Source: Akkermansiaceae bacterium
GTDB lineage: Bacteria > Verrucomicrobiota > Verrucomicrobiia > Verrucomicrobiales > Akkermansiaceae
DNA length: 54,802 nucleotides
NCBI GenBank assembly: GCA_030725745.1
Contig: JANRFH010000056.1
Coordinates: 1 to 54,802, forward strand
Direction: 5' to 3'
Below are positions 1-54,802 of the stretch, one piece after another. Position numbers and translations under genes: made by a program. Each line of letters starts with the position of its first letter. The first letter of the stretch is position 1. The notes beneath the pieces were generated by a model, which worked only from the letters and a program-made list of their open reading frames with translations, did not search any database and was not told where the DNA came from.

Positions 1-1
1 G

Positions 2-196
2 CCCATACTCAATGGAGCATCGCTGATTCGGCAGATCATTACCACAAACCCCAACACCGCCGTGATCGCGGCAAGTGGCATAGCAGCCCAAGAAGAATCC
101 GCCATAGCTGCGGGGTGCAAACCGGGAAACTTCCTCATGAAACCTTTCCTAACAGAAGACCTCCTGTTCACGCTGCAAAGGGCTCTCACAAAGTGA
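2..196 (+). CDS. Response-regulator receiver domain, C-terminal fragment (5' end outside window)
   Basis: An open frame enters from the left edge and stops at TGA 194-196, giving about 64 residues. It reads like the last half of a CheY-type receiver: a hydrophobic strand (TAVIAASG), an alpha-4 region rich in Ala and Glu (AQEESAIAAGC), then FLMKPF, where the Lys-Pro pair is the conserved lysine after beta-5, and a final helix ending QRALTK. The phospho-acceptor Asp would lie upstream and cannot be seen. It could be a stand-alone regulator or the C-terminal receiver of a hybrid histidine kinase. The next gene, on the same strand, is an NtrC-type regulator that may be its partner; this is inferred from proximity only. 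Confidence 0.7.
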   Translation, partial: PILNGASLIRQIITTNPNTAVIAASGIAAQEESAIAAGCKPGNFLMKPFLTEDLLFTLQRALTK

Positions 197-363
197 TCAT
201 CACAGGCATTTAGTCTATATCTTCGTGACAATATTTCTCCAAAGTCTCGTTAGTTCGCCCGAACTTGACGTATCCAGCCCATGCATTGAAGATTACAAAA
301 CTTTGAAACTTTGCGGGTGATCTTTTAAAGCCTACTGTCCTTCTACAATACCCCCTCACTATT

Positions 364-1710
364 TTGGCCAACTCATCTCCAAACCTCCTCATCGTCGACG
401 ACGACGAAACCATCCAAAAACTACTGGCCATGGCAGCCAGAGACCACGGATGGAAACCTCTTGGAGCGCTCTCCGGTGCAGAAGCAATTCGCCTCCTGAA
501 CCCTAGCATCCAGGCAATCGTCCTTGATTTAGGCCTTCCGGGCATCGATGGGCTGGAAACTCTGCACCGCATCCACGAAAAACGCCCAGGCATTCCCGTG
601 ATCATGCTCACAGGAACGAATGATGCAGAAACCGCAGTAAAGGCTATCAAAGCGGGAGCCGCAGATTACCTCACCAAGCCCTTCGAGATCCAGCGGCTAT
701 TCGATGTCATTAGCAATTGCACCGCTGAGGGGGGCGAAATATCGGCCACTGCCGCACCACGCAAAAGCGCTCAAAAGATCACCCTAGACTCATCTAGCCC
801 TAGAATGAAGCAGTTTTACCGTCAGGTAGAAAAAGCAGCAGCCTTAGACAGCACGATCTTAATTACTGGAGAGAGCGGGACGGGAAAAACGTATATCGCC
901 CGTAAAATCCATCTCCTAAGTCAGCATGCCGCTGGCAACTTCATCACGGTCAACTGCCCGGCGCTACCCCACGAGTTACTCGAAACCGAACTATTCGGCC
1001 ACGAAAAGGGAGCTATTACAGGCACAAATGCAGCCCGGATAGGCCGACTTGAACAAGCATCCAACGGCACAATTTTCCTCGATGAAATCAGCGACATTCC
1101 CACGGAACTTCAAGCGAAACTTCTCAATGTCCTTCAAGATCAGGAATTTTTCCGAGTCGGTGGCAAGAAGCCCATCAAAACAAACGCCCGGCTGATCTCT
1201 GCAACCAATGTGAATCTCCAAGACAGGGTTAAAGCAGGTCATTTCCGTGAAGACCTTTTCTACCGCATGAACATCATCGAACTCGCCATCCCACCATTGC
1301 GAGAACGACGTGAAGACATTCCCGGACTCATCAGCTACATACTGAAAAAGATTGCCGCAAACCGTGGAAGCGGCGCATGGCAACTAAGCGAAGCTGCGGC
1401 AACCGCATTGAAAAACTTCGATTGGCCGGGGAATATCAGGCAACTCGAAAACGTCCTAGAGCGGAGCACCGCATTTTCTGACGGCAATCTCATCGAGGCC
1501 GAAGACATCGTCACTTTACTCGAATCCCCCACCCCGGCAGCGAAACGACAAATTTTCGCAGAACCCGGCCTGACCCTCCACGAGATCGAACGAGAAGCAT
1601 TTATCCAGACCTATATTCGAACAGGTAAAAACAAAGCAAAGACCGCAAGAGAGCTCGGGATATCCGAGCGCTCAGTCTATAATCTCATGGCACGCCACGG
1701 GCTCAAGTAA
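364..1710 (+). CDS. NtrC-family response regulator with atypical GAFTGA loop
   Basis: 448 residues in the order receiver, AAA+ ATPase, Fis-type helix-turn-helix. The receiver (about 1-120) is intact: acidic pair in LLIVDDDE, phospho-acceptor in VLDLGLPG, LTG, and LTKPF. The AAA+ domain (about 145-375) has Walker A GESGTGKT, Walker B GTIFLDEI and [10 protein letters not shown]. The last 45 residues carry the DNA-binding helices (TARELGISERSVYNLM). The sigma-54 contact loop, normally GAFTGA, reads GAITGT at residues 216-221 (1009-1026), so two positions including the key aromatic are changed. Members of this family remodel sigma-54 polymerase through that loop, so sigma-54 activation is uncertain here. 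The start is TTG at 364; the first ATG in frame would remove part of the receiver. No clear ribosome site is visible. Confidence 0.9.
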   Translation: MANSSPNLLIVDDDETIQKLLAMAARDHGWKPLGALSGAEAIRLLNPSIQAIVLDLGLPGIDGLETLHRIHEKRPGIPVIMLTGTNDAETAVKAIKAGAADYLTKPFEIQRLFDVISNCTAEGGEISATAAPRKSAQKITLDSSSPRMKQFYRQVEKAAALDSTILITGESGTGKTYIARKIHLLSQHAAGNFITVNCPALPHELLETELFGHEKGAITGTNAARIGRLEQASNGTIFLDEISDIPTELQAKLLNVLQDQEFFRVGGKKPIKTNARLISATNVNLQDRVKAGHFREDLFYRMNIIELAIPPLRERREDIPGLISYILKKIAANRGSGAWQLSEAAATALKNFDWPGNIRQLENVLERSTAFSDGNLIEAEDIVTLLESPTPAAKRQIFAEPGLTLHEIEREAFIQTYIRTGKNKAKTARELGISERSVYNLMARHGLK

Positions 1711-1769
1711 GCACCTGCTGACGGAAATTTCATTACTCCTAGGGCGCTTAAACTGATAGCAGATATCCG

Positions 1770-2984
1770 ATGTTCATTTCTCGCATCTCCCTCGCATGCT
1801 TGTTGCTGACTTCCTTTTCGGCAAACGTCCGCGCCGAGCCTGACGAAGCCGCCTACCCTGCTCTCAAGCGCTTCGTCGAAGTCCTCGAAACAGCAAGGGA
1901 ACGCCACCCAGATCTCGATAAAATCGCATATGACCGCCTCATCAATCAGGCGCTCGACGGGATGCTCTCCAGCCTAGATCCGCACTCCTCTTTCATTCAC
2001 CCGGAGATGCAGCCGTTCATGGATGATTCCGGGAACCTCAACAATGAAGTCCCATCTCTAGGTCTTAGCCTCGGCAAGGACTCGGAAGGTATTTTCATCT
2101 CAGCCATCGAAAAACACGGCCCCGCAGATAAGGCTGGTATCATCGCGGGTACTGAAATCATTTCGGTAAATAGCGTCCCACAGGATACACTCGAATCCAC
2201 AGAAGTGGTGAATCTCTTCGCCGGCCCCGCAGGATCGCAGATTACCCTCACCCTCCGCAATCCCGAGCGCCCCGGCGAACTCGAAGTCACCCTCACCCGC
2301 CGCTTCGTCGAAGGACGCTCGCTCATCAAGGCAGTACTCTTGGAAAAACATCCTGAAACTGGATACCTGCGCCTCGCCACATTCGGCGCGAACTGCGCCC
2401 GCGAAATCGAAGCCGCACTCGACGACCTAGAAGACAAGGGAATGAAACACCTCATCCTCGACCTACGTGAAAACGGTGGCGGCGATCTCCACGAAACTGT
2501 CTCAATCCTAGGCCTCTTCGTCCCCCCCTCTACCAAAGTCGTCTCCGTCCGTGCACGAGATGAACCTGAGGAATTCCTCGAAACCCCGGATCGCCAGCGC
2601 CGCAAACGGGATTATCCCATTGTCGTCCTCATCGATAGGAACTCCGCCTCCGCCTCAGAGCTTAGCGCTGGTTCGCTCTCGGATCTGAAACGCGCCACGA
2701 TTATCGGCGAGAAAAGCTACGGAAAAGGCAGCGTCCAGAACATCGTCCCCATGGGCGGCGGCACCGCGCTCCGCCTCACCATCGCCACCTACCACACACC
2801 CTCCGGCAACACTCCTCACCTGAAGGGCATCACCCCGGATGTGAAAATTGATTTTTCGGAAAAAGACCGTGAATTCTTTCTCCAGGCAGGACGCCCTTCT
2901 TCGCTAACCGAAGCGGAAACGAAATCCTTGGCCGCATGGGAGGATCCAGCCATCGCTGCGGCCATCGCTGAGTTTGCAAAATAA
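1770..2984 (+). CDS. S41-family C-terminal processing protease (CtpA-like)
   Basis: 404 residues. An N-terminal signal peptide (hydrophobic ACLLLTSFSANVRA) predicts export. A PDZ domain follows (about 90-180; SLGLSLGKDSEGIFISAIE, then GPADKAGI and GTEIISVN), then the tail-specific protease core. The catalytic Ser lies in NSASASELSAG and the Lys in GEKSYGKGSVQ, the Ser/Lys dyad of this family; LDLRENGGGDL is the conserved strand before them. Such enzymes trim or degrade envelope proteins from the C-terminus. The gene follows the NtrC-type regulator by about 60 bp on the same strand and could be co-transcribed. Length and motifs are normal for the family. Confidence 0.93.
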   Translation: MFISRISLACLLLTSFSANVRAEPDEAAYPALKRFVEVLETARERHPDLDKIAYDRLINQALDGMLSSLDPHSSFIHPEMQPFMDDSGNLNNEVPSLGLSLGKDSEGIFISAIEKHGPADKAGIIAGTEIISVNSVPQDTLESTEVVNLFAGPAGSQITLTLRNPERPGELEVTLTRRFVEGRSLIKAVLLEKHPETGYLRLATFGANCAREIEAALDDLEDKGMKHLILDLRENGGGDLHETVSILGLFVPPSTKVVSVRARDEPEEFLETPDRQRRKRDYPIVVLIDRNSASASELSAGSLSDLKRATIIGEKSYGKGSVQNIVPMGGGTALRLTIATYHTPSGNTPHLKGITPDVKIDFSEKDREFFLQAGRPSSLTEAETKSLAAWEDPAIAAAIAEFAK

Positions 2985-2989
2985 CTGCA

Positions 2990-3304
2990 TCACAGTCCTG
3001 CCTTTGCCACCGCAGTATTCGGCCTGAGTATCTTCACGATCTCTCCTTCCTGCACATCTGCCAAAAGCCTTTTTCTCCCCAATAAACCCAACCGCGCTTC
3101 CGGAGGTGGTGCCCAGCCCGGATCTGCCGCCGCCAGCTCAAGCTCACTCATCAGATCCGCAAGATTCTCCTTCGTCCAGTTATCCAGTGTATCCACTTCA
3201 ACCTTTGGAATCAGGTGAAACACGGGCCCCTCAAAAGTCACGATCAGTCCCCCTTCGACAGTTTTCTCCGTGAGAAACCTTGCCTCGGGCTTAGCGCTCT
3301 TCAC
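2990..3304 (-). CDS. Small hypothetical protein
   Basis: 104 residues beginning at a GTG (3302-3304). No signal peptide or membrane segment; the middle is acidic and leucine-rich (NLADLMSELELAAADPG) and the end is basic then hydrophobic. I do not recognise a family. It converges on the S41 protease gene (5 bp between the stops) and diverges from the VWA gene with only 2 bp between the two start codons. That leaves no room for separate promoters, so at least one start is probably wrong or this gene is decayed. Codon structure looks coding, with no internal stops. Confidence 0.5.
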   Translation of the reverse strand: MKSAKPEARFLTEKTVEGGLIVTFEGPVFHLIPKVEVDTLDNWTKENLADLMSELELAAADPGWAPPPEARLGLLGRKRLLADVQEGEIVKILRPNTAVAKAGL

Positions 3305-3306
3305 AA

Positions 3307-4113
3307 GTGCAAGCTATAGCTGTGCTGGCATCGACTGCAAAAGCAGCTCCCGTGAAGGTCGATACCGAGCTTTTATTACTCGTTGATGTATCTGGCAGCG
3401 TCAGTGAAACGGACTACGCACTGATGACAGCTGCTTATGGACGGGTTATGACAAGCTCAGCAGTTCTTAATGCGATCCAATCTGGCCACATAGGTAAAAT
3501 CGCCACTTCCGTGCTTTTCTGGTCAAGCAACACCAACCAATCCGTAGGCGTAAGCTGGATGGAAATTTCAGACTTCTCCTCGGCTCAAAATTTCTCAAAC
3601 CTCATCAACGCTGCCACACGCCCATTCGGCGGAGCAACAGCAATTGGCACCGCTATCGACATTGGCACGCCCATGTTTGGCTCCGAAACAGGCGGAACAG
3701 AGAACGGATTCCATAGCGTTACGCAAATTATCAACGTTGCCGGGGATGGTGTTGACAACTCCACAAGCCCGCGAGTCCGAGATCGATCCGTTAACGTTGC
3801 TGCCGCTCGCGATGCAGCCTTGGCCGCCGGGGTAGATATGATCAACGGCATCGCCATCGGTGATTCATCCGGAGCTCTTGAGCAGTATTACAAAAGCTTT
3901 GTTATGGGAGGATCTGTGGAAGAAACGGCTTCCTTCGTTGAACGCGCAGACACCTTTTCCGCCTTCGAAAGCGCGCTTCTTAGAAGCCTCGTTCAAGAAA
4001 TCAACACAGGCGCAGTAGTCAGTCCACCCGAAGTCGTTCCAGAGCCTTCAGCTCTTCTATTCCTTCCAATCAGCTGCTTGCTCATTCTACGCCGCAACCG
4101 CAGCAACAGTTGA
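3307..4113 (+). CDS. VWA-domain (DUF1194-like) protein with PEP-CTERM anchor
   Basis: 268 residues. A von Willebrand A-like fold starts almost at the N-terminus: DTELLLLVDVSGSVSETDY contains the metal-site motif DxSxS, and later INVAGDGVDN and INGIAIGD fit DUF1194-type VWA proteins. The C-terminus is a PEP-CTERM sorting signal: VPEPS, a hydrophobic stretch (ALLFLPISCLLIL) and RRNR. It should be exported and processed by an exosortase. The only possible start is GTG 3307 because a stop lies upstream at 3292-3294. This gives a very short signal peptide (AIAVLASTAKAAP) with no basic n-region, so the 5' end may be truncated or frameshifted. First gene of a three-gene set. Confidence 0.85.
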   Translation: MQAIAVLASTAKAAPVKVDTELLLLVDVSGSVSETDYALMTAAYGRVMTSSAVLNAIQSGHIGKIATSVLFWSSNTNQSVGVSWMEISDFSSAQNFSNLINAATRPFGGATAIGTAIDIGTPMFGSETGGTENGFHSVTQIINVAGDGVDNSTSPRVRDRSVNVAAARDAALAAGVDMINGIAIGDSSGALEQYYKSFVMGGSVEETASFVERADTFSAFESALLRSLVQEINTGAVVSPPEVVPEPSALLFLPISCLLILRRNRSNS

Positions 4114-4130
4114 AGAAGCAACCCTCTATC

Positions 4131-4658
4131 ATGAAAACAATCTTTGCCATAATCCTGCTGACGGCAGTGCAATCCGGGGCAGCAGTTGTTAATTTCACCA
4201 TCACGCTCGGAGACATCGTTCCCGCCGGGCAAGGACTTACCCAATGGCAAGACATCGACGCCAGTGTCAGCTACAATGAATCCTTAGTCCCACTCATCGG
4301 CTCAAAAACTCTCAAGCCCTCAGAGGATAGCACGATCACAGTGAATCTGAACTTTGCCGGATTTACTTACACCCAAGCCGATGACCTCGATTATCCGGAC
4401 TTCCCAGAGCTTTACTTTGAAGACGGCGAAATCCACGGCATTAGCTATTTCGCAGAAAACAAAAGCAACTCCGCCGGCTACCTCCTCATCGAGGGTGATA
4501 ACCAGCTCTTCACCTATAGCTTCGACGGCTTTACCGAATACTTTGGAGAAGTCATGTGGCCAGTGGATATCGAGGTAATTCCCGAGCCATCATACAGTTT
4601 GATTTGTATCCTAACGCTTACCGCATATTTTCTAAAACGCAGGAGGCCACACACATGA
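4131..4658 (+). CDS. PEP-CTERM-anchored secreted protein
   Basis: 175 residues from ATG 4131. An earlier TTG overlapping the preceding stop is possible but adds residues before a good signal peptide. Signal peptide: MKTIFAIILLTAVQSGAA. The body has an acidic, beta-rich composition with no family I can name. The C-terminus has the full sorting signal: IPEPS, hydrophobic SLICILTLTAYFL, then KRRR. It starts 17 bp after the VWA gene and its stop overlaps the next start (ATGA), so the three genes are probably one transcript. It is likely a surface or exopolysaccharide-associated protein, a role inferred from the PEP-CTERM/exosortase system in general. Confidence 0.85.
   Translation: MKTIFAIILLTAVQSGAAVVNFTITLGDIVPAGQGLTQWQDIDASVSYNESLVPLIGSKTLKPSEDSTITVNLNFAGFTYTQADDLDYPDFPELYFEDGEIHGISYFAENKSNSAGYLLIEGDNQLFTYSFDGFTEYFGEVMWPVDIEVIPEPSYSLICILTLTAYFLKRRRPHT
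4641..4646 (+). promoter_or_regulatory. Ribosome binding site deciding the start at 4655
   Basis: AGGAGG lies 8 bases before ATG 4655, and the ATG overlaps the preceding TGA as ATGA. This consensus site fixes the start of the third gene in the PEP-CTERM set and argues against longer starts further upstream. Confidence 0.8.
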
Positions 4659-5461
4659 GCCGTTCAATGGAGACTTCGGATCAATACGGATCATCCAATG
4701 AACCACAACTCACCTTCTGGGAAACAGAAGCGCCGAATCCTCCTGCTCGTAAAAAAAAGGCAAAAACAACCGCAAAGCAAATTCGCAGCCTCCCACCTCA
4801 GATAACTTCAAAAGTCGGCTCCGAAATCATCCGAGGCGAACTCCAGCCCTCGGCATGGGCCATCGCACTCGCAGAAAGCGATGGCAGTCATGATCGAGCA
4901 ATCACGCACTATGCGAAGATCCGGCTAGATGCTCTTTCCGAACACTCAGATCATTGTATTCGTAAGGAACAAGCGCTAGAGGCTCGTCGTAGGGCAGGAT
5001 TCCGAAAAGCACCAACACCGCCGAAACGCCCGATTTCGACCAATCTACCCAAGCCAAAGTCACCGAATCGCCGAAGGTTTCGTATCTCTCCACTTTGGCT
5101 CTTCGGCTTCTGGCTAGGTGCCTCTGGTACGCTTGCCGCAGCCAGTAGATATTATGCGGAAAGTGCCGATAAGCCCAACCTGCGCATCGACATCGGAAGC
5201 AGCCTTATCATCGCCGCCATTGCCACTTTACTCCCTGTTTTCCTGCATTTTGCTATCCCACGAACACGCCTCCTAATACGTCACCTGCTCCCTTACGGTG
5301 CATGGGCTACTGCAGCCGCTTCTTTCACTTTCGGCGTCATGATCCTATCGAAACGCTCAGAGCAACGCATCGTTTGGGATGAAAAGATTCTCCAAGTCGA
5401 AGCCGAAGATAAAGCGAAGGAAGCCGAGGTTCCTGCGAAATCCATTGCCGCCACGCCCTGA
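4655..5461 (+). CDS. Membrane protein of unknown function in PEP-CTERM operon
   Basis: 268 residues from ATG 4655, set by a strong AGGAGG site. The N-terminal half (about 1-145) is soluble and basic/proline-rich, with a KKKAKTTAK stretch and a helical segment of about 60 residues (SEIIRGELQPSAWAIALAES). Three hydrophobic segments follow: PLWLFGFWLGASGTLAAA, SSLIIAAIATLLPVFLHFA and GAWATAAASFTFGVMIL. The tail is charged (VEAEDKAKEAEV). I do not recognise a family. Translational coupling to the upstream PEP-CTERM gene (4-bp overlap) suggests a shared role, perhaps at the inner membrane. Confidence 0.8.
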   Translation: MSRSMETSDQYGSSNEPQLTFWETEAPNPPARKKKAKTTAKQIRSLPPQITSKVGSEIIRGELQPSAWAIALAESDGSHDRAITHYAKIRLDALSEHSDHCIRKEQALEARRRAGFRKAPTPPKRPISTNLPKPKSPNRRRFRISPLWLFGFWLGASGTLAAASRYYAESADKPNLRIDIGSSLIIAAIATLLPVFLHFAIPRTRLLIRHLLPYGAWATAAASFTFGVMILSKRSEQRIVWDEKILQVEAEDKAKEAEVPAKSIAATP

Positions 5462-5462
5462 T

Positions 5463-6932
5463 TCAGTCGTCTAGAAACTTCCCGGGATTCAATGTCCCTC
5501 TTGGATCTAACGCATCTTTCAACGCACGGTGAATCTCAAACGGCACCACTCCCAGCGCTTTCTTGATCCACGGTTTCTTCGCCAAGCCCACCCCATGCTC
5601 ACCGGTGATCGCTCCGTTGTTTTCCAAGATCCAATTGAATAGCTTATTGAGCGCCGCGTCCGCCTTCGCACGCGTTTTCGGGTTCGTGTAATCATCGACC
5701 ATAAGGTTTGTGTGGATATTTCCATCCCCTGCGTGACCGAAGCATGCCACAGCAATCCCCGTTTCCTTCTCAAGCTCACGAGCGAATTCCACAAGTTTCA
5801 CCAGCTTGCTCCTCGGCACTACGATGTCCTCATTGAGCTTCGTCAGGCCGGTATCTCGGAGAGAATAGGAAAACTCACGACGTAGCTGCCAGATCTCCTC
5901 GCACTGGGACTCGCCACGCGCGATGCGAATATCCCCCGCCCCACACTGGAGCAGCAGGTTACGCAATTCCTCTAGCTCAGATGCCACCGCCGCTGGCCTA
6001 CCATCGACCTCCACAATAAGATGTCCATTGCCCGGAGGAAAAAAATCCGCCCCCAGCTTTTTCCTCGCCGCAGCCAGAGTAAATGCATCCGTGATTTCCA
6101 GCGCGGACGGTAGATGCCCTGCCTGCAAAATTTCTTGAACAGTCTTCGCCGCAGCTGCGAAGTCAGGAAAAACCGCAGCTAGCATCCCTTTACTAGGAGC
6201 CTTTGGGATGATCCTCAGAGTCGCTTCTGTAACCACACCCAGCATTCCCTCAGAGCCCACGAAGCTACCAATCAGATCGAATCCAGTTTTATTCTTATGC
6301 AGTCGCCCACCGGTGCGCAATACCCTGCCGTCAGCAAGCACCACTTCAAGCCCAAGCACATAATTACGGGTCACGCCGTACTTCAAGCATCGCGGCCCGC
6401 CCGCATTCGTCGCGATATTCCCTCCGATAGAGCACTCCTTTAGCGAAGCCGGGTCAGGCGGATAGTCCCAGCCGAGTCTGCGCACCGCTGTCTGTATGTC
6501 ACCGGTGATAACTCCCGGCTGAACTACGACCACCCCATCCTTCGGTGCGATTTCAAGAATGCGGTTCATCCGCGCCGTAGAAAGGACGATCCCTCCCTCC
6601 ACCGGCACACAGCCTCCCACATAACCCACCCCCGCCCCACGTGTCGTCACGGGTATCGCGTGCCGATCGGCATAAGCCATGACTGCCGAAACATCTTCCG
6701 TGCTCTCCGCGAAAACCACCACATCCGGATCATGGCTCGCGAACCACTTATCTCCGGAATGCTCTTCTATCATCCGCGCCGTGGTCGTGACCTTGCCTTT
6801 CCCAATCAGCGTGCCTAACGCCTCCTCGAGTGCTGCCCCGGAAATCATTCCACCAACCCTAGCCGATCTATCCGAGCCAGAGGACTTAGGTGTGATTTCC
6901 GAAACTCGATTCTTACGTGGTGGCAGTTTCAT
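5463..6932 (-). CDS. glcD: FAD-linked oxidase, glycolate/D-lactate oxidase GlcD type
   Basis: 489 residues. The N-terminal half is a PCMH-type FAD-binding fold: PDVVVFAESTEDVSAVMAYA, VTTRGAGVGYVGGCVP and the GGNIATNAGGPRCLKYG loop that holds FAD. The C-terminal half has the FAD-oxidase C-domain with CFGHAGDGNIHTNLM and GEHGVGLAKK, and ends ALDPRGTLNPGKF. These motifs match the GlcD / D-2-hydroxyacid dehydrogenase family, which oxidises glycolate or D-lactate and feeds electrons to the quinone pool. The exact substrate cannot be told from sequence. Partner subunits GlcE and GlcF are not beside it. Last gene of a four-gene minus-strand set with respiratory genes, 51 bp after the DUF420 gene. 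Confidence 0.87.
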   Translation of the reverse strand: MKLPPRKNRVSEITPKSSGSDRSARVGGMISGAALEEALGTLIGKGKVTTTARMIEEHSGDKWFASHDPDVVVFAESTEDVSAVMAYADRHAIPVTTRGAGVGYVGGCVPVEGGIVLSTARMNRILEIAPKDGVVVVQPGVITGDIQTAVRRLGWDYPPDPASLKECSIGGNIATNAGGPRCLKYGVTRNYVLGLEVVLADGRVLRTGGRLHKNKTGFDLIGSFVGSEGMLGVVTEATLRIIPKAPSKGMLAAVFPDFAAAAKTVQEILQAGHLPSALEITDAFTLAAARKKLGADFFPPGNGHLIVEVDGRPAAVASELEELRNLLLQCGAGDIRIARGESQCEEIWQLRREFSYSLRDTGLTKLNEDIVVPRSKLVKLVEFARELEKETGIAVACFGHAGDGNIHTNLMVDDYTNPKTRAKADAALNKLFNWILENNGAITGEHGVGLAKKPWIKKALGVVPFEIHRALKDALDPRGTLNPGKFLDD

Positions 6933-6983
6933 TGCAGACCCATTCTTTTCCCGGTGCGACCATAGGTCAACCCCACGACCACG

Positions 6984-7556
6984 CTAATAGTAAGGACGAA
7001 GCATCAGATAGCATACAGGCCCCGTAGCAGCGACATACAGCCAAACCGGAAAGACCCAGCGAACCAGCCTCCGGTGATCTCCGAAACGATTCGTCCAGCC
7101 GGAAATGAACGCCATGAGAATCGCTGGCAAACTCACCCCCGCTAGGATGATGTGTGTGATCAGCAGGAAAAAATATGCCGTCCTCACCCAGCCCTCACCG
7201 CCGAACTTCGTCTCCACTGTCGTGAAATGATAAGCCACGTAACAAAGCAGGAAAATCACAGACAGCCCCATAGCGACCATGATGAAACCCCTGTGAAGAG
7301 CGATCCTTCCCGCCTTCACTGCCACCAAGGCAGCAATCAATGAAATCGTCACCAACGTATTCAAAACGGCGTGAACCGGTGGCAAAAAAGACATCGTCCA
7401 GCCATCAGGCAGCGGAATTTTATACGGCGAACGCATCAGCGCCACTAGCACGAGCACCAATGCGGTGGCCACCCATGCGGCTATCTTCAAGCGCTTCGCA
7501 AGGACTAGCTTCGGCTCCCTCGCCAACCATTCTTTCTTTTCCTCTTTCCCTGTCAT
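6984..7556 (-). CDS. DUF420 membrane protein (cytochrome oxidase-associated)
   Basis: 190 residues with five hydrophobic segments: IAAWVATALVLVLVALM, VHAVLNTLVTISLIAALVAV, GFIMVAMGLSVIFLLCYVA, AYFFLLITHIILAGVSLPAI and WVFPVWLYVAATGPVCYLML. Conserved histidines sit in PPVHAVLN, ALHRGF and LITHIILA. This is the layout of DUF420 (YozB/CtaM-like) proteins, found next to heme-copper oxidase genes and needed for oxidase activity in some Firmicutes. The two SCO-like genes directly upstream in the operon support a role in oxidase assembly. It starts 7 bp after the stop of the SCO-like gene at 7564. Confidence 0.85.
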   Translation of the reverse strand: MTGKEEKKEWLAREPKLVLAKRLKIAAWVATALVLVLVALMRSPYKIPLPDGWTMSFLPPVHAVLNTLVTISLIAALVAVKAGRIALHRGFIMVAMGLSVIFLLCYVAYHFTTVETKFGGEGWVRTAYFFLLITHIILAGVSLPAILMAFISGWTNRFGDHRRLVRWVFPVWLYVAATGPVCYLMLRPYY

Positions 7557-7563
7557 GGTCGTC

Positions 7564-8298
7564 TCAATCCACTGGTATAGCTTCCTTGTCCAGCTCCGTG
7601 CGTATCCGGGAAAACATCTCCTCTTTCAGAGTCTCATACAAATCCGGATCGAGCTTCCGCCCCTCCTCCGACCTTGCATCCGCCAGCGGCCATTTTCCAA
7701 TAACATTGAATCCCCGATCCACGAGGATCAGCCCCAGATCATGAGAGAAACGCCCGCTCGCCTCAATCTCCGCCGGATCGCTCCGCTCACGAATACCGAA
7801 AAATTTCAGCGTATTCTCTAGATAGTCATGAGTGGCTTTTTCATCACCCGCATTCAGGAACCACCAATCCTCGACATCGGCGCTTAGAGCCTCCGAGTAC
7901 TCGGCCAGCTTCTCCACATCGTCCTGCGAAGGGTCGACGCTGATGCATACCATTTGAAAATCTGGATCATCCTTGAATTCATCGTAGATCGTCCGCAGCT
8001 CAGCACCATTTCGCATAGCACAATGCGGGCAAACTGCGAAAAACTCCGCCACCACCCAGACCTTTCCCCTCAGATCCGATAGCTTGACCTTCTCACCCGC
8101 CTGATTCGTCGCATTCAGATCCTTCTCGATGGGGAACCAAGATTGCTCCTTTTCCGCACGGACTTTTACAAACGCTTCCGTCTCCTGCCCCTTCGACCGC
8201 ATGCTCGGCACGATCACCAAGTTGACGAGCGCGAGGATGCCTACGCAGATCAGCGCGACGATGGTGTAGAAGGTAATGATAGTCGTTTTCTTGGTCAT
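7564..8298 (-). CDS. SCO1/SenC-like thioredoxin-fold protein
   Basis: 244 residues with an N-terminal membrane anchor (FYTIVALICVGILALVNLVIV) and a periplasmic thioredoxin fold. The metal/redox site reads VVAEFFAVCPHCAMRNG, so the cysteines are spaced CxxC rather than the CxxxC of classical SCO proteins. The downstream FSHDLGLILVDRGF carries the His expected as third copper ligand in SCO proteins, and MVCISVDPSQDDVEKL fits the SCO insert. Probable role: copper delivery to, or thiol reduction of, cytochrome oxidase subunit II. The CxxC spacing leaves a thiol-disulfide role open. 3 bp separate it from the upstream SCO-like gene. Confidence 0.82.
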   Translation of the reverse strand: MTKKTTIITFYTIVALICVGILALVNLVIVPSMRSKGQETEAFVKVRAEKEQSWFPIEKDLNATNQAGEKVKLSDLRGKVWVVAEFFAVCPHCAMRNGAELRTIYDEFKDDPDFQMVCISVDPSQDDVEKLAEYSEALSADVEDWWFLNAGDEKATHDYLENTLKFFGIRERSDPAEIEASGRFSHDLGLILVDRGFNVIGKWPLADARSEEGRKLDPDLYETLKEEMFSRIRTELDKEAIPVD

Positions 8299-8301
8299 GA
8301 T

Positions 8302-9180
8302 TTATGCAGGATGGTTGGTCATTCTCTGGGCTCTCGATTTAAAGATCAGCAGGATCACAAAAAGAACGAATCCAATTCCGAAGCATACTACTGCGGTAAG
8401 CGAGTTCCCGCCCTTGTTCTCAGAAACCTTTTCCCCCAAGAGGATCTTTATCGTCTCCCCAAGCAGCACCTCCATTTGCTGCTCATTACTAAGTTCAGTC
8501 CCCGTCTTAATCCCTTCATCATCCCATTTCATCGCCTGTTCGAAATCTAAACTCGTCACGAAGGATGCGCCTCCGTGTTTCTGAGGCACCACGGCCTTGC
8601 GCACATGACGGTTTCTATCGATCAGCACGAGCGAATGATCATACACCCATTTCCCATCTGCCTGATGAGGTAGCATATTTGCTTTGAACTCATTTTTGAT
8701 AAACTTGTGAAGCGTAGGCCTCTCATTAGTCGCCACAACCCACTGCGGAAGCTCCGCACCCAGCTTCTTAGAAAAAACCTCAAGTTGCTCCTTCAAACCC
8801 TCCGCATCACCAGGATCTAGCATCAGCGTCAGTAGCACCAAATCCTCATTTCCAGCATATTCCTTAGAAAAACGCTGCATCACCGCACTCGTCACAGGAT
8901 CTGCCCCAGACATCGGTGTCACCTGCACGAGAACCACTTTCCCTTTTAGCTCCATGAGCTCCTTTTGCTTACCATCCTGGCGTAGGTACCGCAGATCCTT
9001 CGTTTCTGAAATCTGCGTCACAAAACTCGGCCTATCATCGGAATCCGTCTCCCTCGTACGCTTCTCGTAGGCTTTCAATATCATGATTCCTCCCACAATC
9101 ATCACCAACACAAGTACCAGCGCTGTCCGGTAGTTCTTCTTCGGATCAGGCGTAACGGGCACTAGTTCAATCGCAGACAT
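8302..9180 (-). CDS. SCO-like paralogue lacking the cysteine motif, two membrane anchors
   Basis: 292 residues from ATG 9180 (an upstream start would add a basic Trp/Ser-rich lead with no obvious role). Membrane segment near the N-terminus (ALVLVLVMIVGGIMIL), a thioredoxin-like domain, and a second membrane segment at the C-terminus (LTAVVCFGIGFVLFVILLIF). The domain follows the SCO pattern (LKGKVVLVQVTPMSGADPV, TLMLDPGDAEGLKEQLEVF, YDHSLVLIDRNRHVR), but the position of the Cys motif reads TPMSGADP, with no Cys. It keeps the His in DHSLVLID. Cannot act as a canonical copper chaperone; may be structural or a partner of the neighbouring SCO protein. First gene of the minus-strand set. Confidence 0.78.
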   Translation of the reverse strand: MSAIELVPVTPDPKKNYRTALVLVLVMIVGGIMILKAYEKRTRETDSDDRPSFVTQISETKDLRYLRQDGKQKELMELKGKVVLVQVTPMSGADPVTSAVMQRFSKEYAGNEDLVLLTLMLDPGDAEGLKEQLEVFSKKLGAELPQWVVATNERPTLHKFIKNEFKANMLPHQADGKWVYDHSLVLIDRNRHVRKAVVPQKHGGASFVTSLDFEQAMKWDDEGIKTGTELSNEQQMEVLLGETIKILLGEKVSENKGGNSLTAVVCFGIGFVLFVILLIFKSRAQRMTNHPA

Positions 9181-9291
9181 CTTTCGGCGAGAACTTAACC
9201 AGCAGCGACCCATTGTCCACAAAAGCCGAACGAAAATTTACAAGCATCCTCCGTCCTTGCGCTTTTCTCCGGTTTGCTGAAATCTCCCCCC

Positions 9292-10299
9292 ATGGATCAC
9301 GCCACCGAGACCGAAGTCGCCGATGCAGCAAAGCATCTCCGCTCACTCAGCCAAGGTCTCAACACCATCCTTTTTGGACAGGAAGAGATCATTTCCCTCG
9401 TCATCACCGGTGTCCTCGCACGGGGTCACATCCTCCTCGAAGGCCTGCCAGGCTTGGGAAAAACCGAACTGGTAAAAGGACTCTCGAAGCTTCTTCGCCT
9501 TGAAAACAAGCGCGTCCAGTTCACACCAGACCTTCTACCCGGAGATATCACGGGAAATCCTGTTCTCCAAGAAGTCGACGGACGCCGTGAGTTCGTATTC
9601 CAGCCCGGCCCCCTCTTCGCAAACATCGTCCTCGCCGACGAAATCAACCGCGCCTCCCCGAAAACCCAGTCCGCCCTCCTCGAAGCCATGCAGGAGCGCC
9701 GCGTCACCGTTTTGGGCAAAACCCACGAACTTCCCCTCCCCTTCTTCGTCCTCGCTACGCAGAACCCCATCGAACTCGAAGGCACCTACCCCCTCCCCGA
9801 GGCACAGCTCGACCGCTTCCTCTTCAAGCTAGAGATCACGAAAAATGACGTCTCCACCCTACAGCGCATCGTTTCCAGCCGCGAGCTAGGCACCGAGCCA
9901 GAAGTCGATCCCATCATGAGCGCCGAGACACTCGCCGAGCTACTCGCCCTCACCCGCCGCATTTTCCTCCCGGATGTCGTCGCAAACTACATCGCCCGCC
10001 TCGTTGACTCCACCCACCCCGGCCAATCGGAATCTTCCGCCCAAGTCCGCTTCGGAGCCAGTCCCCGCGCCGCCCTCGCCATGGCCTCCGCCGCAAAAGC
10101 ACGCGCCCTCATCAACGGCCGCACCAACGCCTCCTTCGAAGACGTCAAAGCTATCGCCCCCGCCGTCCTCCGCCACCGCATCGTTCTTGACTACAATGCC
10201 CGTGTCGATGGCCACACCACCAACTCCGTCGTCGCAAAACTCCTCTCGGAAATCCCCTTCCAAGACAGTCCCACCCCGAAAAACCTTACCCCCGCGTAG
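9292..10299 (+). CDS. MoxR-family AAA+ ATPase
   Basis: 335 residues from ATG 9292, chosen over a TTG 18 bp upstream. Walker A is GLPGLGKTEL, Walker B is IVLADEINRASP with the usual KTQSALLEAMQE following, and FFVLATQNPIE(LEGTYPLPEAQ) is the sensor region. All are diagnostic of the MoxR family, chaperone-like ATPases that usually act with VWA/DUF58 proteins on envelope complexes. No DUF58 or VWA gene follows; the next genes are a two-TM envelope protein and an ABC transporter. It diverges from the SCO gene set across 111 bp that probably holds both promoters. Confidence 0.93.
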   Translation: MDHATETEVADAAKHLRSLSQGLNTILFGQEEIISLVITGVLARGHILLEGLPGLGKTELVKGLSKLLRLENKRVQFTPDLLPGDITGNPVLQEVDGRREFVFQPGPLFANIVLADEINRASPKTQSALLEAMQERRVTVLGKTHELPLPFFVLATQNPIELEGTYPLPEAQLDRFLFKLEITKNDVSTLQRIVSSRELGTEPEVDPIMSAETLAELLALTRRIFLPDVVANYIARLVDSTHPGQSESSAQVRFGASPRAALAMASAAKARALINGRTNASFEDVKAIAPAVLRHRIVLDYNARVDGHTTNSVVAKLLSEIPFQDSPTPKNLTPA

Positions 10300-10327
10300 C
10301 TGCCCCAAGTCGCAACATCCTCCCACT

Positions 10328-12115
10328 ATGCTCCGCCCATCCTCTTCCATTCGATGTTCAATGTTCAGCGTTGGACTCGTCCGACGTAGCCTCGGCGTAG
10401 TCGGATGTTCAATGTTCCTCCTCCTAGCAGCCTCCGCCCAGGAAGTCCTTTTCCGCCAAGTCTTCGACACAAAGACAGACACCCACGTCGAGGCCACTGC
10501 CCTTTTCTCCAGCCCCAGCATCGGCGGCTACATGCCAGTGCGCATCCTCATCGCAAACCGGCAGCAGATCCCCCACAAGATCTACCTAAATTTTAAGGAC
10601 TCCACCAACTATTCCGAATCCCTCAACACCAGCTCATCCTTCGGCTTCAGCGCCCCTCCGGGGAAAACCGTCGTCACCGACATCCTCGTCCCCCTATCCG
10701 CCCAGAACGGCGTCGCGAATTACCACACCCTTGATATCGCCCTCTCCGGCTCCATGGGAAAAACCCAGAACTCACTCAGCACCGTATTCACCACAGATCA
10801 ACCCTGCGTCCTCCTCAGCGAGTCCCTCTACACCCCCAACGGCTCCGCCCTCGACACGGAAATTAGCACCCGCACCACATCCAGTTCTTATGGACGCTCC
10901 GGCACCGGCTTCTCCGCGAAATTCGATCCCAAACAACTCCCCGACGATTGGCGCGCCTACTCTGGCTACGACACCATCATGCTCACTCAGGCCGATTGGG
11001 CGGACGTCCCTCCCGGCCCGCGCAACGCCATCATCTCATGGGTGCGCCTTGGCGGCCAACTCGTCCTCTACACCACCGCCAAGCCCACCCTCGCCGCTCT
11101 CGGCCTGCCGCAGGATTCCAGTTTCGGAAAAATCTGGATTGAGAAAATCAAAGCCGATCTCCGCCTCAATCCGAAGGTTACCGTCAACCTCGCCACCACA
11201 CGCCGGGGCACCCAGACCCGTATCGAATCAATCATCAACGACTTCGAAAGCGCCTGGCCCATTGAGGATGAATTCGGTGAGAAATCCTTCAACTACGTCC
11301 TCTTCGTCATCATCCTTATCGCCTTCGGCGTCCTCGTCGGCCCCGTGAACCTCTTCGTCTTCGCAAAGTCCGGCCGCCGCCACCGCCTTTTCATCACCAC
11401 TCCCATCATCTCCATCGCCACCTCACTCATTCTCGTCGGCCTCATCATCCTGCAGGACGGCTTCGGGGGAAATGGCACACGCATCGTCCTCATGGAGGTG
11501 CGCCCAGATGAAAATCAAAACGCCGCCTTCATCCACCAAGAGCAGTTTTCCCGCAGCGGCGTCATGACCTCGCCATCCTTCACCGTCGATGCCCCTGCCC
11601 TCATCGCACCGGTGCCCATCGCCACCAGCCGCTGGGCGCGCCTCACCACCAATTACGATTCCTCGGGCACCTACGACCTCCAGCCCACAGATGGGAAACT
11701 CTTCGCCTCCGGAGATTGGTTCCAGTCCCGCTCCGAGCAAGGCCAGCTCATCACCGCCGTCATTCCCACCCGCGGCCGCATCGAGGCTGGCAGCGCCCCG
11801 GATACCCTCATCTCCACCTTCGAGTTCCCCATCGAGACCCTCCTCTACAAAGACGCCTCCGGCGAGTGGTTCCGCGCCGAGAACGTCACCAAAGGCCAAC
11901 GCATCAAGCTCACCGCCACCGATCCCACCATCATCCAGCCCATCCTCAACGGCCTAAACGCACGCTTCTCCACCCGCAACCGCTCCTACCTCAAGAAAGT
12001 CTCCGACCGCGACGACCACTTCATCGCCATCACCGACCAAGCACCCGCCATCGAAACCCACCCCGGCATCGACTGGAAGACATCCACCATCATCACCGGC
12101 CCCATCGCCCGCTGA
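10328..12115 (+). CDS. Envelope protein with signal peptide and two TM segments; GATase-like fold
   Basis: Up to 595 residues. ATGs at 10328, 10361 and 10412 are possible; 10361 gives the neatest signal peptide (basic VRR, then CSMFLLLAASAQ). Next comes about 290 residues of periplasmic domain, including SGYDTIMLTQADW and IISWVRLGGQLVLYTT. That resembles the glutamine-amidotransferase-like domain found in membrane proteins of MoxR loci. Two membrane segments follow (YVLFVIILIAFGVLVGPVNL; TPIISIATSLILVGLIIL) with a basic cytoplasmic loop (KSGRRHR), then about 210 residues outside. Function unknown. It follows moxR by 28 bp, and its stop touches an AT-rich repeat. The first codons are made from a dispersed repeat. 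Confidence 0.83.
   Translation: MLRPSSSIRCSMFSVGLVRRSLGVVGCSMFLLLAASAQEVLFRQVFDTKTDTHVEATALFSSPSIGGYMPVRILIANRQQIPHKIYLNFKDSTNYSESLNTSSSFGFSAPPGKTVVTDILVPLSAQNGVANYHTLDIALSGSMGKTQNSLSTVFTTDQPCVLLSESLYTPNGSALDTEISTRTTSSSYGRSGTGFSAKFDPKQLPDDWRAYSGYDTIMLTQADWADVPPGPRNAIISWVRLGGQLVLYTTAKPTLAALGLPQDSSFGKIWIEKIKADLRLNPKVTVNLATTRRGTQTRIESIINDFESAWPIEDEFGEKSFNYVLFVIILIAFGVLVGPVNLFVFAKSGRRHRLFITTPIISIATSLILVGLIILQDGFGGNGTRIVLMEVRPDENQNAAFIHQEQFSRSGVMTSPSFTVDAPALIAPVPIATSRWARLTTNYDSSGTYDLQPTDGKLFASGDWFQSRSEQGQLITAVIPTRGRIEAGSAPDTLISTFEFPIETLLYKDASGEWFRAENVTKGQRIKLTATDPTIIQPILNGLNARFSTRNRSYLKKVSDRDDHFIAITDQAPAIETHPGIDWKTSTIITGPIAR
10353..10417 (+). repeat. Dispersed-type repeat (GATGTTCAATGTTC pair plus palindrome) in signal-peptide region
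   Basis: The 14-mer GATGTTCAATGTTC occurs at 10353-10366 and again at 10404-10417. Between them lies an imperfect palindrome with arms TCCGAC (10380-10385) and GTCGGA (10400-10405). Both 14-mers are in the same reading frame and give CSMF twice in the predicted protein. I have seen similar strings as intergenic repeats in Verrucomicrobiota genomes, from memory; here the unit lies at the 5' end of a coding region. Confidence 0.6.
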
Positions 12116-12147
12116 AATTTTAAGTTTTAAACTTTAAACCTCAAGGA
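12114..12147 (-). repeat. 34-bp AT-rich repeat, copy A (inverted)
   Basis: GAAATTTTAAGTTTTAAACT and onward to CTCAAGGA. Its reverse complement matches copy B (12541-12574) at 31 of 34 positions and copy C (13588-13621) at 32 of 34. It overlaps the TGA stop (12113-12115) of the upstream gene, and its AAGGA end supplies a plausible ribosome site for the gene at 12156. Confidence 0.85.
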
Positions 12148-12155
12148 AGAGCCCG

Positions 12156-12554
12156 ATGGACAGCCAATCCCCGAATACAAAACCCTACGATCTTGAGGAG
12201 CGCACTTATGCCTTTGCACTCCGGATCCGCCTTTTCCTGCACAACGTCAAATGGGAGCCGGTATCGTGGCCCGACGTAAAACAACTCCTCCGCTCCTCCG
12301 GTTCCGTCGCGGCAAACCACCTCGAATCGATCGAAGCCATCAGCCCCACCGACAGCCTCTACCGCCTCCGGATCGTCAAAAAGGAAGCTCGCGAATCAAG
12401 CCTCTGGCTACGCCTCCTCAACGACTGCAACCCCCTCAACACGGAAAACCATACGAACCTTCAAGCCCTCATTTCGGAATCCAACGAGCTCGTAAAAATC
12501 TTCGCGCCATCATCCGAAAAAAGTCCGCAAACCAGCCTCTTCCCTGAGGTTTAA
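12156..12554 (+). CDS. Four-helix-bundle protein (S23 / 23S rRNA intervening-sequence protein family)
   Basis: 132 residues. YDLEERTYAFALRIRLFL, QLLRSSGSVAANHLES and RLRIVKKEARESSLWLRLL follow the pattern of the S23-type four-helix-bundle family (TIGR02436), named for proteins encoded in 23S rRNA intervening sequences and related in fold to the Avd accessory protein of retroelements. Here it is not in an rRNA gene. It lies between the envelope protein gene and the ABC ATPase gene, framed by inverted 34-bp repeats. Start ATG 12156 has AAGGAAGAG just upstream. The TAA stop lies inside repeat copy B. Biochemical role unknown. It may be a passenger in this operon. Confidence 0.85.
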   Translation: MDSQSPNTKPYDLEERTYAFALRIRLFLHNVKWEPVSWPDVKQLLRSSGSVAANHLESIEAISPTDSLYRLRIVKKEARESSLWLRLLNDCNPLNTENHTNLQALISESNELVKIFAPSSEKSPQTSLFPEV

Positions 12555-12574
12555 AGTTTAAAATTTAAAGTTTC
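12541..12574 (+). repeat. 34-bp AT-rich repeat, copy B
   Basis: TCCCTGAGGTTTAAAGTTTA and onward to AAAGTTTC; 33 of 34 positions match copy C. It contains the TAA stop of the four-helix-bundle gene (12552-12554) and ends directly at the ATG (12575) of the ABC ATPase gene, so it replaces the normal ribosome-binding region. Confidence 0.88.
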
Positions 12575-13594
12575 ATGCCCGAAGCCGCAATAACCGTCCA
12601 CAACCTCTACCGCTTCTTCGGCCCCCTCCAGGCGGTCAACGGAGTCAGTTTCGAAATCCCCCACGGCTCCGTCTGCGGATTCGTCGGCGCAAACGGCGCT
12701 GGAAAAACAACGACCATGCGCATCCTCGCATCGCTCGACTACCCGACCATGGGGCATGCCGAGATCTGCGGTATCAATGTTATCCACCACCCCGCCGAAG
12801 TTAGGAAGCTCATCGGCTGGATGCCCGACCACTTCGGGAACTACGACAACATGACGGTGCTGGAGTATCTCGACTTCTACGCCCGTGCCCTCGGCTACAA
12901 AGGTGCCGAGCGCCGCGCACGCATCGATGAGGTCATGGACTTCACCGACCTCATCCCCCTTGCCGACCGCTTTTCTAACAAGCTCTCCAAAGGCATGACC
13001 CAGCGCCTTTGCCTTGGCCGATCCCTCCTCCACGATCCCCAAGTGCTCATCATGGACGAGCCAGCCGCCGGCCTCGACCCAAAGGCACGCGTCGAACTCA
13101 AGCACCTCATCCGCGTCCTCGCCAAAGAAGGCAAAACCATTTTCATCTCCTCCCACATTCTCTCCGAGCTAGGGGAAATGTGCGACTCCCTCCTCTTCAT
13201 CAACAACGGCCGCATCGTCCACCACGGCGATTCCGAGAGCCTTAAAAGATCCACCGACACCCTTGGCGGCGTCCTCTACGACGTCCAGCTCGATGGAGAT
13301 CCGCAGGCACTCTCCGATTGGGCCGTCCTCCAGCCAAACATCGAGTTCCTCGAGTCACGCAAAACCGGTGGCCGCATCCGCATCGACACCGAAGACCCAA
13401 ACAAAGCCGCCGACGTCCTCTCCCGCATGGTTCGCGACAACCTCCGCGTCGTCGACTTCCACCGCGAACAACGCAACCTCGAAGACGCCTTCATCGACAT
13501 CCTCGCCAACCTAGAAAAGGACGCCACCTTCATCCCCTCCCCACCACCCCTCCCCCCCGAGCCCTCCGTCCCCCACGACGACCCTCTTCCTTGA
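12575..13594 (+). CDS. ABC transporter ATP-binding protein
   Basis: 339 residues. Walker A GANGAGKTTT, signature LSKGMTQRLCLGRSL (LSxGxxQR form), Walker B VLIMDEPAAGLDP and switch His in ISSHILSEL, with Q-loop near GWMPDHFGNYDNM. The extra 100 residues after the ATPase core resemble the C-terminal extension of ABC-2 type exporters; the end is proline-rich. It pairs with the permease that follows. Start ATG 12575 abuts repeat copy B, with no Shine-Dalgarno visible. Its TGA stop lies within repeat copy C. Transport substrate unknown; the MoxR neighbour suggests an envelope function. Confidence 0.93.
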   Translation: MPEAAITVHNLYRFFGPLQAVNGVSFEIPHGSVCGFVGANGAGKTTTMRILASLDYPTMGHAEICGINVIHHPAEVRKLIGWMPDHFGNYDNMTVLEYLDFYARALGYKGAERRARIDEVMDFTDLIPLADRFSNKLSKGMTQRLCLGRSLLHDPQVLIMDEPAAGLDPKARVELKHLIRVLAKEGKTIFISSHILSELGEMCDSLLFINNGRIVHHGDSESLKRSTDTLGGVLYDVQLDGDPQALSDWAVLQPNIEFLESRKTGGRIRIDTEDPNKAADVLSRMVRDNLRVVDFHREQRNLEDAFIDILANLEKDATFIPSPPPLPPEPSVPHDDPLP

Positions 13595-13621
13595 GGTTTA
13601 AAGTTTAAAATTTAAAGTTTC
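13588..13621 (+). repeat. 34-bp AT-rich repeat, copy C
   Basis: TCCTTGAGGTTTAAAGTTTA and onward to AAAGTTTC, differing from copy B at one position. It contains the TGA stop (13592-13594) of the ABC ATPase and ends directly at the ATG (13622) of the permease, the same stop-repeat-start layout as copy B. Confidence 0.88.
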
Positions 13622-15031
13622 ATGCACCTCAGCGATTTCCCTGACCGCCTTTCCCCCATGCTCGTCAAAGAGCTGCGCCAAGGCCTCCGCACGCGCTCCT
13701 TCGTCGGCGTCTTCCTCGCCCTGCAGATCATCCTCGGCATCATCCTCCTTGCAGCCAGCGCGGCTGCCGACTCGGATGATGCGGGCAGCTCCATCTCGAG
13801 CGTCATCTTCACATTCTTCTCCATCGCCGTCCTTATCATCCAGCCGATGCGCGGCATTTCCGCCCTCTCCTCTGAGGTGAAGGGCAACACCATCGATATG
13901 ATGGTTCTCACCCGCCTTTCCGCATGGCGCATCGTCACCGGGAAATGGACAGCCATCGTCAGTCAGTCCGCGCTGCTCCTCATCACCATCGTCCCATACC
14001 TCATCCTCCGTTACTTCTTCGGCGGAATGAACCTCTTCGGCGAGATCATGCTCCTTGCCATGATCTTCATCACCTCCGCCACCCTCACCGCCATCACCGT
14101 TGGCCTCTCCGCCTCCGGCTCGGTCATCCTCCGCATGGTGTTGCCCATGATTGCCCTGCCCATCGCCGCCTACTCCATGCTCATGATGATGGCCTTCGGC
14201 GGAGGCTCTGCCTTTCTTATCGAACTCGTCTCCCTCGCCGATAAGGACTCGCGCATCTTCGTCCCCATCTACCTTGCCACCTGCGCCTACGGTGGCTTTT
14301 TTATGCTCTCTATCGGCACCTCACTCATCGCCCCCTACGCCGAGAACCACTCCACCAAGCGCCGCCTCGTCGCCCTATGGGTCACCATCGTCGCAGCTGG
14401 CCTCGGCTGCATGTCCTTCACCGATCCAGACGTCCTGCCCTTCTTTTTCGTCCTCATCCTCCTACCTATCTTCGCTAGCTCACTCACCGAGTTCGCCCCC
14501 CTCGTAACACCCTCCTACCGCAGGTTCGCGAAGTTTGGCACCCTTGGGAAAACCACAGGCATATTCCTCCTCCCCGGCTGGCCTTCCGGCCTCTTTTTCT
14601 GCCTCCTCCTCTCACTCATCGCCGCCGTTCCTTTCTTATTCAGCGACTACCCCTACGGAATAGGTGACACCCAGATTTATGGCGTCATCTGCCTCGCCAG
14701 CCTCCTTTTCCCCGCCGTCATCATCAACCTCTTTCGCATGAACGGCCCCCAGCGCGTCTCGAACTACGTCCTCTTCCTCCTCAGTTCCGGCATCATCACT
14801 CTGGTACTCGCCGGCATTGCAGAATCCTTGTCCAATCACGAATTCCTTTGGATCTTCCTCTGGATTCCTCCCGTCCTCATGGTTCTTGAGGAAATGGGGA
14901 GTAGCGGTGATGCCGTGGGCATCTGCGCCATCGTCCTCAACCTCATCTTCATCGGCATCCTCCTCATGCTTGCCATCCACACCTACCGGAAGTCTATTCT
15001 GGAAATTCGCGCATCCCTTGCGCAGGAGTAA
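13622..15031 (+). CDS. ABC-2 type transporter permease
   Basis: 469 residues with about ten to twelve hydrophobic segments. The first is preceded by SPMLVKELRQGLRTRSF, the typical amphipathic start of ABC-2 permeases (KELRQ and a basic patch). Others include GVFLALQIILGIILLAA, SVIFTFFSIAVLIIQ, MLLAMIFITSATLTAITVGL and the long C-terminal set ending in IGILLMLAIHTYR. It should form the membrane channel for the ATPase encoded just before. Longer than simple ABC-2 permeases (often 250-400 residues). The ATG directly follows repeat copy C. Confidence 0.9.
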   Translation: MHLSDFPDRLSPMLVKELRQGLRTRSFVGVFLALQIILGIILLAASAAADSDDAGSSISSVIFTFFSIAVLIIQPMRGISALSSEVKGNTIDMMVLTRLSAWRIVTGKWTAIVSQSALLLITIVPYLILRYFFGGMNLFGEIMLLAMIFITSATLTAITVGLSASGSVILRMVLPMIALPIAAYSMLMMMAFGGGSAFLIELVSLADKDSRIFVPIYLATCAYGGFFMLSIGTSLIAPYAENHSTKRRLVALWVTIVAAGLGCMSFTDPDVLPFFFVLILLPIFASSLTEFAPLVTPSYRRFAKFGTLGKTTGIFLLPGWPSGLFFCLLLSLIAAVPFLFSDYPYGIGDTQIYGVICLASLLFPAVIINLFRMNGPQRVSNYVLFLLSSGIITLVLAGIAESLSNHEFLWIFLWIPPVLMVLEEMGSSGDAVGICAIVLNLIFIGILLMLAIHTYRKSILEIRASLAQE

Positions 15032-15058
15032 TTCCGCAAAGTTGCTGCCCACCTTCCC

Positions 15059-16321
15059 ATGCTTCGCCTCATTTCATCCATTCTCCTAGCCGCCACCCTA
15101 GCCCCGGCTTCCCCCTACGGCATTTCCATCCCCGCCGGAGAAAAGCCAGCCCTCACCGAGGAAATCCCCGCCCTCCGCTATTTCCCCTCATGGGAGACTC
15201 TCCAGCCCACGCCTGGGAAATGGAACATGCAGCCCGCCGATGAACTCATCGCCGCTGCGCAGAAATCCGGCACCGAAGTCTTCGGAATCCTCCACGCACC
15301 TACCGACGAAGACGCCCCTTCCCTCACCGAGAACAAGGAAGTATGGCGTACCTATGTCGCCACACTCGCCTCCCGCTACGCGAAAGACATCACCTATTGG
15401 GAAGTCCTCCCCTCCTACTCCATCACCCACCGCAACCCAGACGCTCCCTACCACTACGCCCAGCTCCTCAAGATTGCCCGCGAGACCGCCCGCAAGTCAC
15501 ATCCCTCCGCCCTCATCGGATTCTCCCTCCCGGATTACGACTTAGAGTTCCTCGACCGCTCCCTCCGCGATGGCGCCGAAGGCCAGTTCGACTACATCTG
15601 CATAGCACCATTCCCGGTATATCACGATACCGATAGCCTCTTCCTGCGCATCCTCCCCCGTCTACGAGACATCCTCGTCGATTACGGCATGGATGCGGAA
15701 ATGCCCATTTATATTTCACTAACGGGCTCACCCACCACAGCCACATACTACGCGCGCTTGGCTTCAGAAAACGGATACACAAAAGTATTCTTGCCATCTG
15801 TTTCACTCATCCCGGAAGACCCCGAGCCAGATGATGACTCACCAATACACTCGATGAAAACCTATGCCGATGAGGATGCCGTAAGCGCCACCTTCGGAGA
15901 AAACCCTACAAACGCAGGCCTATACCACCTCGTCCCTTCTTCCCTTTTTTACGATAAGGAACTAAAAGCCACTCGACTTGCTATTTCAGCTCATCCCCCA
16001 GTCACACGCGCCGCATTTTTCGCCCCCGACATCGACACTGGCAGCAAAGTCGAAATCACCGTCACCGCAAAGCGCCTCCCCTCCGAGACCCAAACCCAGC
16101 ACCCATCCGGATTCCGCATCAGCTACGAATCCATCTACGGCATCCGCAATCACGATACCTGGTGGACCATCCCCGGCGGCGATGACTGGCAGACCAATAC
16201 CTGGACGATCACCGACGCAGATTTCACAGGAAAATACGCCTGGAACTTCCGCCTCGATGCCTCCGGCGCCGGAAACGACCTCCTCCTGAAAGAAGTGACA
16301 CTCAAGGCCGTATCCGATTAG
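15059..16321 (+). CDS. Secreted glycoside-hydrolase-like (TIM-barrel) protein
   Basis: 420 residues with a signal peptide (LISSILLAATLAPASP). The middle resembles clan A glycoside hydrolases: LRYFPSWETLQPTPGKWNM is the typical beta-alpha start of family 5/39-like barrels, followed by DELIAAAQKSGTEVFGIL, WRTYVATLASRYAKDITYWEV (where a catalytic acid would be the E of WEV) and FDYICIAPFPVYHD. The C-terminal 120 residues look like a beta-sandwich (KVEITVTAKRLPSE, WTITDADF). I cannot identify a second catalytic acid, so activity is uncertain. It follows the ABC permease by 27 bp and may be its last co-transcribed partner. Confidence 0.7.
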   Translation: MLRLISSILLAATLAPASPYGISIPAGEKPALTEEIPALRYFPSWETLQPTPGKWNMQPADELIAAAQKSGTEVFGILHAPTDEDAPSLTENKEVWRTYVATLASRYAKDITYWEVLPSYSITHRNPDAPYHYAQLLKIARETARKSHPSALIGFSLPDYDLEFLDRSLRDGAEGQFDYICIAPFPVYHDTDSLFLRILPRLRDILVDYGMDAEMPIYISLTGSPTTATYYARLASENGYTKVFLPSVSLIPEDPEPDDDSPIHSMKTYADEDAVSATFGENPTNAGLYHLVPSSLFYDKELKATRLAISAHPPVTRAAFFAPDIDTGSKVEITVTAKRLPSETQTQHPSGFRISYESIYGIRNHDTWWTIPGGDDWQTNTWTITDADFTGKYAWNFRLDASGAGNDLLLKEVTLKAVSD

Positions 16322-16343
16322 CGAAAAAATTTCCCGCCCTCTC

Positions 16344-18014
16344 ATGAAAATCCCATCAGCCCTTCGAATCACCGCCAGCCTATTCTTTTTCTCAACCACC
16401 TTCGCCATAGCGGAAGAGAAAACCCTCGAGTATGACATCGTCATCTACGGCGATACCTCTTCAGCTGTCACCGCAGCCGTCCAAGCCTCGAAGATGGGCA
16501 AATCCGTCGCAATCGTCGCCCCCAACAAGCAGCTCGGCGGCATGTCATCCGGCGGACTCGGCTTCACCGACATCGGAGACAGGCGCGTCATCGGCGGACT
16601 CGCCCGCGAGTTTTACGAAAAGGTCTACCAGCACTATCAAAAGCCTGAAGCATGGACTCAGGAAACACACGAGGAGTTTAAAAAGAAAGACCTCGCTTGG
16701 CGCAAAACCATCGAAGCCGAAAAAGCCATGTGGGTGTTCGAACCCCACGTCGCAGAGGAAATCTTCACCCTATTCACCATCCAGCACAAAATCCCTGTCT
16801 TTCCCGACCACTGGTTAGACCGTGAAAACGGCGTTAAAAAAGACGGCACCACCATCCAATCCATAACCACACTCAACGGCCGCACTTTCAAAGCAAAAGT
16901 CTTTATCGACGCCACCTACGAAGGCGACCTCATGGCCGCCGCAGGTATCAGCTACCACGTCGGCCGCGAGGCAAACTCCACCTACGGAGAAACATGGAAC
17001 GGCGTCCAGACCGGCGTCCTCCATCACGACCACCACTTCAGCGACCTCAAAATCTCCCCCTACAAAATCAAAGACGACCCCTCCAGCGGAGTCCTCGCCC
17101 GCATCTCCACCGAAAACCCCGGCGAAAAAGGCTCCGGAGACAAACGCGTGCAAGCCTACTGCTTCCGCATGACCCTCAGCAACGACCCTGAAAACCACAT
17201 CCCCTTCCCAAAACCCGAAGGCTACGACCCAGAACAATACGAACTCCTCCTCCGCATCTTCGAATACATGGATCCCATGTATGTCTTCAAAAAATTCGAC
17301 CCCATCCCCAACAACAAAACCGACACCAACAACCACGGCCCCTTCAGCTTCGACAACATCGGCATGAACTGGGACTACCCCGAGGCCAGCTACGAACGCC
17401 GCAAGGAAATCATCCAAGAGCACAAAACCTACCAGCTCGGCATGCTCTACTTCATCTGCAATGACCCTCGAGTTCCCAAAGAACTCCAAGAAGCCATGCG
17501 CCAATGGGGGCTACCCAAGGACGAATACACCGAGAACGGAAACTGGTCTCACCAGCTCTACGTCCGCGAAGCCCGCCGAATGATCGGCAAACACGTCGTC
17601 ACCGAACGCGATCTTATCGATGAGCTGAAAACCGAGAAATCCATCGGCATGGGCTCCTACGGCATCGATTCACACAACGTCCAGCGCTACATCACCCCCG
17701 AAGGCCACGTGCAAAACGAAGGCGACATCGGCGTAAAAGTCAGCCCCTACGAGATCAGCTACCACGCCATCGTCCCGCAGGAATCCGAAGCCACAAACCT
17801 CATCGTCCCCGTAGCCGCATCCTGCTCCCACACCGCCTACGGCTCCGTCCGCATGGAACCCGTCTTCATGATCCTCGGCCAAAGCGCCGGCACCGCCGCC
17901 AGCATCGCCATCGATGACAAAGTCGATGTCCAAGCCGTCGATTACGAAAAACTCTCCACCCAACTAGAGGCAGATAGCCAGATCCTCAACACCTCCCAAA
18001 GGCTCTCGAACTGA
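16344..18014 (+). CDS. Secreted FAD-dependent oxidoreductase
   Basis: 556 residues. A signal peptide (ITASLFFFSTTFAIAEE) is followed at about residue 30 by YDIVIYGDTSSAVTAAVQAS, a Rossmann FAD-binding motif, then KQLGGMSSGGLGFTD. FKAKVFIDATYEGDLMAAAG and the C-terminal LIVPVAASCSHTAYGSVRME with GQSAGTAASIA are typical of the FAD_oxidored family (PF12831). This family is expanded in Verrucomicrobiota and Planctomycetota and often sits with carbohydrate or sulfatase loci. Substrate unknown. It starts 22 bp after the barrel protein. The repeat-rich spacer begins directly after its stop. Confidence 0.88.
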   Translation: MKIPSALRITASLFFFSTTFAIAEEKTLEYDIVIYGDTSSAVTAAVQASKMGKSVAIVAPNKQLGGMSSGGLGFTDIGDRRVIGGLAREFYEKVYQHYQKPEAWTQETHEEFKKKDLAWRKTIEAEKAMWVFEPHVAEEIFTLFTIQHKIPVFPDHWLDRENGVKKDGTTIQSITTLNGRTFKAKVFIDATYEGDLMAAAGISYHVGREANSTYGETWNGVQTGVLHHDHHFSDLKISPYKIKDDPSSGVLARISTENPGEKGSGDKRVQAYCFRMTLSNDPENHIPFPKPEGYDPEQYELLLRIFEYMDPMYVFKKFDPIPNNKTDTNNHGPFSFDNIGMNWDYPEASYERRKEIIQEHKTYQLGMLYFICNDPRVPKELQEAMRQWGLPKDEYTENGNWSHQLYVREARRMIGKHVVTERDLIDELKTEKSIGMGSYGIDSHNVQRYITPEGHVQNEGDIGVKVSPYEISYHAIVPQESEATNLIVPVAASCSHTAYGSVRMEPVFMILGQSAGTAASIAIDDKVDVQAVDYEKLSTQLEADSQILNTSQRLSN

Positions 18015-18020
18015 GTTTCA

Positions 18021-18130
18021 AATATGGAGCGCGGCTTTGTAAGCCGCTGTCTGGCGCCCCTCAGCAATGAAATCTCCGCCCGTAAGCGCCACCCAAATAT
18101 GGAGCGCGGGTCGGCGTGCCCCTTGGCGAT
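18021..18130. repeat. Two copies of an AATATGGAGCGCGG palindromic repeat
   Basis: AATATGGAGCGCGGC at 18021 runs into the hairpin GCGGCTTTGTAAGCCGC. A second copy, AATATGGAGCGCGGG, begins at 18096 and continues with a different tail. A related, degraded copy is at 52423-52450 near another gene end. These look like REP-type dispersed palindromes. The 225-bp spacer 18015-18239 holds nothing else that I can recognise; open frames through it are repeat-derived. Confidence 0.7.
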
Positions 18131-18239
18131 TTCAAGCCCCTGCCTCACGCCCCGCATTCCGAATCAACACCTCCACAAAACAAACAGAACCCGGATTAGG
18201 GCGTCGTGCGGGAATACATCCCGAGCGCCCTGCAAGCTA

Positions 18240-18533
18240 CTACCCCACCGCTATAAGTTGCCTTACAAGCTGGTCAATTTCCAAAACCATCTCGCTAGGC
18301 AATTCGCGAACCACTTCTGCCCGTATTTCAGCCCCACGACCCAGCGTGGCCGCGTATTCTTCCAGGCTGCAAGCATCTCGCGGCTGATACATTTTTCCAT
18401 CTTCCCGAAAGGTGCTCACTCCAGCGCGATCCACACTGACCTCAAACAAACGGATCCCGTCATCGTGACTCCACATGACCTTCTCTTCACCCCTTCCATG
18501 GGGACACTGAGTGCTAGGAATTTCCTTTTTCAC
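18240..18533 (-). CDS. Small hypothetical protein
   Basis: 97 residues from GTG 18533, or 78 from ATG 18476. The composition is protein-like and acidic, with a probable beta-rich first half (GIRLFEVSVDRAGVSTFRED) and a helical second half (RAEVVRELPSEMVLEIDQLV). No membrane segment or signal peptide, and no family recognised. It lies in the repeat-rich spacer between the FAD protein and nuoL, convergent with the former. It could be a remnant of a longer gene. The coding call rests on frame openness and composition only. Confidence 0.45.
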   Translation of the reverse strand: MKKEIPSTQCPHGRGEEKVMWSHDDGIRLFEVSVDRAGVSTFREDGKMYQPRDACSLEEYAATLGRGAEIRAEVVRELPSEMVLEIDQLVRQLIAVG

Positions 18534-18684
18534 CTACTGCGTGAAATACCCTGAAGCGGCGAACCCAGCAAAGGGAAAAGGGGGACGACCCTAGCATTTT
18601 TTGACTAACTTTAGAGTATAGGCGACCCGGGGGGAAAGCTCGGATTTGATCAGACGGCTGTCTCGGGACGCCTACGACGGCTTG

Positions 18685-19020
18685 TTATCCGTTCTTATTT
18701 GTTTGTGGGAGAATTTCGAACTTGGCTATTTGAAAAATTGCAGAATGACGAGAGAGCATCAGAATGCTACCCATCCACAGTCCAATTGCGACCACCCAGA
18801 AATCATAAGATACACGTCCCTTCAGCCAAGGCCAGAGAGCAGCGAATCCAGCGGCAAAAAAGAAAGGTAAAAGTGCTCCAAAAGAGATACCAAATCTGTC
18901 TCCAGCAATGAAAAATACCGGTGGAAATATCACAACCCCAATGAGGTTCTTCCAATACACTCGAATCGCTCGATTTAATGGAAATCGCTCCGTGGAAGTG
19001 GGAAGCGGTGGAGGTCTCAT
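18685..19020 (-). CDS. Small membrane protein, unknown
   Basis: 111 residues from ATG 19020. Three hydrophobic segments: NLIGVVIFPPVFFIAGDRF, FGALLPFFFAAGFAALWPWL and FWVVAIGLWMGSILML, with a short basic/proline-rich N-terminus (MRPPPLPTSTERF) and a basic tail. No family recognised. It stands alone on the minus strand between repeats; about 150 bp separates it from the hypothetical gene at 18240-18533. Confidence 0.6.
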   Translation of the reverse strand: MRPPPLPTSTERFPLNRAIRVYWKNLIGVVIFPPVFFIAGDRFGISFGALLPFFFAAGFAALWPWLKGRVSYDFWVVAIGLWMGSILMLSRHSAIFQIAKFEILPQTNKNG

Positions 19021-19199
19021 TTTTTGGATAACAGTGTGTTAGTTCACCCCACCTAATATCGTTTTTGGATAGCTCCGTCGAGTTTGAACAACTCCGGCTC
19101 GCAAGTGGTGGGTTTCCAAGGACTTGCGAATACCTTTCGGAGCCCTTTGCTTTCCAGAGGGTATGGAAGTCCGGAAAGAAGGGCTCCAGATTCGAAGCG

Positions 19200-19400
19200 G
19201 GGCGCTTTGTTTCGGGAAGCGCGTTCCCCGGGAAGCGCCTTTCACCTCGCGTTCTGGAGAACGCGGCTCCACCCGTGACATCAGCATGCCGTAAAGCCGA
19301 AAGGACCCGCGATTCCGAAATCGCGTCAACCCCAGCCACGGAGCACAGAGCAATTCGCCGGAAAGGTCGCGATTTCGGAATCGCGGCTCCGTTCCCCCTT
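19200..19400. repeat. Cluster of GC-rich palindromes upstream of nuoL
   Basis: The 456-bp spacer 19021-19476 contains several short palindromes. One has arms CGCGTTCT and AGAACGCG (19248-19265). Two are exact reverse complements of each other, 19308-19325 and 19368-19385, each with arms CGCGATT and AATCGCG. An AAGCGC-based palindrome lies at 19200-19222. GGCTCC follows two of them. They look like REP-type elements; the 19308-19385 stretch has 18-bp perfect terminal inverted repeats. No gene or clear promoter could be picked out. Confidence 0.7.
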
Positions 19401-19476
19401 CGGAAAACCCACCCTAGCGGGGATTTCATGCTTGGATTGTCCCCCGGCTCCACCTCATCTTTCCCGCACAAGCACC

Positions 19477-21288
19477 ATGCCCTGGCTCCTCCTCATCCTT
19501 CCGCTCCTGGCCGCTGTCGCGAACCAGCTTTTCCTCCGCAAGATCGGCGTCGCCCACTGGGTGTCCACCGCATCCGCTGCCGCCACCTTCGTCATCGCCC
19601 TGCTCTGCCTCGGGAAGACGGATTCCATGTCCTTCAATTGGGCTAGCGCTGGCAACCTGAATATCGATATCGGCATCACCCTGGACAAGCTTTCCACCGG
19701 CATGATGATCGTCGTCACCGGCGTCGGCCTGCTGGTGCATGTCTTCTCCCTCGCCTACATGAAGGACGATTCTGCAAAGGCACGTTACTTCACCGGCCTC
19801 GCTCTCTTCATGTTCTCGATGACAGGCATCGTCCTCGCATCGAATTTCATCATGACCTTCATCTTCTGGGAGCTCGTCGGCCTCAGCTCCTACCTGCTCA
19901 TCGGCCACTGGTATGAAAAGGACTCCGCCGCAGACGCCGCGAAGAAAGCCTTCCTCACCAATCGTATCGGCGATTTCGGATTCATGATCGGCATCCTCAT
20001 GCTCTGGGGCATCACCGGCACCCTAGCTTTCGACGGAATGAAAGAATGGGCTGAAAGTGGTGGAATCGCGACGGTATCCGCCGGTGTCCTAGGTGCCGCC
20101 CTCCTCTGCGTCTTCTGCGGCGCAGTCGGAAAATCCGCCCAACTCCCCCTCCACGTCTGGCTCCCGGATGCGATGGAAGGCCCCACCCCCGTCTCCGCCC
20201 TCATCCACGCCGCCACCATGGTCGCAGCCGGTGTTTACATGCTTTTCCGTGTCCAGTTCTCCATCGGTGCCGATGCATTCGAAGGCTTCTCCGGCACCAC
20301 CATCGCCTGGATCGGCGGTATCACCTCACTCGCTGCCGCCCTCATGGCCACCCAGCAGGACGATATCAAAAAGATCCTCGCCTACTCCACCCTCTCCCAG
20401 CTCGGCTACATGGTCATGGCCGTCGGCCTCTTGGTCGGTGAGGCGGGCATGTTCCACCTTTTCACCCACGCATGGTTCAAGGCACTCCTCTTCCTCGGCT
20501 CCGGCGCGATCATCTATGCCTGCCACCACGAGCAAAACATCTGGAAAATGGGCGGCCTCCTCAAGAAGATGCCAATCACGGCGATCACCTTCGCCATCGG
20601 CACCGCCGCCCTGATCGCCGTGCCCTACGTTACCTCCGGCTTCTGGTCGAAAGAAGAAATCCTCGCCGCCGCCTACAATGGCAACAAACCACTCTTCTTC
20701 ATCGCCGTCTTCGTCGCTTTCCTCACGACCTTCTACATGACGCGCGCCTTCATCATCACCTTCCTCGGCAAGACCCGTTCGGAAAACGCAGATCACGCGA
20801 AGGAAGTCGGCCCGATGATGCTCATCCCACTCATCGCCCTTGCGGTCATGGCGCTGGCCTCGGGATCGCATCTTTTCTCAGATAGTCTCAATGCTTACCG
20901 CCCAGATCACGGTGGCGGTCATGCAGAAGGACACTCCGTCATCCTCATCGCTTCCATCGCATCCCTCGTCCTCGGCCTCGCAGCCGGATTCGTCCTCTAC
21001 GCTGGCAAAAAAGAAGATCCGATCTCCATCCCCCTCTTCAAAAACCGCTTCTACCTCGATGCGATTTACGAAAAAGGCATCGTAAAATACTTCCAGGATA
21101 GCTTCGCTGCCATCGTCCACTTCTTCGATGAATTCATCATCAACGGCCTCATCGTCGGCGGCCTTTCTCGCCTCGCCGAGAGCTTCGGCAACCTCTTCCG
21201 CAAAGCCCAGTCCGGCAACCTCCAGGCTTACGCCTTCTCCTTCGGCCTCGGCGTGCTGCTCCTGATCTACTTCACGGTATTTCACTAA
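19477..21288 (+). CDS. nuoL: NADH-quinone oxidoreductase subunit L
   Basis: 603 residues from ATG 19477 (earlier starts fall in the palindrome region). The antiporter-like core has FIFWELVGLSSYLLIGHWY with the family's key Glu, GAVGKSAQLPLHVWLPDAMEGPTPVSALIHAATMV, and AYSTLSQLGYMVMAVG. The C-terminal part (FYLDAIYEKGIVKYFQDSF then a long hydrophobic end) corresponds to the lateral helix and last TM helices of NuoL, so it is a full complex I subunit rather than a short Mrp- or DabB-like protein. No other nuo gene is adjacent, which is unusual because nuoL normally lies in the nuo operon. The gluQ gene follows by 40 bp. Confidence 0.93.
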   Translation: MPWLLLILPLLAAVANQLFLRKIGVAHWVSTASAAATFVIALLCLGKTDSMSFNWASAGNLNIDIGITLDKLSTGMMIVVTGVGLLVHVFSLAYMKDDSAKARYFTGLALFMFSMTGIVLASNFIMTFIFWELVGLSSYLLIGHWYEKDSAADAAKKAFLTNRIGDFGFMIGILMLWGITGTLAFDGMKEWAESGGIATVSAGVLGAALLCVFCGAVGKSAQLPLHVWLPDAMEGPTPVSALIHAATMVAAGVYMLFRVQFSIGADAFEGFSGTTIAWIGGITSLAAALMATQQDDIKKILAYSTLSQLGYMVMAVGLLVGEAGMFHLFTHAWFKALLFLGSGAIIYACHHEQNIWKMGGLLKKMPITAITFAIGTAALIAVPYVTSGFWSKEEILAAAYNGNKPLFFIAVFVAFLTTFYMTRAFIITFLGKTRSENADHAKEVGPMMLIPLIALAVMALASGSHLFSDSLNAYRPDHGGGHAEGHSVILIASIASLVLGLAAGFVLYAGKKEDPISIPLFKNRFYLDAIYEKGIVKYFQDSFAAIVHFFDEFIINGLIVGGLSRLAESFGNLFRKAQSGNLQAYAFSFGLGVLLLIYFTVFH

Positions 21289-21328
21289 CGGCACGCGGGC
21301 ACAACCCGCCACATGCGATTCCCCCCCC

Positions 21329-22171
21329 ATGATCGTTACCCGTTTCGCCCCCAGTCCCACCGGGGAAATGCACCTCGGCCACGCCTACGCCGCGCTGGTC
21401 GCGCGTGATCTCGCCTGCGAAACAGAAGACGGCCGTTTCCTCCTCCGCCACGAGGACATCGATTCCAGCCGTGTCCGCGAAGAATTCTACGGCATGATCG
21501 AGACCGATCTGAAATGGCTCGGAATCCAATGGGATGGCGAGCCTCTCCGCCAGACTGATCGCTTCGACGCCTACGCGGAGGCCTTGGAAAAGCTAAAAGC
21601 CCTCAGCCTCGTCTATCCCTGTTTCTGCACGCGCAAAGACATCCAGCAGGAAATGGAGCGCATGCACGCCGCCCCGCACAGCCACGAGTCGCAGCTCTAT
21701 CCCGGCATATGCCGCGAGCTTGATTCGGACGAAGCCGCCCAGCGCATCGATGCCGGAGAATCCCATTCCTGGCGCCTGGACGCCGCCAAGGCCGCGCAAT
21801 CCCACGGCACCCTGCATTTCACCGATCTCGAACACGGCACCACTGAGGTCGATGAAAACGAGAACGGAGATGTAATCCTCGCACGCAAGGACATCAACGT
21901 CGCCTATCACCTAGCAGTGGTAGTGGACGACGAGTTCCAGGGAGTCACCCACGTCACGCGCGGCGAGGATCTATTCTCCGCCACCCACGTCCACCGCCAG
22001 CTTCAGGCATTACTCGGCTATCGGGAGCCAGTTTACCTCCACCACACCCTAGTCACCGACGAGCACGGCAAGCGCCTCGCCAAGCGAAACCACTCAAAAG
22101 CCATCCGCCTTTTGCGCGAGCAAGGCCATAGCCCGGGCGAAGTCATCGAGATGACCGGATACGTCTGTTAG
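21329..22171 (+). CDS. gluQ: Glutamyl-Q tRNA(Asp) synthetase
   Basis: 280 residues, the length of GluQ-RS rather than of full GluRS. The class I signature is RFAPSPTGEMHLGHAYAAL (HIGH replaced by HLGH), the KMSKS-equivalent is GKRLAKRNHSKAIR, and a zinc site appears as CFCTRKD followed by YPGICREL. No anticodon-binding domain follows. The enzyme attaches glutamate to queuosine 34 of tRNA-Asp. It lies 40 bp after nuoL on the same strand and its stop overlaps by 4 bp the convergent NUDIX gene. Confidence 0.92.
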   Translation: MIVTRFAPSPTGEMHLGHAYAALVARDLACETEDGRFLLRHEDIDSSRVREEFYGMIETDLKWLGIQWDGEPLRQTDRFDAYAEALEKLKALSLVYPCFCTRKDIQQEMERMHAAPHSHESQLYPGICRELDSDEAAQRIDAGESHSWRLDAAKAAQSHGTLHFTDLEHGTTEVDENENGDVILARKDINVAYHLAVVVDDEFQGVTHVTRGEDLFSATHVHRQLQALLGYREPVYLHHTLVTDEHGKRLAKRNHSKAIRLLREQGHSPGEVIEMTGYVC

Positions 22172-22725
22172 GCATCACGCATCTTCAGCCACTTATCTAC
22201 CATCCTCATCATCGAGGTCTCGGTGGTGAGTCCTTTCACATCCTCGGGCGACACCCAGCGGAGGTCGTGGGATTCATCGCTGACGGTAAATTCCAAAGAA
22301 CCTCCGGGACGCAACACGAAGCGGACATCGTAATGGAGATGCTCCGGCTCTCCTTTCCTCGCCGGGATCGGGTGGATATCGATATCGAAAATCCCCTTGC
22401 CCACTTGGACGAAATCCAGCAACCCAGATTCCTCCTCCGCTTCTTTCACCGCCACGGCTAGCACATTTCCATCGCCGTCAGCATGTCCGCCGAGCTGCAA
22501 CCAGCGATCCAGCTTCGCATGATGTGTCAGCAACACCTCACTGCCGTCCGCATTCACCACCCAGGCAGATCCGGTGATATGCCCGATCGCCAGGCTCCTC
22601 TCGAAACACTCTGACTCGGTCTCGACGAATTCGATGAAACGACTTGTCACCTCCGCCTCCTCCGGATGGCGGGAGGCGTATTCATAAAGCTGTCCTAGAA
22701 GATACTTGCGGTGCACGGCGCGCAT
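22168..22725 (-). CDS. NUDIX hydrolase
   Basis: 185 residues. The NUDIX box is present as GGHADGDGNVLAVAVKEAEE followed by ESGL, matching GX5(E)X7REUXEEXGU with Lys for Arg and Asp in the first acidic position. The N-terminal 45 residues are helical and precede SAWVVNADGSEVLLTHH, the first strand of the fold. It should cleave a nucleoside-diphosphate-linked or similar compound; the substrate cannot be inferred. Convergent with gluQ and divergent from the phospholipase D-like gene. Confidence 0.88.
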   Translation of the reverse strand: MRAVHRKYLLGQLYEYASRHPEEAEVTSRFIEFVETESECFERSLAIGHITGSAWVVNADGSEVLLTHHAKLDRWLQLGGHADGDGNVLAVAVKEAEEESGLLDFVQVGKGIFDIDIHPIPARKGEPEHLHYDVRFVLRPGGSLEFTVSDESHDLRWVSPEDVKGLTTETSMMRMVDKWLKMRDA

Positions 22726-22828
22726 GATGCGGACAGACCTAGCAAATGCAAGCCGGAGCGAACCCGGTTAATATGCAGACAGGACTCCCGGACTTGACTA
22801 CAGTCATCCATCCGGGACTTCTTTCAGC

Positions 22829-23353
22829 GTGACAGAACTCATTCTTAACGAGGCGATCTATTCAAGGATCGTGGAAGAGGAAATTCCCGCAGCAGAGAAG
22901 TTCCTCTGGATTGTAACCGCCGACATCAAGGACATGCACGTCGTTCGCGGGAAAAGGTCTATACCATTTCTCGCCGTCTTGGCCGAGCTACTTGAAAAAG
23001 GCGTAGCCATCCGATTGATCCACGCAAAGGAACCCGGCCCCATGTTTCGGAAAGACTTCGACCGCTACCCGGTGCTCATCGAAAGCGATCTCTTCGAGCG
23101 CATCCTCTGCCCCCGCGTGCACACCAAAGCCATCGTGATCGACGGGAAAAAAGTTTTCCTCACCTCCGCGAACCTAACTGGCGCAGGCCTCGGCGCGAAA
23201 CATCCCGACAAACGAAATTTCGAAGCAGGCATCCTGACCGACGAGTCCGACCACGTCTTGCCGATGATGAAATGGATCGACGAACTTTATCTCGGCGAGT
23301 TTTGCGGAAGGTGCCGCCTGAGATCCGTCTGCCCGGATCCCCTTGATGGGTAG
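22829..23353 (+). CDS. Phospholipase D-like protein with single HKD motif and Cys-rich tail
   Basis: 174 residues from GTG 22829. One complete HKD motif, VHTKAIVIDGKKVFLTSANL, is followed by TGAGLG. A second motif is absent, so it would act as a dimer, as in the Nuc/BfiL type of nuclease. The C-terminus carries CGRCRLRSVC, three cysteines that could bind metal. The family cleaves phosphodiester bonds in lipids or nucleic acids; this small form is closest to nucleases in layout. No signal peptide, so probably cytoplasmic. Its end faces the ppdK terminator. Confidence 0.82.
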   Translation: MTELILNEAIYSRIVEEEIPAAEKFLWIVTADIKDMHVVRGKRSIPFLAVLAELLEKGVAIRLIHAKEPGPMFRKDFDRYPVLIESDLFERILCPRVHTKAIVIDGKKVFLTSANLTGAGLGAKHPDKRNFEAGILTDESDHVLPMMKWIDELYLGEFCGRCRLRSVCPDPLDG

Positions 23354-23354
23354 G

Positions 23355-23393
23355 TAAAAAGAAAAAGCCGCACCGGAATAAATCCGATGCAGC
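23355..23393 (-). terminator. Rho-independent terminator of ppdK
   Basis: Read on the minus strand, an 11-bp stem (23367-23377 with 23383-23393, including GU pairs) encloses a 5-base loop and is followed by TTTTTCTTTTT. It lies about 40 bp after the ppdK stop. A smaller perfect hairpin (TAGCGGA/TCCGCTA) sits between them at 23407-23425. Confidence 0.88.
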
Positions 23394-23432
23394 CTATAGG
23401 TGGTCATTAGCGGAATTCATCCGCTATGAAGA

Positions 23433-26294
23433 TCACTTCTTCGCTGCTTTCTTAGCGACCTTCTTGGTTGCTTTTTTGGCAGTTTTCCTAGCGGTCTTCT
23501 TTTTCGCTTTCTTGGTCGCTGGCTTCGGAGCGGAGCCGTCGTTGATCGCTGCCTGTGCGGCGGCAAGGCGAGCGACTGGCACGCGGTAAGGCGAGCAGGA
23601 AACGTAGGCGAGACCGAGCTTGTGGCAGAAGGTCACGGAATCCGGATCTCCACCGTGCTCACCGCAGATGCCGAGCTTGATGTTTGGCTTGGTGGCGCGG
23701 CCTTTCTCGACGGCGATTTCCATAAGCTGTCCAACACCTGTGGTGTCGAGCGAGGCAAACGGGTTCTTCGGATAGATGTCGTTTTCCTGATAGCTATTGA
23801 GGAACGATCCCATGTCGTCGCGGCTGACGCCAAGTGCGGTCTGGGTAAGATCGTTCGTGCCGAAGGAGAAGAACTCAGCGTGCTTCGCAATCTCATCAGC
23901 AGTGATCGCGCCACGTGGGACTTCGATCATGGTACCGACGAGGTATTTGAAATCAACACCCTTGGCTGCCTTCACCTCTGCGGCGACGCGATGGATGATC
24001 TCCACCTGAAGCTCAAGCTCGCGGGCATAGCCGACGAGAGGAACCATGACTTCCGGAGTAACAGGAATGCCCTTCTTTACGCACATCGCTGCGGCTTCGA
24101 AGATGGCCTGCGCCTGCATCTCGGCGATTTCCGGATAGGAAATGGCGAGACGGCAACCGCGGTGACCGAGCATCGGGTTGAACTCGTGGAGGTCGTGAAC
24201 GCTCTGCATGATCGTCTCTACCTTTACGCCGAGCTTGCGGGAGAGATCCATCTGCTGCTCCTTGGAGTGCGGAAGGAATTCGTGAAGCGGTGGGTCGAGA
24301 AGACGGATCGTGCCAGGCTTGCCGTTGAGCGCCTTGAAGATGCCGAAGAAGTCCTTGCGCTGATGCGGAAGGAGTTTCTTGAGTGCCTTGCGGCGGGCAG
24401 TCTCGTTGGTTGCGAGGATCATCTCACGCATCGAGTCGATGCGATCGCCTTCGAAGAACATGTGCTCCGTGCGGGTGAGGCCGATGCCTTCCGCGCCGAA
24501 TGCGATGGCGTTCTTGACCTGCTCCGGAGTGTCAGCGTTGGTGCGGACGCTCATGCGGGTTGCTTGAGAGCACCAGTCCATGAGCTTGACGAAGTTTTTG
24601 AACTTCTCGGTGTTCTGAGAAGCTTTCTTGTTGTTGATGAGACCGGTGATAATCTCGGAAGGCTCGGTGGCGAGTTCGCCGCCGTAAACCGTTCCTGCAG
24701 TTCCGTCGATGGAGAGGTAGTCGCCTTCTTTGAAAGTCTTACCACCTGCTTTGACGGTTTTCTTTTCGTAATCGACTTCGACACCGGATGCACCGCAGAC
24801 GCAGACTTTGCCCATCTGGCGGGCAACGAGTGCGGCGTGTGAAGAAACACCACCACGTGAGGTGAGAATGCCCTCCGCAGCGATCATGCCACGAAGGTCT
24901 TCTGGGGAGGTCTCAACGCGGACGAGGAGAACTTTTTCACCACGATGGGAAGCTGCCTCTGCACGATCCGCGTTGAGGTAAACTTTTCCGGAGGCAGCAC
25001 CAGGGCCGGCGGGGAGACCCTTGGCGATGATGGTTTGCTTCTTGGTCTGCTCGATGTCGAAGACAGGTGCGAGAAGTGCGTCGAGCTGATCGGCAGGGTT
25101 GCGAAGAACCGCAGTCTGCCAGTCGATGAGTTTTTCCTTCACCATGTCTGCTGCAAACTTGAGAGCGGCGGCAGCAGTGCGCTTACCGTTACGAGTCTGA
25201 AGCATGAATAGCTTGCCATCCTGGATGGTGAACTCGACGTCCTGCACATCCTTGAAATGCTTCTCAAGAATCTTGCGAACTTTCATGAGTTCTTTGAATG
25301 CCTTTGGAAGCGCCTGCGCCATTCCTGCGACGGCATCCGGAGTGCGGACACCAGCTACGACATCTTCGCCCTGGGCGTTGACGAGGAATTCTCCGTAGAG
25401 AACGTTTTCACCGTTTGCAGGGTTGCGAGTGAAAGCAACTCCGGAACCTGAGTTCGAGCCGGTGTTTCCGAAGACCATAGCCTGCACGTTAACAGCGGTG
25501 CCCCATGCGGCAGGGATACCGTACTTGCGACGATAAACGATAGCGCGGTCATTCATCCATGAGCTAAAGACGGCACCAGCCGCACCTTCGAGCTGCTCCC
25601 ACGGATCTTCAGGGAAGCCCTTGCCAGTGCGGTCAAGGACGAGCTTCTTGAAGATGGCGACCATCTCCTTGTTGTCCTCGGCGGTGAGCTCAGAATCGAC
25701 GATATCCTTTTTATACTTCGCGTGCTTGAAGGATTCAATGGCGTGCTCGAAAGGCTCGTGATCTTCGTCAGGAGTTTTCTGAACGCCGAGAACGACGTCA
25801 CCATACATCTGGATGAAACGACGGTAGCAGTCCCATGCGAAACGCTCGTTGTTAGTTGCCTTTGAGAGAGCCGCGACAGTCTTGTCGTTGAGGCCGAGGT
25901 TGAGGACGGTGTCCATCATGCCTGGCATGGAGTCGCGAGCACCGGAGCGCACTGCGAGGAGAAGCGGGAAGCCTTTGTCGTCGCCGAACTTGTAGCCCAT
26001 GATTTTTTCCATGTTGGCCACGCCAGCTTCCATCTGGGAGCGGAGAACCTTTGGATAGGTTCTCTTATGATCATAGTAATAGGTGCAGACCTCTGTGGTG
26101 ATCGTGAAACCGGAAGGAACCGGAAGACCGATGAGTGTCATCTCGGCAAGGTTCGCACCTTTTCCGCCGAGGAGTTCTTTCATTTTTCCGTGACCATCGG
26201 CTTTTCCTGCGCCCCAGGTGTAGACGTATTTAGTTGCCTTCGTGGAGGATTTCTTAGCCGCTGCTTTTTTTGCGGTCTTCTTCTTGGTTGCCAT
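23433..26294 (-). CDS. ppdK: Pyruvate, phosphate dikinase with Lys/Ala-rich tails
   Basis: 953 residues from ATG 26294. The core is canonical: [13 protein letters not shown] and [11 protein letters not shown] at the start of the nucleotide-binding domain, catalytic His in [15 protein letters not shown], and the PEP-binding barrel with [37 protein letters not shown] and [12 protein letters not shown]. It interconverts pyruvate + ATP + Pi and PEP + AMP + PPi. Both ends are unusual: an N-terminal [18 protein letters not shown] stretch and a C-terminal tail of about 30 residues made of [14 protein letters not shown]-type repeats, like histone H1 or bacterial Hc1 tails. The malic enzyme gene upstream on the same strand uses the same metabolite pool. 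Confidence 0.95.
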
Positions 26295-26377
26295 CTTATT
26301 TATTTTGTCGGGTTGTTGCCGCAAGCGGGATTTTCGTTTTTAGGAAAAGGATTCCTATACTCCCGGAGCAGGCAGGG

Positions 26378-26405
26378 AGGCTAGCAATAGTCGAATGGCT
26401 GTCAA
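26378..26405 (-). promoter_or_regulatory. Possible sigma-70 promoter of ppdK
   Basis: On the minus strand, TTGACA (26400-26405) is followed after 16 bases by TAGCCT (26378-26383), about 85 bp before the ppdK ATG. The -10 match is weak (T, A and final T). The spacing and -35 are good and mirror the trnT promoter at 41106-41133. Confidence 0.35.
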
Positions 26406-26494
26406 CTGACCAGTTACCAGAAACTCACGGTATTTGGTCGGCAATACAGAGCGCAAAAAGGACGAAACTTGCCCCTCTCAAATGTGGAAACCAA

Positions 26495-27712
26495 TTACTC
26501 CGACTTCTCATCAATAGCCGCCTGCCGAACCGCTGCGGCAACGGCAGCCGCCACCTCAAGCGAAAGAGCAGAGGGAAGAATGTGCTCTGGAGTAGGCTCC
26601 GGAACTGAATCCGCAATCGCCTTGGCCGTCACGAGCTTCATGCGGTCAGTGATGCGTGGAGCGCGGGCATCGATCGCCCCACGGAAAATTCCGGGAAAAG
26701 CTAGGACGTTGTTCACTTGGTTCGGAAAATCGCTCCGCCCCGTCGCAACCAATGCAGCACCGCCGGCAAGCGCCTCATCAGGCATGATTTCTGGAATCGG
26801 ATTTGCTAGGGCGAAAACAATCGGATCGGGTGCCATGGTTCGCACGTCATCTGAAGTAAGCAAACCTGCCTTACTGACACCGATGAATACATCTGCTCCA
26901 GCGAGTATTTCCCTCAGCGAGCCTGACTTATCATTTGGATTACTATACGCGAGAATCGCCTTTTTCACAGAACCCAGATCGGTGCGCCCCTTGTGGATAG
27001 CACCTTTCGAATCGCAAACAATCACCTCACCGACCATCGTGCAAACTCCGGGTTCAAGATTGATGCACCGCAGCAAGCGGACGATCGCACGACCCGCTGC
27101 GCCTGCTCCGGAGATAACGACTCGCAGAGAAGAAAAATCCTTACCTGTTGCTTTCACAGCATTCAACAAACCGGCGAGCAGAACAATGGCAGTACCATGC
27201 TGATCATCGTGCATCACGGGAATGCCGAGATCCTGGAGGCGCTCTTCAATTTCAAAACAACGCGGTGCACTTATGTCCTCGATATTGATGCCGGCAAAGC
27301 CCGGAGCAATTGCCCGAATCGCAGCGACGATCTCATCGGGTTCACGGGCATCCAAACAAATCGGCCAAGCATCGATTCCGACAAGCACTTTAAAGAGTGC
27401 ACACTTCCCTTCCATCACAGGCATCGCCGCACGCGGCCCGATATCACCGAGACCGAGAACCGCCGAGCCATCTGTGACGACCGCCACCGCATTTCCAGAA
27501 ACGGTAAGTGCACGCAGTTCATCGGGGTTCTTGTGGATCGCCTCACAGACCGCTCCGACACCCGGTGTATAGGCCAAACTCAGGTCGTCTATTGAGGAGA
27601 GCGGCACATTCAGAGAGATACCGATTTTCCCTCCAGCCTTCCGGTGCATCTCAATACTACGATCACCAATGCTCTCAACGTTCTTCTCCATATATGACAC
27701 TAAGTCGAGCAT
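26495..27712 (-). CDS. NAD(P)-dependent malic enzyme
   Basis: 405 residues from ATG 27712. The malic N-domain has SLAYTPGVGAVCEAI, VTDGSAVLGLGDIGPRAAMP and the MEGKCALFK loop with the catalytic Lys; GINIEDISAPRCFEIE and MHDDQHGTAIV hold the metal ligands. A Rossmann domain follows (LRVVISGAGAAGRAIVRLL), then ALANPIPEIMP. This is the short bacterial form without a phosphotransacetylase domain. It converts malate to pyruvate and CO2. A TTG start at 27754 would lie inside the rpoC terminator's T-tract, so I use ATG 27712. The neighbouring ppdK can turn the pyruvate into PEP, suggesting a gluconeogenic route. Confidence 0.9.
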   Translation of the reverse strand: MLDLVSYMEKNVESIGDRSIEMHRKAGGKIGISLNVPLSSIDDLSLAYTPGVGAVCEAIHKNPDELRALTVSGNAVAVVTDGSAVLGLGDIGPRAAMPVMEGKCALFKVLVGIDAWPICLDAREPDEIVAAIRAIAPGFAGINIEDISAPRCFEIEERLQDLGIPVMHDDQHGTAIVLLAGLLNAVKATGKDFSSLRVVISGAGAAGRAIVRLLRCINLEPGVCTMVGEVIVCDSKGAIHKGRTDLGSVKKAILAYSNPNDKSGSLREILAGADVFIGVSKAGLLTSDDVRTMAPDPIVFALANPIPEIMPDEALAGGAALVATGRSDFPNQVNNVLAFPGIFRGAIDARAPRITDRMKLVTAKAIADSVPEPTPEHILPSALSLEVAAAVAAAVRQAAIDEKSE

Positions 27713-27751
27713 ACCTTGATTGGCAAGGATGCTATCCTCGCAAGGTCTGGA

Positions 27752-27788
27752 CAAAAAAAATCCCGACCACCAATCGGCAGCCGGGATT
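27752..27788 (-). terminator. Rho-independent terminator of rpoC
   Basis: On the minus strand an 8-bp perfect stem, AAATCCCG paired with CGGGATTT, encloses about 16 bases (which can pair further) and runs into a T-tract of seven or eight. It lies about 20 bp after the rpoC stop and closes the large operon. Confidence 0.88.
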
Positions 27789-27805
27789 TATTGAATATTT
27801 CAGTC

Positions 27806-31957
<4,152 letters not shown>

Positions 31958-32001
31958 GATAGATGGTAGTTCGGGATGTTAGGTTGGTTTCGCGTTAAAA
32001 A

Positions 32002-35949
<3,948 letters not shown>

Positions 35950-36131
35950 GGTGTGCGGTGGTTCAGGTGTTACGAGTTTGAGCCCGTGCCGTTGAGGGCG
36001 CGAGCGAATTGAGAATCAGGAGATGGAAGATGGAAGCAAATGAGCGAAAGCGGCGTGTAGCACTTCGGGGTTGCGTAGTATCACGCGCCGATTCCGGTTT
36101 GGTGAAATTTTTTTGATTTCGTGAGGGAATG

Positions 36132-36160
36132 ACCCGGAGCGGAGCAAGTCCGCCCCGGGT
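36132..36160 (-). promoter_or_regulatory. Hairpin in rplL-rpoB spacer (attenuator or processing site)
   Basis: A 12-bp near-perfect stem (arms 36132-36143 and 36149-36160; ACCCGG... with ...CCGGGT) lies 16 bp after the rplL stop. There is no T-tract, so it is probably a partial terminator or RNase processing site, as found in the same place in other bacteria. The remaining 180 bp to rpoB holds no gene. Confidence 0.6.
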
Positions 36161-36176
36161 GAAATTCCGTAACGAA

Positions 36177-36551
36177 TTACTTGAGTTCGATTTTGGCGCC
36201 AGCAGCTTCGAGCTTTTTCTTAGCTTCTTCAGCCGCTTCCTTGGCAACGCCTTCGAGGACTTTAGCCGGAGCGGACTCGACGAGTTTCTTGGCATCGGCG
36301 AGACCGAGACCAGGAGCAACTTCACGGACTGCCTTAATGACAGCGATCTTGTTACCACCGGCTTCGGCGATTACGACGTCGAATTCGGTTTTCTCTTCGC
36401 CTTCTTCAGCAGGGCCGGCTGCGGCAGGGCCTGCGGCTACGGCTGCTGCGGCAGAGACGCCCCAGGTTTCTTCGAGTTGTTTAACGAGGTCGACAGCTTC
36501 CAGAACGGTGAGCTTGCCGAGTTCTTCTACGAGGTTTGCAATATTTGACAT
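36177..36551 (-). CDS. rplL: Ribosomal protein bL12 (L7/L12)
   Basis: 124 residues from ATG 36551, with AGGAG 8 bases upstream. N-terminal dimerisation helix [20 protein letters not shown], an Ala/Gly/Pro-rich hinge ([18 protein letters not shown]) and a C-terminal factor-binding domain ([35 protein letters not shown]). It forms the ribosomal stalk with bL10 encoded just before it. An earlier in-frame start is excluded by this ribosome site and the protein's family N-terminus. Confidence 0.97.
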
Positions 36552-36689
36552 GTATTTTCTCCTTTTTGCGGTGTCGTCGCCTCCGGAGCTTCCGGAGATT
36601 TCAATTTCCCTGCTGGGAAACCGACGAGGTACCATTATTAATCAGGCCATTGCGTGGAGACGCGACAGGCCATCCATTCAGATTGTTTG

Positions 36690-37256
36690 TTATTCGGCAG
36701 CTGGGGTTTCCTCGGCAGGTGCTTCAGCTGGTGCCTCGGCATCGGCCGACGCTTCAGCGTCTCCGGATTTGAAATGTTCGCGCTCCGGATCGAATTTCTC
36801 GAGGAGGATGCGTGCGATGCGGGTAGCAGGCTCGTTGATGAGGCCGAGAAGCTGGGAAAGAACCGCTTCGCGCGACGGAATGTCTGCGATGGCCTTGAGC
36901 TTGGCGTTATCAAGGACGTCCTCACCGAGGATGCCGATCTTCATTTCTGGCTTCTTGAATTCCTTTTCGAAATTCTTGAGAACCTTCGCTGCTGAGAACA
37001 CTTCTGCATTACCAGTGACGAATGCCGTTTGACCGACAAGATCTGCTCCGACATCGGGAAGACCTGCTTCTGCGAGGGCTTTGCGCATGTAGCTATTCTT
37101 GGCTACGGTGCATGTGGCTCCGTTGTCGCCGAGGCGATTGCGAAGCTCGCTGAACTGAGGAACGGTCAGGCCGGTGTAATCGATGACGATGACGTATGGC
37201 GAGTCGTTGACGCGTGCCAGCAGGCTATTGATGATGATTTGTTTATCTGGATTCAT
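36690..37256 (-). CDS. rplJ: Ribosomal protein uL10
   Basis: 188 residues. YVIVIDYTGLTVPQFSELRN and CTVAKNSYMRKALAEAG mark the family; the body matches uL10, including SREAVLSQLLGLINEPATRI. The C-terminal helix binding bL12 is followed by an extra acidic Ala/Glu/Pro tail (DAEASADAEAPAEAPAEE), longer than in E. coli. In the usual rplKAJL order; 138 bp before rplL could hold translational control elements, not resolved here. Confidence 0.96.
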   Translation of the reverse strand: MNPDKQIIINSLLARVNDSPYVIVIDYTGLTVPQFSELRNRLGDNGATCTVAKNSYMRKALAEAGLPDVGADLVGQTAFVTGNAEVFSAAKVLKNFEKEFKKPEMKIGILGEDVLDNAKLKAIADIPSREAVLSQLLGLINEPATRIARILLEKFDPEREHFKSGDAEASADAEAPAEAPAEETPAAE

Positions 37257-37274
37257 TTTCTCTGCGTGCTGGGG

Positions 37275-37982
37275 TTATGCGGTGGCTTTGGCGTATGCCG
37301 ATGCCTCAATCAGAAGACCTGGGAGCATGGAAGCTGCAAGGGTAACTGTTTGGACGAAATTTCCTTTTGCGGAAGCGGGCTTGGCGCGGACAACGCTATC
37401 GAGGAAAGCGCGTGCATTCTCAGCGAGCTTTGCTTCATCGAAGTCGGCTTTGCCGATGGCTCCGGAGATATTGCCGTTTTTGTCGAGCTTGTAGTCGATG
37501 CGTCCAGCCTTCACTTCGGTGACGGCCTTGGCGACATCGTCGGTGACGGTGCCGGTCTTAGGGTTCGGCATGAGGCCGCGTGGTCCGAGGACACGGGCGA
37601 TCTTGCGGACTTCGGCCATGGCATCAGGAGTAGCGATGGCGGAATCGAAATCGACGAAGCCTTCTTGGACTTTCTTGATGAGATCTTCGTAACCGACGTG
37701 CTCTGCACCTGCTGCGATGGCAGCTTCTGCGGCTGCGCCTTGGGCGAAGACGACAACGCGGACGTTCTTACCCGTTCCATGCGGAAGAGAGACGGAACCG
37801 CGAACCATCTGGTCGCTCTTACGTGGATCAACACCCAACTTGAAAGAAAGGGTGACGGTAGGGATGAACTTCGGCGCCGGGAGTTTCTTCACGGTGCTGA
37901 TTGCATCGGCGAGGGAGTAGGACTTGTCAGTCCCGACTAGCTCGGCGGCTTTTTGGTAGCGTTTGCTGCGTTTTTTAGACAT
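37275..37982 (-). CDS. rplA: Ribosomal protein uL1
   Basis: 235 residues. SKKRSKRYQKAAELV at the start and the signature GPRGLMPNPKTGTVTDDVAKAV define uL1. It binds 23S rRNA at the L1 stalk and in many bacteria represses its own operon by binding the leader mRNA. It precedes rplJ by 18 bp and follows rplK by 86 bp. Length normal. Confidence 0.97.
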   Translation of the reverse strand: MSKKRSKRYQKAAELVGTDKSYSLADAISTVKKLPAPKFIPTVTLSFKLGVDPRKSDQMVRGSVSLPHGTGKNVRVVVFAQGAAAEAAIAAGAEHVGYEDLIKKVQEGFVDFDSAIATPDAMAEVRKIARVLGPRGLMPNPKTGTVTDDVAKAVTEVKAGRIDYKLDKNGNISGAIGKADFDEAKLAENARAFLDSVVRAKPASAKGNFVQTVTLAASMLPGLLIEASAYAKATA

Positions 37983-38068
37983 GTGGTGTGTTGGTTTGCA
38001 GTGATAACGGATGAGGCTTGCGACCCACCCTCTTGCGATGCTCCGGTTTGAAACGGAGCTGAGATTTG

Positions 38069-38497
38069 TTACATTCCTTCGACTTCGAGACCCATCTGGC
38101 GGGCGGTGCCTGCGAGAATGCGTGCTGCGGCTTCGGGATCTTTCGTGTTAAGGTCTGGCATCTTGATGTTCACGACTTCCATGAGTTGTGCCTTGGTGAT
38201 CTTGCCGACTTTCTTTTTGTTCGGCTCACCGGATCCAGATGCGAGACCAGCTGCTTTCTTCAGGAGATTTCCTGCTGGTGGGCGCTTGGTGACGAAAGTG
38301 AAGGACTTGTCTTTGTAGACGGAGATCACGCAAGGAAGCACGTCACCGGACTGAGCCTGGGTGGCGGCATTGAATTCCTTACAGAACGCCATAATGTTGA
38401 CACCTGCCTGTCCGAGGGCTGGGCCGACCGGCGGAGATGGATTTGCGGCTCCAGCTTTGATCTGGAGTTTGATGATTTTGGTGACTTCCTTGGCCAT
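38069..38497 (-). CDS. rplK: Ribosomal protein uL11
   Basis: 142 residues. [20 protein letters not shown] with [15 protein letters not shown] is the diagnostic N-terminus; the C-terminal RNA-binding domain ends [15 protein letters not shown]. It is part of the GTPase-associated centre. 54 bp separate it from nusG, with a short tandem repeat of a CTGAAA-type unit in the gap. Confidence 0.97.
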
Positions 38498-38551
38498 GGT
38501 ACTATTTGGTAAATGCTGAAAACTGAAATGCTGAAAAACTGAAATGAATGC

Positions 38552-39121
38552 TTACTCGCGCTCGACTTGCCAGTATTCGAGTTCGACAGGAGTGGTGCGG
38601 CCGAAGATATCGACGGCGACGCGGAGCTTTCCGCGTTCCGGATCGATTTCCTCGACGATGCCGTTCTGAGATTGGAAAGGGCCATCGGCAACCTTGACGG
38701 TATCGCCGACTTCGAAGCTGATGGCGGGGCGGACAGTTTCCTCACGCTCTTGGATCTGGGAAAGCATCGCATCAACTTCGCGCTGACGCATAGGAGCAGG
38801 ACGGTCTTTGGTACCGGCAAAGCCGATCACACCGTCCATCTCTTTGATGAAGAACCAAGTCTTTTCGACGAGTTGGTTGTCCTCGGTGGCGAGATACATG
38901 TTTACGATGATGTAACCGGGGAAGAATTTCTTCTTCGTCTCGGTTTTCTTACCGCGCTTAATTTCGGAGACCACTTCTGTGGGAACGAGAACTTCGCGGA
39001 TGTAATCCTGCATCTCCTCGGCCTCAACCTGACGGGCAATTCGGTCGCGCACCTTGCCTTCCATGCCCGAGAGGACTTGGACGACATACCATTGGTCTTT
39101 GTAATCTTTGGCGTTAGGCAT
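38552..39121 (-). CDS. nusG: Transcription antitermination factor NusG
   Basis: 189 residues. The NGN domain reads QWYVVQVLSGMEGKVRDRIA, with KFFPGYIIVNM, then TWFFIKEMDGVIGFAG. The C-terminal KOW motif is FEVGDTVKVADGPFQSQNGI with a normal end (ELEYWQVERE). It links RNA polymerase to Rho or the ribosome. It sits between secE and rplK, the standard order. Confidence 0.97.
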   Translation of the reverse strand: MPNAKDYKDQWYVVQVLSGMEGKVRDRIARQVEAEEMQDYIREVLVPTEVVSEIKRGKKTETKKKFFPGYIIVNMYLATEDNQLVEKTWFFIKEMDGVIGFAGTKDRPAPMRQREVDAMLSQIQEREETVRPAISFEVGDTVKVADGPFQSQNGIVEEIDPERGKLRVAVDIFGRTTPVELEYWQVERE

Positions 39122-39149
39122 GAGGATGTGAGAGTAAGCTTAAAAAGGA

Positions 39150-39473
39150 TTAACGGAAAATTTCGGACAAAAAGCCGACAATAAGAATCTGGACGAAATC
39201 CCAGAACTGGACGAATCCAGCGAGAAGGATGACGGCGATGAGAACTACGATGGTTGAATCGATGAGTTCTTTATATTTTTTGAAGCCCTTTGCCTTAGGA
39301 TCTTGATCCCATGGCCAGCTGGCTTTGCGGAGCTCGCCTTTCACTTCCCCGACGAAGCCGGAAACCTTTGCTAGGTTCTTAAGCAACAGGACGATGGCGA
39401 TGATGAGGACACCGTAGATGATTCCGGTGGTGACCCAGTTATCGTCGATCATCAGATTTTTGAGGAATTCCAT
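39150..39473 (-). CDS. secE: Preprotein translocase subunit SecE
   Basis: 107 residues from ATG 39473; a longer frame would run into tRNA-Trp. The conserved cytoplasmic motif is FVGEVKGELRKASWPWDQ, followed by the essential C-terminal membrane helix STIVVLIAVILLAGFVQFWD. There is one additional N-terminal membrane segment (GIIYGVLIIAIVLLL), so two in all. It forms the SecYEG channel with genes outside the window. No Shine-Dalgarno is evident; the start lies 24 bp after the tRNA gene. Confidence 0.92.
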   Translation of the reverse strand: MEFLKNLMIDDNWVTTGIIYGVLIIAIVLLLKNLAKVSGFVGEVKGELRKASWPWDQDPKAKGFKKYKELIDSTIVVLIAVILLAGFVQFWDFVQILIVGFLSEIFR

Positions 39474-39497
39474 TTGAAAAAAGAGGAGAAGGAAGAG

Positions 39498-39573
39498 TGG
39501 CACGCCAGGAGGGACTTGAACCCGCAACCCTCGGTTTTGGAGACCGATGCTCTACCAATTGAGCTACTGACGC
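39498..39573 (-). tRNA. trnW: tRNA-Trp (CCA)
   Basis: 76 bases including an encoded CCA. The acceptor stem is GCGTCAG with CTGGCGT (a G-T pair at 1-72), the D-arm has AGCTCAATTGGTAGAGC, the anticodon loop CTCCAAA gives CCA, and the T-arm is GGGTTCAAGTCCC. It lies between tuf and secE, as in many bacteria. Confidence 0.95.
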
Positions 39574-39611
39574 GTTGTTTTGAGAAAATTGTGAAGTTTT
39601 GAGGCGATTCA

Positions 39612-39640
39612 AGGGCACCCCGTTTTTCACGGGATGCCCT
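39612..39640 (-). terminator. Strong hairpin between tuf and tRNA-Trp
   Basis: A 12-bp stem (AGGGCATCCCGT with ACGGGGTGCCCT on the minus strand, one GT pair) with a 5-base loop lies about 50 bp after tuf. It lacks a T-tract, so it may be a partial terminator or a processing signal that frees tRNA-Trp and tunes secE-nusG output relative to tuf. Confidence 0.6.
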
Positions 39641-39691
39641 AGAGTCTAGCTCACCTCAGGCACCCGGCCTGCGGTGGCGATTGATTTTGTA

Positions 39692-40876
39692 TTATTTGAT
39701 GATTTCACCAACGCGACCTGCACCGACGGTGCGGCCACCTTCGCGGATAGCGAAGCGCATGGTTGGCTCCATGGCGATCGGGTTGATAAGCTCAACTTCG
39801 AGGCCGATGTTGTCACCAGGCATGACCATCTCGACTCCGTCTGGGAGTTTGATGCTGCCGGTCACGTCAGTCGTGCGGAAGTAGAACTGTGGACGGTAGT
39901 TCGAGAAGAACGGGGTGTGGCGTCCGCCTTCTTCCTTGGAAAGGACATAGATCTCGGATTTAAAGATCGTGTGACCTTTCACGGTGCCTGGCTTAGCGAT
40001 GACTTGGCCACGCTCAACTTGGTCTTTCTTGAGACCACGGATGAGGAGACCCACGTTGTCGCCTGCACGACCTTCGTCGAGAAGCTTGCGGAACATTTCG
40101 ATGTCCGTGATGGTGGTCTTCTGGGTGTCGCGAATGCCGACGATTTCGACCTCTTCCATCTTTTTGACGATACCGCGCTCAACACGACCGGTGCAGACAG
40201 TTCCACGACCTTCGATCGAGAACACGTCTTCGATAGGCATGAGGAAGGTCTTGTCGACTGGACGCTCAGGCTCAGGGATGTAGGCATCGACAGCGTCCAT
40301 GAGTTTCATGACGTTTGCCATGTGAGTAGCGTCTCCTTCGAGAGCTTTCACAGCGGAGCCGGCAATGACAGGAATGTCGTCGCCTGGGAAATCGTATGAA
40401 GAAAGAAGCTCACGGATTTCCATTTCGACGAGCTCGAGGAGCTCTTCGTCATCCACAAGGTCAACTTTGTTCATGAAAACGACGAGGGCAGGAACACCAA
40501 CTTGGCGAGCAAGAAGGATGTGCTCACGTGTTTGTGGCATTGGGCCGTCAGCTGCAGAGACAACAAGGATACCGCCGTCCATTTGTGCAGCACCGGTGAT
40601 CATGTTTTTGACGTAGTCGGCGTGTCCTGGGCAGTCAACGTGAGCATAGTGACGCTTGTCTGTCTCATACTCAACGTGTGCAGTATTGATGGTGATACCG
40701 CGCTCGCGCTCTTCCGGCGCAGCATCGATGTCCGCATAGGATTGCTTCTTGCAGTAACCTTTTTCAGCAAGCGTGTTTGTGATCGCTGCGGTGAGGGTGG
40801 TTTTGCCGTGGTCGACGTGACCGATGGTGCCGATGTTTACGTGCGGCTTGTTGCGTTGGAATTGTTCTTTGGCCAT
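39692..40876 (-). CDS. tuf: Elongation factor Tu
   Basis: 394 residues from ATG 40876. P-loop [30 protein letters not shown] and [11 protein letters not shown] are the GTPase motifs. Domains 2 and 3 are intact, ending [15 protein letters not shown]. It delivers aminoacyl-tRNA to the ribosome. It is flanked by tRNA-Thr (upstream) and tRNA-Trp (downstream), the classical tufB arrangement. Any start upstream would run into the tRNA. Confidence 0.98.
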
Positions 40877-40924
40877 TTTCGTTGTGGTTTCGCTGAGACG
40901 TTTTTGAGATATTTCGTGTGGATC

Positions 40925-40999
<75 letters not shown>

Positions 41000-41105
41000 A
41001 ATCTGGATTGTTGTTGCTCGTCCTGTCTGCCGACAAAAGAACCGCGTCCTGTCCGAATCGAACCGGGCGCGGCACCCCTGACTTGCTGTGGGGAAGAGCG
41101 GGCGG

Positions 41106-41133
41106 ACAGTAACAAAGCGCGGCACTCTGTCAA
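41106..41133 (-). promoter_or_regulatory. Sigma-70 promoter of the tRNA-Thr/tuf operon
   Basis: On the minus strand, a perfect TTGACA (41128-41133) is followed after 16 bases by TACTGT (41106-41111). A run of eight T preceded by more A/T lies directly upstream and resembles an UP element. A GC-rich stretch follows the -10 box, as at stringently controlled stable-RNA promoters. Transcription would start near 41099, about 100 bases before tRNA-Thr. Confidence 0.65.
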
Positions 41134-41204
41134 AAAAAATATGGTTGTTTCGTCACTTTCCCCGAATCCCTTTATTTTAGCGGGTTTTAGAGGGTGAAAG
41201 AACC

Positions 41205-42071
41205 TCATTCAGCGGCCTGCGAGGGCACTTGTTTGACGAATCTATCGATGGCCAGACAGCGCCCGGAAGCCACATCCACGTCGACAATGACTCCACAGAG
41301 TTTGACATCGCCTTTCGCTACGGGGAAACGGGTCGGCATTCCGGTCTGAAAACGCCATACGACTGACTCGATGCACCGCCCCAAAACGGATTCTTCCGGC
41401 CCGCACATGCCTGCATCAGTCAGGTAGCCGGTGCCTGCTGGGAAAATGGTATCGTCAGCAGTCTGTACGTGCGTATGCGTACCTACCACGAGCGAAACCT
41501 TGCCATCCAGCATCCTGCCCATGGCAATTTTCTCCGAAGTCGTCTCCGCATGGAAATCGAGAATGATGACATTCACGCCTTGCTCCCGTAGGCGGGCGAC
41601 CTCGGCATCTACGGAAAGAAACGGATTTTCCAAAGGCGGCTGCATGAAAGTCCTGCCCTGTGCCTGCATCACGGCAATCTTCCCTTTCGCCGTTTCTAAT
41701 ACCACGCTGCCCGCACCCGGCGTTTCCGCAGGATAGTTCAGCGGGCGCAGAAGTCTTGGCTCCGTGGGAAAATAGTCGACGATCTCCTGCTGATCCCACA
41801 CGTGATCCCCTGTGGTTATAACGGCTGCACCGGCACGGAGGAGGTCGATGGCGATCCTTGGAGTAATCCCCCGCCCCCCCGCCGAGTTTTCGCCATTTAC
41901 GATGATGAAATCGATGGCTTTGTCCTGCCGTATTCCGGTTAGTTCCGAGATTACCGCCTTTCTTCCGGGTTCACCGACGATATCGCCGAGGAAAAGCACA
42001 CGTATTGCGGAATCTAGCGGGGTATCGGTCATCTCGACGCAACTGTCTTTCATTTGCGGATCACCGGACAA
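41205..42071 (-). CDS. YmdB-like metallophosphoesterase (TIGR00282 family)
   Basis: 288 residues from TTG 42071, which has TAGGAG 7 bases upstream; ATG 42053 is the alternative. The fold shows RVLFLGDIVGEPGR, VNGENSAGGRGIT, TGDHVWDQQEI, LDFHAETTSEK and VVGTHTHVQTADD, the metal ligands of this family. YmdB of Bacillus hydrolyses 2',3'-cyclic nucleotides and affects biofilm and RNA turnover; the same chemistry is likely but unproven here. Its start is 10 bp after the stop of the long repeat protein, so the two are probably co-transcribed. Confidence 0.88.
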   Translation of the reverse strand: MSGDPQMKDSCVEMTDTPLDSAIRVLFLGDIVGEPGRKAVISELTGIRQDKAIDFIIVNGENSAGGRGITPRIAIDLLRAGAAVITTGDHVWDQQEIVDYFPTEPRLLRPLNYPAETPGAGSVVLETAKGKIAVMQAQGRTFMQPPLENPFLSVDAEVARLREQGVNVIILDFHAETTSEKIAMGRMLDGKVSLVVGTHTHVQTADDTIFPAGTGYLTDAGMCGPEESVLGRCIESVVWRFQTGMPTRFPVAKGDVKLCGVIVDVDVASGRCLAIDRFVKQVPSQAAE

Positions 42072-42081
42072 TCATAAACTC

Positions 42082-44709
42082 CTACTGCAGGGGAAAGGGT
42101 GCGTTTTTAAAGCGCTCATGCTGCTTGCGGATCATGATGTCGGACGGCGGCGTGGTCAGTGGATAAAAACTAATAGCTCGTGAAGACCACTGCAGAGCAG
42201 CCTTCCGATCGCCTTTCGCGAACTGGACTTCTGCCATTGTGTCGAGATACGCCGCCTGATCTGGGTTCTGTTCAAGGGCAGCAATCATATGTTTCTCAGC
42301 CTCTTCGAGATTTAGGCAAGCCCTTGCAGCAAGCCAGCCAGCCGTGTTGCGAGTGTTGTCGGATGCCGGGTATTTCTCAATGACAGCGGACAGCTTTTCC
42401 CATGATTTTGCAAACCAACCCGCGAGTTCCTTTTCCAGACCCGCCTTTCTGACCATTGGGAAAAAATCATCTGCGAGCACACCGTCGGTAATGAACAATC
42501 CATGCAACTCCTCCAGCATGGAGATCGCTCGTGCACGATCTTTATCAAGGAGCGAAAGCGCGCGCGCGAGATCCGCACTGAGCCTCGCCTTGGTATAAGT
42601 TTGTAGATCTTGACCAGTAAACTGGCTACTCACATGTACCTGCACCAGAGCCTCAAAGCAGGATGCAGCGATCTTCCAGTTCCCCTCTTCCAACATTTCC
42701 TGGGCGTAGTCCCCGAGGCTGTTGGCAAAATCCGTTCCTGACATATCCGCTTGAAATGCCGCACGACGATACCACTTCATCGCCCTCACAGGATCCTCTC
42801 CGTAGGTGTAGTGATCTCCGATTCTGTTACAAACCGAGGCCTGACCTAGAGCCAGTTTGTCTGCCCATTCATCATGCACTGCGGCTTCTTTTTCAAAACC
42901 CGCCTTACGAAGCGTCGCAGCAGCACGTGCATGGACTTCAGCAGAGGTACTGACCGCCGACATATTGTCTCGGAGTATTTCAGCCGCATCCCCCCACCTG
43001 TCTGCCGCGGTAAGGTATTTATCGATGTTCGACCACATCGTGCTTTCCTGAGTTAAAGCTTCCAGCATGTCCTTAGCCTTCAGTGCATTGGCGACATCTT
43101 GCCGTGATATTGCTAGGTTCAAGATCCTACGAATCAAGGGTTCACGCTCGTTTTCGGGACGCTCAGCCACATCATCCCATGCCGCCGCGATCCACTTCCT
43201 TGAGAGTTCCCCATTGTCCCCTCCAATCCCGAATAGTGCCATGAGCGCCCCCATCTTCTCCGCAGGTGCTATCTTGGGTTCCATTTCAGAAACCCAATTC
43301 ACCCACTCTATGATTTTGTCTTCAGCGCCGAAGGCTGCGTCAAATAATTCCGCCCAGCGATTATCGTCATCTACCGCCCAGCGTGTAGCGTGAGCCAGCG
43401 CAAATCCGGGAGCGCCCAAACCACCCTCGAGCTGCACACGTAGGTATTTTAGGAAAATCCCCTGCCTAGCTTCGGCTAATTCTTCCACAGGCTTAGAAAA
43501 TGCCGCCATGTATTCCTTTTCCATTCCCCTGAGCTCCATGAATCCGGCAAGCAGCAGCAGTTCCGTGAGCGTGTTATTTACTTCGTGGCTTTCCTCATCC
43601 TCTGCAGCAAGCAAGTTGCTGAACCTCTCTCCAACCCATTTGCCATACTCGGGGTTTTCAGAATCAATCCCAAGAATCGCGAGCGCCTCCGGTATACGCT
43701 CCGATGACATGAAGTAGAGAAACGCGAAGTTCGAGTTATTTTCCACCAGCGACTTTTCGGCAGGAGCAATACGCAACAGTGCCGCAAGCGATGCGATGGC
43801 ATGTTCACTTTCGTCTCCATCTTGAGACTTCGCCGCCGCCATGAGAGGTGCGAAATCCGCTTCTCCGATACGCACACCATCCCAGCGCTTCAGCGCCAGA
43901 TCCACGTAGGAATCCATTGCCGCCATGTCGGGATCGCCCATCCCATTTTGCTGTAGCCATAGCGTCGGGTCACCTGCCAAGACTTTGAGCCCAGCAAGCT
44001 GCTGAGAACGTCTGACTGTTGATGCCACTTTAACCGCGCCTTCGAGATCGCCCTTGGCACGCAGCAAAGTAATTTCCCAGAGCCCGGTGGGAACATTCGC
44101 AGGAGGCTCAGGCATCTTCATACCGTCTTCCAATAAGCCCATATTCCGGTATAGGCAGGCTAGAGCCATCATATCCATCGGCTCCATCGCAGACATTTTC
44201 AGTAACTCCTCCGCGGTAGAATAATTGTCTTCGGTAATAGCTACTCTCGCACCTGCGATAGCCACTCCTCGGATGACAGGTAGAAGCCTAATTTTCGTCT
44301 CTGGCTCGGACTCCATCTCCACGAGTTTGAGCACTTGGAAATATGCTCGGCGTGATTTTAGTTTCGCCAGCAAATCAACCTTGGTCTCGATGTTCGCGTC
44401 GCGGTAAAGGCGAATCAGGCCGAGAATATCTGCAGGTGTCTCCGGGGTAATGCGCAACTCCACTTTCTCCAGCACCTCCATGGCACGCAATGCCGTTTCC
44501 GGATCATCGGACTGCGCAGCTTTGCGCAATTCCGGGACGGTCGGCGCCCCGATGAGCCAGAGTTCAGCGGTGGCTTCCTCTCTGTCACGATAAGAATCCG
44601 AACCGAGCCTTGAAACGATCTCGGCAATATTTTCAGGCGAAAGCTCCGCAGCCTCCATACACGGAACAAATGCAAAGAGTATGGCTGAAACCAAAGTTAG
44701 AAATTTCAT
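42082..44709 (-). CDS. Long secreted helical-repeat (TPR-like) protein
   Basis: 875 residues with a signal peptide (FLTLVSAILFAFVPCMEA). The mature part begins with a HEAT-like pair (EEATAELWLIGAPTVPELRK; DPETALRAMEVLEKVEL), then many degenerate alpha-helical repeats. Examples that look TPR-like are DPVRAMKWYRRAAFQAD and, at the C-terminus, CLNLEEAEKHMIAALEQNPD with AKGDRKAALQWSSRAI. Such proteins are scaffolds; no enzyme motif is present. Function unknown. It is followed at 10 bp by the YmdB-like gene. Confidence 0.83.
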   Translation of the reverse strand: MKFLTLVSAILFAFVPCMEAAELSPENIAEIVSRLGSDSYRDREEATAELWLIGAPTVPELRKAAQSDDPETALRAMEVLEKVELRITPETPADILGLIRLYRDANIETKVDLLAKLKSRRAYFQVLKLVEMESEPETKIRLLPVIRGVAIAGARVAITEDNYSTAEELLKMSAMEPMDMMALACLYRNMGLLEDGMKMPEPPANVPTGLWEITLLRAKGDLEGAVKVASTVRRSQQLAGLKVLAGDPTLWLQQNGMGDPDMAAMDSYVDLALKRWDGVRIGEADFAPLMAAAKSQDGDESEHAIASLAALLRIAPAEKSLVENNSNFAFLYFMSSERIPEALAILGIDSENPEYGKWVGERFSNLLAAEDEESHEVNNTLTELLLLAGFMELRGMEKEYMAAFSKPVEELAEARQGIFLKYLRVQLEGGLGAPGFALAHATRWAVDDDNRWAELFDAAFGAEDKIIEWVNWVSEMEPKIAPAEKMGALMALFGIGGDNGELSRKWIAAAWDDVAERPENEREPLIRRILNLAISRQDVANALKAKDMLEALTQESTMWSNIDKYLTAADRWGDAAEILRDNMSAVSTSAEVHARAAATLRKAGFEKEAAVHDEWADKLALGQASVCNRIGDHYTYGEDPVRAMKWYRRAAFQADMSGTDFANSLGDYAQEMLEEGNWKIAASCFEALVQVHVSSQFTGQDLQTYTKARLSADLARALSLLDKDRARAISMLEELHGLFITDGVLADDFFPMVRKAGLEKELAGWFAKSWEKLSAVIEKYPASDNTRNTAGWLAARACLNLEEAEKHMIAALEQNPDQAAYLDTMAEVQFAKGDRKAALQWSSRAISFYPLTTPPSDIMIRKQHERFKNAPFPLQ

Positions 44710-45007
44710 GGACTCCTAAAAATGAACCAATCGCAGGATTTTTCAACCCCCGCGATCAGTTCGGAAAAAAGAAAAGGATAACCGCTGTGCCGTCCTTGGG
44801 GCTATGAGCCACGTTCCGGAGACTCAACAGGTGGGATCGTCCAAAGGGTTGCATGTCTTCCTAAGAAGGCATGACAGTCGCCAGTTGGATAATGATCCCT
44901 ATTATTAACATCGGTCCGGGCTAGCTTCCAAAATGGTCGAACACAGCAGTAGGCCGTCAAACTATCCACTGAAGTCTGTCCGCGCAATCGGCTTTTTCTC
45001 TAATCTT
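44710..45007. other. Intergenic region with a stable hairpin; no gene recognised
   Basis: 298 bp between the repeat protein and upp. It contains a 9-bp hairpin (CATGTCTTC, CTAA loop, GAAGGCATG; one GT pair) near 44850-44872, and further partial palindromes, but no convincing open frame. The size and structure would fit a small RNA or an upp leader, but no consensus motif of tmRNA, SRP RNA, RNase P RNA or a known riboswitch was found by eye. Confidence 0.35.
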
Positions 45008-45628
45008 TCAAAACGTCCCGAATAGCCGATCCCCCGCATCACCAAGCCCTGGAAGGATGTAGCCCTTTTCGTTCAGACAACGGTCAATCGCCGCCGTGTA
45101 GATCGGCACATCTGGATGGGCTTCTTCGAGCGTCGCAATACCTTCAGGAGCTGCCAGGAGCGAAACAAAACGTATCCTCTTCGCCCCGGCCTCTTTCAAT
45201 GTCGTTACCGATTGTGCCGCAGACCCGCCCGTCGCCAGCATAGGATCCAGCAGGATCAGTTCCGCTCCAGCCATCTTCGCAGGATGTTTCAGATAATAGG
45301 CTTCCGGTTGGAGCGTCTTTTCGTTCCGCGCCATACCTAAGTGAGCGACGGCTGCCTCAGGCATCAGATCCAAGAAACCATCCAGAAAACCAAGCCCAGC
45401 TCTAAGGATCGGCACGAGCACCACGGGCCGCAATGTTTCAGTGCCCGAGGTTAGCTCCAGAGGAGTCGTGCACTCCACCACCCTGCACTCTAGATCCGAC
45501 GTCACAGAGGGAACCATCAGTGAGGCGATGCGTCTCACACGCTGACGAAACTCGTGACTCGGACAATCCGGATTCCGAAGGCGGGTGAGCTCATGCGAAA
45601 TCAGCGGATGGTCGATGAGGTGCGTCAT
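45008..45628 (-). CDS. upp: Uracil phosphoribosyltransferase
   Basis: 206 residues. VPILRAGLGFLDGFLDLMP, AYYLKHPAKM and the PRPP loop LLDPMLATGGSAAQSVTTL identify the enzyme; the C-terminus YILPGLGDAGDRLFGT binds uracil. It makes UMP from uracil and PRPP (pyrimidine salvage). Its start is 1 bp from the stop of the NtrC-type regulator, so the two may be co-transcribed. Confidence 0.95.
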   Translation of the reverse strand: MTHLIDHPLISHELTRLRNPDCPSHEFRQRVRRIASLMVPSVTSDLECRVVECTTPLELTSGTETLRPVVLVPILRAGLGFLDGFLDLMPEAAVAHLGMARNEKTLQPEAYYLKHPAKMAGAELILLDPMLATGGSAAQSVTTLKEAGAKRIRFVSLLAAPEGIATLEEAHPDVPIYTAAIDRCLNEKGYILPGLGDAGDRLFGTF

Positions 45629-45629
45629 G

Positions 45630-47018
45630 TTAAACTTTGTCTTTGGAAGCTAGTATGCGTTTTACATCAGCAACTTGCACGCCAAGAGCCGCAGCAGCTT
45701 CCTTGATATCGCCTCCTGAACGATCCAGAAGCCGACCTATCACCTGCCGGGAAAGCCAATCCATCAACGGCGTGTCCGAGGGCGCGGAGTTGATCACCTG
45801 ATCGAGACCATGCGCTAGCGCGGATGTCCTCGCAGGTGCCGAAGCAAGCGGGATATCCGCAGGCAGTAAGATATTCGAAGAAGCGAGTGCACAGGCACGT
45901 GCGATGGTGTTTTCCAACTCGCGGACATTTCCCGGCCAATGATGCTCCGAGAGGGAAGCCGACGCTTCGGCGGAAATCCTGATCCTTGCCATCCCGTTTT
46001 TACGCGTGATGCGCTGGAGGAAATACTCGGCCAGCAACGGGATATCCTCTGGCCTTTCGCGTAGTGGTGGGATGCGAAGCTCTACGACGTTGAGCCTGTA
46101 GAAAAGATCTTCGCGGAAACGACCTGCCGTCACTTCCTGCGCAAGGTTCTTGTGCGTAGCCGCAACGATTCTCACATCTGTCTTAAGCGTGTCGTTAGAA
46201 CCGACCCTTGAAAAAGTTCCATCCTGCAACACCCGCAGGAGTTTCACCTGAATCGAGAGTGGCATATCGCCGATCTCATCTAGGAAAAGTGTGCCGCCAT
46301 CTGCCTGCTCGAAGCGCCCTTCACGCTTCGCGATCGCGCCCGTGAAGGAACCCTTTTCATGGCCAAAAAGCTCACTCTCTAGCAAGTTCTCAGGGATTGC
46401 ACCGCAGTTGATCGTAATCATTTCCTGCTGACGGCGAGGGCTGTATTCATGCACCGCCTTCGCGACCAACTCCTTGCCGGTGCCGCTCTCGCCGGAAATT
46501 AAAATCGGCGCATCAGAGCGCGCCACACGACCTACGAGTTTAAAAACATCCTGAAGCGCGCGGGATACTCCGATAATCTTCACCCGCCCATCCTGGCTCG
46601 GCGTTTCATCAGTAGGATGCACAGCTCCCCTTCTGTCCTCCACCGTCTGCAAGGCAGTCTCGACTACTGGGCGCAGCTCGAAGGAAAGCGACTCTTTCCT
46701 CAAGACATCGTGCGCACCTTTTTGCGTTGCCTCGATAATCTGCCCGGTCGTAGGGAAACCCGTCGTGAGAATAACTAGAGTATCGGGGCTCTGCGTCCGG
46801 ATACGCCCAAGAAGATCCATGCCGTCGAAGGGCTGGATGTTCATCGCAGTGACCACCACATTCACCGCCGTCTTTTCGATCACTTTGATCGCCTTGCCTG
46901 CATCATCACAACGCAGAATCCTAAGTCCCTTGGCGGCAAGGTGTTTTGTCGCCCAGTCGAGAAAGTCCAGGTCAGGATCGACGAGGAGTAGTGTTTCTTC
47001 TGGAAGGATGTCTGCCAT
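45630..47018 (-). CDS. Sigma-54-dependent regulator with degenerate receiver domain
   Basis: 462 residues from ATG 47018. The N-terminal domain has the fold of a receiver ([27 protein letters not shown]), but the phospho-acceptor is lost: [13 protein letters not shown] has Ala58 where Asp belongs, and the late Lys appears as RKESL. The AAA+ domain is complete: [16 protein letters not shown], intact GSFTGA loop, [23 protein letters not shown] Fis-type HTH ends the protein ([19 protein letters not shown]). It should activate sigma-54 promoters, but not through classical phosphorylation. Adjacent to upp (1 bp) and downstream of the protease pair. Confidence 0.92.
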
Positions 47019-47111
47019 GCAATGTTGGAAAGACTGTGGAAATGAAGGTTTTTCCCGGAAAATGCAAGAGCCTTCCGACATCCGCCAGTCAGCTACAAAT
47101 GTTGCATAAAC

Positions 47112-48137
47112 CTAATTTTTCGACTCTCTGAGCATCCTTTCGGAAAGTTCGCGCAGTTCCTCCACAGGTATCGCAAATGTCTCAGCGCGGTTGGCTCGGG
47201 CAATATTCATCCCTACCAGATGACCCTCCAGATTGATCACTGGGCCGCCCATTGTCTGGCTATTTGCTAAAATATCATGCTGGATCACACGCGGGAAACC
47301 ACTCCGGCGTTTCGAGAAATCGCCGCTCATTTGATCATTCCGGTCAGCTTCTGCAAAAAGCTCACCCCTAGCGGAAAGCTCCACCTCTAGCTCTAGTGAT
47401 TCTTTTTTACGAATTAACGAGATCGAAACCTTGTCACCTTCCTTTTTCCCCTCCAGCGCCTCAACTAATCCTTCCAGATCCTTCACCTCCACACCATCCA
47501 CTGCTTTCAAGATATCCTCCGCCTGCATCCCTGCGGTCTCTGCACCCCCACCTTCCGTTACAGCTTTGATCACCAGCTTATCCTTGTCGTTCCCGAGCTC
47601 GACTCCTAGCACCACGCCACCATCCGCCGGGATCTCCCGCGCATTCGCGCTAATCACCCCGGCCAGCACCCTGCGCTTCGTCCTGCTCGTCGCTCCGTTC
47701 ACCACCACCCATGTCCCCTGCGCGAGATCGCTAGATTCCGCAAAAACCGCCGGCTCCAGCCGTTCCCCATCCACCTTCACCAGCGCCACATCCCAACGCG
47801 CATCCACAGAGATCACTACGACATCCTTGTAAGACTCCTTGTCCACCCTAACGGAAAGATCCTCTATCCCCTCAATCTCGCTCGCTTTTGTCAAAACATA
47901 GCCGTCCTCCGAAATTACCACCCCATACGCGATCTCATCACGCCCGTCATAGAAGACCGCGCTGCACTTCTGAATCACCTCCGCCTGCGGCGAAAATACA
48001 GCCAGCACCGTATCTCCGGTGATGCGGAAGGTCGTTTCCAGACTCTGCTGCGCGGAAACCACACCTGCACAGGCCAGCCATAAAACCGCGAGCCTAGCGC
48101 GAACCGAGCTGCATCTTGATCGTTTCATTTTTTCCAT
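47112..48137 (-). CDS. HtrA-like pseudoprotease with PDZ inserted in the trypsin fold
   Basis: 341 residues from ATG 48137 (ATG 48128 is also possible). It overlaps the upstream protease gene by about 44 bp. A signal peptide (VLWLACAGVVSAQ) precedes a trypsin-like domain. The catalytic His position reads VLTKASEI (Ser86 for His), Asp116 remains in RWDVALVKV, and the Ser position reads QTMGGPVINLEG (Met296). In normal HtrA the order is His, Asp, Ser, then PDZ; here a PDZ domain (about 170-255: VIKAVTEGGGAETAGMQAED) lies between Asp and the Ser site. The C-terminus AETFAIPVEEL matches the end of the HtrA protease domain. It cannot be an active protease. A binding, sensing or regulatory role beside the active paralogue is likely. 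Confidence 0.85.
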   Translation of the reverse strand: MEKMKRSRCSSVRARLAVLWLACAGVVSAQQSLETTFRITGDTVLAVFSPQAEVIQKCSAVFYDGRDEIAYGVVISEDGYVLTKASEIEGIEDLSVRVDKESYKDVVVISVDARWDVALVKVDGERLEPAVFAESSDLAQGTWVVVNGATSRTKRRVLAGVISANAREIPADGGVVLGVELGNDKDKLVIKAVTEGGGAETAGMQAEDILKAVDGVEVKDLEGLVEALEGKKEGDKVSISLIRKKESLELEVELSARGELFAEADRNDQMSGDFSKRRSGFPRVIQHDILANSQTMGGPVINLEGHLVGMNIARANRAETFAIPVEELRELSERMLRESKN

Positions 48138-49080
48138 CTCGTATGATCTCTAATTCCAGTTTGTCGCCCGGTGCCATTTCGGCAAGCAACTCCTTCATAC
48201 GCTCCTTTGTCTCCGTTTTCTCACCATTAAAACTCTTGATAACATCACCAACTACGAGCCCTTCATTTTCCGCAGGACTGCCCTTGCCAACCTTGGTGAT
48301 CTCCAACCCGCCATCCACAGGCTCCGTGCCCACTCCTAGAAAGCCTTTTCCTATTTCAGGCTTTTGCGCGAACGGCCCCTCGCCGATGAACTCCGATTTC
48401 ATCATCCTGTCCCAGCTATCCAAAAAGACACGCACCGGCACATGCATATTTACCGGCAGCTGCGGCCCCACACGTGAGTGAATCCCGATCAAGCGCCCAT
48501 CCATATCAAACAACGGCCCGCCCGAATCCCCACCGATCAACGTGCCATCGGTCTGAATCGTGTTATTCGCCATCCGCACCAGCCTAGCGATGCGCACGAC
48601 AGCTCCGCGCTCTTTTTTAAATCCCCCGGAATGCCCTAGTGAGAAAACCCAATCACCCAGCTTCGTATCATCCGTCTGATTCACCTCGACGAAGGGATAC
48701 CCGTTTTCATTCGGTGCATCTTCCAAAATCTGGATCAAAGCCGCATCAGTCTCCGCCATCAGCCCCAGCGTTTCCGCCTTCAACTTCGTCCCATCTTCCA
48801 TGATGATCGTCACCTTCTTTCCCACCGCCGTGGAAACGTGAGCCGCCGTCATCACCAGACCGTCTTTAGATACGATCACGCCGCTCCCCGTTCCCTCACC
48901 AAGATCCACACACACAGTAGCTGCCTCGGCATTTGGCAGCGCCGCCTGCAATGCAGCCTGTATCTCAAGTAGATCCTCCAGAGACTCGGGAGCCTTCTTG
49001 GAATTCAATGGGAAAGCACTCGCAAGAGGTGGCAACCCGAGCGAGATAGACAGAATAAGGGCTTTTGCGATTTTTGACAT
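48094..49080 (-). CDS. HtrA/DegP-like serine protease, one PDZ domain
   Basis: 328 residues from ATG 49080. Signal peptide (ALILSISLGLPPLASA). Trypsin-like domain with a complete triad: His81 in LVMTAAHVST, Asp112 in AETDAALIQI and Ser186 in IGGDSGGPLFDMDG. A single C-terminal PDZ domain (about 235-325: GFLGVGTEPVDGGLEI, GSPAENEGLVVGDVIKSFNG). It should act in the periplasm as a quality-control protease. The stop region overlaps the start of the pseudoprotease gene, indicating coupled translation, and the VOC gene lies 1 bp upstream. Confidence 0.92.
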   Translation of the reverse strand: MSKIAKALILSISLGLPPLASAFPLNSKKAPESLEDLLEIQAALQAALPNAEAATVCVDLGEGTGSGVIVSKDGLVMTAAHVSTAVGKKVTIIMEDGTKLKAETLGLMAETDAALIQILEDAPNENGYPFVEVNQTDDTKLGDWVFSLGHSGGFKKERGAVVRIARLVRMANNTIQTDGTLIGGDSGGPLFDMDGRLIGIHSRVGPQLPVNMHVPVRVFLDSWDRMMKSEFIGEGPFAQKPEIGKGFLGVGTEPVDGGLEITKVGKGSPAENEGLVVGDVIKSFNGEKTETKERMKELLAEMAPGDKLELEIIRDGKNETIKMQLGSR

Positions 49081-49081
49081 A

Positions 49082-49459
49082 CTAGCGTTCCAGTATTTCC
49101 ACCTCGTAACCATCAGGATCCGTCACAAATGCCATTTTCCTCTCCCCGCTGGAGAACTTCTCACGCCACCCGCCCGGCCAGATCTCGATCCCCGCCTTCT
49201 CCACCATATCGCAATAGCCAATGATATCCGGCACCCCCAACGCAGTGTGCATGAGATCCTCGGGACAGCTTTTCTCATAGTCCGGCGAATAGGTCAGCTC
49301 TAGGAAAACGTCATTCCCCTCCAGCTCCAAGAACGCCAGCTTATTGCCCTGCGGCGAATCCTTGCGCTCACCCAGCTTGTATCCGAGCTTCTCATAAAAC
49401 GAAATTGAATCCTCCAGACTTTTCACTCGGATACGTGTGTGCAAAAACTTGATTTTCAT
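49082..49459 (-). CDS. Glyoxalase I-like VOC-family protein
   Basis: 125 residues. Two beta-alpha-beta-beta-beta units: FLHTRIRVKSLEDSISFYEK and MHTALGVPDIIGYCDMVEKA. The metal ligands of glyoxalase I are present as His in LHTRI, Glu in FLELTYS, His in MHTALG and Glu near the end (YEVEILE). It resembles GloA (lactoylglutathione lyase), though the exact substrate is not certain. It precedes the HtrA gene on the same strand with 1 bp between. Confidence 0.87.
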   Translation of the reverse strand: MKIKFLHTRIRVKSLEDSISFYEKLGYKLGERKDSPQGNKLAFLELEGNDVFLELTYSPDYEKSCPEDLMHTALGVPDIIGYCDMVEKAGIEIWPGGWREKFSSGERKMAFVTDPDGYEVEILER

Positions 49460-49509
49460 CTCACAAACCTAGCCAGCCTCCGCCTCCCCGCAAGCCCCAC
49501 TTCGCCTTC

Positions 49510-49797
49510 ATGAATTTCACCGAAATCGACCGCGAGGACTTCCGCAACCTCCTCGCGGAAATCCATCGCACCCACATGCCTTTCGGCATGTTCGGAAAGG
49601 AAAAATACCCACCCCACGGCGTCCCCATCATCGACCTCCCTGAGGAATACCTCATCTGGTTCAAACAACGCAGCTTCCCCAAAGGCCGCCTCGGCGAACT
49701 CATGGCCCACGTCTGCGAAATCAAAGAATGCGGCATGGACTCGCTCTTCAACCCCATGCGCCAAGCCAACGGCGGCCGCACGAAGCTGAAACTTTAA
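49510..49797 (+). CDS. DUF3820 family protein
   Basis: 95 residues. MPFGMFGKEKYPPHGVPIID followed by LPEEYLIWF and a Gly/Leu-rich helix (GRLGELMAHVCEIKECGMD) matches DUF3820, a small cytoplasmic family of unknown function. Divergent from the VOC gene and convergent with argJ. The last codons and TAA stop (49795-49797) lie inside an AT-rich repeat. Confidence 0.83.
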   Translation: MNFTEIDREDFRNLLAEIHRTHMPFGMFGKEKYPPHGVPIIDLPEEYLIWFKQRSFPKGRLGELMAHVCEIKECGMDSLFNPMRQANGGRTKLKL

Positions 49798-49821
49798 ACT
49801 CTAAATTTTAAACCTCAATTC
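49788..49821 (-). repeat. 34-bp AT-rich repeat, copy D
   Basis: GAAACTTTAAACTCTAAATT and onward to CCTCAA; about 28 of 34 positions match the reverse complement of copy B. It carries the stop codon of the DUF3820 gene and faces copy E 28 bp away, so the two can form a long hairpin between the convergent genes. Confidence 0.75.
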
Positions 49822-49849
49822 AGAGAAAACTGATCGCCAAACCCCATCT

Positions 49850-49883
49850 TCCTTCGAGTTTATAGTTTAAAATTTAAAGTTTC
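49850..49883 (+). repeat. 34-bp AT-rich repeat, copy E
   Basis: TCCTTCGAGTTTATAGTTTA and onward to AAAGTTTC; 30 of 34 positions match copy C. It overlaps the argJ stop (49882-49884, minus strand). With copy D it makes an inverted pair with a short centre, like a MITE or a bidirectional terminator. Confidence 0.78.
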
Positions 49884-51135
49884 AAACCAGCCCGTCTTTT
49901 CGCGCCTGCTTCCAATACGCATACTCAGAGCGATTGAAATCTACATATTCAGGCGAAAGGTCACTCGAATACATCCGGTATTTTGCCTCACCTTGATTTA
50001 GATTGATCTGGATCACGAACTCCCTGCCGGAAACGGCTTCCCGCAGCTCATCCATAGGTGTATCCGCCTGCAAGCCGCCGATACAGGCAAGCTTCCCTCC
50101 TATTGAAATATCGATCAACTCCTCGCGAATGCGCGCTCTAGAATATCCCACTGCATGAATGATGCGCCCCCAGTTCGGATCACCACCGTTCCATGACGCT
50201 TTCACAAGAGCACTCTTACAAACCGCCTCCGCCACCTTCTTTGCATCCAGATGCGTGCGTGCGCCCGCTACCTCGACCGTCACAAATTTAGTAACACGCT
50301 CCCCATCCCTCACGATCGCCTTCGCCAGCTCCAACATTACCCACTTCATCGCAGTCCGGAACTGCCTACATGCGGGGCTATTCCTCCTAGCTGAGGGCAT
50401 CCCGGACTCACCGTTTGCTAGTACGATCACCGTATCGTTCGTGCTCATATCCCCATCGATGGTGATGCGGTTGAAACTTTCTTCCACTGCCTCACGCACC
50501 GCCTCATCAAGGCAGGCCTGCGCGACATTTGCATCCGTCGTGATGAAACACAGCATCGTCGCCATGCTCGGACAAATCATCCCAGCACCTTTCACACACC
50601 CGCCTATCCTCACGCGGTGATCACCCAAATCGAAGGAAATCGCGACCTCCTTCTCGTGCGTGTCACTGGTAATTATCGCCCGGGCAAAATCGTTGCCCTT
50701 CTTTTTCCCAAGCCCAGAAACTAGCGTCGGTATATTAGGTGAAAGCCGTGTCATTGGCATCGGCAGGCCGATCACTCCCGTCGAGCACACACCCACCTCC
50801 GTGGATTTTAGCCCAAGACCCTTTGCTACATCCCCACACATTGACTTCGCGTCATGGATACCTGGAAGACCGGTGCACGCATTCGCATTGCCGGAATTCG
50901 CCACCACCGCACGGATCGACCCTTTACGCAAATTTGCTTGAGACACCTTAACTGGAGCGGCCTTCACCTTGTTCGTCGTGAACATCCCTGCGGACTTGCA
51001 AGGCACTTCAGAATAGATCAGCCCCAGATCCAATCTATCACTTTCAGGATTCTTGATTCCACAACTCACCGCACTCGTCGCGAAGCCTTTCGCGGCGCCA
51101 ATCCCTCCTTTGATTCGTGTGATAGGAAAATCCAT
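49882..51135 (-). CDS. argJ: Bifunctional ornithine acetyltransferase / N-acetylglutamate synthase
   Basis: 417 residues. The autocleavage site is the Thr of PSMATMLCFITTDA (ATML motif), with KGAGMICPSM before it; VANSGNANACTG and NDTVIVLANGESG are further ArgJ motifs. It recycles acetyl groups between acetylornithine and glutamate in arginine synthesis. It matches the family length of about 400. No other arg genes are adjacent. The stop lies at the edge of repeat copy E. Confidence 0.95.
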   Translation of the reverse strand: MDFPITRIKGGIGAAKGFATSAVSCGIKNPESDRLDLGLIYSEVPCKSAGMFTTNKVKAAPVKVSQANLRKGSIRAVVANSGNANACTGLPGIHDAKSMCGDVAKGLGLKSTEVGVCSTGVIGLPMPMTRLSPNIPTLVSGLGKKKGNDFARAIITSDTHEKEVAISFDLGDHRVRIGGCVKGAGMICPSMATMLCFITTDANVAQACLDEAVREAVEESFNRITIDGDMSTNDTVIVLANGESGMPSARRNSPACRQFRTAMKWVMLELAKAIVRDGERVTKFVTVEVAGARTHLDAKKVAEAVCKSALVKASWNGGDPNWGRIIHAVGYSRARIREELIDISIGGKLACIGGLQADTPMDELREAVSGREFVIQINLNQGEAKYRMYSSDLSPEYVDFNRSEYAYWKQARKDGLV

Positions 51136-51210
51136 TTTTGAAAATCGAAAACGAACCTATCGTTTTAGAGGCTGTATCCACAAGAAAATCCTAAAGCAGA
51201 TAGAAAAAAT

Positions 51211-52395
51211 TTAGCCAATCACTCGTCCCCACACCGCCTTCAGGTAACGCGACTCCGGATAGTTCGAGAGCGTCGGGTGATCTCCACCCGCTCCCGTCCT
51301 ATCGAAAACCTGCAACCTCTTGTCCTGCCGGTGCACCACTCCAGTTACGATATTTTCAAACGCATCCACTCCGAGCTGACCCGAGCAAGAACATGTCACC
51401 ATCACACCATCTTTCTCCACTAATTGGGATGCGAGCTTGTTCAGATCGTGGTACTTCGCATAGCCGATCTCATCCTCTTTCCCGAACATAAACTTCGGAG
51501 GATCCACCATCACCACATCCCACTTTCGCCCGTTCTCGATCATCGTGCGCACCCACGTAAATGCATCTGCATGCGTGAGCTTCACCCGCGCGTCGTTGAG
51601 GTTCGCATTGCGCTTCGCCATCGCCACCGCCGCTTCATCGAGATCCACCGCAGTCACCTCGCTAGCTCCTCCCAGCACCGCCGAAACGGAGAAACCTCCC
51701 GAGTAACAGCAAAGATCTAACACGCTCTTCCCTTCCACCAAACCACGAAATTTCTTCCGATTGTCGCGCTGATCGCAGAAGAAACCCGTCTTGTGCCCTT
51801 GTGAAAAATCAATCTCATAGCGGATCCCGTTTTCCACCACCTTCACCAGCCGCACATTGTCGCTTTCCACACCTCCACTCCTCGGAATGCCCTCTATTTT
51901 CGCTAGCTCGCCATCCACCTGCACCACCACCTGCTTTGTGCCGAAAACCTCGTGCATCAGAGGCAACCAGCCTTCCAGCCGCATCCACGCCGCCAGCGCA
52001 GTGATCTCCACTGATAGCACCTCGCCAAACTTGTCCGCCACCATTCCCGGCAGGAAATCCGCATCACCGTGGATACAGCGGTAGCATTCCGTCTCACCAT
52101 CCAACTTCAGGATATTTCTGCGCAGCTCACCCGCACGCCGGATCGCATTTTCAAAAAACGTCTCATCCAGATCGTCCTGAGAATGATTCACCATGCGCAG
52201 CGGCATGCGCGCCTTCGGATTCCACAGTCCCCAGCCAAATCTCGTCCCCTGCCTACCGAAAACCTCCACGAGATCCCCTGCCTTCGCATCACGCGAAACC
52301 TCACCCACCATCTTCGGCCAAATCGAAGGGTGAAACGTCTGATACTTCAAATGAACTGTCGCCACCCGCCCATCCTCAACAGATCCCGCGACCAT
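51211..52395 (-). CDS. RlmI-like class I rRNA methyltransferase
   Basis: 394 residues from ATG 52395 (a TTG two codons earlier is possible). N-terminal PUA-like domain (GDLVEVFGRQGTRFGWGLWN), an EEHD-like middle (CIHGDADFLPGMVADKFGE) and a Rossmann methyltransferase domain: SVLDLCCYSGGFSVSAVLGG for SAM, AVDLDEAAVAMAKRNANLN and the catalytic DPPKFMF. This layout belongs to the RlmI (YccW) family, which makes 5-methylcytidine in 23S rRNA. Upstream neighbour is the PDZ operon; downstream is argJ. Confidence 0.9.
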   Translation of the reverse strand: MVAGSVEDGRVATVHLKYQTFHPSIWPKMVGEVSRDAKAGDLVEVFGRQGTRFGWGLWNPKARMPLRMVNHSQDDLDETFFENAIRRAGELRRNILKLDGETECYRCIHGDADFLPGMVADKFGEVLSVEITALAAWMRLEGWLPLMHEVFGTKQVVVQVDGELAKIEGIPRSGGVESDNVRLVKVVENGIRYEIDFSQGHKTGFFCDQRDNRKKFRGLVEGKSVLDLCCYSGGFSVSAVLGGASEVTAVDLDEAAVAMAKRNANLNDARVKLTHADAFTWVRTMIENGRKWDVVMVDPPKFMFGKEDEIGYAKYHDLNKLASQLVEKDGVMVTCSCSGQLGVDAFENIVTGVVHRQDKRLQVFDRTGAGGDHPTLSNYPESRYLKAVWGRVIG

Positions 52396-52422
52396 TGGCA
52401 ACCCGCTTCCTCACGAGCACGT

Positions 52423-52450
52423 AATATGGAGCGAAGCGTTCAAAGCCGCC
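52423..52450. repeat. Degraded copy of the AATATGGAGCG palindromic repeat
   Basis: AATATGGAGCGAAGCG followed by a short palindrome with AAAGCCGCC, related to the two copies at 18021-18130. It lies just after the stop of the PDZ gene, in the 55-bp gap to the methyltransferase gene. Confidence 0.55.
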
Positions 52451-52456
52451 CACACC

Positions 52457-53209
52457 CTATTCCTCGTCCGACACCGGCGGCACAATCCTCGGCCTCGGTT
52501 GTCTCGTCGGAGCTTCCTTCACGCTCAGGACATGATCCAGAGTTCGCCTCATTGCACAAACTGGCTTCCTCCATTCGGTCGGAACTGACGATTGATCCGA
52601 TCGCCCTTTAAGTATGCCTTCGAAAACGATTTCACCCTTTGTATCTAGGATTTTCACCTCATCCCCGTCCTTACCCCTCGATACCTCCGCACTGCCATAT
52701 TTATTGATCACCGCCGCCTTTTTCTCGCCAAGGCTCTCGATTTTTACACCTCCGTCCTCCTGCCTCATCACCGTATCCACAAGCATTCGCCTAGTGCACT
52801 CACCACTATCCGTATTTCCCTTCCCTAGTTTCACTTCAATATCCGATGACTTTCCATCACGGAAAACGGAAACCATAGCTTTGTCTCCTGGGCTCGCCAG
52901 CCTCAGCAAGGTAGCAAGTTGCCCTTCGTTCACTAGCATCTGCTCGTTCAACTTCCAGAGAAGGTCATGCTTCTTCACCCCAGCCGTCTCTGCCGGCCCC
53001 CCCTCAGTCAGCTCCGTCACCACAAAACCTATCCCCGGAGGAAGAACCGGTAGCTGATTCGCCATCGCTTCGTCCGGCTTCGACAGGCCGATCCCAAGCC
53101 ACGCCCCTCCCGAAGGCTCCTTCACGGCAACCACCAATTCCGTCTCTTCGGAAGGCGACAGCCCACTCATCAGAAACGACAGGCAAACCAAATGGAAAAA
53201 AGTCCGCAT
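52457..53209 (-). CDS. Secreted PDZ-domain protein
   Basis: 250 residues. A signal peptide (FFHLVCLSFLMSG) is followed by one PDZ domain (about 35-130: AWLGIGLSKPDEAM, GPAETAGVKKHDLLWKLNEQ, SVFRDGKSSDIEVKLG). A second half has beta-rich sequence (KKAAVINKYGSAEVSRGKDG) and a proline/arginine-rich tail (PTRQPRPRIVPP). No protease domain. It is the last of three genes with an ECF sigma factor and a membrane protein, so it may be an envelope sensor for that system, by analogy with PDZ-regulated sigma-E; unproven. Confidence 0.8.
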   Translation of the reverse strand: MRTFFHLVCLSFLMSGLSPSEETELVVAVKEPSGGAWLGIGLSKPDEAMANQLPVLPPGIGFVVTELTEGGPAETAGVKKHDLLWKLNEQMLVNEGQLATLLRLASPGDKAMVSVFRDGKSSDIEVKLGKGNTDSGECTRRMLVDTVMRQEDGGVKIESLGEKKAAVINKYGSAEVSRGKDGDEVKILDTKGEIVFEGILKGRSDQSSVPTEWRKPVCAMRRTLDHVLSVKEAPTRQPRPRIVPPVSDEE

Positions 53210-53211
53210 GA

Positions 53212-53685
53212 TCAGAAAGTGCTAATCGGCACCAGATAAGTTTCCTCCCTCGGTGCACTCAGATTCACCACAATACCCGTCTGCTTATCGCGCATCCGGC
53301 TCTCTTCCACCACACGCACACGTAGCTTACGAACCGCCGAGCCACCCGCATCGACATAGAGACCCTCATCGCTCACCTGCTCCACACGATCCGCTTCTTC
53401 CAAAAATACTACGTCTGACTCACCATCAACAACACCGGCAGATCGATCGATAGAAACACCATCCTTGGTGAAGCCTAGGAACACGCCAAACGTCACCGCC
53501 GCTGCCATACCCAGCCCAGTCATCCATTTAACTGCGGTATAGAAATTAAAAATATTTTTCGAATTTTCACTAGCAAGCTCGTCAATGCGCTCCTCCAGCT
53601 CCTCATGCACACCTTGGCTAAGCCCCACCGGCATCAACCGCTGCAGCGCCGCCTCCATCTCACTATGGACATCACGCTTCTGCAT
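53212..53685 (-). CDS. Single-TM protein downstream of ECF sigma factor (candidate anti-sigma)
   Basis: 157 residues. An acidic, helical cytoplasmic N-terminus (about 1-52; QGVHEELEERIDELASEN), one membrane segment (WMTGLGMAAAVTFGVFLGF, about 54-73) and an outer domain of about 80 residues. This is the layout of membrane-bound anti-sigma factors, and its start overlaps the end of the sigma gene by 14 bp. No zinc-binding HxxxCxxC motif is present, so the assignment rests on context. Confidence 0.7.
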   Translation of the reverse strand: MQKRDVHSEMEAALQRLMPVGLSQGVHEELEERIDELASENSKNIFNFYTAVKWMTGLGMAAAVTFGVFLGFTKDGVSIDRSAGVVDGESDVVFLEEADRVEQVSDEGLYVDAGGSAVRKLRVRVVEESRMRDKQTGIVVNLSAPREETYLVPISTF

Positions 53686-54205
53686 ACCTGTCCTCCTTCA
53701 CCTTTTTCATGCTCAGCGCCAGCTGCTCCAGCGCATATCTATACCTCGATGCCGCCGTATTCGGCGAAATCGCCAGCGTCTCAGAAATCTGTGCAAAAGT
53801 AAGCCCACCCCACGTCTTCATCACCACCACCTCACGGAGCTTATCACTAAGATTCTGCACCGCCTCACGCAAAAATATCGCCTCCTCATCCTCCTCCACT
53901 ACCGGATCCAGCCAGACATCCTTAAAATCGTTAAGAAAAACGATCGCCTCCTCCCTCTTCCGCCGCCGCTTCTCAGTGCGATGCAGCATCAGGCCTCCGA
54001 AACGAATTGTAGAAAACACCAACGGCAGATCCGGCGGCCCTCCGCCACGGTTTTCCTCCTGCTGGTAATGCCACATCTTCAACACGGCGTCCTGAACCAA
54101 ATCCTCGGCATCCTCACGCGTCTTCCCCCAGCCCCTAGCAAATAGCAGAAGCCGCGGGCCGTTCTCGGCCAGCCACACTTTCCATGCCTTCGATAGATTC
54201 TGCAT
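53672..54205 (-). CDS. ECF-type RNA polymerase sigma factor
   Basis: 177 residues. Region 2 includes DAEDLVQDAVLKMWHYQQEE; region 4 is LSDKLREVVVMKTWGGLTFA with ISETLAISPNTAASRYRYAL, the helix-turn-helix for the -35 box. The linker is acidic. It is followed by a candidate anti-sigma gene overlapping by 14 bp and a secreted PDZ protein, all on the minus strand, a plausible envelope stress circuit. Confidence 0.9.
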   Translation of the reverse strand: MQNLSKAWKVWLAENGPRLLLFARGWGKTREDAEDLVQDAVLKMWHYQQEENRGGGPPDLPLVFSTIRFGGLMLHRTEKRRRKREEAIVFLNDFKDVWLDPVVEEDEEAIFLREAVQNLSDKLREVVVMKTWGGLTFAQISETLAISPNTAASRYRYALEQLALSMKKVKEDRYAEA

Positions 54206-54321
54206 CGTTACAGCCCTAGAATGCCCCGAAATCTCCCACTTGTCTCCGGAAAAATCAATTTACGCCCCCCCAATCTCCGTCCTTGCAGCATCACAAAAAA
54301 ACCTCCAGATTCCCTCCCATC

Positions 54322-54406
54322 GCCGGGGTGGCGGAATTGGTAGACGCGCCTGACTTAGGATCAGGTGTCTTTTGATGTGCAGGTTCGAGTCCTGTCCCCG
54401 GTACCA
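54322..54406 (+). tRNA. trnL: tRNA-Leu (TAG)
   Basis: 85 bases including an encoded CCA. The acceptor stem is GCCGGGG with CCCCGGT, the D-arm is TGGCGGAATTGGTAGACGCG, the anticodon loop CTTAGGA gives TAG, a long variable arm (TGTCTTTTGATGTGC) is typical of tRNA-Leu, and the T-arm is AGGTTCGAGTCCT. Confidence 0.95.
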
Positions 54407-54422
54407 CTTTTCACTCAAGATC

Positions 54423-54629
54423 ATGATCAACGAACTCAAAATCCGCCTTACTGGCCTCGGCCTCTCAGATGAAATGGCAACCAAAGCCATCGAAACCGTA
54501 GCAGATTTTACCAAATCAAAACTCCCCGATGCCCTCCACGGCCCCATCGACGACGTCATGGCCGGCAAAACCCCGGAACTCGGAAAACTCGGCGGCTTAC
54601 TCGGCGGCCTAGGTGGTCTTTTCAAATAA
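54423..54629 (+). CDS. Small protein with Gly/Leu-rich C-terminus
   Basis: 68 residues from ATG 54423, 17 bp after tRNA-Leu. The N-terminal half is helical (MINELKIRLTGLGLSDEMA then TKAIETVADFTKSKLPD), and the end is Gly/Leu-rich (LGGLLGGLGGLFK). No signal peptide. It resembles small helical proteins of unknown function from related bacteria. It probably shares the tRNA-Leu promoter or its own short spacer. Confidence 0.7.
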   Translation: MINELKIRLTGLGLSDEMATKAIETVADFTKSKLPDALHGPIDDVMAGKTPELGKLGGLLGGLGGLFK

Positions 54630-54664
54630 GCCTACCCAGCTGATTCAATCATCCTGAGAGAGGA

Positions 54665-54802
54665 TGGAGGCGGAGGTGGGAATCGAACCCACGAATGACG
54701 GTTTAGAGAGTGATCCAGTTCCGACGCAATCAATCCTGGGACCGTCATTCAATTCCCGATGCAGTTCTCATGCGCCGGGATCTGTGTAGAATGAGCTCAA
54801 AG
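54665..54802 (-). ncRNA. ssrA: Probable tmRNA, 3' part (5' end outside window)
   Basis: On the minus strand a tRNA-like 3' end appears: T-arm GTGGGTTCGATTCCCAC, acceptor half CTCCGCC, one base, then CCA (54665-54667). No D-arm or anticodon arm lies within normal tRNA distance; instead a 10-bp stem (54693-54702 with 54741-54750) and a CCCG/CGGG hairpin precede it, like the pseudoknots of tmRNA. The matching GGCGGAG strand must lie beyond the right edge, so a tag reading frame could not be checked. Confidence 0.6.

Follow-up and report, generated by a model that had tools for sequence, protein, structure and literature searches.

Inverted, mostly heptad repeats often frame S23/IVP four-helix-bundle genes in several bacterial phyla

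Introduction

Why would a single small gene stand between two inverted copies of a repeat in the middle of an operon? The question is raised by a locus in the window (the whole 54,802-nt stretch of DNA analysed here), where the original prediction saw an S23-like four-helix-bundle gene, framed by inverted repeats within a MoxR/ABC operon, as a possible small mobile unit mobilised in trans. The S23-like four-helix family has fold kinship with Avd of diversity-generating retroelements, in which a reverse transcriptase and a template repeat lie next to it. The S23/IVP family itself is known from rRNA intervening sequences, and one of its members forms pentamers (PMC4990558).

Results

The framed unit in the window

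Inverted-repeat comparison located two 39-nt arms, 92% complementary and 385 nt apart: upstream arm A on the minus strand (12113..12151) and downstream arm B on the plus strand (12537..12575). They enclose a plus-strand gene (12156..12554) encoding a 132-aa four-helix-bundle protein of Pfam family PF05635 (23S rRNA-intervening sequence protein; E 9.8e-10, 39.1 bits, cut-off 33.8), with 2rld as the sole PDB sequence match (up to E 0.1). Arm A opens with three bases (TGA) that form the stop codon of the upstream operon gene (10411..12115, plus strand, start from the gene finder), and its inner box, CTCAAGGAAGAG, lies just 5′ of the S23/IVP start codon, while arm B encodes the final residues and the stop of the S23/IVP gene and gives, as its last base, the A of the start codon of the ABC transporter ATPase gene 3′ of the unit (12575..13594, plus strand, PF00005). 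A solo copy of the downstream-arm type, C (13584..13622, plus strand; 95% complementary to A), stands between the ABC ATPase and permease genes, and a MoxR-type ATPase gene (AAA_3) lies upstream in the same operon. Neither the permease nor the product of the upstream operon gene, called an envelope protein in the original prediction, has a Pfam match at 0.001. The S23/IVP gene stands between two protein genes and not in a 23S or 16S rRNA gene. The framed gene, its MoxR/ABC setting, the third copy and a separate inverted pair at 49.8 kb had all been described in the original prediction, and all are present. Just before the upstream operon gene, the spacer at 10299-10411 holds another heptad type (GTTCAAT / GTTGGAC) with an internal hairpin.

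The flanks of the window S23/IVP gene have an inverted-repeat score of 28.5 in the frame used for ordinary-gene controls and 31.5 in that used for loci found by protein similarity, in which the neighbouring ABC gene scores 15. None of 631 ordinary genes of genomes G000 and G004 scores at least 17 (7 of the 631 are heptad-periodic), and the inverted repeats around the window S23/IVP gene are not a product of chance. In its predicted fold (-129.5 kcal/mol) the transcript of the unit closes over the reading frame with 40 long-range pairs; z is -5.3, and 0 of 100 shuffles fold as low. Three PF05635 matches were found in this genome, two of them above the curated cut-off. Arms A and B are the only copies within it found enclosing the window's S23/IVP gene; the other two PF05635 matches (C39, C3) lie between 7-nt-like stretches, as judged by eye.

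Framing across the gene family

Framing was defined by one fixed threshold, a flank inverted-repeat score of at least 17, and the gene controls were ordinary genes of G000 and G004, leaving out the window genes between 11 and 14 kb. Over all sets, 39 of 86 family loci score at least 17 and 47 fall below it, versus 0 of 911 controls, and the framed loci span Verrucomicrobiota, Cyanobacteriota, Chloroflexota and Bacteroidota. Thirty loci were fetched by similarity to the window protein and one was dropped for a missing flank; 19 of the remaining 29 score at least 17. Nine of these belong to the 12 loci orthologous to that of the window and ten to the 17 at other places; the independent number is smaller, as those 12 represent a single orthologous place. 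The family gene is surrounded by a perfect 41-nt inverted repeat in G072 and by a 55-nt inverted repeat with three mismatches in G009, and long inverted repeats also frame family genes at other places in G073, G086, G024 and G101.

The plasmid set consists of 12 loci fetched out of 20 plasmid records with a match. Eight of these (Cyanobacteriota, Chloroflexota, Bacteroidota) score at least 17, a single Spirochaetota plasmid gene scores 16.5, and all 18 neighbour genes tested score 14 or less. Mismatched plasmid flank pairs reach 17 in 8 of 132 cases because arm types recur. Periodicity of 7 nt at or above 0.75 was found in 8 of 12 upstream and 9 of 12 downstream plasmid flanks, and at none of the 12 loci for lags of 5, 6, 8 or 9. 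Strict 7-nt periodicity is present in at least one flank at 10 of the 12 plasmid loci and 11 of the 29 similarity loci, the others being degenerate.

An independent draw across the phylum with the Pfam model yielded 29 loci, one of which lay at a contig edge and was excluded. Scores of at least 17 were obtained at 10 of the other 28 versus 0 of 280 control positions, and strict heptads at 12 of 28 versus 18 of 280. In a last set of 19 loci from G120 and G172, 3 score at least 17; two of the 19 had been scored earlier, one of them among these three, leaving 2 of 17 new loci. With 47 of the 86 loci below 17, the arms are either not universal around family genes or have decayed. Many of these lower-scoring loci also look like heptad pairs and were not counted. 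Arms consist mostly of 7-nt units whose letters vary between units and match within a unit.

An early reading, that the repeats are unrelated to the four-helix gene (115 copies, three PF05635 matches), was overturned by the comparison of relatives' flanks. The original prediction's joining of gene and repeats into one unit is extended by these counts: such repeats belong with the gene family in several phyla, far above controls. No sign of recent multiplication was found in G120: of the 120 pairs formed by 16 family members, fetched out of 18 matches, one aligned at the DNA level, at 73% across 161 nt. In G172 the best such pair shares 72% identity across 447 nt.

The repeat family in its own genome

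A genome-wide search showed the repeat to be far more widespread than the original prediction had seen, with 115 matches (up to 3 mismatches, some overlapping) to its 25-nt core in this Luteolibacter-like genome, versus 2 for the reversed pattern; in relatives a backwards-read pattern is no true null, heptads read backwards being heptads too. Six named loci share the repeat, which suggests kinship with Luteolibacter/Prosthecobacter (Verrucomicrobiota). From stretches around the listed matches, 114 separate cores (up to 4 mismatches) were taken; their consensus consists of CTCTTCCTTGAG and, after it, GTTTAAAGTTTAAAATTTAAAGTTT. The letters of the box are those of the majority, its last 11 being exact in only 18 of 114 copies.

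With gene borders judged from open frames, the outer end of 107 of the 114 copies lies at a start codon or over or beside a stop codon, and that of 7 at neither. It is within 17 nt of a start codon in 76 copies (within 8 nt in 65), and over or beside a stop codon in 31. The same holds for 46 of the 114 inner ends and for 400 of 990 random positions in spacers. The start codons belong to many different genes; a regulon was considered and rejected, since the genes downstream, identified by eye from their N-terminal residues, seem to be an assortment of housekeeping genes.

Sixteen doublets were found in this genome, all 16 with outward-pointing arms and with interiors that look unrelated to each other. 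In the gene-less doublet at 49.8 kb, the gene to the left terminates within the left copy (49787..49825, minus strand), and a minus-strand TGA in the right copy (49846..49884, plus strand) closes a minus-strand open frame of more than 400 codons; the inverted match between the two (49787-49813 / 49858-49884) is 27 nt long and 85% complementary. No relative of the S23/IVP gene lies within 700 nt on the inner side (E 0.1) for 112 of 114 copies, and the doublet interiors contain no clear four-helix remnant, giving weak matches (E 0.5 or above) mainly to the arm-encoded end.

A Shine-Dalgarno motif is present at 11% of 285 sampled starts versus 9% in shuffled sequence, showing no enrichment; the starts came from our own gene finder, whose errors would depress the figure. 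This lack of enrichment would explain why the repeat may end at an ATG. Two general rules for spacers were tried and rejected. Against a stop-to-start hairpin as a genome-wide rule, spacers 60-300 nt long between co-directional genes have no excess complementarity: a score of at least 12 is reached by 0 of 88 in G000, where mismatched pairs give 0.2%, and by about 1 of 85 in G004, where they give 0%. Spacers with a hairpin are thus exceptional. That heptads are common to all spacers was ruled out by counts of lag-7 periodicity at or above 0.6, reached in G000 by 7 of 205 regions upstream of starts and 4 of 169 downstream of stops, and in G004 by 0 of 181 and 0 of 155. A stricter array finder returned 1 array in G000 and 0 in G004, counts of little weight as its short-period filter excludes TTTAAA-type arrays.

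Other repeats were noted in passing. The window spacer at 38497-38551, in front of a start codon, is built from TTTCAGC-like units with a period of 7-8, and units similar to these fill other spacers in G004, G001 and G013. Three copies of a AATATGGAGCG... repeat running into short palindromes, REP-like in appearance, lie at 18021-18122 and 52423-52449, a 27-nt inverted repeat (93%) lies at 19299-19394, 5′ of a long open frame, and a relative carries TTTGAGA tandem arrays (G068:C5:1-94 and G068:C30:6502-6595).

The window locus in relatives

The ABC ATPase was matched at E 1e-60 in 42 of the 59 genomes searched, and the best 18 of these 42 loci, all with neighbour genes, were compared (own genome included in both). 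Among these 18, an S23/IVP gene stands at the same place in G000, G022, G008, G015, G012 and G002, is broken in G017, is reduced to remnants in G033 and G004, and is absent from nine. On a tree of the ABC and permease proteins its presence requires 3 changes, and G005, with neither gene nor arms, is sister to G008, with both (support 100/100). The original prediction had proposed looking for orthologous operons in which the envelope gene is directly followed by the ABC ATPase gene; a clean empty junction was found in G005, made up of a stop, 12 nt and a start, where the sister G008 carries the unit. This junction could also stem from recombination. The flanks of the S23/IVP gene in G002 and G012 belong to a different 7-nt type and score 15, and a search allowing 3 mismatches found no TTTAAA repeat there; since these genomes have the gene without that repeat, the gene is older here than the present arm letters. 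At the window locus it looks vertically inherited and kept in the clade, and not a recent passenger.

In ten genomes with full arms (G033 and G004, with a shortened arm A, being excluded from this count), A and B are of one type per genome: TTTAAA in four (G000, G081, G015, G017) and TTCAA in six (G067, G008, G087, G079, G022, G083), with a mixed arm A in G079 and identical arms in G067 and G008. The mean A/B score is 28.9 for a genome's own pair, 25.2 for the 42 cross pairs of the same type and 14.1 for the 48 cross pairs of the other type. The between-arm match owes part to type sharing, and both arms at the window locus change type together between species.

Four further sites were compared by eye, and the first three behave like the window locus. 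At S1 a doublet is present in G000, G022, G004 and G008, with differing letters, but G033 lacks it. All five relatives compared at S2, and all four at S3, have an element before the start, of varying type. By contrast, at S4 the stop-side copy of G000 is partial in G022 and absent in G033, G004, G005 and G008. At the L038 junction a solo element is absent from G004.

Filled and empty sites on plasmids

Plasmid A of Nostoc sp. C052 (pC052_A) carries a unit that ends at its arms, a perfect 39-nt pair, and the gene upstream of it obtains its stop codon from the arm. Four sister sequences, plasmids D and B of strain C052 and plasmids of two other Nostoc strains, lack the unit and hold about 188 bp of other sequence in its place. 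Compared with pC052_D, pC052_A shows 99.8% identity across 1236 bp in its right flank and 91% in its left. The unit replaces about 188 bp and is no clean insertion, which recombination could explain. The outermost left-arm letters of this unit (L235, about 1433-1445) are complementary to right-flank letters of the empty sites, an arrangement expected from snap-back copying; the complementarity covers only about 4 nt and may be chance.

In Nostoc ATCC 53789, a heptad array 3′ of a family gene ends about 10 nt before the xisH ATG, and at xisH in pNPM2 there is neither family gene nor array. In Nostoc TCL26-01 and Anabaena cylindrica, family genes with heptad-like flanks lie between cas1 and cas2, a pair separated by 2 nt in Nostoc UHCC 0870; of the two, the A. 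cylindrica flank pair was scored, at only 12.5. At these sites the units are discrete and stand at gene borders, a pattern that replacement through recombination could also produce. A very long array of dozens of CGACTTG/CGACTTA units was seen 3′ of a Nostoc family member (L254:1170-1510). Relatives of the gene were also seen within cas, DISARM and DUF1156/Swt1 operons on plasmids of Cyanobacteriota and Chloroflexota (L240, L241, L242, L243, L244), the plasmid gene order DUF1156-S23-Swt1 recurring in two phyla.

Discussion

The favoured reading, tentative but quite possible, is that the window holds an rRNA-IVS-like, possibly selfish unit that lives in operon spacers and of which the solo arms and gene-less doublets may be relics. 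As the predicted fold suggests, paired arms in the transcript would loop out the S23/IVP frame and leave the neighbours' stop and start codons at the base of the stem, by analogy with the 23S rRNA intervening sequences cut out by RNase III. The framing with its statistics, the placement at gene borders, the joint change of the arms and the presence or absence of units are observed; we infer that such transcripts may be processed, that the units may be selfish and may actively move, and that solo arms may descend from them. Units would come and go with the arms as borders, the two arms being rewritten together, and the solo arms and gene-less doublets at other gene borders would be relics or spread copies of arms, probably tolerated there because starts show no Shine-Dalgarno enrichment.

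The mobile unit of the original prediction survives in part. For it stand the empty junction in G005 and the Nostoc plasmid unit, bounded by its arms and absent in four sister sequences; against it, the gene is kept at the window locus in the clade and is present in G002 and G012 without TTTAAA. A gene fixed at its locus, together with a repeat occurring widely without it, had been named as speaking against mobility, and about half of this is what was found: 112 of 114 copies have no gene relative nearby and the gene is kept at the locus. Mobilisation in trans found no backing, as no transposition event, target duplication (by eye) or mobilising enzyme was seen; likewise, no excision, copying, circular form or target duplication (by eye) was seen in the compared loci.

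A broader and rather doubtful proposal makes S23/IVP genes the founders of bacterial heptamer repeats: transposase-less units of a four-helix protein and heptad arms would be spreading among the operon spacers of many phyla, the heptads of STRR, TAACTGA and Luteolibacter would be their arms or relics, and the protein would act on the arms, perhaps guiding a snap-back copying that keeps them complementary while their letters drift.

The heptads could instead be cis-acting elements for translation or transcript stability at gene borders, with an ordinary four-helix gene lying between two of them by accident. This would suit the copies adjoining start codons of many different genes, the pre-start elements kept at S2 and S3 in all relatives retrieved (five and four) and the lack of an evident regulon downstream (names recognised by eye), and it has published precedent in the TAACTGA repeats (PMC4679880) and the cyanobacterial STRR hairpins (PMC2670836). 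However, it fails to explain an inverted pair at unrelated loci in several phyla versus 0 of 911 controls, or the 31 of 114 copies that point at stop codons, and is held to be somewhat improbable. That the unit is a transposase-less DNA transposon, moved in trans by an arm-recognising enzyme and with the doublets as its MITEs, would account for the terminal inverted repeats, the shared polarity of the gene-less doublets (16 of 16) and the presence and absence of an arm-bordered unit in Nostoc C052. A sequence-specific transposase would, however, hardly tolerate arm letters that vary between units. MITEs share a conserved interior and a target duplication, and neither was found, the interiors of the 16 doublets looking unrelated and no duplication being visible by eye at the compared sites; nor were a linked transposase or near-identical copies in G120 found, making this account distinctly unlikely.

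Spread of REP/REPIN-type repeats by a RAYT, with accidental framing of the gene, draws on the high copy number, the inverted doublets and the ten Y1 transposase matches in the genome; the repeat also supplies stop codons, as known for GTAG REPs (PMC3733652). It is nevertheless very unlikely: a search out to about 1.5 kb from each of the ten Y1 matches (two of these stretches being cut by contig ends) gave no copy with 4 or fewer mismatches, at 5 mismatches nine of the ten still have no element around them and the tenth has one, and no RAYT gene flanked by cognate repeats was found in this genome. The arms are moreover AT-rich and periodic, not GTAG-tagged palindromes, and the plasmid, similarity and Pfam-model sets versus their controls show that the framing is not accidental.

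Comparison with known systems

To return to the IVS-like reading, the 23S rRNA intervening sequences of Leptospira and Coxiella share with the window unit a single S23/IVP gene and terminal inverted repeats that form a stem. In Coxiella, RNase III cuts the intervening sequence, whose stem measures 28 bp and which contains an S23 frame, and the IVS has been called a selfish element for which mobility was suggested (PMC4990558). Unlike these, the window unit lies between operon genes and not in rRNA, its arms consist of 7-nt units that vary between units, and solo arms and doublets are dispersed. By analogy it may work like an IVS; it is not placed as a member because it stands outside an rRNA gene and its RNA cutting is putative.

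The STRR of filamentous cyanobacteria are 7-bp intergenic repeats that can form hairpins and are thought to help transcript stability or the coupling of translation (PMC2670836). They resemble the window arms as tandem 7-nt units in spacers; the available portion of PMC2670836 states no link to S23/IVP genes, and such a link is found here on cyanobacterial plasmids. The TAACTGA heptamers of Beggiatoaceae are intergenic, mostly end a few nucleotides from start codons, adjoin genes of no shared function and have few adjacent ribosome-binding sites (PMC4679880). As far as described there, they are one fixed unit in direct repeats with one indirect set, whereas the window-type repeat combines an inner box with many unit types and has inverted partners at stop codons. 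REP, REPIN and MITE repeats are, like the window repeat, dispersed and intergenic, and occur as inverted doublets, in so far as the source covers them (PMC3733652); for the window repeat no transposase link and no conserved interior were found, and its arms are AT-rich and periodic.

Heptamers at starts, heptamer hairpins between genes and S23 frames inside rRNA inverted repeats are thus already in print. A limited literature search recognised no tie of S23/IVP genes outside rRNA to heptamer repeats, and what seems new here is the joining of the two, together with stop-side arms and concerted arm change. The link of S23/IVP genes to heptamers in several phyla makes questions about the function of both testable.
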